A stretch of DNA of 64,000 bases from Sabellastarte sp. h YS-2021 (taxonomy: Eukaryota; Annelida; Polychaeta; Sabellida; Sabellidae). The stretch covers positions 120,167,530 through 120,231,529 of the forward strand of contig OZ024931.1 in assembly GCA_964017235.1 (NCBI GenBank). Reading direction: 5' to 3'. Below are positions 1 through 64,000 of this stretch, in pieces (the stretch's first letter is position 1; every line of letters begins with the position of its first letter). The notes under the pieces are model-generated. The model had not been told where the DNA came from. It did not search any database and saw only the letters and a list, made by a program, of their open reading frames with translations. The position numbers and the translations under genes were made by a program.

Positions 1-1285
1 CAAAGGCTACTAAGAGGACTTTATGAAAAGTTGTGCCTTGATATTCTTGATAGGATGAATTTAGAATATCATTTAAAAATGTTGACATATTATAAAATCT
101 ATATATTAAGATATGCTACAAATCTTACAAATTGATATTGAACAACGACAATAATGTTAAATGATTTCAACAAAATACTTGTACATTTATTAGTAAGAAA
201 TTTTTGGTTTCTGTAAAATGCATTTTAATGATAGGATTATATACATGTATATGCTTTGAAAAATCGAAGACCAAGCATACAAAACTGATAACACTGTCAC
301 GCAAAAGACCAAAGAATACATGCTTTTCAGCACAAACCATGAAACTCCCTGAAAGGTCAATGTCAAAAATGTGATAGCAGGATAAAATGAGTGGCAACTG
401 GTTAGTTAAGGGATGTTTACCTCATCAAAGTAGTCCCACAGAATTACACGGGGATTGGTGTTGTGTGGATTAATCATTGTGTGTGTGGGCATCTCTATGG
501 CAATCTTACGACGTGGAACAGTCTATATGCAGAGACAAATATGCCATTTGTCCATGCTTACTGTCAGTGAAAAGGTTACTGAGGTCTGATTAGTCTTCTA
601 AAACCTCCTCAACATCCTCCAACTAGTAATAAACACACTGGACAAATAGCTCATCAAAAGAAGCAAATCTCAGAGGCTAATAAAGGAAAAGTCATGACGT
701 TTGGTCTCTCTCAGTATTATCAACAATCTCGGATTTCTTCATCAAATGCAACACTCAGAAAATATCACTTATTAGCAATTTATTTTTCCAGCAATCAAAG
801 CCTTCAAAACATTGGTACCATTGATTCTATCTGGCCAGTTTTCTGTTTGAGCTTCTGGTTTGAGTAATTTTGCTTTGAAATCTTAAGATTACAGCACTCT
901 GAAACATGAACTGTCTTCAAACGAGGAATTACCGATACCTAATTAAATTTTGGAGTCAAAAGATATAAAAAAGGCTACTAACAGTGTCAATCGCAAATAA
1001 GAGTTTGGCATGTTAGTTTATATAACAGTGATCATTCTCTTAAAGTACATAGTCACGTTTATCCTTTCCATGTGTTCTGTCACTATTTTATAAAAGTGAG
1101 TTTCATTATAATATTTTTAAACATGTAAAGTTAACAGGTATCTCAAAGAATATTGTCATGGCATTGTACAAATTAGTTTGAACAGACCAATGGAGGTAAT
1201 CTATAGATTAGGTTTTCATAAATATTGCTTGGATATTCAGTTATTATTTACCAATGTCCATAAACTGACAAAAACAAGCAATCAG
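1..1285. other. AT-rich DNA with no recognised gene
   Basis: This stretch is AT-rich, with short open frames only. I see no protein family, RNA gene or clear transposon end in it. It could be intronic or intergenic host DNA. Confidence 0.5.
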
Positions 1286-1440
1286 TGCCCGTGAACGGGC
1301 TCTGTGTCAGTTGACTGTGTTTTTCCTTCAGAGGAGAAGTTAATAAAGAAAAGGACACAGAAGTTGTGCCCTGCATCTGGTATTCAGAAGTAAAGTGAAA
1401 ATGTAACTATTAAAGTGTAAAAAATAGACAAACAACATAT
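1286..1440. repeat. Head of a satellite-A element, copy 1
   Basis: A short perfect hairpin (GCCCGT-GA-ACGGGC, 1287-1300) is followed by about 140 bp that are similar in order and wording to 38427-38690: TGTCAG.TGACTG, a T-rich run, AAAGGACA, AAGTTGTGCCCTGCA, then TTTAAGTGTAAA-like sequence. In both places satellite A follows directly. I read it as the conserved end of an interspersed element whose body is satellite A. The class is unproven; the hairpin end would suit a Helentron-like element. Confidence 0.55.
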
Positions 1441-2163
1441 TTAAACAAGATACTGTAAATGCAATAGTTTTCGAGTTAGAACTGATTTACTCAAAAGTGA
1501 ATACCTCAATTATTGCTGAGCTATGCAATGGGCTACAGATGTGCAATTTTACTATCTTATAGCTGACCCAGAAGTAGGTAAATATTAACATATTCAAAGA
1601 AAATACTCTAAATGCAAGATACAACTGATTTACTGAACAGTGATAACCTGAAAGTAGCTATTGCTCAGCTATGCAATGAGGTACAGGTGTGCAATATCAC
1701 TACATGGAAAGTAACTGTAAATGCAATAATTTTCAAGTTACAACTGATTTCCTCAACCGTAAAAACCTGAAAATAACTGTTGCTCATCTACACAATGAGC
1801 TACAGGTCTGCAATTTTACTATATTACAGCTGTCCCAAATGTAGGTGAATTACATATTTAAACAAACTGTTGTATATGCAATAGTTTTCAAGTTAAAACT
1901 GATTTACTCAACAGTAAGAACCTCAAAGTAGCTATTGCTCAGCTATACAATGAGTTACAGGTCTGCAATTTTACTACGTTATAGAGGACTGAAAAGTAGG
2001 TGAATAACATGTTTAAAGAAATTACTGTACATGCAATTATTTTCAGTTACAACTTAAAAGTGATAACCTGAAAGTAGCCATTGCTCAACTATGCAATGAG
2101 GTACAGGTATGCAAATTCACTATCTGAAATGTAGGTGAACATATTTAAAGAAAATACTGTAAA
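1441..2163. repeat. Satellite A, diverged array (left part)
   Basis: About five imperfect monomers of ~155 bp. The landmarks in order are GTAAATGCAATAGTTTTCAA, ACTGATTTACTCAA, CAGTGATAACCT, TAGCTATTGCTCAGCTAT, GAGCTACAGGTCTG, ATTTTACTAT and AAAAGTAGGTGAATAACATA. One monomer is shortened by a deletion near 1613-1722. The array is cut at 2163 by DIRS-B1 and resumes at 6805. It is more diverged than the copy at 39760-48310. Confidence 0.8.
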
Positions 2164-2204
2164 TTTGAAAACTTTAATTACTTAAATGTAGGTTTTAAAG
2201 GTTA

Positions 2205-2300
2205 CAAGCTTACCATGTGGAACTGAATGCTATGTCAGATGGTCAAGGCATCATGGCAAAACGTCCAAGAAAAACAGACGTATAGCACTGGCCCTTCCTT
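2205..2300. repeat. DIRS-B1 left inverted terminal repeat
   Basis: Runs from AAGCTTACCATGTGGAACTG through GTCCAAGAAAAACAGACG to CACTGGCC. It is the imperfect reverse complement of 6692-6786 (GGGCCAGT ... TTGGACGTTGG ... CAGTTCCATGTTGTAAGCT). Confidence 0.8.
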
Positions 2301-2407
2301 CACATCGAGTTGACCTAGATAGTGACGTCTGTACTTCCTTCGAGTTGGAAATTTTACCCCTACCCCCTCAGTTGTAATACAGTGGGGAGGCAGGGTGGGA
2401 CTCTCTT

Positions 2408-2510
2408 CAGTTCCACATGGTAAGCTTGTAGCTTATAAAAGCTACATTTAAGTAATTAAAATTTTCAATTTTATTCCACTACATTAGCTTACCATGTGGA
2501 ACTGAATGCT
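2408..2510. repeat. DIRS-B1 internal complementary region
   Basis: The first half (CAGTTCCACATGGTAAGCTT ... ACATTTAAGTAATTAAA) is the complement of the element's left end at 2164-2230. The second half (TTTTATTCCACTACATTAGC then TTACCATGTGGAACTG) is the complement of the right end near 6762-6804. In DIRS replication this segment is thought to template the joined ends of a circular intermediate. Confidence 0.8.
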
Positions 2511-2954
2511 GAATCCAACCCCTAGGCGGAGGGATTACAGCTGAGACAAGGTATTTCTGTCAAGTTTTGTTGGATTTGAATAAAATTAACTAAAAAAAGT
2601 TAAAAATACCAGTCTGAGTCCCTCTTACAGTACCCCGGCTAAAAAACTGAGTACTGTAAGAAGCCATAAACTTTGAAAATCTCAAATAAAAAGACAGTAC
2701 AGGTACTGTCTGGATATCTGTATTAATTTTATGAAGGAAAAAGTGCAGCCTTCACTCAGTTTTTAGCCCCAAGGACTTCACTATCCATGAATACAAGTTC
2801 AGGGCTTGAAGAATATCATGGAATTTGCCACTGATGATAATATGAAAACTATTTCAAAAGAGAAAATAAAAGACCTTACCAAATATCCTGAGGAGGCAGA
2901 CATATCCCTAGACCCTGGGAATTGGACTCCTAAAGACTTGGTCGCAGCAGGTGT

Positions 2955-2976
2955 GCCCCCCCCCCCCCCCCCCCCT
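2955..2976. repeat. Poly-C tract downstream of the recombinase
   Basis: An uninterrupted run of about 20 C lies just 3' (in element sense) of the B1 recombinase. A matching tract sits at the same place in A1 (42058-42076), so it may be a family feature rather than a chance run. Confidence 0.6.
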
Positions 2977-3039
2977 TTGTTTCCGAAGATAACTAGTCTG
3001 TGGGGAACGGTCTAAGGACATGTTGAGCTGGTACTACTC

Positions 3040-3600
3040 TACCCAGATTTATATTGTTACCTTTATCTGACAAAGTAAAGTCTTTTAGGTAAAAATTTGT
3101 AAAAGTATTGTTCGCCTTCCAGTGACAAGATTGCATAATTTGGTCCGCTGAAACCCCACCGTAAAAGGCCTTAGAGGCATCAACGGCCCTAATATCATGA
3201 GCTTTAACTTGTTTGTAATTTTGTAGGGTAGTTTGTTTTAACCAAGAAGAGAGAGTAGTGGGTCTGATATCTGAGGTATGTCCTTTCTTGAAGGAAATAA
3301 AGAGTACGGATCGAGACCCTCTGATGTCTTGGTTTGATCCAAGGTTAGCAAGAAAGCAGTTTTGAGGTGAAGGTGTTTGAGGTTTGTGTCTTTCATAAAC
3401 TCAACGAGTGCTTTTTGAGCTCATTAAGTACAACAGAAAAATTCCACTTCGGAAGATTTATGGAACTGTTGGGACGATCCCTGTGAAAACTGGAAAGTAA
3501 CCTGTTAAGGTCAGAGCTTTGAGAAATACAGTGCCCCGCTGGGCCCAAGGTGTCAACAATGGCCATCCGTGGAGTGGAGGCGTGGAGGTTCAAATGTTGT
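3040..3600 (-). pseudogene. DIRS-B1 tyrosine recombinase, deleted
   Basis: The N-terminal core-binding part is readable (SSFHRDRP at about 3500, then a WNFSVVLNELKK motif). The C-terminal catalytic half reads KAHDIRA, SCHWKANNT and FYLKD, so the HxxR box, the Trp and the nucleophilic Tyr are still encoded at about 3060-3180. The block between them is largely deleted, including the first catalytic Arg seen in A1 as SGKRRSEIHAW. Frames also shift. It would have recombined the circular cDNA into target DNA. Dead as it stands. Confidence 0.8.
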
Positions 3601-3694
3601 GGATTGTTGCGAACACTTGGTTGTGGGACTGTTTAAGAAATGTTGGTGACACTGGTAACCAGAGTGGGATCTCTGTTGAGAGCTGCACTACATC

Positions 3695-4270
3695 TCAAAA
3701 CCAGGGCATCCCTGGCCAGCCTGGGGCTATTAGAATAACGAGGCAATTGCATTGCCTGATTTTTTTGGAGCAGTGAGACCAGAGCAATTTATGTTTAGTG
3801 CATCTATGTCCCAAGCATGCTCGTCTGGGACTGGACATACGTACAATGGAACTTTGTGGTTCAGATGAGTGGCAAATAGGAGTGAACCACTTTTGACACA
3901 TCTGTTTGAACATCTGTTGGTGCAGTGACCATTCTGATGATTGGACTTGGTTTGACCAGGACAGAAGGTCAGCCATCACATTCAGACACCATGGAATGCT
4001 CCAGGCCATTAGAGTTATCTGGTAAACATGGCACCAGGTCATGATTTTCCAAGGAGAGCACACATCTCCACTGAGTGGGTTTCTCCTTGTTTGTTTATGT
4101 AAGCTACTAATGTTGAGTTGTCTGTAGCAACCAACACTGTTTGAATTTGACACTGGTCCTTGAACCTTTTCAGGGCTAGAGATACCGCCTTCAACTCTAG
4201 AACATTTATGTGTAGTCTTTTTTATCTTTGTAAAGACCTGCTCTTGTGGTCTTGGGGTGAAGGTCTGCAC
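3695..4270 (-). pseudogene. DIRS-B1 RNase H and methylase-like part, frameshifted
   Basis: Collinear with the C-terminal half of the A1 pol: a broken RNase H region, then WSLHQQMF, then ILIAPGWPGMPWF. The last motif closes the Dam-methylase-like domain. RNase H removes the RNA strand during reverse transcription. Several frameshifts separate these motifs, and the DLFA..N segment appears only in other frames (ICHSSEPQS is its shadow). Confidence 0.75.
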
Positions 4271-4284
4271 CCTTAATCACATTG

Positions 4285-5271
4285 ACAGGGTTTGCCACAA
4301 CCCTAGGTGAGATAAAATGGTCTCTGACTAAGGAAGGAGGATGTCTAATGACTGAGGATATCTCCAGTGCTCTTTGAGATGCCCCTGAAAAGGGTCTTAT
4401 GTGAAAGCGTCCCTCTGGGACCAGCTTCTCTGTTGAGGTAAGCAACCCAATTAGCGACAGCAAACATCTTGCAGTCAAAACATGTTTTGATGATAAGCAT
4501 AGGGATCAATTCCTGACATTTGAGCCATCTCTTTTGAGTGAGTTTTACAGGGGCTGAATCTAGGGGATATTCATAGCCCATGAACGAAAACACCTGAGTG
4601 GGTTTGAGCTCGGACTTCTCTTGACTGATTTTCCACCCTAAGGACTGTGTAAGGTCTACCACAATCTTAATGTTCACTTGTGCCTCCTCCTGAGATGGGG
4701 CCCTGATATGCCAATTGTAAAGTATTGGTGAATTCTGATTCTCCTTGTGAGGGCCATCAGCTTCACTTCCTTTACAATCAATGTAAAGACTTGTGAGGCC
4801 GTGGCTAGGCTGAAACGGAGGGAGGAGAACTGGAACACTTGAGAACCATGGAGGACTATAGATACTGCCTTGAGGCTGGGTGAATGGGGATGTGACGGTA
4901 GGCGTCTGGCAGGTCTATAGATGACACCCATTCCCCTGGAATCAGAGAGGCCCTGATGGATTCTGATGTTTCCATTTGAACCCTTCTACTAACAGGAAGG
5001 TGTTGAGCCTGCTTAGGTCTATCACTGGCCTCCACCTTTGGTGAGGCTTGGGGACTAGAAACAGGCAACTGTAAAACCTAATAGATCTTACATTTTCCAC
5101 CCTTTCTATAATGTACTTTGACAGGACAAATTGAATGCAAGAGGCCAGAGCTAGATCTTTCTGATGGGTCTTGTATCCTGAGTGAATCAGGGGAACTCTG
5201 CTTAATTTGGTTTTGTGATGAATGGTAAAATGTAACCATTGGTAATAATGTTTAACACATTGTTTGAGCAT
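4285..5271 (-). pseudogene. DIRS-B1 reverse transcriptase, frameshifted
   Basis: Pieces in order along the minus strand: a CLFLVPKPHQRWRPVIDLSR motif (fingers), SIDLPDAYRHIPIHP (first catalytic Asp region), then IRIHQYF where A1 has the YLDD box, then SLGWKISQEKSELKPTQV and FMGYEYPLDSAPVKLTQKRW. The YLDD Asp pair is lost to a frameshift at about 4730. The protein would have copied element RNA into cDNA. Match to family is clear; function is lost. Confidence 0.85.
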
Positions 5272-5279
5272 TTTCCATT

Positions 5280-6313
5280 TTCCAGTCTCTTCTGAAAAAA
5301 AGGAGGTGACCTACTGGTGCACTAATTGAGCCTAAGCAGTAATCGGGAAGAGGGGTTCCCATGTCCTCATCCCTTTGGATAAGATTGCAAACAACCTCTG
5401 GAGTCTCTGTGACTTGATATCCCCCTGCCTGAGGAAAATGATTGGTTACTGCTTGGAGTGGATCGACCCCCAATATAGTGACGTTTCCTGTAGCAGCCTC
5501 TTTTCTTGTTTTGGTGGGGACCATAAAAGGGCTGGTTTTGATAGGGCCTAAAACCCTGTGTGCTTTTTTTAACCAATTGTGAACAGAACAAAGGAGAGGG
5601 ACAGAATGGGCAGCTCCTAAGTTCTTGACATCTGGTATCTCCCAGGTGAGGCTGGAGATGGGTCATTTCAGCCTCACACCTAATAAGCACTGAATTACCC
5701 ATAGACATAGTGTACATCTCTCTCTGAAGAATGTGGGCTTAAGGCCTTACTTTGACAGGCTAAGGCTCTCTCTTGAATAAGAATCCTCTTATTCAGCCGA
5801 AAAGTTAAAGGGTACAGAGATCTTCCCTAGCCTGCTGCTCAAATTCCTTGACTACCTGCAAAGGGACCTTACCTATACGGGTTCCAGAGGGTTAGAGATA
5901 CAGATACTAGCAAAATCTGTGTTGAACTATTGCATTTGTATCTCCAAGCATGAATTACCCAACTTGTGCCACATTGCAGAGGAGGGAGGTGGTTTAATAA
6001 ATTTGTCCAGCGTCTCTTTTAGGGTGGGACTAACTGGGAGCATGGCTGAAGGGCCTTTAGCTATGAGCTCTCATTGTTGAGCCACTTTATTTAGACTAAG
6101 TTAAGTTCTTTTGTTGAGGTCATCAAAGGTCATGGGTCTATAGGTCTTAATAGACTCACCCTTATTTGTCACAGGTTGTTCACCCGTGAAAAACTTTTGA
6201 CCCTGAGGGTGGAAGTCTGATATCTCTGAAGAGGAATAGCCATATTTAAGAAATTTGTGTCTCCTCGCTTTTTTTATTTTTTTAATCAGGATCAGGATCC
6301 AAGACAACTCCAT
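5280..6313 (-). pseudogene. DIRS-B1 gag, frameshifted
   Basis: Recognised mainly by collinearity with the gag relics of B2 and B3: AEMTHLQPHLGDTRCQEL here against AEMTHLQPHVGDTTHQEL in B3. The C-terminal part (about 5370-5520) is Ser/Gly/Arg-rich (FSSGRG). Residues near 6101-6313 (PMTFDDLNK) belong to the middle of gag. Gag would coat the element RNA. The N-terminal zinc-binding end is not readable in this copy. Confidence 0.65.
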
Positions 6314-6691
6314 CCCGCTGTGTGTGTGTGTGGGGGGTGTAGGTGGGAGACATGTCCTCTCTTTTTAAAGTTAGGTGGAAGTGGAGGCCCTACAAAATCA
6401 ACTTCCAGTGTCCCTCAGATCCTGAGTTCTCGGGTTTGAACCCAAGACTTGACTGGTACTGGTACCAGATTCCTCGGCTGGTTAGTGTGCATTTGAGATC
6501 TGATAGATTTTTTATTGTTTTGCATTAAAATTTGTCTATTTTACAAAGACCTTGCAAATAAAACATTTTATATTTATTATAAAATATTTTATATTTGTTC
6601 TGAGGATTAAATCCAAGGTGTTCGACAACAATTCTTCGTGCGCCGCATACACCGATGTACATTGCCGAATACGCTCTAAGTCACCTTAATA
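6314..6691. other. Degraded 5' part of DIRS-B1
   Basis: Lies between the readable gag and the right inverted repeat. It contains a short GT run (6320-6340) and no readable domain. By position it should hold the gag N-terminus and leader. Confidence 0.4.
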
Positions 6692-6786
6692 CGAAGACAT
6701 CGGGCCAGTATTATACATCTATTTTACTTGGACGTTGGTTATGATGCCGCAGCCATCTGAGATAGCATTCAGTTCCATGTTGTAAG
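6692..6786. repeat. DIRS-B1 right inverted terminal repeat
   Basis: Partner of 2205-2300. The same right end occurs in B2 (21675-21776) and as a solo remnant at 33545-33660, which defines the B-family terminus: ...GTAAGCTATTGTAGTGCAAT followed by AAAA. Confidence 0.8.
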
Positions 6787-6804
6787 CTATTGTAGTGCAA
6801 TAAA

Positions 6805-6905
6805 AGCAATAGTTTTCAAGTTACAACTAATTTACTCAACAGTGAGGACCTGAAAGTAAGCCATTGCTCATCTATGCAATAGTTTTTAAGTTAAAACTGA
6901 CAAGG
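6805..6905. repeat. Satellite A, remnant right of DIRS-B1
   Basis: Continues the monomer interrupted at 2163 (GCAATAGTTTTCAAG, then ACTCAACAGTGAGGACCTGA), followed by a short duplicated piece of the next monomer. Confidence 0.75.
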
Positions 6906-6934
6906 TCACTGACTATCATAAGTGGCTTTGTACA

Positions 6935-8070
6935 TCCCCTCAGGAACAGCTACTTGATGAGGGCATTACAAGCACTTATGCAAAAAAGAAAGCAGTAGAA
7001 ATGATCAGAACTCAGAAATCTCTAGGCTTCTTCAACAGCCTTTTCTTGGTTCCCAAGCCATACAATCGGTGGAAACGTATCCTGGACCTCAGTACCTTAC
7101 AACAAATTTCTGTAGACAGAGAAATTCAAACTGGAAACATCATAAAGCACAAGGATTTCCCTCGAGATAGGGGAATGGGTAACATCCATAGACTTCAAGG
7201 ATACCTATTTCTATATCGCAAAAACCACACAAACCAGGAAGTACTTGCATTTCCACATCCAGGGTCAATCCTACAAAGACCTACCGTTTGGCCCCTATAA
7301 AATTTAGGGTAGTGGTGAAGTAGGTCACACTGATGGCTTTATACAGGGGTATATGAATCCACCAGTACCTAGGTGACTGGTTGGTCAGAGCCACATCCAA
7401 CCAGGCCTATCTCCAGCTTGCATAGACTCTAGTAGCCTTGGGTGGATTTCATGAAAGGTCTCAGACTTAGCCCAGTCTCAGGCTGAGCCGCTGGCTCAAA
7501 TCTGAACCTTTTGGCTCAGCTAAGTCTTTGTCTCAAATGGTTTTCACAGAAGGGGTCCCAGTCCCAAGCTTATCACAATGGTTTTCTGTGTCATGTGACC
7601 ATTTTTTGTAGTCAAAATATTCTACTGATGGCATATATGTTCCTTGTTTGACACATAATATCTCTGGTCAAATACCATTTTGCAATGGGAAACCTTGTAA
7701 ACACGTAATAACACCCAAAGACTACTTCAGCAGGTTGTTTTATATACTTGTACCCTATTTTCAGCCATTTCAAATTTTGAAGTGAAGAAAGAATTATGGC
7801 GGCCATATTTGAGCCTTTGTTTACAATACTTAAGCCCACTTTCAACCAGTCTCAACATTTGAGCCAGTGGCTCAGCCAAAGCTGAGACTGAGACCTTTTG
7901 TGAAATTCATTAAATCTGATCCCATGGACTCAAGTAAAATGTTCCAATAATTTGAGACAAAAGTCACAAGTTTGAGCCTGAGACCGGGCTAAGACCTTTT
8001 GTGAAATCCGCCCCTTGTGTCCGGAACTTGGCTGGATAATAAACACAGACAAATCGGAACTGAAACCCAA
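6935..8070 (+). pseudogene. DIRS A-type reverse transcriptase relic, split by a MITE
   Basis: Plus-strand relic of a further DIRS copy. Up to 7439 it reads KKAVEMIRTQKSLGFFNSLF, LVPKPYNRWKRILDLSTL, VKEVTLMALYRGI and HQYLGDWLVRA. The YLDD box has become YLGD. At 7440 a 574-bp insertion starts. The RT resumes at 8014 with CPELGWIINTDKSELKPKQ, which is contiguous with the left piece in the family alignment. No gag or recombinase accompanies it, so it is an isolated fragment. Confidence 0.8.
7440..8013. mobile_element. MITE-like DNA transposon inside the RT relic
   Basis: Ends are imperfect inverted repeats of about 40 bp: GGGTGGATTTCATGAAAGGT on the left, complement of ACCTTTTGTGAAATCCGCCC on the right. 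Both continue into TTAGCCCAGTCTCAGGCT-like sequence. A CTT triplet flanks both sides, a likely 3-bp target duplication. The interior has no transposase and contains a second inverted pair (GAGCC..GGCTC). The superfamily is not identified. Confidence 0.7.
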
Positions 8071-8104
8071 ACAATCAATTTTGAAGGGAGGGCAAGGTCA
8101 GACT

Positions 8105-8475
8105 AACTCTGGAATAGTGTAGAAGTAAAGTCCAAGAGTGAGTACTTATGACCTCTATAAACAGACGGTACTTCTGGCAGATAACAGACCCGTGCGGAAG
8201 CATGAGTCCATTATGCCGGAAATAGTGTCCTTTTATAGAGGCCACAAAGTACGAACCTGTGGACTTTATTTCTATTATAAAAACCGGATTCATTTATTAA
8301 TCCATAAATAATATTATAAATATGTTTTTTACACACCTATTTGTCGCACTATATTTTGTCTGTATCGTTTGGTTCTCTATTATCGACGATTGTCTATTTA
8401 TTGCTTCAGATAAATGGACCCAAAAATATGCACACTGCATTGTTTTATGTAGTCTGCAAACTTCCGGTCTTTATA
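8105..8475. mobile_element. Foldback element, copy 1
   Basis: Shares its full length with 52432-52787. The first ~155 bp fold on themselves (AAGTACTTATGACCTCTATA against TATAGAGGCCACAAAGTAC). The second part runs from TTATAAAAACCGG to CCGGTCTTTATAA. No coding capacity. The two copies in one 64-kb window show it is a dispersed repeat. Confidence 0.65.
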
Positions 8476-8640
8476 ATGGCATATATCTTGAACTTAAAGA
8501 CCCAAAAACTACACTCCAAAATTGCAAATTTAATAAGTAAATTAAATTTTCATAAGTTAATACCCTATCCAATGGACAATTGCTAATCCGGTCAGCACAG
8601 ACCGGCCCGCCAAATGACAGAAAAGGTCATCTTATATGAG

Positions 8641-8755
8641 TGCATAATGCCCCCACAAGCTGGCCGGTCTACCCAGTACTGTGCACTCCCCAGATGGTGC
8701 CTCGTACTTCCTTCCTGTCTAGACAACCTGATGTCATAGCATCTTTTTCGTTGTC
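8641..8755. repeat. DIRS-A2 left inverted terminal repeat
   Basis: Reads GCATAATGCCCCCACAAGCT ... GATGTCATAGCATCTTTTTC. It is the reverse complement, with scattered changes, of 14147-14259. Confidence 0.85.
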
Positions 8756-8811
8756 TAAAACTCTTTTGACCCCTAGTAAGCTGATAGCGGGGTCGGTGGG
8801 AGGGTCTTGTG

Positions 8812-8907
8812 TGTCCATTGGATAGGGTATTAACTTATAAAAATTTAATTTACTTATTAAATTTGCAATTTTATTGTGTTAATACATCCTATCCAATGGA
8901 CAATTGC
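8812..8907. repeat. DIRS-A2 internal complementary region
   Basis: The first half (GTCCATTGGATAGGGTATTA ... AAATTTGCAATTTT) is the complement of the left end at 8519-8580. The second half (ATTGTGTTAATACATCCTAT, CCAATGGACAATTGCT) should be the complement of the right end, which this copy has lost. It therefore preserves the missing right-end sequence. Confidence 0.8.
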
Positions 8908-9071
8908 TGAATAACTACCGCTTGGTCGGCGGGACTTATGTGAACTCACAAGTAATAGCAGATTTTAACCTATGGTCTACTCTGATTTCGTCAGGAGACC
9001 TATAGGCCCAGGCCTGGGTTGACCTTAAGGTCAGGAACCCTGTAAGGCCATGGTCGGTTGCCAGCAGCCAG

Positions 9072-10080
9072 TTACCCGGGGCTATACCAACGTCGCCTCC
9101 CCCCTGTTTTTAGGGGGGCCAATACCGAGCCCAATTGGTAAAGCTCTGAGTCAGCCCAAGCCACACCCTTCAGATAGAACTGTGTGAGGGTATTATGTGA
9201 CTTTAGTGGCAGGCTGAGCAGCAAAGGCTCTAACACCATGGGTTTTAACCAGATGTAAAGAGTGGGCCTCCTGGTCAGAGAGCTCATAACATAGGATCAC
9301 AGTCTGGTTGATCCAAGAGGAGATAGAGGCAGATGTCTTTGTCGAAACCTTTCTTAAAGGAGACAAGAACCACCTCCTTATTTACTTGAGGTCTGAGGTC
9401 CTGTCCAAAATGTAGCGAAATGCTCTAACCGGAAATAGAGACCTGTCAGACTTGAGGGACCTATCCAGAGGTGGGGCCAGGGCTGTTATAACCACTGGGG
9501 CCACACTGTCTGGACCCTCTTGGCCAGCTGATTTTGGATTGAAAGCTGGGTAATGGATACGGGGACACCGTTGACCAATTGGATTGGTGTCCAATATTTT
9601 GTTTGCCAAGCATGAATCTCATTTCTGCATTTACCCGACCCAAGAGCAAAGAGGAATACCATCTTGAAGGTCAAATGCTTCCAAGAGGCCTCCTTGATTG
9701 GTTCAAACGGAGCCTTATTCAGCTGGTGCAAGACCAGTGAGAGGTCCCAGGAGAGTATGCCCCTCCTGAATTTGGGTCTGTCTCTGTGGAAACTATCCAG
9801 GAGACGAGCGAGATTTTTGTCCTTGTTGATGTGGAAGGGTAAATTTCCCAGTTTATCAGCAATGGCTGAACTGTAACCATCAATGGTGCTGGGCTGTAGC
9901 TTCCTGTCCTCATAAGGTACATAAGGAAGTCAGCAACTGACTTTACAGGGGCACCCTGAGGTCCACCTGATTAGTGACGCACCACTTTGCCTCATAGACT
10001 GATCTGGTTGATCCCCTTTGGGGAGCCTCAATTCTTGCTGCCACCGCCTCAGAGGAGCCCTGCTCCTCGAATGCTGAGGC
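9072..10080 (-). pseudogene. DIRS-A2 tyrosine recombinase, frameshifted
   Basis: C-terminal motif SHNTLTQFYLKGVAWAD (nucleophile Tyr kept) near 9200; SDRSLFPVRAFRYILDRTSD near 9420; LTFKMVFLFALGSGKCRNEI near 9640, where the A1 motif SGKRRSEI has a Cys and Asn substituted but one Arg kept. The N-terminal part is readable near 9720-10080. Several frameshifts separate the pieces. Confidence 0.8.
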
Positions 10081-10081
10081 T

Positions 10082-10913
10082 CCAGGAGCCGTGCATCGAG
10101 ATTAAGATTTGTCAGATTTCTGTGAGGGATCTGAATGAATGGTTGTGTCAACAGGTTGAGCAGATTGGGCAGGCTCAGTGGGATTTGACTGGACATGGCC
10201 ACTGGATCCCAAAACCAAGGCATGTTGGGCCACCCCAGAGCAATCAGAATGATTCTCTTGCATGGGGAGTCCTGTAACATCATGGCTTTGCCCAATATGG
10301 CTGATAGTGGGAAGGTGTATGCTTCCTGATCCTACCATGGCAGACTGAGCGCATCCACTGCTGTGGCCAGGGGATCCGGTACTGGTGACACAAACAAAGG
10401 CAACTTGTTGTTGAACCAAATGGCAAATAGGTCTATTTGAGGCCAGTACCACCTGTTGCATATTGCTTGGAAGACCTCCTGAAGGAGAGACCACTCTGTT
10501 TGGGTGGTCTGGCCTAGCCTGGATAGCTTATCCGTGACCACCCTCAGCCGGCCTGGAATGTGTTGGGTTTTGAGAGTTACTTGATTTCTGGTGCACCAGG
10601 TCAAGATTTTCCATAGTAAAGCACAAGGTGGGACCGACCTCATGCCTCCTTCCTTGTTTATGTATGACACCACTGTGGTGTTGACTGTCTCTACAAGTAC
10701 TATTTTGTGTATGCAGAGATCTTCAAACTCTTTTAAGGCTAGAAAGACTGAGTTGAGTTCTAGGTAATTGATATGCAACTTGCTTCCCGGAAGGGACCAG
10801 GTGCCTCTCGCAGTCCGTTCATTTAAGTGAGCGCCCCACCCTGCTTTTGATGCATCTGTAAAAATTTGCAGATCATGTTTAATTTGGGTGTAATGGTTGG
10901 CCTGTAAGGACAT
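10082..10913 (-). pseudogene. DIRS-A2 RNase H and Dam-like domain
   Basis: A continuous frame from 10913 reads IFTDASKAGWGAHL, KLHINYLELNSVFLAL, then LVETVNTTVVSYINKEGG where A1 has IATDNTTVV, so the third catalytic Asp is lost. VVTDKLSR supplies the fourth acidic residue. It then enters the methylase-like region: WYWPQIDLFAIWFNNKLP and FVSPVPDP. The following GWPNMPWFWD motif is in another frame near 10200-10240. Confidence 0.8.
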
Positions 10914-11053
10914 TGTCCTCTTGCAGCCACCATTGTAAATGTGGGTGCAATCACCTTGGTATTGTTATCACCTATTTTCTAGTGACTCTGGTTCCCTCCA
11001 GTTGTGTTTTTTTTGTTTTTTGGTTTTTTTTTAGATGCCACTGTATGGGTCTC

Positions 11054-11820
11054 CTATGAAGTCAGTCTACTTGAACTTGCTTTCCTGTGGCTGTTAGTAA
11101 ACCTATTAGACATGAACTGCTGGACCGGACAAGCCGGTAGTGACAGTATATCTAGTATTTTGTCCTGAAGGTTCTGCCAACAGTCCGGTATAGGTCGGAC
11201 CCGACCGGCCATGAGGTCGAACTGGTAACCTACAAGGTCGAAGACCTGCTTTTGGTTCCAGTTCCAATTTTTCTTAAAATTCACCAGCCAACCTAATACT
11301 TTGCATATTTTCACTAGATCTAGTGTATGCTGGAGACAAACCTGGTGGGGTGTGGCTTTCACCAACCAGTCGTCTAAGTACTGGTGGATTATTATACCCT
11401 TGTGTATGGCCATCAGTTTCAACTCCTTTGCTACTACAGTGAGATCCATGGGTGCAGTGGACAGACCGAAAGACAGACAGTGCTTTGAACTGGTATGTCC
11501 GACCCTGGACATGAAATTTGATATGTCCTGGACTGTTCCTGTATTGGTACATGGAAGTAGGCATCTTTAAAATCTATTGAGGTAACCCACTCCCATTGTT
11601 GGAGGGTGGTCCTGATGGTCTCCGAAAGGTTTGGTTTGCTCAGACCTAGAATAGGTCTCCAATGGTTGTGTGGTTTTGGAACCAAGAAAGGTTGAAGAAA
11701 CCCAAAGATTTTGAACCGGCTTGACTGGATCTTGTCCATAAATTGATGTAATGCCTCTAACCAATATAGGTTCCTGTGAGGATGTACATAGCAGTTGATA
11801 ATTTTGGGTGACCTTGTCAA
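11054..11820 (-). pseudogene. DIRS-A2 reverse transcriptase
   Basis: Fingers motif FLVPKPHNHWRPILGLSKPN, WVTSIDFKDAYFHVPI with the catalytic Asp, then, after a frameshift, LSFGLSTAPMDLTVVAKELK and IIIHQYLDDWLVKA with an intact YLDD box. KVLGWLVNFKKNWNWNQKQV follows. The thumb-to-RNase H link (10914-11053) is interrupted by a T-rich stretch and stops. Confidence 0.85.
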
Positions 11821-11879
11821 GCTTGGTCTTGACTGGAAAGGGAGAGTCTAGCCCTCCAACATTTGTACTACCTAGGGTC

Positions 11880-12117
11880 CAGCCCCCAAGGCTTCCCAAC
11901 TTCCCAAACGGGTTAGTCTGGACCCTACAGGCAGATGTGTGCCACATTTGGGACATTTGATAGTCTGACAAACATTTCTGTCCCTCCGGTCTACGGACAC
12001 TGGTCCGGTCTGATTACAATGACCCAAGTAAACAGTCTCTCTGTTCTTGCTGTGGTCCGGTCCGGTGGGGCTGACACAACTTTTCACATTTAAAAGACTC
12101 TTGCCCCAGGCCACCAT
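11880..12117 (-). pseudogene. DIRS-A2 Cys-rich segment upstream of RT
   Basis: Reads GHCNQTGPVSVDRRDRNVCQ, TIKCPKCGTHLPVGSRLTRL and GSWEALGA. The first part matches the Cys-rich domain of A1 (CTYCNKV ... CPQCCKCP), and RLTRLGSWEALGA matches the RT N-terminus of A1 (GGRLQSFWEIWAHKGA). Here both are in one reading frame, and that frame is also the frame of the RT fingers, whereas A1 needs a one-base shift between them. Fewer cysteines survive than in A1. Confidence 0.6.
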
Positions 12118-12119
12118 CC

Positions 12120-12470
12120 TGCAAGGTGCAGTATTTACACAGAAATTATCATTTGTGAGATGGCTGACCCTTGGCCAGACATGATAAAGACCACTGACTG
12201 GTCTAAGAATTCTCTGTAACCAAATTTACCTTGGGAAGTAGGTAACTCTGTCGGGTACCAGGTCTCCATAACCGGTAATTTACTGTAAACAGTAATTCTC
12301 TGTAACCGGCAAAAAATTGGCAGGCTGAGGTCACCAATGAATTTAGACAGCAACTGGTATATGTATATATATATTTTTTTTATAACTAGTTGGGGTGAAG
12401 CAATGTACAGTAAGGACCATGTAGCTAGCACCCAGTCAGCAGACTTGGTAACCAGTAGGTTGAAACCATA
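12120..12470. other. Low-complexity DNA inside A2, no gene
   Basis: Contains a TA/AT run near 12360-12380 and CCGGTA-type words that resemble the adjacent minisatellite. Gag would be expected here but is not recognisable. Confidence 0.4.
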
Positions 12471-12896
12471 TGTAGCCAATTGCTAAAGCAAACATACAAG
12501 GCTGTATAGCCAGTACTGGTCGGTACACTCTGTAACCAATTGTTGAAGCAAGTGTACAAGGCTGTGTAGCCGGTGCTGGTCGGTACACTCTGTAACAAAT
12601 TGCTAAAGCAAGAGTACAAGGCTGTGTAGCCGGTACTGGTTGGTACACTCTGTAGCCAGTTGTTGAAGCAAGTGTACAAGGCTGTGTAGCAGGTACCAGT
12701 CAGTACACTCTGCAACCAGTTGTTGAAGCAAGTGTACAATGCTGTGTAGCAGGAACCGGTCGGTACACACTGTAAACCAGTTGTTGAAGCAAGTGTACAA
12801 TGCTGTGTAGCCGGTACTGGCCGGTACACTCTGCAACCAGTTGTTGAAGTGTACAAGGCTGTGTAGCCGGTACTGGTCGGTACACTCTGTAACCAA
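12471..12896. repeat. 60-bp minisatellite in A2
   Basis: About seven copies of a 60-bp unit: CAATTGTTGAAGCAAGTGTA, CAAGGCTGTGTAGCCGGTAC, TGGTCGGTACACTCTGTAAC. One copy is 61 bp and the last is shortened. As the period is a multiple of three and the unit lacks stops on the minus strand, long artificial open frames with a 20-residue repeat appear. I do not regard them as proteins. Confidence 0.85.
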
Positions 12897-14146
12897 TTGC
12901 TAAAAACAATTTTCCAACTATCTTTTGTGTTGAATTCAGCTGGCTGTAGGTTTCCTCCATTAATAAAAGTATTTCTTTTAATCGCACGTCTTATTTGTAG
13001 ATTTGACAGTTGCTGGGAAAGCCCTCGTGAGCTATATTTAGAAGCACATGTTGTTCGGTGTGTCACATGATCAGCTTGCTGGTCGGAAAGACACGTGATT
13101 GGCTGACTGGAGATGACGTCAGTGGTCGCGGTCTTTGTGTGATATTTAACCAGCAAGTTCACAGTCCACAAAACCCCACTACCAACAACAAGGCCGGGTC
13201 TGCAAAGCAGGGACTGTAATCACAGTAGACGTGAGTTCTGAAGAACGCACTTCCGACCTTCCTGGTTGGTGAAAACACGTGACCAGCTTCGGGTCTGGTA
13301 GGAAGGACACGCGATTGGCTGACTGGATATGACGTCAGAGGTCGCGTTCTTTTGTGCTGGCCAGTCGGCTGATGCTTTAAAAGCAGAGAAACCTGGACTA
13401 GTGCGCTCTGTAGATGTGTAGATGAAATTCCTTCTTCCTTTCGTGATAAAACCAGTGAACTGGCCATCCACAACCCCCCACTACTGACAACAAAGCCGGG
13501 TCTGCAAGGGAGGGACTGATATCACCTTCTTTACAGCAAAGATATCTGGACCAGTGCGCTCTGAAGAAATCTGAAGAATTCATCTCCTTCTGATGAAAAA
13601 ACACAAAATACTCGAGCTGGCTGGTGTGACTGATGCCTTACAGCAGAGAAGTCTTTACCAGTGTGCTCTGAAGAATGCACCTTATATGGGGAATTCCTTC
13701 TAGTTACAGGGTTCAAAAACTCCATAGACTGAAGTTTTCCGTGATTTCTATTTGTAGTACTAGAAAGACGTTTCTATGGTGATTGTAGCTGGAAGGTTAC
13801 AGAAGGTACATTCAAGCAAAAGACACGGATAAAAATACATTTAAGTAATATCTCCATTATTTCTTTAATATTGTCGATCTGCCCCTAACAACACAATTGT
13901 TGAGTGGGAGGAAACTAGTAAAATGGCTGCCTTCATATTTCTCGTTGATTACTGCCCTAACGTCAACACTAAATTGAGTCAGCTAGGGAGCGTTTCCATC
14001 AGATTACTTAATGTGTATCCGTGCTTGATATATAGATAACACTTCTACACAAAAATATTAACAAATAAGGTTGAAAATCCGTCATAATGCACACTTTTCC
14101 TTTATAACTCTGGAGATGTTGAAAAAACATGTCTGCACAGTAGACG
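12897..14146. repeat. Duplicated non-coding segment in A2
   Basis: Part of this stretch is present twice: 13060-13230 and 13275-13520 share GTGATTGGCTGACTGGA.ATG, ACGTCAG.GGTCGCG, CCACTAC..ACAACAA.GCCG and GGTCTGCAA. It may be a decayed leader region of A2 that was duplicated. No protein was recognised. Confidence 0.5.
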
Positions 14147-14259
14147 CGCCAAACGAAAAAGATGCTATGACGTCAGGCTGTCTAGACAGGAAGGTAGTAC
14201 GAGGCGCCATCTGGGGAGTGCACAGTACTGGGTAGACCGGCCAGCTTGTGGGGGCATTA
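14147..14259. repeat. DIRS-A2 right inverted terminal repeat, truncated
   Basis: CGAAAAAGATGCTATGACGT ... GACCGGCCAGCTTGTGGGGG. Stops abruptly after GGGGGCATT, where the plus-strand relic begins, so the outer ~130 bp of the element are gone. Confidence 0.85.
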
Positions 14260-14761
14260 ACCAGTTCCACCTAGGTTGGCCAATCCAGTGGCATCTGAAA
14301 AACAATTGGAAGTATGGGGTGCTCATTTAGATGAGCACACTGCAAGTGAAAGCAAATTGAGGTGGCATGAGATCCAGCCCACTGCGTGCTCTTCTTTGGA
14401 GAACCCTGACCTGGTTCTCCAATGAACAGGTGACCTATAAAACCTGATACATTCCAGTCAGGCTGAATGCGGAAGCAGACAAGCTATCCAGACTTGGCCA
14501 GATCATCCCAACAGAATGGTCTCTCCTTTCAGAGGTCTTTCAGTTGATATGCCCCAGGTGGCACCAACCTCAAATAGACCTGTTTGCAATGAGGTTCAAC
14601 AACAAATTGCCTCAGTTTGTGTCAACAGTTCCAGTCCCCCTAGCCTGGGCACTCAGCCTACAATGGGAGGATCTGGATCTCTATGCTTTCCTTCCAGTTG
14701 CCACCCTGGGCAAAGTGGTAGCAAAGCCAAGAGATTACTTCAACACTGAGGTGAACCCCGT
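14260..14761 (+). pseudogene. DIRS A-type RNase H/methylase relic, plus strand
   Basis: Begins at the RT/RNase H hinge (PIQWHLKNNWK), then WGAHLDEHTASESK, and after damage PRWHQPQIDLFAMRFNNKLP, LQWEDLDLYAF and VATLGKVVAKPRDY. It is the same domain order as A1 but on the opposite strand from its neighbours. It abuts A2 on the left and B2 on the right. Confidence 0.75.
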
Positions 14762-14879
14762 GGTGAGATACTGCGAGACTTCCTTCTTTGAGTTGGAAAT
14801 TTTGCCCATACCCCCTCAGCTGTACATGTAATACAGCAGGGAGGCTGGGAGGGACTCTCTTCAGTTTCACCAAGTAAGG

Positions 14880-15701
14880 TCTTTCAGGTAAAAATTTGTA
14901 AATGTATTGTGAGTTTTCCAGTGACATGCTTGCATGATTTGGCCCTAATGTCATGAGATATGACTTGTAACAAGTCCAAGGACTATTGATGTGCTTGTTT
15001 GTAACATAGTAGGATAGTCTGTTTTAACCAAGAAGAGAGAGAAGCGGGTCTGATGTCTGAGGTAGGTCTTTTCTTGAAGGAAATTAAGAGTAGGGATTGA
15101 AACCCTCTCAAGTCTTTGGTTTGATCCAGGTAGTACCTCAGGGAACCAGGGTCTTGTCTTCTTTGAATTGTTTATCAACGATGGTAGTCAAAACAGGGAT
15201 AGTCACTAAAGACACACTTTGAGAACCTTCTCTTACTAGTTGGTTTTTTGGGTATGAAATCTGAAGAGGGGAAAAGAGCTACCTTTTCCCATTGGCCTAA
15301 ATTGGATACTTTGTAACCCAGGCATGAATTTTGCTGAGGCATTTGCTGGAGGCCAAAGCTAGCAAGAAAGCAGTTTTGAGGGTAAGATGTTTGAGGTCTG
15401 TGTCTTTCATGGGCCCGAAGGGTGCTTTTGTGAGCTCATGAAGTACAACAGAAAGGTTCCACTTTGGAAGATTCATGGAATTTGTGGGATGATCCCTGTG
15501 AAAGCTAGAGAGTGACCTGTTAAGGTCGGAGCTTTGAGAAATATGGTGCCCCGCTGGGACCAAGGTGTTAATAATGGCGGTCCTATAACCATCAATGGTT
15601 GAAGAGCGCCTGTTTAGATCTTGGTACAGGTACAGGAAAAGGTCTGAGCCTTGTTTCACAAAGGGAGTGGAGAAATCCACCAAATTTTTTCTCTGCACCA
15701 T
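14880..15701 (-). pseudogene. DIRS-B2 tyrosine recombinase, inactive
   Basis: One long frame holds the core-binding domain and the start of the catalytic domain (SSFHRDHP, LPKWNLSVVLHELTKAPFG, LTLKTAFLLALASSKCLSKI). At the first catalytic Arg the A1 motif SGKRRSEIHAW has become SSKCLSKIHAW, so that Arg is gone. The C-terminal half (14880-15200) is damaged, and most of its HxxR block is missing or out of frame. Confidence 0.8.
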
Positions 15702-15745
15702 TTTTCAAATAGGGCCCATTTTGACTTGGAGATGGTCCCTGTTGA

Positions 15746-16638
15746 TTACCTTTGAGGGGCAGCAATTCTCTCTGTCACTTCCACAGAGAAGCCTTGTTCT
15801 TGGCACTGTCCACTCCTTGACACCAGGCGTGAAGGTTCAGATGTTGTGGACTGTTGTGAAACACTTCGTTGTGGGACTGTTTGAGAAGTGTTGTTGACAC
15901 TGATAACTGGAGTTGGATCTCTGTTGCGAGCTGCACTAGATCCCAAAACCAGGGCATCCCTGGCCAGCCTGGGGTTATTAGAATGATGGGGCAATTGCAT
16001 TGCCTGATTTTTTGGATCACCCTGTGAAGGAGAGCCATGGGAGGGGTAAGCATAAGCAGTGAGACCTGACCAATTTATGTTCAGAGCATCTATGTCCCAA
16101 GCATGTTGGTCTGGGACTGGAGATAGGTACAATGGAACTTTGTGGTTTAGACGAGTGGCAAATAGATCTACATGAGGAGTGAACCACTTTTGACCTATTT
16201 GAACACCTGCGGATGCAGTGACCATTCTGTTGACTGCACATGGTTCGACCTGGACAGAACATCGGCCATCACATTCAGACACTCTGGAATGTGTCTGGCT
16301 TTTAATGTTATGTAATAGTGATGACACCATCTCATGATCTTCCACAAGACAGCACACATCTCTGCTGAGTGAGTCCCTCCTTTGTTTATGTAGGCTACCA
16401 CTGTTGAGTTGTCTGTTGCAAGTAGCACTGTTTGGTTCTGGCACTGGTTCTTGAAGCTTCGAAGGCCCAGGGAGACTGCCTTCAATTCTTGAATGTTTAT
16501 GTGTAGCCCTTTTTCACGGTCTGACCACAGTCCCTTTGTAGAACTTTGATCTAAGTGAGCGTCCCAACCTTCATTTGAGGTATCTGTAAAGAGTTGGATA
16601 CTGTGGTCTTTGGGATGAAGGTCTGCACCTCTCATCAC
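15746..16638 (-). pseudogene. DIRS-B2 RNase H and methylase-like part
   Basis: The RNase H part is well kept: QLFTDTSNEGWDAHL, GLHINIQELKAVSLGL, LLATDNSTVVAYINK and LNVMADVLSRS supply the four acidic positions. The methylase-like continuation reads WFTPHVDLFATRLNHKVPLY and LSPVPDQHAWDIDALNINW, then shifts frame; PGWPGMPWFWDLVQL is in a neighbouring frame near 15960. A frameshift separates it from RT. Confidence 0.8.
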
Positions 16639-16649
16639 GTTTGAATGAT

Positions 16650-17483
16650 TTTGCCACCAATCTAGGTGTGCTGAAATGGTTTCTGTCCAAGGAAGGAGGC
16701 TGTCCAGTGACTGAGGATATCTCCAGTGTTCCTAGAGTGGAAACCGAAAGGGCCTCATGTGAAGGCGTCCCTCCGGGACCATTTTCTCCGTTGAGGCAAG
16801 CAACCCAATTAGCGACATCAAACATCTTGCAGTCAAAGCATATTTTGACTTGAGTCGTACGATCAAATCCTGAAGTTTGAGCCATTTCTCTTGAGTGGGT
16901 TTTACAAGGACTGAATCTAGATGGTATTCGTAGCCCACAAACGAAATCACCTGAGTAGGTTTTAGTTCTGATTTTTCCTGATTTATTATCCACCTCAAGG
17001 ACTGGGTTAGGTCTACCACTGTCTGAGTGTTCACTTGGGCATCCTCATGAGACTGGGACCTGATCAGCCAGTCGTTCAGGTATTGGTGAAATCTGAGTCC
17101 TCTGGAGAGGGCCATTAGCTTCACTTCCTTTACAATCATTGTAAAGACCTGGGGGGCGGTGACTAGTCCGAAATGAAGGGAGGTGAACTGGAACACATGT
17201 GACCTGTGGCAAAACCTTAGGTATTTCCTCGAGTTTGGGTGGATGGGGATGTGAACGTAAGTGTCTGATAGGTCTATCGACGATACCCATTCCAGGGAGG
17301 TCCTGATGAACTCTGGAGTCTCCATTTGAATTTTTCTAGAAAAGTATTGAGCCTGCTTAAGTCTATGACTGGCCTCCACCTTTGGTGAGGTTTGGGTACT
17401 AGAGACAACGACTGTGAAACCCGAGAGACTTCACATTTTCCACCCTTTCGATTGCATTCTTTGACAGAAAAGACTGGATACAA
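16650..17483 (-). pseudogene. DIRS-B2 reverse transcriptase, catalytic Asp lost
   Basis: Long frame with LVPKPHQRWRPVIDLSRLN, WVSSIDLSDTYVHIPIHPNS, LHFGLVTAPQVFTMIVKEVK, LRFHQYLNDWLIRS and LRWIINQEKSELKPTQVISF. The polymerase box is YLND instead of YLDD, removing one metal-binding Asp. Gag-like C-terminal sequence joins directly to the RT N-terminus, so the linker seen in A1 (GGRLQSFWEIW) is deleted. Confidence 0.85.
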
Positions 17484-17499
17484 GTGGCCTGAGCTTGGT

Positions 17500-19430
17500 C
17501 TTTTTGACGGGCCTTGTATTCTGACTGAATCTGTGTGGGGTCGAAAACGACTTCTGGAGCCTCTGAAGTTCAGTTTCCCCCTACCTGAGGAAAACGATTC
17601 GTTTCTGCTCTGAGAAGAGTTGCCCCCATAGGGGCGTTTCCTGTAGGAGCGTCTTTTCTTGTTGTGGGGACCACAAAAGGGCTTACTTTGAATCGGGTCA
17701 GAAACCCTGAGAGTCTTTAGAGGTGCCTTTTTTGAGGAGGAAGTCTTCCCCCTCTTTCACAAGTTGAGACCTGAACAAGGAGGAATGCCAAAAGGGCGAG
17801 TTGATGTTTCCCCTAAATGTGGTTGCAAAAAAAGCCGGTGTTACCCATAGTATATAGTTCCCCCTGGAGTATATGGGCTAAGGATTTGCTGAGGCATGTG
17901 AGAGCTGTGTGCTGAATAAGAACAGTCTTATTCCATAAGTCTAAGTACTCACAGGCTTGCTCATATCCACGTTTTGCTGCTTTCTCAGGATTGGCACCTT
18001 TCTGGATCTGAGACTTAACCCTCTTAAAGGTTGACTTCAGGCTATGTTGGCACTTCTTAAGAGTGGCATTGCAGGAAGAAAAAGTCTAGGCAAAGGCAGC
18101 AGCAAAATTGAGCGTGGAAATTCCTTAAGAATTGGTAGGGGAACCTTGCCCATGGGAGCCCCAGGGGACTTAGGAGTAATACAGATTTTAGCAAAATCTG
18201 TATTCAACTCTTGTATTTTCTCCTCGTAACAGGGCTGTCACAACTTGTACCACTATGTAGTGGAAGGAGGACGTTTGATGTATATACCCTCAGGTAAATT
18301 AGTGGCCTGGAAATCATGTTCGAACTTATCCAAAGCATCTTTGATAACTGAGCTGAGAGGCAGCATAGAGGAAGGACCTCTAGGTCTGAATTCTTGATGG
18401 CCTTTTTCATCATCCAGACCCATAACTGATGTTGAGGACCTAGGCATAGACTCCCTGGGGTCAGGGAGGGAAAGAATGCGCCTGAAGGTGTTCACCTCTT
18501 CAGTGTATTGGGAGGGAATGTCAGATAGAGCTACTTCCCTATAATAAGGGGGGTCTGGATCATGTTGAGGCTGGTCTTGGTCACAGAGAGCCCCAGAGGG
18601 CTTTGAAGACCTGTGTCTGGTTGCAGAGGACTGTCCAGATGACATGTATCTAGATCTGATCTTATGTCTACTCTTGTCAGCATTTTTTTTGGGTTTAGAA
18701 GATGAAATCCGAGGTTCATCGGATTCATCATAGTATTGATCCGAGGCTGACCTCGGTTCAACATCATGCCTTTTGTGAGAGTGAGAGTGTTTTTAGGTCT
18801 ATCCAAGACCTTCTTAGAAGGCTCCTCGGATGCATTAGAATTCTGATCCGATGTGGTATGAAGATCAGAACCGAGACGTGGAGAAAGTGCAGGACCATAG
18901 TCCACTTCCATTTCCTCAACATGTGAGGCAGTTCTAGGTCTCGGAGGGGGTAGGTCCAGATTAACAGCACTAGTGGAGGGTCCAGGCTTAGAAGTTGAAC
19001 CTGACATCTGATCCACCTCAACTTGTTTTTAGTTGTCATTTCGTCTCATAGAGACTGAACAGCTTCCAACATAGAGGCCTGGAAAGAACCTGTTTGTTGC
19101 TGTAAATGGTTGTTCAGCTTATCCCAAATTTTTCTAAATTTGATTCAATTTTTTGCTGTAAAGCAGTACCTGGGGTGGGTGGGACAGTTTTGGCTGGTGT
19201 TTTGATAGACAATGAACTGAAGGGTAGGGGCTGAGGATGCGGGGGTGAGGTAAATAAGTTGTCAGCAGCACTCTCAAGGTCTGCATGAGATCCATTAAAT
19301 GAATCCACGTCCTCATCCGCTAGAAGATCCAGTTCATCGTCTTTAGAACTAGTAGTGTCCCTCTTTTGTTTTTTGGCATAGCATTTCCTGTGTTGAATTT
19401 TAACTAGAAATAGGACGCCCTGTTGATAGT
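17500..19430 (-). pseudogene. DIRS-B2 gag, main part
   Basis: Read from high to low coordinate: KRDTTSSKDDELDLLADEDV and TVPPTPGTALQQKIESNLEK (19160-19390), a Pro/Ser-rich acidic region (18531-19016), then a globular stretch near 18250-18640 (MLPLSSVIKDALDKFEHDFQ, ATNLPEGIYIKRPP), and an Arg/Ser/Gly-rich tail near 17600 (FSSGRG). B3 has the same order (PVPPTPGTVVQKKIEKLL; ALDKFEQDFQAANLPEGKFI). Frameshifts interrupt it. Role: RNA-binding structural protein. Confidence 0.75.
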
Positions 19431-19481
19431 AGATGCGAATAGAAACAGGATAGCATAGAAGAACACACATTATCATGTGTA

Positions 19482-21240
19482 ATGTCCACCCCATGAACCT
19501 TTTGCCAAATTACAAGACCCTGTTTCATTTGTATAATATATCAATGATGCTTAAATATTTATTAGTGTAGATGTAAATTATTTCAGCTTCATGCCTTTTT
19601 GCATTGGTTGGGTCGAAAATTTTGACGAAATCACTCTATCTTGCACGGTTAAGAAGATAGAAGCAAATTCCTGTTTTTCTATTTTTGGCAAAAATTCGAA
19701 AAATCAAAATGGCCGCCATTTTTGGGGAGGGGAAAATTTTTTGAAAATTGCAAAGAGTACATTTCTTGGATACCCTATGGGTTGAAAATTTCGACGAAAT
19801 CGCTCTATCTCGCACGGTTAAGGAGATAGAAGCAAATTTGTGTTTTGCCATTTTTGGCAAAAATTCGAAAATTCAAAATGGCCGCCACTTTGGGGGAGGG
19901 GAAAATTTTTTGAAAATTGCAAAGATTACATTCCTTAGATACCCTGTGGGTCGAAAATTTCGACGAAATTGCTCTATCTCGCACGGTTAAGGAGATAGAA
20001 GCAAATTTGTGTTTTGCCATTTTTGGCAAAAATTCGAAAAATCAAAATGGCCGCCATTTTTGGGGAGGGGAAAATTTTTTGAAAATTGCAAAGATTACAT
20101 TCCTTATATACCCTGTGGGTCGAAAATTTCGACGAAATCGCTCTATCTCGCACGGTTAAGGAGATAGAAGCAAATTTGTGTTTTGCCATTTTTGGCAAAA
20201 ATTCGAAAATTCAAAATGGCCGCCATTTTGGGGAGGGGAAAATTTTTTGAAAATTGCAAACATTACATTCCTTAGATACCCTGTGGGTCGAAAATTTTGA
20301 CGAAATCGCTCTATCTCGCACGGTTAAGGAGATAGAAGCAAATTTGTGTTTTGCCATTTTTGGCAAAAATTCGAAAAAAATCCAAAATGGCCGCCAATTT
20401 TAGGGCAGGGGAAAATTTTTTGAAAATTGCAAACATTACATTCCTTAGATACCCTGTGGGTCGAAAATTTCGACGAAATCGCTCTATCTCGCACGGTTAA
20501 GGAGATAGAAGCAAATTTGTGTTTTGCCATTTTTGGCAAAAATTCGAAAATTCAAAATGGCCGCCATTTTGGGGAGGGGAATTTTTTTTGAAAATTGCAA
20601 AGATTACATTCCTTAGAGTCGAAAATTTTGACGAAATTGCTCTATCTCGCACGGTTAAGGAGATAGAAGCAAATTTGTGTTTTGCCATTTTTGGCAAAAA
20701 TTCGAAAATTCAAAATGGCCGCCATTTTTGGGGAGGGGAAAATTTTTTGAAACTTGCAAAGAGTACATTCCTTAGATACCCTATGGGTCGAAAATTTCGA
20801 CGAAACCGCTCTATCTCGCACGGTTTAGAAGATATGAGCACATTTGCCTTTTTCAGTATTCAAAATAGCTAATTACTCATTTATTTAATTAATTACTCAC
20901 TCATCTATGAGGCAATTCCCCCCAAAAGTAATCCCATACAAGCTATTAACCCAATGAACCTCCATACCAAATTTCAGAAAGCTAGGCTTAATAGCATTCC
21001 TTAAAATGTCTGGAAACCAAAGAGCTACTCAAAAGTAGCAAAGTAGCTATTACTCAGTTAGCTATAGAGCTATCATCACCAAAAGCAATCCCATACAAGC
21101 TATTAACCCAATAAACCTGCATGCCAAATTTGGTAAAGATAGGATAAGAACTGTTGCCTAAAATGTCTGGAAACCAAGTGGGACGCCGGACGGCGGAAAA
21201 AGCAAAAATAATATGTCCACCCTCCAGTGGGGTGGACATA
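19482..21240 (+). mobile_element. Satellite-cored element H1 (Helentron-like)
   Basis: The left end carries ATGTCCACCCCA (19482-19493). The right end is a perfect 11-bp-stem hairpin, TATGTCCACCC / GGGTGGACATA (21212-21240), whose 3' arm is the inverse of the left end. Between them lies a 169-bp tandem array (19590-20850) and a unique tail with a GGACGCCGGACGGCGG word. Short inverted subterminal repeats, a 3' hairpin, no obvious target duplication and a satellite core are typical of non-autonomous Helentrons. It interrupts the B2 gag, so it is younger than B2. No Rep/helicase is present. Confidence 0.65.
19590..20850. repeat. Satellite B, 169-bp tandem array
   Basis: Seven or so monomers with GATACCCTGTGGGTCGAAAA at 19769, 19938, 20107, 20275, 20448 and 20775 (one monomer near 20619 lost ~10 bp). 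The unit continues GACGAAATCGCTCTATCTCG, CACGGTTAAGGAGATAGAAG, TTTTGCCATTTTTGGCAAAA, ATTCAAAATGGCCGCCATTT. The copies are highly similar, implying recent amplification. The open frames in it are repeat artefacts. Confidence 0.9.
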
Positions 21241-21241
21241 A

Positions 21242-21411
21242 TTAATTGTTCTTCTGTAAACGAAGTACAGATATCACAGGGTGACTCAAAAGTGACACAG
21301 GGGTAATCCCTCTTGCCAGATTCCCTACAGGTAGGGCAGTATTATGTGAGTCAAATGCAAAGCAAAAGTGACGACACTTAATAGATCTCGGTTTCTCTTT
21401 ATTTGTTTGGT
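21242..21411 (-). pseudogene. DIRS-B2 gag N-terminus
   Basis: Starts MSAHQTNKEKPRSIKCRHFC. After one frameshift it reads GDYPCVTFESPCDICTSFTE, matching the A1 zinc-binding motif (GDDPCVQNLQCDFCSVLTPE) and that of B3 (RGDDPCMTRDEPCPVCSF). It ends at 21241, where H1 is inserted; gag continues on the other side at about 19430. Confidence 0.75.
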
Positions 21412-21674
21412 GGGCAGACATCTTGAAACACAATAAAAAACGTAGATGCAAAAGCCTGAACCGAGAAAAACTCAAAAACACCAACACTTTCACAGAATAA
21501 ACCATGAGATATATTACATAAAATAACCAAAAATCAACATCCAACAATATGTATGTGCTGAGAAATAGATGAAAATATCTGTGTAAGTGACAGAAACTAC
21601 CAATTCACACTGCCACTGAAAAAGTAGGAAGAGATCTCATATTGTACCACATGACAACAACCTGAGGCTACGGC

Positions 21675-21776
21675 CAACTATAAATGTCTATTTTTCTTAG
21701 ACGTTGGCCGTGATGCCCGCGGCCATCCGAGAACAGTAATCAGTCTCACATGGTAAGCTATTGTAGCACAATAAAA
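21675..21776. repeat. DIRS-B2 right inverted terminal repeat
   Basis: TTCTTAGACGTTGGCCGTGA ... CACATGGTAAGCTATTGTAG ending ATAAAA. Matches the B1 right end. The next base pairs belong to the middle of B3 gag, so either B2 inserted into B3 or both were truncated here. Confidence 0.75.
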
Positions 21777-23400
21777 TGGGGAGCTCTGAAGTTCCTGATG
21801 TGTGGTATCTCCCACATGAGGTTGAAGATGGGTCATTTCAGCCTCACGTCTAATGAGCACTGGAATGCCCATAATATACATCTGTCTCTGGAGCATGTGG
21901 GCTAATGCCTTACATGCCTTACAGTGATAGGCTAAGGCTTGCTGTTGAATAAGAATCCTGTAATTCAGGATAACTAGACACTCAAAGGTCTTTTCATAAC
22001 CATTTCTGGCTGCTTTTTCAGGATTAGTACCCTTTTGAATCTGAGCTGTTTGGCGGTAGCCTTGATACTGTCTTAACAGTTTTCCATGGTCAGATTGCAT
22101 TCAGATATGCCCCAGGTAAAGGCAGCTGAAAACTGAGGGTACAGAGATTTTGCCTGGCCTGATGTTCAAACTGTTTGACTACCTTTAGGTGGACCTTGCC
22201 CATAGGACCTCCTGAGGGTTTAGGGGAGATACAGAATTTTACAAAGTCTGTGTTCAATTCTCGTAACTTGTCCTCAAAACATGGTTGACCCAATTTATCC
22301 AACTTGGAAGTGGAAGGGGGGGGGGGGTTATGAATTTACCCTCAGGTAAATTGGCAGCCTGGAAATCCTGTTCGAATTTGTCTAAAGCTTCCATAAGCAT
22401 AGCTGAAGGGACCTTTGCCCTAAACTCCTGTTGACTGGCCACCTTATTTAGACCCCACACTGTGGTAGAGGAGACTAGAATACTGTATCCAGGGTCTGGG
22501 AGGTTAAGAACCTGCCTGAAAATCTCAATGTCCTCAGTGTATTGTCAGGGCAAGTCAGACGTATCTACTTCCCTGTAAAACGTGGGGACTGGGTCAAGTT
22601 TTGATTTATTTGGTTCAGAAGAATCCCCCTTGAGTTTAGGACTTTTTGACTTGCAGAGACTTCAGATTCCTCAAAGGAGGATGAGTCACATATTTAGCCC
22701 GAGACTTATTCTTCCTTTTGTCCATGTCTAGATTTTGGACTGGAATGACTCGGATTGTTCCGAGATGCCCTCCGAGGGAAACTCCAACTCATGAACTGGG
22801 GTGGTAAGGGAGGACCATCAAATGGTTCAGCAGAGGGCTTTGACCTCATTTGGTTGTTTTGCAAGTCTGATTGCTCACTTGTGAAGCTTATTAAATGCTA
22901 CCAGTATGGACGCTTGAAAGACCTCCATTTGTTGTTGAAGTTCTAGGAGTAACTAGGAACCCAACAATTTTTCAATTTTCTTTTGGACTACTGTACCCGG
23001 AGTTGGTGGCACGGGTTGGAGTGTTTTAAGTGATAATGCCTCCAAACCTAAATGTTGGGTCTGAGGGGGAGATGAGTAAATCTGTCGAGCAGTTTTTCTG
23101 AGTTCCTCATGTGATCCTGAGAATATTTCTCCCATATCTAGGTCACCTAGTAAGTCGACCTCATCTTTAGATGAATCTGACTCGACTTTCTGGAATAACA
23201 TTTTCTATTCTTGATTTTACACAGCTGTTCCTTTGAGAATGAAACTGCACACTGGACAGGGCTCATCCCTAGTCATGCAAGGATCATCCCCCCTACCCAC
23301 CTCTCTGCAGGTGGGGCAGGAATTGAGCAGAGAGAATGGGTAACAGAAGTGTCTGCATCTTACTGCACAAGGTTTGTTGATGTTAGCTCTTTGGGGCATG
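21777..23400 (-). pseudogene. DIRS-B3 gag relic
   Basis: N-terminus at 23399 with a full Cys/His set: CRHFC ... CPTCREVGRGDDPC ... CPVC. This lines up with A1 (CGH ... CARCREKGHGDDPC ... CDFC) and suggests a conserved zinc-binding module at the start of gag. After two stops it continues SSKDEVDLLGDLDMGEIFSG, then AALDKFEQDFQ-like and KLRELNTDFVKFCISPKPSG segments to AEMTHLQPHVGDTTHQEL near 21800. No RT or recombinase follows; this copy is only gag. Confidence 0.75.
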
Positions 23401-23485
23401 CTAGTTGTTGGAGGAAAGTCCCAGTCGACAAAATATCAAGCAAAAACAAGGAAAACTAGAGTATTGCTTTGCAAGAGAAAAAAAA

Positions 23486-23515
23486 TGGTTTTGCATAGCA
23501 AAAACAAAGCATCCC
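23486..23515. repeat. GTTTTGC-ATA-GCAAAAAC hairpin, copy 1
   Basis: A small stem-loop directly followed by AAAGCATCCC and preceded by an A-run. The same arrangement (hairpin, then AAAGCGTCCCG) is at 27903-27932, where it starts element H3, so this is likely the detached 5' end of a second H3 copy. Confidence 0.6.
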
Positions 23516-24574
23516 AATGAGTATTAATGATTTTGCAGAAACTAGATTGGGCCAACTCGGCGCCAACATATCCCCAGACAGGTCATCACTCACGCCACAG
23601 GTTTTGATCGGGAATTTTTTAAAACATAATTACCCATTATTATATGAACTTCAGCACATCAATCTACTCTGTTTATATCTCCCCAAGGAAGATGGTGTAT
23701 CCCCAGACGCCGAATACATAACTCAAATTATATTTTCAATCTTCCTGCAATGATAACTCTAAACCTATTTTCAAAGTATTTAAATGATTGATGATTGAAT
23801 GTCCATTCTAAAATAATAATCCCAAAAGAGCATATCTGTTTCTATATTTGTTGACAAATAAAATATTATTTTTAACTCAACTCATCATATTTTTCAATCT
23901 TCCTTCAAAGTATTTAAATGATTGATGATTCAATGTCCATTCTAAAATTCATAATCCCAAAAGCGCATATCTGTTTCTATATTTGTTCACAAATAAAATA
24001 TTATTTAAAAAAAAATTATTTATATTATTATTTTATTATATTATTTTTAGAATTTGCAAATTGTTTTCAGTTATTCATTTCCTCTATACCTATATATGTG
24101 GTCCATATATATGCAACCTAAATATGTGACACAATCTCAGTTCTGACTCCCCTTTGTGTTATATGTAATGAAGCCCACCACCTCCCACCCCCACCCCTCT
24201 CCCCTTCTCCACACCTCTCTCACTATTACACAAGATCTGCAACCCCATTGAGTTCTTTGTTTCTCATCTGATATCATTAAATACCTTTGTTTATTTAGTG
24301 TCACTCAATATAGCTGGAGGTCCCAGAGGTGGGTGGGGGGAATCCGGGTGGGGGATGTGGGTTGAGCATAAATGGTAAACAAACAATCTATATAAAAGGG
24401 GTACTCAAATACAAAAAGAATTGAGAATTTTAAGTATGTGATTATCAACTGAAATGAGTTCATAACTGTAGGAGCTGTGCCAAAATTAACTGAGGCAAGT
24501 TGAATAAAACTGGGCTAGTTGAGGGTTAAAAATCCCCTAGTTTTACTACATAAGGATATAATTTCATTAATATT

Positions 24575-26620
24575 GGGACTTAAAGCTCACTTAAAGTGTC
24601 CATTTTGTCTACTTGAATATGTTTAACCAGTTTCATTTTAAAAAGTGAAAAACTCAGCAAGCAGAGGTATAACACACAAAAATAAGTTCTTAAAAGACTA
24701 AGATAGCCATAACATTATTAATATTCAAAATTTAAATAGACAGGCATTTCCTTTTAAAAATTCAAAGATTTCAGCTCTATAACCCACATAGTTTGACAGT
24801 TACTGGGCTTTAAAGTGGCATAATATCCATAAATTGGGTTTCTGTGGGCATTTTACAATTGTTAAAGAGACCTTAGCAATTAAACTACAGATCTGAAACT
24901 TTTTGGGGGACATACATAACAAACAAAAATTATATATAATACAGTTTAAGACTTGTCACACTAAGCATTTCCAAATAACAGGGCAAAATACGGAAAAAAT
25001 GTCAAAAAAGGCACTTGGGCGAGTGTCTATGGCCCTCATACACAGGTTAAATGTCTACTAAAAACCTTGATTTTCGGCATATGTAAAAAGGACATAATAA
25101 TGCATTCCCAGATGGGATTTCAGCTCCATCAATCACATAGTTTAACAGTTACAGGGCTTAAAGGTGGTAAAAAGTCCAAATATTGGGTCATTGTGGGCCT
25201 TTTAGAGATCTCGATGTGGCTTTCAAATTAAAGCTTCAGACTTAAAATTTGTTACATACTAAGATTACACATAGAATATGTATCTAATAAAGTTTGAAAC
25301 TTCTCAGACTTACCATTTCCAAGTTACAGAGCAAAATATGTGAAAAATGTCTTAAAAGGGTCACTCAGGTGGGTGTTTAAGGTCCTCATACACAGGTTAA
25401 ATGTCTACTTGAAGCCTTGATTTTTGGCACATGTAAAAAGAACATAATAATGTATTCCCAGATGAGATTTCAGCTCTATCAGTCACATAGTTTAACAGTC
25501 ACAGGCCTTAAAATTGGCAAAAAGTCCAAATACTGGGTCTTTATGGGGCCTTCTAGAGACCTAAATGTGGCCTTCAAATTAAAGCTTCAGACTTAAAATT
25601 TGTCACATACTAAGATTACACATAGAATATGCATCTAATACAGTTTGAAACTTCTTAGACTTACCATTTCCAAGTTACAGGGAAAAATATGTGAAAAATG
25701 TCTAAAAATGGTCACTCGGGTGGGGATTTATGGTCCTCATACACAGGTTAAATGTCTTCTTAAAGCCTTAATTTTTGGCACATATAAAAATAACATACTA
25801 ATATCTTCTCAGATAGGATTTGAGCTCTATCAGTCACATAGTTCGACAGTCACAGGGCTTAAAAGTAGCAAAAAGTCCAAATATTGGGTCTTTGGGAGCC
25901 TTTTAGAGACCTCAATTTGACCTTCAAAATTAAAGCTTCAGACTTAAAATCTGTTACATACTAAGATTACACACAGAATATATATCTAATACAGTTTGAA
26001 ACTTCTCAGACTTACCATTTCCAAGTTACAGGGAAAAAGATGTGAAAAATGTCTTATAAGGGTCACTCGGGTGGGTGTTTATGGTCCTGATACACAGGTT
26101 AACTGTCTATTAAAGGCCTAAATGTTGGGGCACATATAAGAAAACACATAGATATATTCCCAGATGATATTTAACTTAGATGAGAGACATAGTTTGAAAG
26201 CTACAGTGCTTGAAAGTGACAAAAAGTGCATAAATTGGGTCTCTGTGGGCACTTTTGAGACCTTAAGTCGACCCCTTTGGGTAAACCTACAGCCCTAAAA
26301 TTTTCTACAGACAAGGATTACATATCAAAGTTATACCTAGCGCAGTTTGAGACTCATCAGAATTATCACTTCCAAATTATAGGGCAAAATATGTGAAAAG
26401 TATAGCAAAAAATCCCTAAGTGGGGGTATTTATGGGCCTCAAACACAATTTTCTCCTCAACTTAAAGTCATGATTTTCGGCACATGTACTAAGAACATAT
26501 TAATGTGTTGTCAGGTAAAATTTCAGCCAGCTGAGCATCATAGTTTGTGACCTACAGGGCTCTAAGTGGCCAAAAGTGCAATTTCTGACCTTAAGGTGGC
26601 CATAAGTTCTTTTTTACTGG
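24575..26620. repeat. 350-bp satellite, about six copies
   Basis: The landmark AAAAGTCCAAATATTGGGTC recurs at about 24822, 25171, 25521, 25872, 26222 and 26573, spacing 349-351 bp. Other words include CATACACAGGTTAAATGTCT, CTTACCATTTCCAAGTTACA and CATAGTTTAACAGT. The inner three copies are most alike; the outer ones are diverged, as expected for array edges. Confidence 0.9.
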
Positions 26621-26735
26621 GAGTTTAAGGTCACCTTAAAATAGGGATCTTCCTTTGGGCACCCTTAACATGTGTACCAAGTTTGAAAAAAAAATATTAA
26701 TTTGTTTTTGAGTTATCGCGTCCACAAGGAAATTT

Positions 26736-26764
26736 CTACGGCGGCGGCGGCGGCGGCGGCGCGA
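26736..26764. repeat. CGG microsatellite
   Basis: About eight CGG units directly upstream of the H2 terminal hairpin, in otherwise AT-rich DNA. Similar GC-rich words precede the ends of G3 (61200) and the remnant at 62735. Confidence 0.85.
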
Positions 26765-26879
26765 CGGACCTGAATCCAATATATCCCCGACTTTCGTCTG
26801 GGGATATAATAACCATCTTCCTGTGTTTAATATGTTTTCCATTTATCCCAAAATACAAGGTTTCGTAGATGAATGTGTA

Positions 26880-27845
26880 TTTTTGTATTTTTTTTTCGTT
26901 TTACACAGAAATTCAAGATGAGCATTAAAAATGGCGGGAAATTGATTTTTGGGAAAAATGGCCATTAGACTCTGTTGATACCCTGCAGGTAAAAATTGTC
27001 AAAATTGATCTAAGTTGCACCGTTTCCCATATAAAGGTGTTTTTGCGTTTTACGCAGAAATTAAAGATGGCCACCAAAAGTGGCGGGAAAACAATTTTTG
27101 GAAAATTTGCCAGTAGACTCTGCAGATACCCTGTGGATCAAAAATTTTGTCGAAATCGCTCTAGCTCACTCCATTTCCGAGATAAATATGTTTTTGCATT
27201 TTATGCAGAAATTCATGATGGCTGCCAAAAGTGGCGGTAAATCCATATTTGGGGAAAGTCCCCAGTAGAGTTTGCAGATACCCTGTGGGTCAAAAATTTC
27301 GTTGAAATCTCTATAGCTCGCTCTGTTTCCAAGATAAACATGCATTTTACGCAGAAATTTAAGATGACCGTCAAAAGTGGCGGGAAAACCATTTTGGGGG
27401 AAAGTCCCCAGTAGAGTTTGCAGATACCCTGTGGGTCAAAAATTTCATCAAAATCGCTCTATCTCGGTCCATTTCTATGATAAACACATTTTTGTCTTTT
27501 ACACAGAAATTCAAGATGGACGCCAAAAGTGGGGGGCAAAATGATTTTTGGAAAAACTTACCAGAAAAGTTTGCAGATACGCTATGGGTTAAAAATTTTG
27601 TTGAAATCCGCGCTCCATTTCCAAGATAAATGTGTTTTTCGGTTTTATGCACAAATTCAAGATGGCCGCCAAGAGTGGCGGGAAAAGCATTTTTGCAAAA
27701 ACTTGCAATAGACTCTGCAGATACCCTATGGGTCAAAAATTTCGTCAAAACTGCTCTAGCTCGCTCTGTTTCCAAGATAAAAGTGTTTTTGCATTTTACG
27801 CAGAAATTCAAGATGGCTGCCAAAAGTGGCGGAAAAATGATTTTT
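26880..27845. repeat. Satellite C, ~150-bp array
   Basis: GATACCCTGTGGGTCAAAAA recurs at about 26977, 27125, 27277, 27423, 27576 and 27720. The unit also has ATTTTACGCAGAAATTCAAG, ATGGCCGCCAAAAGTGGCGG and CTCTAGCTCGCTCCGTTTCC. It shares the GATACCCTGTGGGTC..AAATTTCGTCGAAATCGCTC block with satellites B and D but differs elsewhere. Open frames in it are artefacts. Confidence 0.85.
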
Positions 27846-28019
27846 ATGATTGGATCGCTTCCAAAAATTAACTAGAGGATCGCTCGCAAAAAAAAAGAAA
27901 ATGTTTTTGCATAGCAAAAACAAAGCGTCCCGAAAAGGATATAAAGGTGAGTGATAAAGTATTAAGAAAATGCTTCGTTTCTAGCCTTATACTGTTGTGG
28001 CAACCAAAGTCAGTGCAGT

Positions 28020-28330
28020 CTGCTCTATCTAGCACGGTTTTCAAGATATAAGCATTTTTGTGTTTTGCAAAAAATTCAAAAATTAAAAATGTCCACTATA
28101 TTTGGCGAGACAAAAATATTTTGAAAATTGGCATGGCTACTCTGCAGAGATACCCAGCAGGTCAAAAATTTTGTTGAGTTCGCTCCATATACCACGGTTT
28201 TCGAGATATAAGCATTTTTGTGTTTTGCAAAAACTTTGAAAATTCAAAATGGCCACCATTTTTGGGGAGACAAAAACTTTTGTCAAGACCACTGCCGAGG
28301 TGTGTATCTCCCGCCGTGCATTAAAGGAGA
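28020..28330. repeat. Satellite D, first block
   Basis: About two diverged 169-bp units (CTCTATCTAGCACGGTTTTC, GAGATATAAGCATTTTTGTG, AATTCAAAATGGCCACCATT). Separated from the main D block by satellite E. Confidence 0.8.
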
Positions 28331-28369
28331 AGAAATAGCTTTTCCGAGATATTCACAATTTTTCATTTT

Positions 28370-29578
28370 CGTGTGTGAAAGCTCTTCCAAAAGTAGGTGA
28401 ATGAGTTATTTGAGAAAAATTGGCTATCTGCAATACTATTAAGAGATAATTCACATTTACTCATTTTGAGTAGGTGAATAATTAGCTATGGGTCTGAAAC
28501 TTCACCAAGTGAAAGCTCTCCCAAAAGTAGGTGAATGAGTATTTGATAAAAATTGGGTATCCGCAATACTTTTACAGATAATTAGCATTTACTCATTTTG
28601 AGTAGGTGAATAAATATCTATGGGTCTGAAACTTCACGGAGTGAAAGCTCTCCCAAAAGTAGGTGAATGAGTTATTTGAGAAAAATTGGCTATCTGCAAT
28701 ACTTTTAGAAATAATTCGCATTTACTCATTTTGAGTAGGTGAGTAATTAGCTATGGGTCTGAAACTTCACCAAGTGAAAGCTCTCCCAAAAGTAGGTGAA
28801 TGATTTATTTGAGAAAAATTGGCTATCTGCAATGCTTTTAGAGATAATTTGCATTTACTCATTTTGAGTAGGTGAGTAATTAGCTATGGGTCTGAAACTT
28901 CACCATGTGAAAGCTCTCCCACAAGTAGATGAATGAGTTATTTGATAAAAATTGGGTATCCGCAATACTTTTACAGATAATTAGCATTTACTCATTTTGA
29001 GTAGGTGAATAATTAGCTATGGGTCTGAAACTTCACGGAGTGAAAGCTCTCCCAAAAGTAGGTGAATGAGTTATTTGAGAAAAATTGGCTATCTGCAATA
29101 CTTTTAGAGATAATTCGCATTTACTCATTTTGAGTAGGTGAGTAATTATCTACGGGTCTGAAACTTTACCATGTGAAAGCTCTCCCAAAAGTACATGAAT
29201 GAGTTATTTGATAAAAATTGGGTATCCCCAATAGTTTTTGAGGATAATTAGCATTTATTCATTTTGAGTAGGTGAGTAATTAGCTACGGGTCTGAAACTT
29301 CAAGTGAAAGCTCTCCCAAAAGTAGGTGAATGAGTTATTTGAGAAAAATTGGCTATCTGCAATACTTTTAGAGGTAATTCGCATTTACTCATTTTGAGTA
29401 GGTGAGCAATTAGCTATGGGTCTGAAACTTCACCATGTGAAAGCTCTTCCAAAAGTAGATGAATGAGTTATTTGATAAAAATTGGGTATCCACAATAGTT
29501 TTAGAGATAATTAGCATTTACTCATTTTGAGTAGGTGAATAATTAGCTACGGGTCTGAAACTTCACCGAGTGAAAGCT
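28370..29578. repeat. Satellite E, 133-bp array
   Basis: About nine copies of ~133 bp: GTGAAAGCTCTCCCAAAAGT, AGGTGAATGAGTTATTTGAG, AAAAATTGGCTATCTGCAAT, TTACTCATTTTGAGTAGGTG, GGGTCTGAAACTTCACCA. Copies start near 28511, 28643, 28776, 28909 and 29042, and so on. Two variants (GAGAAAAATTGGCTATCTGC and GATAAAAATTGGGTATCCGC) alternate irregularly. Confidence 0.9.
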
Positions 29579-29584
29579 CTTTGG

Positions 29585-30690
29585 GATAGCTGCTCTGCAG
29601 AGATACTCTGAAGATCAAAAATTTTGTCGAAATCACTCTATGTAGCAATGTTTTCGAGATATTAGCATTTTTGTGTTTTGCAATTTTTCGAAAATTCAAA
29701 ATGGCCGCCATTTTTGGCAAGATAAAATTTTTTGAAAATTGGCATGGCTACTCTGCAGAGATACCCTGTGGGTCAAAAATTTCGTCGAAATCGCTCTATC
29801 TAGCAGGGTTTTCGAGATGTAAGCATTTTTATGTTTTGCAATTTTTGCGAAAAATTCGAAAATTCAAAATGGCTGCCATTTTTGGCGAGACAAAATTTTT
29901 TTGAAAATAGGCATGGCTACTCTGCACGGATACCCTGTGGGTCAAAAATTTCGTCGAAATCGCTCTATCTAATACGGTTTTCGAGATATAAGCATTTTTA
30001 TGTTTTGCAATTTTTGCGAAAAATTCGAAAATTCAAAATGGCTGCCATTTTTGGCGAGACAAAATTTTTTTGAAAATAGGCATGGCTACACTGCACAGAT
30101 ACCCTGTGGGTCAAAAATTTCATCGAAATCGATCTATCTAGCACGGTTTTAGAGATATAAGCATTTCTGTGTTTTGCAATTTTTGCGCAAAATACGAAAA
30201 TTCAAAATGGCCGCCATTTTTGGCGAGACAAAATTTTTTTGAAAATGGACATGGCTACTCTGCACGGATACCCTGTGGGTCAAAAATTTCGTCGAAATCG
30301 CTCTATCTAGTACGGTTTTCGAGATACAAGCATTTTTATGTTTTGCAATTTTTGAGAAAAATTCGAAAATTCAAAATGGCCGCCAATTTTTGGCGAGAAA
30401 ATTTTTTTTTCAAAATTGGGATAACTACTGTGCAGAGATACCCCATGGATCAAAAATTTCATCGAAATCGCTCTATCTAGCACGGTTTTCGAGATATAAG
30501 CATTTCTGTGTTTTGCAATTTTTGCGAAAAATTTGAAAATGCAAAATGGCCGCCATTTTTGGCGAGACAAAATTTTTTGAAAATTGGGATAACTACTCTG
30601 CAGAGATACCCTGTGGGTCAAAAATTTCGTCGAAATCACTCTATCTAGCACGGTTTTCGAGATATAAGCATTTTTGTGTTTTCCTTATTT
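29585..30690. repeat. Satellite D, 169-bp main block
   Basis: GATACCCTGTGGGTCAAAAA at about 29760, 29930, 30099, 30268, 30438 and 30606. The unit continues TTTCGTCGAAATCGCTCTAT, CTAGCACGGTTTTCGAGATA, TTCAAAATGGCCGCCATTTT, TGGCGAGACAAAATTTTTTT. Closely related to satellite B. Confidence 0.9.
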
Positions 30691-31074
30691 GGAAAATTCG
30701 TAATGATTAATTAATCATTAATTACTCGGCCATTTCTTACCCAATCAATGCCAAAATCTAAGGATTTCCAGATTTTAATAGAATGAATGTATTTGCCAAG
30801 TTTCAGGTGAATTGATAAAATTCCTTTCAAGTCATCATCCGGACAAGCTTCCCCATCAAAAAAAGACATTTTTGGTCATGTGACCTCTCTGATTGGTTGA
30901 AATGTCACTGCAGTATATTCAAAAAAATTCCCCAAGGCTACTGCCTAAACCTGCCAAATTTGAAAAGAATCTGCCTGACAGTTACAGAGTTATAAGGAAA
31001 ACAAAATGCGGAGCCGGCGGAGCCTGAAGGTCTCCCATACACAAACAAGCGTCCCTTGCGGGACGCTTAATCAT

Positions 31075-31386
31075 TTCCAGACACCTATATAATAAACCTA
31101 CTTGCCGAATTTCATGTGAATAGGTGAAGCGCTTTTTAAGTTATCCAGATAATCACACCCTTTTCAAAAACATGTTTTTGGTCATGTGACTTCTCTGATT
31201 GGTTGAAATGTCATGATACCATATTCAGAAATTTGTCGTAGGGCTACTACATACATGTGCTAAATTTGAAGAGAATCTGCCCAGTGGTTGTCAAACTATA
31301 AGTAATAGAAAATGGAGGAGCTGGCAGAGCTGGTGGACCCACTCTCTCTCCCCTAAATACAAACAAGTGTCCCTTGCAGGACGCTT
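31075..31386 (+). repeat. Duplicated H3 3' tail
   Basis: Repeats the unique tail of H3 (compare GGTCATGTGAC.TCTCTGATT and GGTTGAAATGTCA at 30870-30910 and 31170-31210) and ends in a matching hairpin AAGTGTCCC-TTGC-AGGACGCTT (31365-31386). It is either a tandem 3'-end duplication or a second truncated copy. Confidence 0.65.
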
Positions 31387-32399
31387 ATTACTTATCCTGT
31401 CAAATAATAAAGTGTAACAGTGTGATCTATGAATATTCAATATTAATTAAAAAATTGGCTAATTTTAAACATCCAACAATACGTATAATCAGAGTACGCA
31501 ACAATAATAGCATCAGAGGTGCCCGTACACCACAGCCTGGGGAAGTAGTTTTCAACAACATGAGATATAGAAGTAGTGAAACAGTGCACAGATCGGGATA
31601 CTTTCAGAGCAGTGTCAGTGTCCAAATAATTTTTAAGTAGAGAAAATAACATCTAAGAGAAAGAAAATGCATGTAAAGATTAAGTATTAAAACAAGACAA
31701 TTCAGTAAACTAAAACTTATGAAGCTGTATAATTTACTAACTGGAGAATAGCTGTCAATGGAAATACCACAGTTATGTAAAAGTATACATAATAATCAAT
31801 TGCAGCAATCCATTTCCTTACAGTTGCCAAGATATGCCCGGACAATATATTATAGGTCAAGGTCAAATTAAAGCAGGGTTCAATATTAGTGCCAGTCTGC
31901 AACTGACAGCAACGCTTTCGGGTTGAAATGATTAACACCCTGCCATGTCTTTTTGTCCTGGAAGCTGTAAGATGGTTATATATGCAGATTTCGCACAGTT
32001 GAATTATGGTTTGCATGTTTTCGATATTGTTCAACCACACCAAAGTGACTTCATACATTTGTGTGAAGATTAAGACTTCTCCCAATTTTTTATATTCGTT
32101 TTGTATGGTTGAATTATGGTTTGAATGTTTTGAATATTACCCATACATACAGATGTGGCAAAACATGCCTATGTGTGGTGTTGGGGCAAAACCTGTGGCG
32201 CATTTGATGAAATAGTATCTGTTACAATGGGAAGTTGCAAAAGTAAAATCCTTAATGAATTCTAATATGACTTTAATAGTGCTTATCCCACATCAAAAGA
32301 CACCCAAAGGTGCGACAACCAAGATTCAAGTAAAAAAATATAAGAGAGATATAAGACAGATAAAAGTATCAGATATCCCCATAGAGAGATAAAATAGCA
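31387..32399. other. AT-rich DNA with no recognised gene
   Basis: Two unremarkable open frames of 70-120 codons occur on opposite strands; neither shows a domain, and composition matches the surroundings. Confidence 0.4.
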
Positions 32400-33375
32400 T
32401 CAGATATGCAAGATCAAAGGTCAAATCCAGGTCACACCATGGCGTTGCACACCTATAACCCCAACCAATGTCCCTACCAAATATCAACTTCCTATACCTT
32501 TGGGTTTCCGAGATATAGCCTGGACAAGATATTATAGGTCAAAGTCACTTTGGCAAGGTCAAAGGTTAAATCAAGGTCACACCATGATGTTTTACATCTA
32601 CACACCCAAGCCAATGTCCCTACCCAGTATCAACTTCCTACACCTTACGGTTTCCGAGATATAGCCCAGACAAGATTTTATAGGTCAAGGTCACTACAGC
32701 AAGGTTAAAGGTCAAATCAAGGTCACAGCATGACATTGCAAACCTACACCACCTAACCAATGTCCCTACCATGTACCAACTTCCTACACCTTATGGTTGC
32801 CGAGATATAGCCCGGATAAGATTCATAGGTCAAGGTCACTACGGCAAGGTCAAATCAAGGTCGTGCCATGACGTTGCACACCTACACCACCTAACCATTG
32901 TTCCTACCAAGTATCAACTTCCTACACCTTATGATTGCAGAGATATAGCTCAGACCAGATTTTACAGGTCAAGGTCACTACGGCAAGGTCAAAGGTCAAA
33001 TCAAGGTTGATGACGTTGCACACCTACAACCTGTAAAAATGTCCCCACCAAGTGTTAACTTCTTATACCTCATGGTTTCCGAGATATAGCCTAGACACGA
33101 TGTTATAGGTCAAGGTCACTACGGCAAGATCAAATCAAGGTCACGCCATGACGTTGCACACCTACACCCCCTAACCAATGTCCCTACCAAGTATCAACTT
33201 CCTACACCTTACGGTTTCCGAGATATAGCCCAGACAACATTTTCAAACTTAAGGTCACTATGGCAAGGTCAAATCAAGGTCACACCATAATGTTGCACAC
33301 CTACACCCCTTAACCAATGTCCCTACCAAGAACTTCCTACACCTTACGGATTCTGAGATACAAGGCGGACAAACT
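32400..33375. repeat. Satellite F, ~140-bp array rich in AGGTCA
   Basis: About seven units. TTTCCGAGATATAGCC recurs near 32507, 32648, 32800, 32936, 33076, 33216 and 33345. Units carry CAAGGTCAAAGGTCAAATCA, AAGGTCAC, TGACGTTGCACACCTACA and CCAATGTCCCTACCAAGTAT. The AGGTCA hexamer occurs repeatedly, often as TCAAGGTCA or as AGGTCA-A-AGGTCA. Confidence 0.85.
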
Positions 33376-33544
33376 TTTTCTCACCACCCATTCAGACACC
33401 ATTAGTGACAACAATACCCCGACAGCTCTTAAGGGCTGTGGGATAAAAATGTTTGAGATCCATAATCAGACACTTCAGACAATGTGGCGGCCAATGAGAA
33501 GAAGGAAGTCTCGTGGTATTTCACTACAGGGTTCACCTCAGTGA

Positions 33545-33660
33545 AGAAGGCATCGGGCCAGTATTATACGTCTTTTTTTTCTTGGATGTTGGCCAGATGC
33601 CACAGCCATCCAAGATAGCAATCAGTTCCACATGATAAGCTATTGTATTGCAATAAAATT
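33545..33660. repeat. Solo right end of a B-family DIRS element
   Basis: GAAGGCATCGGGCCAGTATT, TTGGATGTTGGCCAGATGCC, CACATGATAAGCTATTGTAT, ending GCAATAAAAT. Matches the B1 and B2 right termini; no coding part is attached on the left. Confidence 0.7.
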
Positions 33661-34001
33661 TCAAATAGGTAAATGAAATCTTTATAAGTTAATACTTTAC
33701 CTAATGGACAGGAGAGGCCTTGCCAACTGACCCCACAATCATCTTATTTAGGGTCAATCAAGGTTAGATGGACGAAAAAGAAGCTACAACATCACATCCT
33801 CTGGCAAGGAAGGAAGTACTGCATGCCATAAAGTGAATGATGGCAACCAGGCCGGTCTTGTTGGTAGAGACACAGGACGTCTTGTTCTGATGTTTGGTGA
33901 TTTGGGCTGGAACCTGCAATATAGCTAATTGTCCATTAGGTAAGGTATGAAACTTGTAAAAATTTAATTTTCCTATTAAATTTGCAATTTTATTACAAAC
34001 A
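33661..34001. mobile_element. Short DIRS-terminus element (A-like)
   Basis: A ~340-bp unit with inverted ends: TTATAAGTTAATACTTTACC then TAATGGACAG on the left, and GTCCATTAGGTAAGGTATGA ... TTAAATTTGCAATTTTATT on the right. These resemble the outer end of A2 and its complement. The interior keeps GACGAAAAAGAAGCTAC and CAGGCCGGTCTTGTTGG, words of the A-family inverted repeat. It could be a non-autonomous derivative made only of terminal sequence, or a collapsed remnant. Confidence 0.5.
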
Positions 34002-36649
34002 AGGAAGACTTTCAAAAATGTCAAAGTCAAAATTTATGCTTTCCTTTGGAGAATAATGAGTCAGTGTTCCATCCTTTCCAATATAACTTGCACATCTTTC
34101 AAACTAAAGGCTGTATACCCCTCAGTTAGAAGATTTACTTGGCAGTGGAACCACCTCCCAGGATGTCTCATATCTTCTGAGATTTGGTGTATCTATGTTT
34201 GATGTGCATGGCCACTGAAGGGACATGGTGTTTAACAGTAGGACTTAGTAATAGCAGGACTACAGTAATACAGACACTAATCACCGAGAGGCAACCACCT
34301 TTAATCTCAACTCATCTTTGGTAGCCATCAGATGAACACGTGCTACTAGAATGAGTCGCAACCTTATATAAACCATGAACCATGCTTTCAGTTACTGTGT
34401 AAAAATTTATCTGCAGCAGGTCACTGAAACAGCCGACAGGGATGGAGACACACATGTAAAAAGACAGAGACTGAGGGTGAATGATGGGTAAGGCTTCAGA
34501 ATCAGAAATTATAAACATTTAAAAACTCCCGTAGGACGATCACATCAGACAGTAGTCTGACAGTAGTAGCAGGGCTTTTTGTCAAATACCTATAACCATC
34601 TGTTATACCACCTGTAGTGTGAAAGGGGGGTTAGGGCCACACAACTACTGAAGTATATTATCACAAGCAATTCCTTGAATCTCTGATTACCTTTCATGCA
34701 TCTTACTGTTCAACACAATGTTGGTAACATTTTAACAGGAAGTTACTAGATCAATTTTACAAATTGTATAATGTCACATGAAAAAAAATTATTAAAAAAA
34801 TTACAATGAACTGTTGCAAAAAGCAGAAAACTTAATGGAAAAGTTGGGAGTTATACCAGACAGTGAAGTATAGCCCTCTCTACAAATGGAGACATTGTAT
34901 TCCACAAGTTTTGTCATGGTGTCTCAGGCTTAAGAAAGTCAGATGGTCTAATGGTTAGGGACTCAGCCTGGTGAAGATATTTAAATCTTGGTAAAGTCAC
35001 AGTTTATCTCTGGTTAGGGAACTGGGAACACAAAGGCATTTGAATTCTGGGAAAGTCAATATATATCTCAAGTTAGTTAATTGGTCAATTATGGGCTTTT
35101 GCATTCTTATAAAGCAATGCTTTACCTGTGGTGTGGTAATTGGGGAAAATAAGGCTTCTAAATTCTGAGAAGGCCACTATTTCTGGTTCGGGAACCAACC
35201 AAGGTCAGGCATGTGAATTTGTCCCTGTTTGGGATTTGTCCATGGTTGGGGAACAGACCAATTTATGGTATATTCTGGTAAATTTACTTGCACAATCTAT
35301 TAAAGCACCTTACAGTTCCATAGCCAGGAGCAATGTTTGTTTTAACTGCTATCATTTTATTCTGTGTTCCTCAGCTATGCTTCAACAGATATCAAGTGCT
35401 GTGAAAGTCTGATTAAATTATATTTAAAATTCCAATGAATGTAATGAAATGCATAATACGAGGCTGACAAATATTCTGGTGGTTTAAGGATGAGCTGGTT
35501 GAATAAAGGTCAAAGTCTGTTTAATAGCTGAAGCCAGGAGAGACAGGAGCGGAACTCGAACCAACAACAGCAGTGAAATGAAGCCATTGAGTCCAACAGT
35601 AAAATGAAAAAAGTATCATGGAGGACTCCTGGTAATGTGACAATTATAGACATGTGTCAGTCATCATTATTAATTACTGGTATTTTTTTCATGCAATATG
35701 TGCTATGGCCGTGATGAATGATGCAAGTAAGAATAACTATTCTCATATTATTCATACATATTTATTGAAATCGGGAATATACATGTAACACAAAAACATT
35801 TAAGGGACCTGTACATGGATTGGGATTTTTCTTTGTGTGACATGAACATAAGCAATTCAATAATTCTAAACCTAAGTGTGACAGTTAATAAAGCATACAA
35901 CAACCTACTTTCTGTAATCTACATTTTCAACACTCTAAGATTAACAATAATAAATAAACAAGCACAAAAATATACATTCAAGTGAAATACACACTACAGA
36001 GTACAGTAGTCGGCATATATTATATGTCTTTACTTTGTATATAAATATATCTATTCATACATATCACACAGAAGAAAAACTAGCACATCACAATTTCATT
36101 GCGACAATTCAGTGGCTTGTCACATAATAATGAAAACATTGAAGCTGCAAATGGCTTTTGTAAGAATTTGACTACTTACAAAATTTAATTTGAATTATGT
36201 ACTAACACGAAAGAAATGAATGCTGTTCTACTTTACACAAAGATAAACAAGTAATAGAATGATGATAACTACTAGTAGAATGACTTATTTATGTCTGTGT
36301 TTGAAAAACAACTGTTCGGATTTTTATCTAAACATTTTCATCAGATCACACACTGGTGTACACTTTGTCTCCATCAGAATATGATTCATACATCAGTAGA
36401 ACCAGATGAGGTTCCATCAGAAAAAACTACAATACAGTAGGTACAGTAAAAATGTGAAATTTGCCAAAGTATGAGAAATTTATCACTTGGAGGGCACCCC
36501 CTTGACATTAAAACAAAATCATCAAAATTTGTGCCAATTTTACATCAAGGGAGACTGGAGGCCTGATACAGTTGCAAAAATCATAAAGGTGTAAGGAATT
36601 TCTCAAATGTCAAGGAAATGAAGAGCTTCCTTACTGGCATATACATATA
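34002..36649. other. AT-rich DNA with no recognised gene
   Basis: No protein family, exon with convincing splice signals, or tandem array was found. Weak ~75-bp repeats occur near 34960-35240 (AATTCTGGGAAAGTC, AATTCTGAGAAGGCC). A tRNA-type B-box-like word (complement of GGTTCGAGTTCC) lies near 35560. Confidence 0.4.
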
Positions 36650-37831
36650 CAGTAGAACCTCTATTAAATGACCCTCTAGTGTTATTCTAGGAATTTCAAA
36701 AAGTGGGGGTGATCCCCATTCACTGCACAAAATGTGGTGGAGGGGCTAAAAACGGCATTATGGTTTTACGTTTTCTAAAGTCACGGTATCTCAAATTCAG
36801 TCACTATACCATCAATTCACACAAAATATGTTGGAAAACCCCACAAAATACTGTGACCTCATGAATATTAATGAGTAGTCCACAAATTCTTCAAGTAAAA
36901 TATTGTTAAAAAAAACCATGGAATCGTCGAATATTTTCTATACATGTATAAATATTCGCGAGGTCTGTAGTCCATGTAGTATCTGATCTTAAATCAGAAA
37001 ATATTGTTAAGAAACCACTTTGAAAATCTGTGACCTCATTAATATTTATCAGTTGTTTGTGAATTTTGATCTTCAAGTAAAATATTTTCTACACATACAT
37101 CGTTGGGAAACCCCACAGCATTCCGTGACCTCCTATAAATTGTGACCTTATTAATATAAATGATTTGTCCATTAATTTTTTTATCTTCAAGTAAAAATTT
37201 TTTCTACACATACATTGTTGGGAAACCCCATAGATACGTAGGGTCAGCACCGGCTTGACTGGCCTGTTGTAGTATTACAATCCAGACTACTGTCACTTAC
37301 CTTTTTCTTGCAGCCATTTTTCATATAACCATCTAGTTTACACTTAATTTTATATTTTTGGGTATAATATGTCTAAATACTGTCTGTAGCACATTATATA
37401 TTTGAGTTATTTCACACATTTAAATGATCACGAAACCACATCGTCAACATGCATCATTCGAAGCGCGGTTCAACAGAAAAATCAAAACCTCCACAAACTC
37501 TTGATTCCTGCAGTGTTTCAAATTTTTAGATCTCTTTTCATTTCATATATTTCCCGCATCGCCTTGTGTACTACGCGGTCTCATATAATTTTTGCATCGC
37601 AGACTCCAAGAAAATCTGCATTTGTAGGCGAATTTGTAGGAGAAAACGCATCCTAGAAGCAACTCTGGACCCTCTATCATCTGAATTTTCCATTATCCAA
37701 CTTTAAACCCACTCTTCCTAACTTCACTTAAACCTGTTATTTTAGCCCTTCTATTTTATGACCTTTCTATTATCCAACCTAACTGTTACCCCCCCCCCCC
37801 CCAAGAGGGTCAGATAATAGAGGTTTCACTC
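36650..37831. mobile_element. Pogo/Tigger-like DNA transposon, non-autonomous
   Basis: Ends are 27-bp imperfect inverted repeats: CAGTAGAACCTCTATTAAAT then GACCCTC on the left, and the complement of GAGGGTCAGATAATAGAGGT then TTCACTC on the right, each flanked by TA. The CAGTAGAACCTC terminus and TA target are typical of pogo/Tigger elements of the Tc1-mariner group. The ~1.2-kb interior has no transposase and contains a threefold repeated word (GTGACCTCATGAATATTAAT) at 36850-37160 and a C-run near 37790. Confidence 0.65.
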
Positions 37832-38426
37832 TATTTCTTTATACTAACTATTTTGAAGATAGCCAGAGCTAGAAGCTTACCTTTTAAGGTATTTCAGGTT
37901 CTACAATTTACAGAGTCTACTGTCATTTGCTTAGACACTGACTATAAATGAAGAAATGCTAAAGAACCAAAACTTGTCTTTTGAAAAGAGAGAGTTTTTC
38001 ATGCAGGTGATATATTGTTTGGATAAATATTAAACATTAGAGCTTTTCCGGCAGATATCAATGTATCTGCTAAAAACCTAGCAATATAATATACAACAAA
38101 GTAGAAGAAGTGAAACTAATGAGTGCAAACTATATAAACCTCTCCTTGTTAAAATATAATGTGTTGTATCTGTGCAGAAAAAGTGTCCCATCTATCTTTA
38201 TAGGAATTACATAATAATATGCATATTACACACATATAGGACATATAGAATAACATCTTGTCTATTTATTGCTTTTATTATTAGTTTATAAGTTATAAGC
38301 ATAAGCAAATCAAATTACTAAAATTAAATATTTTGTTGAAGATACAATAGAACCATTTCTAAAAAACAATCAGTCCATTTTTTTTCATTTTAAACACAAG
38401 GATTTTGTTTTAACAAACAAGAGGAG
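37832..38426. other. AT-rich DNA with no recognised gene
   Basis: Nothing recognised; possibly host intronic sequence between two repeats. Confidence 0.4.
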
Positions 38427-38690
38427 AGTGCCCGTGAATGGGCACTATGTCAGCTGACTGAGTGTTTTTGATTTGTGAAGGTAATAATGAGAGGAAAGCA
38501 TAATTATCAGGGAAAGTGCTGTACAGAAGTACAGTAAATGGTAACTGAACAGCATGTTCAAAAGAAATTCTGAACCTGACAGAAAAAAGGACAAAAAAGT
38601 TGTGCCCTGCAAATGGTATTATGAAGGAAAGTAACAAGGTAACTGTTTAAGTGTAAAGAGTAGGTTAAAACATATTTAAAGAAATAATGC
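38427..38690. repeat. Head of a satellite-A element, copy 2
   Basis: Begins with a hairpin AGTGCCC-GTGAAT-GGGCACT (38427-38446). Shares order and words with 1286-1440, including AAGTTGTGCCCTGCA and GTTTAAGTGTAAAG. It runs into satellite A words (AACATATTTAAAGAAATAAT, GCAAATGCA) before element G1 starts at about 38696. Confidence 0.6.
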
Positions 38691-38695
38691 AAATG

Positions 38696-39759
38696 CAGTA
38701 TCCTCGTACGACCTTGAAAAAGGGGTCCACGGTCAAATCCAACCACACAAAAACATTCCCAGCCCATGATTTCCTATAGGTTGGTTTACCATCCCAAACC
38801 TCTAGGACCAATAATAAGCGAGTTATAAGCACTTTTAAGTTTGGCTGTCCTTATTTGACCTTGAAGGAGGGGTCCAAAGGTTAAATCCGACCACACCAAA
38901 TGATTCCCAGCCCATGATTTCCTGTAGGTTGGTTTACCATCCCAAACCTGTAGGACCAATAACAAGCGAGTTATAAGCAATTTTAAGTTTGGCTATCCTC
39001 AACTGACCTTGAAGGAGGGGTCCAAGGTCAAATCTGACCACACCAAAAGAATCCCAGCCCATGATTTCCTATATGTTGTTTTACCATCCCAAACCTCTAA
39101 GACCAATAATAAGCGAGTTATAAGCACTTTTAAGTTTGGCTATCCTCGTTTGACCTTGAAGAAGAGGTCCAAGATCAAATCGGATCACATCAACAGATTC
39201 CCAGCCCATGATTTCCTATATGTCTGTTTACCATCCCAAACCTCTAGGACCAATAATAAGTGAGTTATAAGCACTTTTAAGTTTGGCTATCCTCATTTGA
39301 CCTTGAAGGAAGGGTCAAATGTCATATCTGACCACACCAAAAGATTCCCAGCCTATGATTTCCTACAAGTTGGTTTACCATCCCAAACCTCTAGGACCAA
39401 TAATAAGGGAGATATAAGCACTTTTCATGACTGACAAAGAAACACCTGTGGCGGCCATCTTGTTTTTCAAACTGAGGCCAAAAATATTCCCAGTCAAGAT
39501 TTTATAATGAGGAACATATCCTGCGAATTTGAGATCTCTACCTATAATACCCTTTCCTCTAGAGGGCCAACAAAAGTCCTTGTTTAAAGTCAAATAAACG
39601 TCCCTGGCGGCCATCTTGTTTTTCAAAAATATTCCCAGGCAACATTTTATGGTTATTAATATATTCTGCAAACTTGAGAAGGCTAGCTATAATATTTTTT
39701 TCATTAGAGCGGTAATGGTGAAATCTCTCTACACACTGCGGCTATCCAGTGGATGCAAT
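38696..39759 (+). mobile_element. Satellite-cored element G1 (Helentron-like)
   Basis: Core of ~148-bp units (38700-39420): TTGACCTTGAAGGAGGGGTC, CAAGGTCAAATCCGACCACA, CCCAGCCCATGATTTCCTAT, AACCTCTAGGACCAATAATA, AGCGAGTTATAAGCACTTTT. Then a ~330-bp tail with two GGCGGCCATCTTGTTTTTCA words and CTCTCTACACACTGCGGC, ending TCCAGTGGATGCA. G2 and G3 share core and tail. It splits satellite A sequence and so is younger than the array. Confidence 0.65.
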
Positions 39760-41562
39760 GATTTACTCAATAGTGAGAACCTGAAAGTAGCTATTGCTCA
39801 GCTATAGCATGACATAGAGGTCTCCAATTTCACTATGATATAACTGACCAAAAATTATGTGAATAACATATTTAAACAAAATACTCTAAATGTAATAGTT
39901 TTCAAGTTACAACTGATTTACTCAAGAGTGATAACCTCAAAGTAGCTATTACTCAGCTATGCAATGAGCTACATGTCTGAATTTTTACTATATTATAGCT
40001 AACCCAAAAGTAGGTGAACAACATATTTAAGCAAAATACTGTAAATGAAATAGTTTTCAAGTTACAACTGATTTACTCAATAGTGAGAACCTGAAAATAG
40101 CTATTGCTCAGCTATGCCATGAGCTATAGGTCTGTAATTTCACTATGTTATAGCTGACCCAAAAGTAGGTGCACAACATATTTTAAAAAATACTCCAAAT
40201 GCAATATTTTTCAAGTTACAATTGATTTACTCAACAGTCAGTACCTGAAAATAGCTATTGCTCAGTTGTGCCATGAGCTACAGGTCTGTAATTTCACTAT
40301 GTTATAGCTGACCCAAAAGTACCTGAATAACATAGTTACACAAATTTCTGTAAATGCAATAGTTTTCAAGTTATAAATGATTTACTCAACAGTGATAACC
40401 TCAAAGTAGCTATTACTCAGCTATGCCATGAGCTACAGGTCTGAAATTTTACTATGTTATAGCTGACCCCAAAATAGATGAATAACATATTGAAACAAAA
40501 TACTGTAAATGCAATAGTTTTCAAGTAGTAAGTGATTTACTCAACAGTGATAACCTAAAAGTAGCTATTACTCAGCTATGCCATGAGCTTCAGGTCTGAA
40601 ATTTTACTATGTTATAGCTGACCCCAAAATAGGTGAATAACATAGGAAACAAAATACTCTAAATGCAATACTTTTCAAGTTATAAGTGATTTACTCAACA
40701 GTGATAACCTAAAAGTAGCTATTACTCAGCTATGCCATGAGCTATAGGTCTGTAATTTCACTATGTTATAGCTGACCCAAAAGTAGGTGAACAACATATT
40801 TTAACAAAATACTCCAAATGCAATATTTTTCAAGTTACAACGGATTTACTCAACATACAGTACCTGAAAATACCTATTGCTCAGTTGTGCCATGAGCTAC
40901 AGGTCTGTAATTTCACTATGTTATAGCTGACCCAAAAGTAGCTGAATAATGTATTTACACAAATTTCTGTAAATGCAATTGTTTTCAAGTTATAAGTGAT
41001 TTACTCAACAGTGATAACCTCAAAGTAGCTATTACTCAGCTATGCCATGAGCTACAGGTCTGAAATTTTACAATGTTATAGCTGACCCCAAAATAGGTGA
41101 ATAACATTGAAACAAAATACTCTAAATGTAATAGTTTTCAAGTTATAAGTGATTTACTCAACAGTGATAACCTAAAAGTAGCTATTACTCAGCTATGCCA
41201 TGAGCTACATGTCTGAAATTTTACTATGTTATAGCTGACCCAAAAGTAGGTGAACAACATATTTAAGCAAAATACTGTAAATGCAATACTTTTCAAGTTA
41301 CAACTGATTTACTCAGTAGTGAGAACCTGAAAATAGCTATTGCTCAGCTATGCCATGAGCTATAGGTCTGTAATTTCACTATGTTATAGCTGACCCAAAA
41401 GTAGGTGAACAACATATTTTAACAAAATACTCCAAATGCAATATTTTTCAAGTTACAACTGATTTACTCAACATACAGTACCTGAAAATAGCTATTGCTC
41501 AGTTGTGCCATGAGCTACAGGTCTGTAATTTCACTATGTTATAGCTGAGCCAAAAGTAGCTA
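39760..41562. repeat. Satellite A with four-monomer higher-order repeat
   Basis: Eleven full monomers of 153-155 bp, with TTCAAG at 39901, 40056, 40210, 40365, 40520, 40674, 40829, 40984, 41137, 41292 and 41447. Variants recur every fourth monomer: 40210/40829/41447 share CAGTACCTGAAAATA and CTCAGTTGTGCC; 40365/40984 share CACAAATTTCTGTAAATGCA and GATAACCTCAAAG; 40520/41137 share GATAACCTAAAAG. The super-period is 617-619 bp. The array continues after DIRS-A1 at 47768. Confidence 0.9.
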
Positions 41563-41607
41563 AATTGCAAATTTTAATTAGTAAATTAAATTTTTATTAG
41601 TTAATAC

Positions 41608-41779
41608 CTTACCTACCAGACGATAGCTATAGCCCGGCGCCAGCCGGTCCCGCCAAACGAAAGAAAAAGACGTCCCGGGTTTCACCCCCGGCAGGACCGG
41701 CACACTACAATCCACTCGCCAGGTGGCCTAGTTCCTGCCTCACTCGCCAGAGGGACGTGACGTCATAGCATCTTTTTCG
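41608..41779. repeat. DIRS-A1 left inverted terminal repeat
   Basis: CTTACCTACCAGACGATAGC ... GTGACGTCATAGCATCTTTT. Near-perfect complement of 47578-47749 (one visible difference, ACTCGCCAG against ACTCACCAG). It contains a palindromic TGACGTCA site near 41757, which also matches the A2 arm apart from point changes. Confidence 0.9.
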
Positions 41780-41835
41780 TCCCTAAGATTGAATGATGAA
41801 GGCTGGAAGCGGGGAAGGCCGGGTGGGAATTTCCC

Positions 41836-41931
41836 GTCTGGTAGTTAAGGTATTAACTAATAAAAATTTAATTTACTAATTAAAATTTGCAATTTCATTG
41901 CGTTAATACATCTTACCTACCAGACGATAGC
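41836..41931. repeat. DIRS-A1 internal complementary region
   Basis: GTCTGGTAGTTAAGGTATTA ... ATTAAAATTTGC complements the left end (41563-41630), and AATTTCATTGCGTTAATACA, TCTTACCTACCAGACGATAG complements the right end (47727-47767). The two halves meet without spacer. This spells the end-to-end junction expected in a circular DNA intermediate. Confidence 0.9.
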
Positions 41932-42057
41932 TAGAATAACTACCCAGTGGAAGGAGGGCAGCCTTCTGAGGATTGGAGAAACTCTTATATTATACCTAGG
42001 TGTGAGGTTCTAGTCCTTTGAGGAGACATGTTAGTCTCAAGGGTAACTAGACCCACC

Positions 42058-42076
42058 TGCCCCCCCCCCCCCCCTT
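42058..42076. repeat. Poly-C tract downstream of the A1 recombinase
   Basis: About 17 uninterrupted C, in the 3' untranslated part of the element. B1 has one in the equivalent position. Confidence 0.7.
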
Positions 42077-42283
42077 TTGACTGCTCTGAGGGGAGGAAGA
42101 GAGTAAGAGTTCAAGTCAATGATTCCCACGGTTAACCTGGAAGAGAGGGAAAGTCCTATACCCAGAGGATCACTCTGAAGTAAAAGACTTTGAGAAGCCA
42201 AGGCCTAGGCTAAAAGTGAGCCTACACCTAAAACTAACTAGTATGTACACTATATATAATTATATACAAAGAAGCTTAGGGGA

Positions 42284-43407
42284 CTAGTGGTGGATTTGCT
42301 GGGCAGCCACCACAGGACCCAAGTGAAAAAGCTCCTTATCTGCCCAGGCAACATCCTTAAGGTAAAATTGTGTAAAGGTGTTGTGGGACTTCCAGTGGCA
42401 TGCTGCTAGAATCTGGTCCAGAGATATGTCACCTTGAAAGGCTTTGGAGGCCGCAAAGGCCCTAACATCATGGGCCTTAACCTGATGTAAGGTCAAGGAA
42501 TCTTGGTCAGAGAGATCATAACACAACACTACTGTTTGTTTGATCCAGGACGAGATAGTGGCAGGAGAGATGTCCTTGTTAAACCCTTGTTTGAATGAAA
42601 CAAAAACTAACTCCTTTCCCGTTCTTAGGTCCTGCGTTTTGTCCAGGTAGTAGCGAAGAGCCCGAACGGGGCAAAGGGATCTGTCTTCCTTTAAAGACTT
42701 ATCCAGAGTGGGGGCTAAGGCTGGAATGACCACAGGGGCCACGCACTCTGGTCCCTCTTTTGCCAAGTGATTTTTCGCCAAGAAGCTTGGTGAAGGGTAG
42801 AGGGAAACTTTGGACCAGTCAGCTTGGTGTCTGATATTTTTGTTTAACCAAGCGTGAATCTCACTCCTGCGTTTTCCTGAAGCCAGGGCTAGGAGAAAAA
42901 CAGTTTTGAAAGTAAGGTGCTTCAGAGAAGCCTTTCTGAGTGGTTCAAAAGGCGCTTTTGTAAGCTGGTGTAAAACCAGGGAGAGGTTCCAAGCAGGAAC
43001 CCCCCGGCGCCCTTTGGGTCTATCTCTGTGAAAACTGTCTAACAGTCTAGTCAAATTTTCATCCTTGCCGACATTAACCGAGGTATTTCCCAGTTTGTCT
43101 GCAATGGCTGACCTGTAACCATCAATAGTGCTGGGCTGGAGATTCTTCTCCTGGAAAAGGTGCAGGAGGAAATCTGCTATTTGTTTTATAGATGGGTTCC
43201 TGAAGTCCACCTGACTTGTTTCACACCATCTGACAAAAACGGCCCACTTCGCTTCGTAGACTGTTCTGGTTGAACGTCTTTGAGGCGCCTCAATTCTTGA
43301 CGCCACTGGGCTAGAGAACCCCTGCTCCTTGATTGTCTGGGCTCTAGGAGCCAGGCATGGAGATTTAGGTTTGTCAGATCCCTGTGACGTGCCTTGTTGA
43401 AAGGTTG
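42284..43407 (-). CDS. DIRS-A1 tyrosine recombinase
   Basis: Catalyses strand exchange between the circular element DNA and the target; acts in the nucleus. Numbering the 340 codons from 43306: an N-terminal core-binding domain (1-110, with TVYEAKWAVFVRWCE and SFHRDRP), then the catalytic domain with SGKRRSEIHAW (Arg at about 147), HDVR (279-282), CHWKSHNTF (Trp 305) and QFYLKD (nucleophile Tyr 315). All key residues are present. The frame is open upstream to about 43407 without any ATG, overlapping the end of the RT frame by about 34 nt and lying +1 to it, so I infer expression by frameshift from pol. It ends with TAG. Similar, broken copies are in A2, B1 and B2. Confidence 0.9.
43373..43379 (-). 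promoter_or_regulatory. Possible +1 frameshift site (ATC TGA C)
   Basis: The RT frame stops at TGA (43374-43376) followed by C. Skipping one base there gives GAC AAA, the open recombinase frame. Stop codons of the UGA-C type are slow to terminate, and +1 shifts at UGA occur in bacterial RF2 and in eukaryotic antizyme genes. The recombinase frame lacks an ATG in the overlap. The assignment is an inference from frame geometry. Confidence 0.4.
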
Positions 43408-45518
43408 GTCACTAGATCTGGGTGGTGTGGAAGACAAAGAGGAACCCTCGCAGATAGTTCCACTAGGTCCCAAAACCAAGGCATGTTGGGCCATCCCGGG
43501 GCAATCAGGATTGCTCTGCGATACCAGTGATCTGACAGCTTGCTGACCACCTTCCCCATCAGAGACACTGGGGGGAAGAGGTACATGTCCAGGTCCTCCC
43601 AGGATAATGTCAGAGCATCCACTGACCAGGCCTTTGGGTCTGGAATTGGGGACACAAATTGAACTAGCTTGCAGTTGTACCTTGTTGCAAACATGTCCAC
43701 TCGGGGATAATGCCAGGTTTGACAAAGGAGGTCGAAGGTCTCTTGATGGAGGGACCACTCCGTCTGAATGACCTGCCTTTGGCGAGACAATTTGTCTGCA
43801 ATTACATTCAGACGGCCTGGAATGTGTCTGGCCTTCAGTACTATTTGATTGAGGCTGCACCAACATAGGAGCCGCCAAAGAAGGGCACAGAGTGAGCCTG
43901 ACCTCATACCTCCTTCCTTGTTGATGTATGCCACAACCGTGGTGTTGTCTGTGGCAATCAGGACGACCTTTCCTTGCACTAAATGTTGGAATCTTTTTAG
44001 TGCTAACAACACGGCTTTTAGTTCTAAGAAGTTTATGTGCAACTTGCTTTCGGGCACTGACCAAGTACCGCTTGCTGTGAAGTCGCCTAAGTGAGCACCC
44101 CAGCCTTCTTTTGAGGCGTCTGTAAAGATTTGAACTGCGTGTCGCAGGGGGTGTAAGGGCTGACCCTTTAGGACATTTTCCTCTTGGGTCCACCACTGCA
44201 GGTACTGATGGAGAGACCTCGGAATTGGGATCTCCTTTTCCAGAGATTCTGGGACTCTCCAGTGTTTCTTGAGGTGCCACTGAATAGGTCTCATGTGCAG
44301 TCTGCCTAGGGTCACCTGTTTTTCTGTCGCAGTGAGAAGACCTATAAGAGACATGAAAGTTCTCACTGGGCAAGATCTGTTCTGTAAAAGCACTGTTATT
44401 TTCTGTTGAAGGGTTTCCCAACGATTTTGAGTAGGTCTGACTACTCCGTTGAGTAGGTCGTACTGGTAGCCTACGAAGTCGAAGACTTGTTGGGGTTCCA
44501 GTTCTGATTTTTGCATGTTTACCATCCAGCCCAACTCCTGGCAGAGGGCTAGGAGGGATTGGGTTCCCTGGTGGCAAGATTCTTTGGTAGGGGCTCGAAT
44601 CAACCAGTCGTCTAGGTACTGGTGGATTCTTATACCCTGTGACTGAGCCATTAACTTGACCTCTTTGACCACACCAGTGAACTCCATGGGAGCTGTTGAC
44701 AGGCCAAAGGGAAGTGCCCGAAACTGGTACGACTGGTTCTGAAAGTGGAACCTGAGGAATTTTCGGGATGTGTAGTGAATTGGGATGTGGAAGTAGGCGT
44801 CGCTGAAGTCTAGCGATGTCACCCACTCCTCTTGTTGTAGAGAGGTCCGGATTGTCTCTGGAGTCTCCATTTTGAATGTTTTTACGCATAAAAACTGATT
44901 TAGAGTACTGAGATCCAAGATTGGCCGCCACTTGTGGTTCGGCTTTGGGACAATGAACAGTCTGTTGAAAAAGGCTAGTGAGGTTTGAACCCTGACCCTC
45001 TCTACTGCCTTTTTCTCGATCAGAGCTTGTACAGCTGCTTGCAAGTGGGAGTCTCTGATGGGGTTTGCATAGCCACTTACTATCAGGGGATCCCTTACTA
45101 AGGGAGGTCTTACTTTGAAGGGAAGAACATAACCCTCCTTTAATATGGACACTACTTTTGGGTTTGCACCCTTGTGAGCCCATATTTCCCAAAAACTCTG
45201 AAGACGTCCCCCCACTGGTTGGACACTTGCAACATTGGGGACATTTGGAACATTTGGAGCAGAAACAAAGTGACCGACAAAAGAAGCACTTTTCACACAC
45301 TTTATTTGACTTTTGATCTTTAATTTTGGTCTTACGTCTTTCTTTTGCGACTGCCACCTTGTTACAGTAGGTACACGACATACAACATGATAAGAAACAT
45401 TTGTTGGAACAGATACAAAAGAGTTTCTTGTTATGACACTTTGTACAGAACTGACTGGCCGGGCCACCGGCACCGGACTTGACTTGCAGTAATTGTCATT
45501 TATACTGTGTCTTCTCAT
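43374..45518 (-). CDS. DIRS-A1 RT, RNase H and Dam-like polyprotein
   Basis: Makes cDNA from element RNA. Numbering from the ATG at 45518 (714 codons): linker GGRLQSFWEIW (about 103-113), fingers LFIVPKPNHKWRPILDLS (186-204), catalytic LDFSDAYFHIPI (Asp 240), RALPFGLSTAP (267-277), YLDD (301-304), then RNase H with FTDAS (Asp 467), FLELKAV (Glu 499), IATDNTT (Asp 524) and VIADKLSR (Asp 575), all acidic residues kept. Residues 606-690 (YPRVDMFATRYN, FPPVSLMGKVV, LIAPGWPNMPWFWD) resemble the Dam-type methylase segment of DIRS elements. The first ~100 codons look like an out-of-frame shadow of the Cys-rich region, so the true N-terminus may come from the gag frame. Confidence 0.92.
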   Translation of the reverse strand: MRRHSINDNYCKSSPVPVARPVSSVQSVITRNSFVSVPTNVSYHVVCRVPTVTRWQSQKKDVRPKLKIKSQIKCVKSASFVGHFVSAPNVPNVPNVASVQPVGGRLQSFWEIWAHKGANPKVVSILKEGYVLPFKVRPPLVRDPLIVSGYANPIRDSHLQAAVQALIEKKAVERVRVQTSLAFFNRLFIVPKPNHKWRPILDLSTLNQFLCVKTFKMETPETIRTSLQQEEWVTSLDFSDAYFHIPIHYTSRKFLRFHFQNQSYQFRALPFGLSTAPMEFTGVVKEVKLMAQSQGIRIHQYLDDWLIRAPTKESCHQGTQSLLALCQELGWMVNMQKSELEPQQVFDFVGYQYDLLNGVVRPTQNRWETLQQKITVLLQNRSCPVRTFMSLIGLLTATEKQVTLGRLHMRPIQWHLKKHWRVPESLEKEIPIPRSLHQYLQWWTQEENVLKGQPLHPLRHAVQIFTDASKEGWGAHLGDFTASGTWSVPESKLHINFLELKAVLLALKRFQHLVQGKVVLIATDNTTVVAYINKEGGMRSGSLCALLWRLLCWCSLNQIVLKARHIPGRLNVIADKLSRQRQVIQTEWSLHQETFDLLCQTWHYPRVDMFATRYNCKLVQFVSPIPDPKAWSVDALTLSWEDLDMYLFPPVSLMGKVVSKLSDHWYRRAILIAPGWPNMPWFWDLVELSARVPLCLPHHPDLVTNLSTRHVTGI
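45208..45213 (-). other. Six-G run at the Cys-rich/RT frame switch
   Basis: Read on the minus strand as AGT GGG GGG ACG. Upstream, the gag frame encodes the Cys-rich domain (CKCPTSGG). Downstream, the +1 frame encodes GGRLQSFWEIW, the conserved RT start. A one-base change in this run would fuse them. A2 has both parts in one frame without a G-run. So it is a slippage site, a one-base mutation or an assembly error in a homopolymer. Confidence 0.6.
45209..45495 (-). CDS. DIRS-A1 Cys-rich extension in gag frame
   Basis: Begins right after the gag TGA with QLLQVKSGAGGPASQ, then about 77 codons with some 19 cysteines: FCTKC, FCICSNKC, SCCMSCTYC, a basic stretch (KERRKTKIKDQK), then VCEKCFFC, LCFCSKCSKCPQCCKC. 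Paired CxxC spacing suggests zinc-binding modules, perhaps for nucleic acid. No ATG precedes the first half, so readthrough of the gag stop is the simplest expression route. A2 has a related segment in its RT frame. The same frame stays open to 43186, but beyond 45209 it is a shadow of RT. Confidence 0.7.
45490..45498 (-). promoter_or_regulatory. Leaky-stop context TGA CAATTA at the gag end
   Basis: The gag frame ends TAT AAA TGA CAA TTA CTG. CAATTA fits CARYYA, the 3' context first defined at the tobacco mosaic virus readthrough stop and functional in other eukaryotic systems. Coding continues in frame into the Cys-rich extension. The motif is seen in the sequence; its activity here is inferred. 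Confidence 0.55.
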
Positions 45519-47463
45519 GAGCCATCTTGGTACCACGTCCGGGTTGACCACCCCGGCCTCTGCCCCGGCCTCTATTGCGGGAACCAAACGCTTTCCAAGC
45601 TGGTAGTTCCTTTCCGGCCTGAGAAGTTGATTTAGCAGTGTCTTGAGGTTTCCAACCAGTACTGTAGGGTTGGTATCTCTGCTTTCTGCCTCTACCGGCG
45701 AACCCCCCGCGGCCCGGGCCGGGCTGGGAGGTACGTCGGGAAGCTTCTAACTGGTTGATTTCATCCTCAGCCTTTCTAATAGCAGCGTCTGGAAATAATC
45801 CATATCCATTCAGGGGACAATTTCTCAAGGAATTGAAAGTATCTGGTTTAATCCCCGGTTTCACAGCTTCCAAATATGAGTCCCTACGGAGTAGGGTCAA
45901 ATTCGCCATCTGCACAAATGTAAAGTCTGCCAAATGTTGTAAGGATTTACCCATGGCGAAACTGACATTCTGGTTAAATGAGGATAAGTATAAAAGTTCA
46001 TCCAATGCACCTTGAGATTTGACAGAAGACTTGCCTTTCTTAAGTTCACTTTGTAAAATATGCAATTGTTCTTGGAAGGCATCCTGTATTTTGGTGATAC
46101 AGCGATTAAACCCCGCGGACTGGTTGCAAATATATGAAGACTCTTTTGCTGCTTTCTCCCACTTACGCATAGTGTCTTGTGATAGTGGGCGGGAAGGAGG
46201 CTGAGGAGAAGTAGAAGATATGGTTGAAATCCTGGGGAATGAACTGTTGATCTTCGCCGCATCATTTGGCCAAGAATTCACCGATTTACCCGGTCTAGAT
46301 GGATCTGTAGGCTCCGCCGGGTGTATCCCATACCATCTGTTCTGGGATTTTGGGGGTCTGAGGAACTGGTCCACATGAAGGCCACCTGGATCACTAGATT
46401 TTGAAGGATATCCTTCTATCAGTACAAGGTTTAGAGTTTCTAGTTTTCGGCACAACCAATCTTCCGGTGGAAGATCCACAGAAATCTTACCCACAGGCTG
46501 AGAACGGTGACCTGCCCAAGGATTATCAGTGCGGGATTGCGGAGAAAACTCCAGGTCAGGAATGTGTGTCCATCCCATGAACGCGCGGACACCTCTCACA
46601 GTCTCGCGGTAGTTTTGATCTTCACTGAGGACCCGGTCCGGGTCTGAGGTTTCTACGTCTGGGGATTCCTCTGCGTCAGATAACTCACCCTCTTCAAATG
46701 TTTCCTGAGGATTGACATCGCGGAAGGTGACCGGCCCGGAGCCGGAAGAAGGTTGTTGAAATGAAGATTGAGAGGAAGCAGACATAGCAGCTGACGAAAC
46801 AGTAGCCACCGGAGCAGGGTGTTTAAACATAGGTTCTGCTTCCGGGTAGAGGTTTTGAAGTGGAGATTGTCTGTCAGCAAAGGAAAAATCCTGATCTCTA
46901 GCCTCATCCGGGCCAACAGCCGGGCCGGCTGGGCCGGAAGAAGCAGAAGTAGTGACAAAAAAGGGTGTCTGGGAAAGAGCACCTGCTGGAGCAGCATGAG
47001 AGACCGGTACTTTGACCGGAGAGAATGACGGATTTTGTTGCACAGAAGGTGAGGGGCGATGTCCTACAGTAATAAGTGCCTCAAGCCTGGCCATACGAGT
47101 GGACCACTTTTCGTCCAGTTCTTGAAGTTCTTTCTTAAACTGAGGCACAGGAAGGGACAAATCCGGAGCAGAAGCAACAGAAACATCAGGTTCTTGTTCT
47201 GGCTGGGTATCAAGAACTACCACAGAAGACGGGTCGACTAATACCTCCTTTGCTTTAGCCTTTTCCTTTCTGAGTTTATAGGTAGGAGTACTTAACTTGA
47301 GCACTTGCTCCGGGGTAAGGACACTGCAAAAGTCACACTGCAGATTCTGAACACAAGGGTCATCACCATGTCCTTTCTCGCGACAACGCGCACACCTACT
47401 ATGTTTGTCAAATGAAGCCATAATATGGCCACACGCACCCTTTTTCTGTCCTGGAGATGCCAT
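45496..47463 (-). CDS. DIRS-A1 gag-like protein
   Basis: A 655-codon frame starting at MASPGQKKGACGHIM; the open frame extends a few codons upstream but without an ATG. Residues 11-46 hold a Cys/His array (CGH, CARCREKGHGDDPC, CDFC) conserved in B2 and B3, probably zinc-binding. A long Pro/Ser/Glu-rich middle follows, then a helical region with SSYICNQSAGFNRCITKIQD and LEASRRTSQPG. The last ~75 residues are RG-rich (GRGGFAGRGRK, RNRGRGRGRGGQPGRG), an RNA-binding type tail. It would package element RNA in the cytoplasm. It overlaps the RT ATG (45518) by 23 bases. Confidence 0.85.
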   Translation of the reverse strand: MASPGQKKGACGHIMASFDKHSRCARCREKGHGDDPCVQNLQCDFCSVLTPEQVLKLSTPTYKLRKEKAKAKEVLVDPSSVVVLDTQPEQEPDVSVASAPDLSLPVPQFKKELQELDEKWSTRMARLEALITVGHRPSPSVQQNPSFSPVKVPVSHAAPAGALSQTPFFVTTSASSGPAGPAVGPDEARDQDFSFADRQSPLQNLYPEAEPMFKHPAPVATVSSAAMSASSQSSFQQPSSGSGPVTFRDVNPQETFEEGELSDAEESPDVETSDPDRVLSEDQNYRETVRGVRAFMGWTHIPDLEFSPQSRTDNPWAGHRSQPVGKISVDLPPEDWLCRKLETLNLVLIEGYPSKSSDPGGLHVDQFLRPPKSQNRWYGIHPAEPTDPSRPGKSVNSWPNDAAKINSSFPRISTISSTSPQPPSRPLSQDTMRKWEKAAKESSYICNQSAGFNRCITKIQDAFQEQLHILQSELKKGKSSVKSQGALDELLYLSSFNQNVSFAMGKSLQHLADFTFVQMANLTLLRRDSYLEAVKPGIKPDTFNSLRNCPLNGYGLFPDAAIRKAEDEINQLEASRRTSQPGPGRGGFAGRGRKQRYQPYSTGWKPQDTAKSTSQAGKELPAWKAFGSRNRGRGRGRGGQPGRGTKMAHEKTQYK

Positions 47464-47577
47464 GATAGAAAAGTCAACTAATGGCAACTATTCCGACACA
47501 AATTAAACAGATATAACACAAAAATAAAACCAAAAGGTTCACAGATAAAAATCCACAACTTTAAATATCGCGCCAAA
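47464..47577 (-). other. DIRS-A1 leader between inverted repeat and gag
   Basis: About 110 bp of AT-rich untranslated DNA upstream of the gag ATG. The promoter presumably lies in the adjoining inverted repeat (TGACGTCA). Confidence 0.5.
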
Positions 47578-47749
47578 CGAAAAAGATGCTATGACGTCAC
47601 GTCCCTCTGGTGAGTGAGGCAGGAACTAGGCCACCTGGCGAGTGGATTGTAGTGTGCCGGTCCTGCCGGGGGTGAAACCCGGGACGTCTTTTTCTTTCGT
47701 TTGGCGGGACCGGCTGGCGCCGGGCTATAGCTATCGTCTGGTAGGTAAG
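47578..47749. repeat. DIRS-A1 right inverted terminal repeat
   Basis: CGAAAAAGATGCTATGACGT ... CTATCGTCTGGTAGGTAAG. Partner of 41608-41779. Lies upstream of gag, so it is the likely promoter region. Contains TGACGTCA near 47593-47600. Confidence 0.9.
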
Positions 47750-47767
47750 ATGTATTAACGCAATGAA

Positions 47768-48310
47768 ATAACATATTTACACAAATTTCTGTAAATGCAA
47801 TAGGTTTCAAGTTATAAGTGATTTACTCAACAGTGATAACCTCAAAGTAGCTATTACTCAGCTATGCCATGAGCTACAGATCTGAAATTTTACTATGTTA
47901 TAGCTGACCCCAAAATAGGTGAATAACATATTGAAACAAACTCTAAATGCAATAGTTTTCAAGTTATAAGTGATTTACTCAACAGTGATAACCTAAAAGT
48001 AGCTATTACTCAGCTATGCCATGAGCTACAGGTCTGAAATTTTACTATGTTATAGCTGACCCAAAAGTAGCTGAATAACATATTTATCCGAAATTCTCTA
48101 AATGCAATAGTTTTCGAGTTACAAGTGATTTTACTCAAGATGGTAGTTACTGAAAAGCCCAAAAGTAGCTATTACTCACTTAGCTATTGAGACAGACACC
48201 CAATTTACTCACCATGTTATAGCTATGAAAAAAGTAGCTGAATAACATATTTTGACAAAATGCTCTAAATGCAACACTTTTCAAGTTATAAGTGATTTAG
48301 TGCATGATTT
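47768..48310. repeat. Satellite A, continuation right of DIRS-A1
   Basis: TTCAAG/TTCGAG at 47806, 47958, 48113 and 48280. The first two units are the third and fourth types of the higher-order repeat, as predicted from the left side; the later ones are diverged, marking the array edge. Confidence 0.85.
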
Positions 48311-48690
48311 CATGAATTTTAATGCATTAAAAATTATTAAAAAAATTTATTAAAAAAAACTAAGACAGATCCAGGTCTCATACTCACACAAGAGAATCTA
48401 CCTCTGGCCTAGTACATATATGCAAGATATGAGAGAAATCCCTGCAATAGTCACTGAGAAAATTGTGATAAAGTGTTGAAATTTTCACACTTTTGGTGGG
48501 GGTACCTCCCTTGTAACGTCTCTAGCAAACAGACGAACAGACAGATTTGCATGCCTTGAATAATTTTTCATCCTCGATAGATAAGGTATCTTTTAAAAAA
48601 AACAGCATGTCTCTAGGCCTTGTAGTTTTGGAGAAGAAGTTGTTCACGCGGACGCCCACGCCGCAGAGTGACGACATAAAAAAACTACTC
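48311..48690. repeat. Tail beyond satellite A
   Basis: AT-rich DNA ending in a GC-rich word (CACGCGGACGCCCACGCCGC, 48644-48663), similar in style to the tails of the other satellite-cored elements. No matching inverse of the head hairpin was found, so the right boundary is uncertain. Confidence 0.4.
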
Positions 48691-51600
48691 AGACTTTAAC
48701 ACCCTGTAAAATTGTAAAACAAAAAAAAAATCATCACATTTTTACAAAAAAAAAAAAAAAATATTTTCTAAAACTTTACAATAAATATGGAAAAACACAC
48801 TCTAAAATTTAAAAAAAATCTCACAATCTTGATGTAACATGTGTATTCCACCAAGACATTAACACAATGGACTTTGTGCAGAGTCAGTTGGACCCCCTAT
48901 TCTCAAATTTAGCAGGATAAAAGAAAATTCAAAGGTCAAAAACATCGGAGAAGGTTAACTTATAACTATGTTTATGGTGTGAATCATCAGCTGTAGCTAC
49001 ACACTGATTTTTATCTGTGTAAATGTTATAATATCACATTTCTACTGTTACCGTCTCTGATAGCTTGATGGAATCACTTGCATCATGTTCCTCTATACTA
49101 CTTGCATGGGAGCCAATCTTTCCGTTAGAGGGTAACTTAGCCTCTGTTTGTGTATAAAGGAAACTCTGGTGTCATAGATATTTAAATTGCCAGGAAAAGT
49201 TATCAATCTTTTTCACATTTTAATACACGATACCACATCTTTATTGTTTACACAATTTTGACATAACTCAATCATTATATCAGATACATTTACAAAATGA
49301 AAGAATACAAAACATAGCAACTGGATTCCCTATACCACTCAAATTTCAGGCTGCATGATTCGTTTACACTGATAGTTAAAGTCAGATTGATTTTTACCCT
49401 CAAAAGCTTTAAGCAAATCAATGTTGAATTCTTATGAGCCTCAAAAATCCATTAAACTCTTGAACTAGTAGCTTGAACCTTCATAGAATATATACACTGT
49501 CACACAACATACAACACAGTGGTATATAAAGTAAGCCTGTTACGGTTTGTGAGATTCTCTATTACAACTCCATGCTACATTCACTCAAATTATTCTGTAA
49601 GTTATAGTAAGAAATGAGAAATCTGCTGCAGTGTGGGAAATTCACCATTAGAGGGTAATTAAATGTTGGACAAAACTTTTCACGTGTCTGATTATTTTTA
49701 TATTAGAGATTAGAGGCCTACTCTTGTCAAAAAAATAATAAAAATACATGAAGAATTTAGACAATGTCAAGGACATAAAGGGGACTTTCCGCACACTAGT
49801 GAATTTCATCTAGTATTAATGAGGTGGATTTCATACTTCTTAATCTATGTACAGATTGGAAACAACTGATGTCCACAAGTTCTTAAGTGTTTAATACCAC
49901 TACAGGCATATGGCAAGAATTTATTTGTGAAAAACATTTACAGTGAATACTACAAGTCTACTTACAATAGGCAGTACACTACTGTACTGTTTGGTGCTGT
50001 ATTACTGTACAAACCTCCAACCTTGTACAAACCGGAAGAATATTTAATAACGGTTGTAAAACTCGTGGATTTCCACACACCAAATAAGGGAGTTGAAGTG
50101 ACGGTACCAATAAATTCAATCTCTTTGACAATTTCTGTACGCACACTGTGCAAAGTTGGGGAACTAATTTCTGGGTGGGTGGGTGATCGTACATTTTACG
50201 ATAATACAATTTCTGTTATTAATAGGGTGGAAGAAACCAGTTAAATAGACTTTGTCAAGGTTTTGTACTATAAAGTGCTGGGTAATTGCTAGTTTGGTAT
50301 AAAACAGCACAAAGAGGAACCAGCTTATGCAATCAAATATTTGGATAACAGAATTTTTGGATAATAGGTGTTATACTGTACATCAATACAGCACTTTAAA
50401 TTTATTTATTTTATTAAAATACTTCTAACAATTAAGTTAGTTCTGTTATTTTTTTTTTCAGTTGCATGAAAAACTGTATGGTATACTACATGCACTTAAC
50501 GCAAGTCTTTGTGTCTGTCACAGTGCAGGGATATTTGAGAATACACTGACTGTACAGAGCACAAACTGATGAATCAGGTACATGTAAAACTACTGAAAGG
50601 TTGTTTATTTCCACAAATCACCTGAGTGTTCCTTTAATTATTTCTAGTACCAGAACTAAAATGGATGAAACCTAATCCTTGCATATATCCATCCAGACCC
50701 TACTTTTGCTTTTTACAGAATTTTCCATATTTTCACCGATAATTGACATCCGATTCATATTTTTGACACATTAGTTTGCTTTACTGGTATTACACCCATT
50801 GAGTTTCTAGAATTTGCGGATCCCTAGATTCTATGCTTTGAGCTCCCGATCCCAATGTTTTTTTCAGTCCTGGTTCATACCTTCATCAGAGTAAGAACTC
50901 TAAAATTCACCAGGAATCTAAAATTCGCCACCTCTAAAACCTTAGTTAATTTTATGAAGAAAATGATGTTTCTGTCTAAAAATTGGTATTTTTCAGTTCA
51001 AAAAGCCTTAATTTACTATACATTCAACAAATCTCACCACAATTCATTTATTTTATTAGTATTTCACATGTGGCGAATTTCAGATATGTGGCGAATTTTA
51101 GATTTCTTACTCTATCATTGTAGAAACATAAAAGAAATTCTGAACACATAAAAGTGTTTCAGAAATAATTTTGATTTTCCTCAGTTTATCTCTTCTGTCA
51201 ATCTATCCGATATTTACAGAACAGATACAAAGTTTTCTATTCACAAAGAATGATACTGTATGTCACACAGACTGCTAAATAACTAGTATTGGCTGTGTAC
51301 AAAGAAAATGTAAACTGCCTATTTCTCCCTTTTTTGTGTAAAGAGAAATCCCATGATAATTACTGTGTGTTTGTATATATATGTATAAATATGTATATTA
51401 CAACTTAGTCACTTTATTTAAATATGTACTATATTTACAAATAGCATAGTTATGTTAGGTAGACTTTTACACTAAAATTAAATAATAAATAGTTTAAGCT
51501 ACAAATACCCACAAAAACAGGATGGCCTATACAACCAAGTATTACAATATGTGGCTTACACCTCAAGTCATTGCGCATCAAAATTTGGACTCTCTTATTA

Positions 51601-52130
51601 AAGGGAGAAACTTTCTGAAAATAGTGAAATGATGACCAATCCGCTAGTCATCACGTGTAATGGATGAAAGCCACGATATAGCCGAGGATATAGATGAAAC
51701 GTTGAGAGTATTATTTAAAACAGAAAGTCAACAAGTGGTTTTCATGGGTGTCCAGAGTCACTTTACATGACAGAAACTGAAATATTTAACTACTTACTTG
51801 CCAACATTTATCATTTTCTCATATGTCTTGTTATTACTTAATTTTTCACCAATATTTTTGCGGGGGTGGGGTTGGGATTAGGGTCTGTGTGCAACATTAC
51901 AAAGACCGGAAGTGCGCAGTGAACGAAAACCCGCCTGTGAGCATAGAATCAGCTGGGAGTAAAACATGCGATAACTGCCCGCTGAAAAACTGAAGTGCTG
52001 TTTCGAATATGCTCGATTGTATGTTGGTAGTAAAATCGTCTGCTTTTATGAGAGCGATCATGCATTCAAACAATATGGCGGCGTCCTAGTTTGTGTCACC
52101 TCATAAAAATAAAGGGATATTTCTTGAAAC
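48691..52130. other. AT-rich DNA with no recognised gene
   Basis: Contains one 105-codon open frame (49927-50244, plus strand) with no recognisable domain. Part of that frame (CACCAAATAAGGGAGTTGAA, CACTGTGCAAAGTTGGGGAA) has a diverged counterpart near 53765-53860, which argues it is repeat-derived. A more GC-rich patch at 51900-52085 ends in AATATGGCGGCGTCC; no exon could be attached to it. Confidence 0.4.
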
Positions 52131-52180
52131 CAGGTATGCCGATCTTTATAATAGTAATAAATACCTCATGCTCTGGCATC

Positions 52181-52283
52181 TGTTACAGGATATACGCCCG
52201 GCAAAAATTCCTTAATATTTCCCTCGCACCTAACGGCGCTCTGGCAATATTGGCACTTTTTGCCGGGCGTATATCCTGTAACA
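52181..52283. repeat. Perfect 27-bp inverted repeat hairpin
   Basis: Arms 52181-52207 and 52257-52283 (core GATATACGCCCGGCAAAAA and its complement) are exact inverses with a 49-bp loop. Weaker inverted matches extend outward (AATAGTAATAAATACC against GGTATTTATTCCTAC). Probably a foldback or MITE terminus pair. Confidence 0.85.
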
Positions 52284-52431
52284 AACGCAATCACAATCGG
52301 TATTTATTCCTACAATAGAGGACCTTAACTAAAAACATGCAAGTGCCCTATTTTTGCTGGATAATTTTTGTAACGAAATGTGGACAGAGAGAAGGCCTCA
52401 CACTACAACTGTAACAGTTGTAATTTAATGT

Positions 52432-52787
52432 AGAAATAAAGTCCGAGGGGGAGTACTTTATGACCTCTATAAAAAGACAGTACTTCTGGCGGATAATGGA
52501 CGAGTGCGGAGCGCGAGTCCATTATGCCGAAAGTTCCGTCCTTTTATAGAGGTCATAAAGTACAAACCTGAGGACTATATTTCTATTATAAAGACCGGTT
52601 TCATTTATTAATCCATAAATATTATTGTAAATATGTTTCTATACACACCTACTTGTTGCACTCCATTTTGTCTGTATCGTTTATTTCTCTATTATCGGCG
52701 ATCGTCCATTTATTGCCTCAGATAAATGTACACAAAAATATGCGCACTGCATTGTTTTGTGTAGTCTGCACACTTCCGGTCTTTAAA
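52432..52787. mobile_element. Foldback element, copy 2
   Basis: Second copy of the element at 8105-8475, with an inverted pair (AAGTCCGAG..GAGTACTTTA against TAAAGTACAAACCTGAGGACT) and inner ends AAAGACCGG / CCGGTCTTT at 52597 and about 52780. No coding capacity. Confidence 0.65.
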
Positions 52788-53272
52788 ATGTCCATTACAT
52801 CACTGTGTGTTTTCTTTTCCAAGAGGAACATTGGTGAGTATTATTCCCTTATTTAACCCCAAATGATGCACATTGAATCCTTAGAGTAACTTTTCCATGA
52901 ATGTTTTTAAACCGGCAAATTAAAAACTAGCTTTATAATAACCTGGGGATTAAATGTATGTGAAGGCAGTTCTCTGGTACATGATGGTCTGGTTGACTTG
53001 TGCGGTAAATGATTAAAATAGTTGACTTCACTTGTGTGTGAACACTTTATCTGTGAAATAACCTAGGTAACAATAACTGTGAAATGATGATGGCGGATGG
53101 TCCACGATGGGAGTAAAATGTTTAACTTGTTGGTGTATATTCTTTATGAAGAATCTGTACAAGACACACGGGACACCAATGTCCAGTATACGATGACAAC
53201 AGAAGGCTTGATTTGATCTGTGTGAGATGGTAGCCAGGAGGAAGTGTGTGTGAGAGGTTTCTACAGTGGAGG

Positions 53273-53365
53273 CTATACCATACTATCCTTCGCGGGATGA
53301 CTTGTACTGTTTTCAGCGCCATTTAAACTGTGCTGTGATTTGTTAGCCCCATTCTGACCATTCTC
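53273..53365 (-). CDS. Terminal coding exon of a host gene
   Basis: The acceptor is a textbook TTGTTCCTTTGTTTTTGCAG just upstream (minus strand). The exon reads 30 codons and TAG: ENGQNGANKSQHSLNG, then AENSTSHPAKDSMV. It is phase 0, matching the donor phase of the exon at 63067-63147. The peptide is hydrophilic, Asn/Ser-rich and probably disordered. Its last residues (S-M-V) fit a class I PDZ-binding end. The protein family is not recognised. Sequence to the left would be the 3' UTR. Confidence 0.6.
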   Translation of the reverse strand, partial: ENGQNGANKSQHSLNGAENSTSHPAKDSMV

Positions 53366-54740
53366 CTGCAAAAACAAAGGAACAAGTGTGATTCAAAATA
53401 GGTAAACACATATGTATACACAGTGGGTAATCACACTCTTTATAATTCTGACATAAACAAGTGTCTGAAGGGCATAGGATAAAATGTACTGAAAAAAAAA
53501 CATCCAAAAAAGCTTTGAATAGTGTTATGTTAATTAAACTATAACAAGTATCACTTTGTTAGTTGTCACCCTTGTTATAGCATCATTGGTTTGGTGGGGC
53601 AGGGTGTCAAGTCTTAGGGGGATGATTTGGTTATCTTCGAGTTTCCTGTTCAGAGAAGTTCATAAAATAGAAGGAAATTATAAATTTTTGCAAGTAACAT
53701 CCTACATATACCAATTTAATACTATCTGCTTGTGATCTTTGGAACTTGTGCACCTTCGCATACTAAATAAGGAAATCAAAGTGACTTCAAAAATAAACTT
53801 AATATATTTGGCATTTCCATATACAAATTGTGCCAGGTTGGAGGGCTGATTTCAAGCAGAAATTATATTGTCGCCACTTCTAAAAGATTTATTAATTTTA
53901 TTTTACATCATATTTTAAAGGACATCACTCACTTGCACTTATGTCAGTGCTTATTTGATCAAAAGAAAGCCAGTTTAGAACAAGAAGAAAAATAAGCATT
54001 TTGTGTCCCAGTTGTGCCAAGTTACGGTGGGGAGCAATGATTCTGAACAGCACTCTGCAAATATCTATTGCGAGTTGTAATAAGTTGTCGCTAATATAAT
54101 CGGGTATTTCTGTACAAATATTAAATCATTCTAGCACAGTTTGTCACAAATAAAGCATTACATATTACACAGATTCAACATTGTAATTTAGTATAAAGAC
54201 AAGCTAAGCTCATAAAACAATTTATTTATTTGAGTAAGAAAATCACTATATTATCACTTGGCAATAAGCAAAACAACAGCATGCATTGAACTCTTAGCTG
54301 TAGCTTTAAATATTATTTTATACTTTTACAAAGAATAAATTGTAATATATCTTGCATCTCTTTTATGGCTAAGTATATAAAAGGTTATATGTGTTGATTC
54401 AACTTACCTGAAATGTCCAATATAATGTCCACTAGCTATACCAGGAATTTGGGGTTGACTCAAGTGACTTAGTCTGAATTTTACTTTTGTTGTTCACTTA
54501 CCTTCACTTTGTATGTAACTACCTCAGTGAAATCAAACAGATCACTTAATGCTTCTTGTACAAAAATTAAAACATTTAAAATTCACTTTTTCGTATTTGT
54601 TTTCCTCTTTCTTATCTTTTATTTATTTGGGGTTTTACGTCTCTTTCAAAGCTGTACACGTCATATCACCTAATATCACTATACATACAGTTGGTCAAGG
54701 TTCTGTACTGTAAACTGCCGACTATCGGTAAGCAACTTCC
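53366..54740. other. Probable intron of the minus-strand host gene
   Basis: AT-rich with no array or family recognised, apart from the diverged repeat at 53765-53860. By position it is the 3' part of the ~9.7-kb intron between the two exons. Confidence 0.4.
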
Positions 54741-55085
54741 AGGGCGTCAAGTTACAAGTGGGTCTCAGAAAATAGGAATTTCGGGAGTCAAAAAATAGGA
54801 ATAAAATAGGAATATTACTGAAAAAATATAGTGAAAATAGGAATCTTTTTTAACAAGATAGTCTCCTAACACCCCTATAGCCATCATGATGCACCACATT
54901 TCCCTTTATTTTACACTTATCTTAGAACAATGGAAAAAATATAGTCAAAATAATACACGTGTATCTCAAGTAAGCATCATACTTATTGAATTACAGCCAA
55001 AAAGCTTGTAAATACACATTCTATAGAACTACATATGTACATGTAACTCAGTTCAAAACTAGACCAAGGACCCACAGATGCAAGA

Positions 55086-55799
55086 TGTATCCACCGGAAA
55101 AGGCCAACTAACATAGTTTAGAAGAAAAACTGCATTTTTCAATAATAAGTTGAAAGCACTTTTAAGTTTGGCTACCCTCATTTGATCTTGAAGCAGGGGC
55201 CCAAGGTCAAATGTGACCACATCGGAAGACTCACAGCCCATGATTTCCTATAGGTTGGTTTACCATCCCAAACCTCTAGGGCCAATAATAAGCAAATTAT
55301 AAGCACTTTTAAGTTTGCCTAACCTTGTTTGACCTTGAAGAGGCAGCCCAAGGTCAAATCCGACCACAGCAGAAGATTCGCAGCCCATGATTTCCTATAG
55401 GTTGGTTTGACATTCCAAACCTCTAGGACCAATAATAAGGGAGATATAAGCACTTTTCATGACTGAAAAGAAACGCCCGTGATGGCCATCGTTTTTCAAA
55501 ATGAGGAAAAAAATATTTAAACAAGATTTTGTAATGATGAACATATCCAGCGAATTTGAGATTTCTACCTAGAATTCCCTTTGTTCTAGAGGCCTGGAGG
55601 GCCAACAAAACTCCTTGCTGAAAGTCGAAAAACGCCCGTGGCAGCCATCTTGTTCTTCAAAATGAGGCCAAAAATATATTCCCAGCCAAGATTTTATGGC
55701 TATGAATATAACCTGAAAATTTAAGAAATCTACCTACAATACCCTGGCCTCTAGAGGGGTAACAAGAAAATCTCTACACACTGCTCTCCGGTGGATACA
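55086..55799 (+). mobile_element. Satellite-cored element G2 (Helentron-like)
   Basis: Perfect 13-bp inverted subterminal repeats TGTATCCACCGGA (55086-55098) and TCCGGTGGATACA (55787-55799). The core has about two 148-bp units (55140-55440), then the tail with GCCATC..TTTTTCAAAATGAGG words and TCTCTACACACTGC. It is the shortest and cleanest copy of family G. Confidence 0.7.
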
Positions 55800-55812
55800 A
55801 TCATAACTAGAT

Positions 55813-55985
55813 TGATGCCAACATATCCCCAGACAGGTCATTTCTCATGCCAAAGGCATTCAGTGGGTATTTTTGCAGCACTCATTTTGTGAAATTCACA
55901 ATTATAATAAACCATTTTTCATTTTTCAATGATGCTGTAAAATTTATACTTCATTATGATTTGAGAAAATTAGTCATTTTCCATG
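55813..55985 (+). repeat. 5' fragment of an H2-type element
   Basis: GCCAACATATCCCCAGACAG followed by GTCATTTCTCATGCC matches the H2 start at 23563. The match fades within about 60 bp, so the length is a guess. It lies immediately after G2 inside the hAT element. Confidence 0.55.
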
Positions 55986-56127
55986 TGATCAACAACATTT
56001 AGTGACTTAAAATACATTATCATCACCAAAAATAGGAAAAAATAGGAATTTTCCTGGAAAATAGGAATAAATAGGAATTTGTTAAAAAATAGGAAATAAT
56101 AGGAAAAAATAGGAACTTGATGCCCTG

Positions 56128-56240
56128 AACTTCCAACTTTCCAACATAAGGTCCAGGGTTTGAACCACCTGACCTCGGAGGTGGGGGGGGGGTGGGGGTG
56201 GGGGGTGAGTGTGTTACCACTGCGTCACTGTGGCCCTCTT
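56128..56240 (-). mobile_element. tRNA-derived SINE head
   Basis: On the minus strand, an A-box-like GTGACGCAGTGGTAACAC (56211-56228) is followed by a B box GGTTCAAACCC (56156-56166), the polymerase III promoter pair of tRNA-type SINEs. A G/C homopolymer expansion (56180-56205) lies between them and widens the spacing. The sequence does not fold as a tRNA that I can recognise. Confidence 0.55.
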
Positions 56241-59200
56241 TTTATTTTTAAGTTACCATGGCAGATTTCCTCTTTTCAAAACTAGGATGTGTGAAACATT
56301 TGTGGCATTGTGTAAAAATTGCATTATTTTGAATTTATAATTAAGTGCAAAACATTTAACTTGAACATCATTTTAAAATCTCTTTAGTTACCCAGTACAG
56401 TAAAAAGTGCTCCCAATGCTTGCTCAAACTTGTTTCTCAGCTTTACGTAAGCATTAGTTAAGTTTTTACTATATTTTTCTCAATCTCATACTTTATGCCA
56501 ATCTCTGATAACATGTTAACTAGTCTAGAAAAATGGATAAAACAAAACAAACATTATCTGGCATATTTATGGTAATTCCCATTGGACTAAGAGAGGCCTA
56601 GAAACTGATACAATTCATCTCAATCAAGATAATTTATTTTATTATGTCTATCATTGAGAAAATATGGAGTAACTGTGCTGATAACTTCTACACAGGAAAC
56701 TGTGAAAATTCTCACCACAGAGTTTGCAAACTAAGCAAAGTTCTTAACATGAAAAGAGAATCACTCTACTGGTTTGTAAAAGTTCAAGGGTCAAAGTTAT
56801 ATAGTTAAAGGTTAAAATTTGGATCTTATGTCCCTGTTAATACATAATAAGTATTTGTTGAAAGCAGTATTAAGGTTCTTTGAGATAATTTAATTTAACA
56901 GTCTCAACATAGTAAGAAGCCAACTTATTGGATAACTAAGCCTTGTATGACACAAGCACATATACGTAAATCCAATGGTACAGCTGTGTACAAATGAACC
57001 CTGTAAGGTCAATCTCAAGGCATCAGACTGATCCTTTTATTTGACCAGAATTTCCAAATATGGAAAAAATCCTTTATTTCTTTCATAGCAAGGTCATTCA
57101 TTCAGGCAATAATTCACAACATTAGTGAGATTGTGAACAACAATTCTGAAGCTCGTAAGTATTTTCCGCAGCGTTACTCATCTGAAATTTTTGGGTATTT
57201 TATCATTTTGAGTATTTTTGTCCACAACACAGGTTTTATTTAGAAAATGGCTTTGTAACGTTAATCTTCACAGAGATATTCTTTAATTTATGCTGTGTTT
57301 TTGTGCAGTGATTTGAATGAAATGATGTTTGCAACCTCTCTAATAACTATCAAACAGAGTATGTATCACTGGAAAAGGCCTTCTGGGGATCCACTGTTTA
57401 TTTCCACTTCAAAGCGAGCCCCATTTAACCGAGGTCTACTTGAAGAGGATTGGTTGTAATAAAAACCATACAAATTTAGACAGGATATTTTGCTATTTGG
57501 GAGAGCCAAACATGGAACATGTCACAGCATTATAACTAGTTCAAACAACTTATTCACACTTGTTGACTTGAAAACTTACAACAATTACCTGATATAGGCC
57601 AGCTTGCCTTTGTCACTTTTTCAGCTCAATGACCTCAATGTGTCTCAAAGAGGATTTAAAAAACAATATTTGCTGACAAATGATTTTATGAAAAAAAAAC
57701 CAGCGAAGATATGTACTGTTTCTTGTCAATGGTTTAATTTTAATGTAAAACTGCATCTGCCTACAGATGCTCCACTCACATTATATCTTTACTCATAGGA
57801 TAGTACCTCAATAAAATAGTCAGATTTTAAGGCAAAAAACATCTTTATTGTTTTAGGGTTATGGGTATGTTAGCTACCATCAGTGGAATTAAACTTCTTG
57901 AGCATCTCAAATGAAATTTTTACATATTAAACTTGTGGCTCTCATATTTAAAAGGATTTTTATTATTGTATTTTTATATAGTATTTTATTATAAAATAAT
58001 AGAGTTATATGGTATTTTTATTATTTTATTCTTGTAGCTACAAACCTACTGATATATACTCTCCCTGACTAAATACAAATATAACCCTAATGTTTTTTAT
58101 AGCTAGCTTGCAAACAGTGATAATAGCATGAGAAACCTGAATGGCATGATCCTGTGTTGTGTGACCACCAAACCATTTGAAAGTCATTCAGCAAGCTAGA
58201 TCCCTTAGTGTGTGTGTCTGGTCTATGAAAACTGCATTGAATGACAATGAGACCATCAAGACACAAATAGCACTGTGCTACCGTCATCATTAACTCGCCA
58301 TCCCACGCATATGTACCCAAATCACTTATACATCTCCCCTCTTCTTCTCTCTCCCTACAAATCAAGAGCTGTATTTTTATACTTCATTGGGGCAGGAAAA
58401 ATTCAATAATATCTTCCTCTTATGCAGAATTTGTGATTCCAATCACAGAAACTTGCGCCATATCTTAAATTTGGTAAACCAGGGAGAAAAGAGACTAAAT
58501 AATCCCCCCCCCCCCCCCCCCCCCCCCCCCAAGAAAAAGAAAAAAAAAGCCAGGATAACTCCCCGACCTGACAGTAATCTGTTTGGGACTGGCAGCGAAA
58601 ATTATTAAAAAAAAACACACAAGGAGACAAGGAAAGAAAGAGCAAAGTTAAATATAGTCAAGAACACTTAGTACCAACAGTCTAGTGGGATGTACTTAAC
58701 AGCAATGACCGTAGTGGTTTTGATGTGTTTAAAAAAAGATTTGTTTTATTTGTGTAAAGTGGTGTACAGCACCAGCTACTTCATAGGACTGTATTCCTAA
58801 TGATTGGATCAAATTGATATTTTTTGGGGGGGGGTTCTCTGGTATATTTTTTTTCCACATATGAAAGAGTCGGGATATATTTCAATCTGCAAGTTTTATG
58901 ATTGATGATCAGTAAATATGACATGTGATATCTCTCAAGTTGAATTTTCACTCAGTTTCAACAATTGTAATACTCCCAATTACAAAGAAACTTTCTACGA
59001 ATAGATGAATGGGTAACAAAGATAAACTGCAAAAGTGTGAAAATGGTTAAATTTTAGCATATTTGGGATTTTTGAGTGTTCTGAGCTTCCTCCTTCAACT
59101 GCTCAAAGGTTTCTTCCTCTTTTTAATATCCCCAACTCCCCATGCAACACATATTAGGAATTTTTGAGTGTCTCGACATGCCTCAACAACCCACAGCCTT

Positions 59201-59747
59201 TAAGCTCTGTATCAGTTTATTTCACTATTTTTAATATATTATTTCCTTTCCATTTAACAAATTAAGATTATAATGCAGAAAACAATTTATTAAAGATGCT
59301 TTAAAGAGTGTGGGGGTGACTGATGCAACTAAACCTAATACAGAGTTGAACTTGAAGCAGGTACTGTCTCTGGGAACTGACTCATATAATCAGCAACAAT
59401 AACCAATGTTATGAACTCAATTTCAAACAATATACAGCTTCTCCATTATCTCTAACACAAAACATACATCCATTGGCAGACTTGTTAATGAATGTAAAAA
59501 GCCTATAAAATGGTACTGCACAGTGAAGGGCTTGATGCATTTATTGGAATCACCATTCAATTCTTTAGCTAACAGGACGTGACTAAATTTTTTTTTTTCC
59601 AAACATGAAAAAGAATGGAATAATTTTATTTTTTCTGCAAGCAATTTTATCAGGTGGCATATGACGCATGTTGGTACATTAAAAAGGCAAACAAGTCATT
59701 TTGTGCAGCAGCAAGTTTTCATTCAATATTGTAGAACCGATGCAAAT
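56241..59747. other. AT-rich DNA, probable intron
   Basis: No gene or array recognised. A run of about 27 C lies at 58503-58530. Open frames here are short and compositionally driven. Confidence 0.4.
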
Positions 59748-61271
59748 TGTATCCACCAGAAGAAAACTCACCAAAGCCATTCTAACATCGCTTAACCTTG
59801 AAGGAGAAGCCCAAGGTGAAATCTGACCATATCAAAAGATTCTTTGCCCATGATTTCCTATAGGTTGGTGTGACACTGCAAACCTCTAGGAATACGAATA
59901 AGCAAGATATAAACACTAATTTTGGCAATCCTCATTTGACCTTGAAAGAGGGGCCAAAGGTCAAATCCGATCACACCAAAAGATTCCGAGCCCAAGATTT
60001 CCTAGATTTTGGTTTACCATTGCAAAGCTCTAGGACCAATAATAAGTGAGTTATAAGCACTTTTAAGTTTGGCTATCCTCGTTTGACCTTGATGGAGGGT
60101 TCAAGGTCAAATCCAACCACAGCAATAGATTCCCAACACATGATTTTGTGTACTATCTTCGTTTGACCTTGAAGGAGGGGTCCAAGGTCAAATCCGACCA
60201 CAGCGATAGATTCCCAGCCCATGATTTCCTATATGTTGGTTTACCATCCCAAACATCTAGGACCAATAATAAGCGAGTTATAAGCACTTTTAAGTTGGGC
60301 TATCCTCATTTGACCTTGAAGGAAGGGTCCAAGGTCAAATCAGACCACACCAGAAGATTCCCAGCCCATGAATTCCAATAGATTGGTTTACCATCCCAAA
60401 CCTCTAGGACCAATAATAAGCGAGTTATAAGCAATTTTAAGTTTGGCTATCCTCGTTTGACCTTGAAGGAGGGGTCCAAGGTCAAATCCGATCACACCAA
60501 AAGATTCCCAGCCCATGATTTCCTATAGGGTGTTTTACCATCCCAAACCTCTAGGACCAATAATAAGCAAGTTCTAAGCACTTTTAAGTTTGGCTATGCT
60601 CGTTTGACCTTGAAGGAGGGGTCCAAGGTCAAATCTGACCACACCAAAAGATTCCCAGCCCATGATTTCCTATAGGTTGGTTTACCATCCCAAACCTCTA
60701 GGACCAATAATAAGCGAGTTATAAACACTTTTAAGTTTGGCTATCCTCGTTTGACCTTGAAGGAGGGGTCCAAGGTCAAATCTGACCACACCAAAAGATT
60801 CCCAGCCTATGATTTCCTATAGGTTGGTTTACCATCCCAAACCTCTAGGACCAATAATAAGGGAGATATAAGCACTTTTCATGACTGCAAAGAAACGCCT
60901 GTGGCGGCCATCTTGTTTTTCAAAATGAGGCCAAAAATATTCCCAGTCAATATTTTATAATGAGGAACATATCCTGCGAATTTGAGATCTCTACCTATAA
61001 TACCCTTTGCTCTAGAGGGCCACCAAATGTCCTTGTTTAAAAGTCGAAAAACGCCCGTGGCGGCCATCTTGTTTTTCAAAATGACGCCAAAAATATTCCC
61101 AGGCAAGATTTTATGGCTATGAATATATCCTGCAAATTTGAGAAGGCTAGCTATAATATTTTTTTCGTTAGAGCGGTAACGGTGAAATCTCTCTACACAC
61201 TGCGGCGGCAGCGGCGTAGGCGTAACGAAGTCAAATCCATAGTATCCACTGGATGCTATCCGGTGAATACA
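59748..61271 (+). mobile_element. Satellite-cored element G3 (Helentron-like)
   Basis: The left end TGTATCCACCAGA (59748-59760) and right end TCCGGTGAATACA (61259-61271) are imperfect inverses of the G2 type. The core of about eight ~147-bp units (59795-60880) includes one short unit (about 78 bp, 60083-60161). The tail has two GGCGGCCATCTTGTTTTTCA words, CTCTCTACACACTGCGGCGG and a hairpin ATAGTATCCA-C-TGGATGCTAT (61239-61259) at the 3' end. Confidence 0.7.
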
Positions 61272-63066
61272 ATAATGGCTTTCATGGAACAAAGCTAAAT
61301 GTTAATGTGACTGTGTTTTCTAGGGGAAAAAGTTATGTCTTGAGGTTCCAGATATTTCTTGTGACTTTTCTTTATTAAAGGCTATTCTTGTTATTTCCTG
61401 TTCCACTAATCCTTCAATCATCCTTATCTATTATTTCTGAAGCTAATTTGATGGTTTGTTCAGTGTGGGCGTGAGGCATTCAATATTGAAATGTCTTGAC
61501 ATTTTCACTTGACGTGTTAGATTGTAATATCTTAAGGAGTATCAATCAACTGAGTGGCAAAAAGATATGCCTCTTTGGAGAAAACTTACACCCTGATTTA
61601 GTAATATCTACTAATTTCAACCTTTCTTTGGTAATTCTGCTTTTTATTATAGTAACTTTTGGGAAATAAAATCAACGGGCCAGTTCACATGCTATGTTGA
61701 ATCCCTTTATGTAAGAATTTATTAAGTAGCATTACCATTTAAGTAAAAATAATTATTACATTCCCAGAATAACCCTTTGATTGGCATTAACCCTGCTATG
61801 TGGAACTCCTGGCTACGTAGAATTACTATTTGGTCCTCTTAGGCTTGACTTAACTGGTTTCAATAGTAGTTTCAAAATACTGATTCAGTTATCTTGCCTT
61901 AACCTTTGAAAATCCACTCTGATAGTGAGTGGGAGCTTTTTGGCCTTCTGAACGCACAAAAACCCTTCTGTCATAATCCCAAATGAATGCTTTATCAATT
62001 TGTCACAGACATGATACATTTCCGCAATAATATGACAGATCTCCTTTTCATAATTTAAAAGCATTTATATATATAGCCAAGTGGTTCTAAGCTGTAAAAG
62101 CCTACACATTATCCTCTTAAAACACTTCTGATTTGGTCCCTTTTGTTCTAGAGAACTGGGTCAAGTGATAAGCATTTCTATCTGATTAACCTGATGTCTT
62201 TTTTTTTTATTAGAAATGCGAGAAGGTGATTTTGGTGACAAGGTATTTTCAAAGAGAAAGGAAACTGTTGCTGACTGACATAGTTCTACATAGTTCAATA
62301 CTTGACAATAAACACAGTAAGACAAGGTAATATAGACAGTTACTGCATTATAATGACCACTAGGTTATGTATGCAGGATGAACTGTACCTGCATCAGGGT
62401 AACATACCATCTGTTTATCAATTTACTTTTTTGTGTTCTAAACAAAATACACTTTGTTTAATGCTCCTAATTCTTTTGAAACTTATATCCCCTAATTTTT
62501 TAGGAATAGCGTAAATGCAACTAGCCATCAAAAATACTGATCAGAGGTGTTCCATTACACACTTTTTTGATTTCCATTTACTAAACAGTTTAATCCTTCC
62601 TGGCAACCTAACAACCCCAAACCCCCCACCCCCACCTGATCAATCATAATTTATTCAGATTTTTTTGACAAAACTGAGACACTAATGTTTTGGGTGCACA
62701 TACAAATACTCAAGAAAATCTCTACACACTGCAGCGGCGGCGTACTCATGCGTAATCCATAGTAGCCATTAGTGAAATTAATTTCAGTGAATTTCTTTAA
62801 ATAAAGAAACAGTGAAATTTTCGGCCAGCTAAAGTTTCCACTTTTACAGTAAAGCAGAATTCAAAGGGAGGATTCTTGACAGTATTACCATTAAAATCCA
62901 TGACATCACCACAGGTACAATCCTCTCAAAGTCCGTCTTTTAACAGACATTAAGCGCTATAAAAGTGTTATTACAATGGGAATTACTGTTACTCACCTTC
63001 TATTACTCACTTCTTGACACCCCCTAACAATATACAACTGGTTAAAATGATGCTGACACAACCTAC
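61272..63066. other. AT-rich DNA, probable intron
   Basis: Only a family-G tail remnant is recognised: AATCTCTACACACTGCAGCG at about 62717, then GGCGGCGTACTCATGCG and ATCCATAGTAGCCATTAGTG. Otherwise nothing seen. Confidence 0.45.
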
Positions 63067-63147
63067 CCTATTCACTAGTGGCTCCTGTGCTTCAGTCCTT
63101 CCATTTTTACTGTGCTTTGTTTTAGGCTGTGCAGGTTTTCCCTCTTT
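63067..63147 (-). CDS. Internal coding exon of a host gene
   Basis: 81 bp, 27 codons, on the minus strand: KEGKPAQPKTKHSKNG, then RTEAQEPLVNR. Ends AATAGG followed by donor GTAGGT; preceded by TTATTAAAG, a usable but weak acceptor. Phase 0 at the 3' end joins in frame to the terminal exon at 53365. The Lys-rich, Pro/Gln-containing tail resembles cytosolic tails of membrane enzymes in style only; no family is assigned. The 5' acceptor is the less certain boundary. Earlier exons would lie beyond the window. Confidence 0.5.
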
Positions 63148-64000
63148 CTTTAATAAGCATACATACATTGAGAATTTAATACAACAATAATTGTTTCATG
63201 TGTCATGTTTAATAAACATCCTATAATCTTTCAGTCTAATAAGCAACGAGCAATACATAAGTACAAAGACCAGCTACTTTTCAACCATTTCAATGTTGTG
63301 TTAAATACATGAATATATCATTATTTTAGTGTTAATATAACAGCTATTTTTTCTTTGTAATTTTTAACTGATAAAATGTTTTATTCTTTTGATAAAGACA
63401 TGCACATATTCTTATTGTTATTATTACTGTTTGTATTATAGTAAAGTTTCATAAGTTTTAACTGAAAAACATTGTTACACAGAAAATCAGACATGGACTT
63501 TGTTAACTAGCTCCTAATTTACTAACATTACATCACCAGAATCTGTTTTTCAAAATCATATTTAATTTAGTTAATCATATCTACATATCGAAATTTGAAT
63601 TTCCTTCTGGGCAGAGCATGCCATTTAACTTATACATATACAAGATAAACAAGTGTTAAAGGCATGCTGGAATGACATGAAGTATTGTAAGTTAAAAGTT
63701 ACAGTTAAGTATTTGCCAACACAATTTTTGTGAACCCGATGAATTTAAAGCTGTCTACACTTAATGTAGTGGCCTGAAAGCTTCATCAGTTTAAGAGGGT
63801 AAGACAAAGTCAAAGTTGGTGTTTTATATCCAGTTCAACAGCAATTAAAAGTGTAAGATACATGGATGATATTTAACTGAAAAAATAACCCAAAAGGTGA
63901 GTAATGGAGTCTATCATACCTTAAAATACACAACAGAATGAAAACAAAACCATTAAACAAATGATTTTGAGGCTGATAATTATCTTCTCCTGCATGTTAA
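63148..64000. other. AT-rich DNA, probable intron
   Basis: No exon, array or element end recognised up to the window edge. Confidence 0.4.

Follow-up and report, generated by a model that had tools for sequence, protein, structure and literature searches.

A putative leaky gag stop followed in frame by a cysteine-rich domain and, in relatives, by the tyrosine recombinase in an annelid DIRS1-like retrotransposon

Introduction

How does a DIRS1-like retrotransposon translate a recombinase gene that is buried in its pol gene? A long overlap between the pol and tyrosine recombinase (YR) genes, which leaves the YR catalytic domain outside the overlap at the 3' end, is described for DIRS1-like elements in the available part of PMC3266345, whose survey found the overlap in half of 28 elements and in none from Mollusca. 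The overlap is also described in the accessible text of PMC6681497. These DIRS papers, in the portions available, place the recombinase ORF over pol in another frame and give no account of its translation or of the reason for the overlap. In Dictyostelium, certain mutants yielded GFP fusions of each of the three DIRS-1 ORFs (PMC5633606, in part), a result that has no bearing on how the ORFs are started.

The same question is raised by a locus in a 64,000-nucleotide stretch of DNA from the sabellid annelid Sabellastarte sp., referred to here as the window. An earlier note on this DNA, made from the letters alone, had proposed that a gag stop is read through into a cysteine-rich domain. The analysis reported here suggests that this stop is very probably a programmed leaky stop yielding a Gag-Cys-recombinase fusion. 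A leaky gag stop would be a concrete answer both to how YR is translated and to why the two genes overlap so deeply.

Architecture of the element

The element occupies the minus strand from about 47749 to 41608 and is a DIRS1-like retrotransposon (Table 1). It has inverted terminal repeats and an internal complementary region (I1, I2 and I3), the latter found in a repeat search to pair through 41835-41895 with 41562-41622 and through 41883-41933 with 47728-47778. RT and RNase H were recognized in pol by Pfam matches to RVT_1 (PF00078, 3.2e-22) and RT_RNaseH (PF17917, 3.2e-7). The YR region was observed to match PF00589 (5.8e-4) and PF02899 (2.4e-4), both under the curated cut-offs, and was counted as a tyrosine recombinase on these matches. 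For a methyltransferase domain, a weak match to PF12237 (E 0.012) was obtained. RT/RNase H, YR, inverted terminal repeats, an internal complementary region and an ORF in the gag position coming first are all shared with DIRS-1 of Dictyostelium and its relatives. Gag is 96% identical to P0011 (19 members) and 97% identical to P0012 (381 members), the related predicted proteins being given here as P numbers. In the window copy, a frameshift near 43380 displaces the YR part and also removes the tail of pol.

Copies of one tandem repeat of about 155 bp lie on either side of the element (40503-41580 and 47767-48299), as if the element had been inserted into the array.

Table 1. Coordinates of the features of the element in the window
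Feature	Position	Strand	Remarks
Terminal inverted repeat arm, gag end	47577..47749	.	173 nt, 99% complementary to 41608-41780 (I1)
Terminal inverted repeat arm, recombinase end	41608..41780	.	I1
Internal complementary region	41835..41933	.	I2, I3; matches both element ends
gag ORF	45499..47463	-	655 codons; ATG at 47463
gag TGA stop	45496..45498	-	AAA before it
CAATTA, CARYYA readthrough hexamer	45490..45495	-	abuts the stop
Cys-rich domain, gag frame	45223..45447	-	19 Cys in 75 codons
gag frame past the TGA	43188..45495	-	stop-free for 769 codons; overlies the pol ORF
pol ORF (RT, RNase H)	43374..45587	-	+1 relative to gag; shortened in the window copy; first ATG 45518
Tyrosine recombinase (YR) region	42284..43306	-	displaced by the frameshift near 43380; shares the frame of the Cys domain in relatives

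The gag stop and its context

The sequence around the gag stop reads TAT AAA TGA CAA TTA CTG on the minus strand. The ending AAA TGA CAA TTA, followed by a Cys-rich frame as the earlier note had described it, was confirmed, and gag was found to comprise 655 codons. Because the window contains nine TGACARYYA matches over its two strands, the gag stop site included, a single match is weak when taken alone; the weight of the motif at this stop derives from its conservation in relatives and from the stop-free gag frame.

The hexamer lies directly 3' of the stop (45495-45490), as it does in type I (CAR YYA) readthrough, for example in tobacco mosaic virus (TMV; PMC11166343 and PMC2754532, both in part). 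The gag stop is TGA, whereas the type I signal is defined, in the accessible text of PMC11166343, as CAR YYA after UAG, UGA sites there usually being accompanied by CGG or CUA. In the available part of PMC2754532, a UGA in the TMV context is described as leaky in plants, weaker than UAG and with Trp inserted. Being TGA and not UAG, the gag stop may therefore act like a type I site while lying outside strict membership of the class. One correction to the proposal that CARYYA promotes readthrough here concerns the stop, since CARYYA is documented as a UAG context. The window element further differs from TMV in being a retrotransposon and in that its readthrough would make a recombinase fusion.

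Folding of the sequence after the stop, computed without pseudoknots, gave no RNA structure beyond that of shuffled sequences (z -0.67, 0.71 and 0.55), and a 3' stimulatory hairpin was rejected on this ground. Selenocysteine insertion at the UGA was also rejected, an Rfam scan of the window at gathering thresholds having given zero matches.

Conservation of the stop context in related proteins

The relatives are predicted proteins only, so that the hexamer in them is read indirectly; nucleotide relatives were found neither in the viral contig nor in the genome contig collections searched. Ninety-five pol-frame proteins covering the site, in 21 families (75% single linkage) from one host species or several, all fit xxA AAT GAC ARY YAN. 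Their pol-frame motif is [ITVL]-N-D-[N/S]-[Y/Q/H], and CARYYA permits the variants seen in it (Ser for Asn, His or Gln for Tyr); Phe, though permitted at the last position by the search pattern, occurs in none of the 95. Since that pattern already limited the variable positions to Ile/Thr/Val/Leu, Asn/Ser and Tyr/Gln/His/Phe, the independent check lies in the proteins that lack the motif. The pol search gave 143 matches, and of the 120 listed, to which the figures refer, 93 contain the motif (two more, found only in the gag search, complete the 95). The other 27 start downstream or jump over the site; P0064 and P0087 are among those that jump it, and P0066 begins in the gag frame past the stop. 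Among the gag-search proteins, none spans the site in the pol frame and lacks the motif. Candidates in these searches are selected by shared five-residue words, and the pol search thus favours motif-bearing relatives; the gag search, which is independent of the pol motif and whose query overlaps that of the first search, agrees with it. The best five-codon stretch has an entropy of 0.31 bits, compared with 1.65-3.3 bits for each flanking column listed. These values were calculated over ungapped columns, which are in part misaligned at a distance from the motif, so that the 2.77-bit mean is inflated.

The gag search gave 76 matches from candidates of about 415-1321 aa, a range that sense-codon copies with one long fused frame would escape. 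The 57 clusters counted are those left after exclusion of 16 Cys-frame proteins, P0064 and the pol-gag chimeras P0013 and P0014, which also terminate in TQYK. [YF]K was found at the gag end, directly before the stop, in 35 of the 57 (1460 of 1501 members), and the remaining 22 have other ends, which, where a cause is visible, are due to truncation or a frame jump. Four of these 22, P0002, P0003, P0159 and P0168 (five members), pass the stop, reading K-W-Q with Gln next in all four, and a search without the W-Q requirement yielded no residue other than Trp at the stop position. The Trp is either a real TGG or a TGA called Trp by the gene caller. As gag ends in K-stop and the pol frame reads Asn (AAY) and then Asp (GAY), the stop can only be TGA. 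The first base of the hexamer may be C or T, Asp GAC and GAT being indistinguishable from the pol peptide; in the window copy and the four continuing proteins, Gln is the next residue after the stop. On this evidence, the stop region is an island of invariance, seen via the overlapping pol frame. The two checks that bear on it, both run at the protein level, favoured the earlier note: the context is compatible with CARYYA in every relative seen to cover the site, and most clusters share the position of the gag end.

The Cys-rich domain in the putative readthrough frame

The 19 Cys span extension codons 17-91, and the first in-frame ATG after the gag stop is extension codon 39 (45381), leaving the early Cys region with no in-frame ATG after the stop. 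These results agree with the earlier description of a domain of about 77 codons with some 19 Cys and no ATG ahead of its first half. The domain is common to 18 related proteins, seven of them being near copies of the family in the window. Among the proteins that extend far enough, Cys ahead of the internal Met recur in P0002, P0017, P0021 and P0022, and less regularly in P0003.

In which frame is this region selected? Both frames are known for four families (P0004/P0057, P0015/P0075, P0018/P0079 and P0019/P0082), and each frame pair fits one DNA over 200 codons, with the two proteins of a pair coming from different copies. Families C and D are near-identical, so that only three families are independent. 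In the Cys region, conservation in the gag frame was found to exceed that in the pol frame (A-B, 0.79 vs 0.62; A-C, 0.70 vs 0.49; B-C, 0.80 vs 0.68), with nucleotide changes clustering at the gag-frame third position. In the RT region, it was the pol frame that was more conserved (0.88, 0.89 and 0.88 vs 0.69, 0.81 and 0.62), with changes concentrated at the pol-frame third position. The contrast between the two regions gave chi-square p values of 0.0003, 0.013 and 0.0003. Judged from these substitutions, the Cys domain is selected in the gag frame, and beyond it selection moves to the pol frame. The purifying selection expected on the Cys frame is thus present at the protein level. The fold predicted for the Cys extension had a mean pLDDT of 39.8, too poor for use. 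The domain may bind zinc or nucleic acid.

The open gag frame and its continuation into the recombinase in relatives

The extension had been placed as ending at 45209; the gag frame was found to run without a stop from the TGA to 43188, a length of 769 codons. As a null expectation, the pol protein was held fixed and synonymous codons were either permuted or drawn by gag+YR usage, with 5000 simulations. Over the 600 pol codons beyond the Cys domain, the gag frame contains no stop, compared with 20.7 or 34.2 expected, a result reached in 0 of 5000 simulations under either null. Counted from the pol ATG (709 codons), it contains one, the TGA itself, compared with 29.5 or 42.0 expected. The third frame over the same stretch contains 50 stops, above the expected 37.8 or 29.9. 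This deficit indicates that the gag frame was kept open, at least until recently in the history of the window copy.

The continuity with YR is seen in relatives. P0004 (701 members) is a single frame of 1032 aa from within the Cys domain to the end of YR, and its layout is also that of P0015 (58 members), P0019 (423) and P0020 (59). P0022 (one member) is an exception, with the pol-frame motif, Cys domain and RT in one frame, and P0140 likewise joins the Cys domain and RT after the pol-frame motif; these two single proteins are tentatively taken as indel copies. Fused RT+YR proteins of about 1089 aa, mostly single members, also occur; those that were read, such as P0025, P0029, P0057 and P0075, switch frame at differing places and are therefore taken as indel copies or assembly errors and rejected as the native layout. 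The Gag-Cys fusion by readthrough that had been envisaged is thus supported by the sequences, except that the likely product is longer, namely Gag-Cys-(RT overlap)-recombinase.

Proposed mechanism and alternative explanations

Adenines before a stop favour readthrough. At AAA UGA, most ribosomes would terminate and release Gag, and a minority would decode UGA as an amino acid owing to CARYYA and perhaps also to the adenines. The latter ribosomes would stay in frame through the Cys domain, then through the stretch over the RT/RNase H gene and finally through the tyrosine recombinase, giving a Gag-Cys-recombinase fusion of about 1700 residues. Because it would arise by minority readthrough, the integration enzyme would be limited in amount and attached to Gag, its low ratio to Gag resembling the arrangement that retroviruses use for Pol. 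We infer the occurrence and efficiency of readthrough as well as the size and packaging of the fusion. The UGA-CARYYA site is apparently held inside a dual-coding region, and the Cys-rich domain is confined to the read-through frame.

What else could maintain the island? One alternative is a +1 frameshift at AAA UGA C, in which the Lys-tRNA would slip by one base and the ribosome would pass into the pol frame at GAC to give Gag-Pol, the gag frame beyond being incidental. Its geometry is apt: pol lies +1 to gag, its GAC codon falls precisely at the site, and 76 open codons of the pol frame precede ATG 45518 (45747-45518, minus strand), overlapping the gag end. Moreover, no Met near the pol start is shared, an internal Met at most seven codons upstream of the motif being present in 3 of 21 representatives in a count that ignores first residues. 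However, a frameshift leaves the gag-frame selection on the Cys domain, the stop-free frame and its run into YR unexplained, and the observed substitutions fit the readthrough hexamer; as the reason for the island it is unlikely, and a +1 slip at AAA UGA is a possible addition to readthrough, not a replacement for it. One stop might then serve two recodings: its readthrough would yield Gag-Cys-recombinase, and slippage to +1 on that AAA UGA would yield Gag-RT/RNase H/MT. This combined scheme is a tentative and rather doubtful one; if it is true, both enzymes would be Gag fusions from deeply overlapping frames, and the long pol/YR overlaps of many DIRS1-like elements would be its footprint.

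Alternatively, the gag stop could be genuine and the Cys-YR frame could have a translation of its own, begun at an internal AUG or a CUG, driven by an IRES or made from a spliced RNA. P0004, P0015 and P0019 do begin at a Met within the Cys domain, which may reflect the gene caller only, but P0002, P0003, P0017 and P0021 lack this Met, the proteins that extend far enough repeatedly have Cys ahead of it, and conservation of the stop context is left unexplained, all of which makes separate translation quite improbable. It is very improbable that the island is kept for the pol peptide INDNYC alone, for example as a processing site, with CARYYA as a by-product. That peptide is nearly invariant, yet its Tyr varies to His and Gln and never, among the 95 proteins, to the Phe that the pattern allowed; the flanking pol residues are highly variable, and gag ends at the same site in 35 of 57 clusters. 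Constraint on the pol peptide could contribute, since the island also encodes pol residues. Readthrough is preferred because it alone, of the explanations weighed here, accounts at once for the hexamer, for selection on the Cys frame, for the lack of stops in the overlapping frame and for the YR continuity.

Relation to known systems

SIRE1 is a retroelement that uses readthrough to express a downstream product. Gammaretroviruses are also named as readthrough users in the available part of PMC11166343. Both differ from the window element in their downstream products and in their stops or 3' signals. Tca2 of Candida is, like the window element, a retrotransposon in which gag is followed by UGA and then by an enzyme ORF, but its flanks directed no readthrough in yeast, according to the accessible text of PMC2194720, whereas the window element has a conserved hexamer after the stop.

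As far as its text was available, the DIRS literature checked mentions neither a leaky gag stop nor a Cys domain behind it nor continuity of Gag with YR. In that text, the DIRS papers, including PMC3266345, PMC5633606 and PMC6681497, do not contain the term 'stop codon', and PMC5633606 does not contain 'readthrough'. A limited full-text search gave no paper tying DIRS tyrosine recombinase retrotransposons to stop-codon readthrough, and a full-text search gave none joining retrotransposon, CARYYA and readthrough; DIRS appeared in no title among the listed matches for papers on retrotransposon, gag and readthrough. No earlier description of gag-stop readthrough in DIRS was found in this limited literature search, and it would represent a new use of a known recoding mechanism.

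Other copies and repeats in the window

Among the other pol-like copies in the window, only one was resolved to a comparable gag end. This older, decayed relative lies on the minus strand (12151-9117), with pol matches from 11955, YR matches to 9117 and a recognisable gag-end region. At its stop (12151-12149), the context TGA TAA TTT breaks the hexamer, and remnants of Cys pairs follow. Further degraded pol/YR-like pieces were observed at 17408-14870 and 5261-3017 on the minus strand and at 6873-8215 on the plus strand; in the two minus-strand copies, when translated, no Cys-rich extension was seen upstream of RT. Other large tandem arrays are located at 19609-20846, 28375-30700, 38699-41559 and 59782-61206, and some of their units are similar at distant places.
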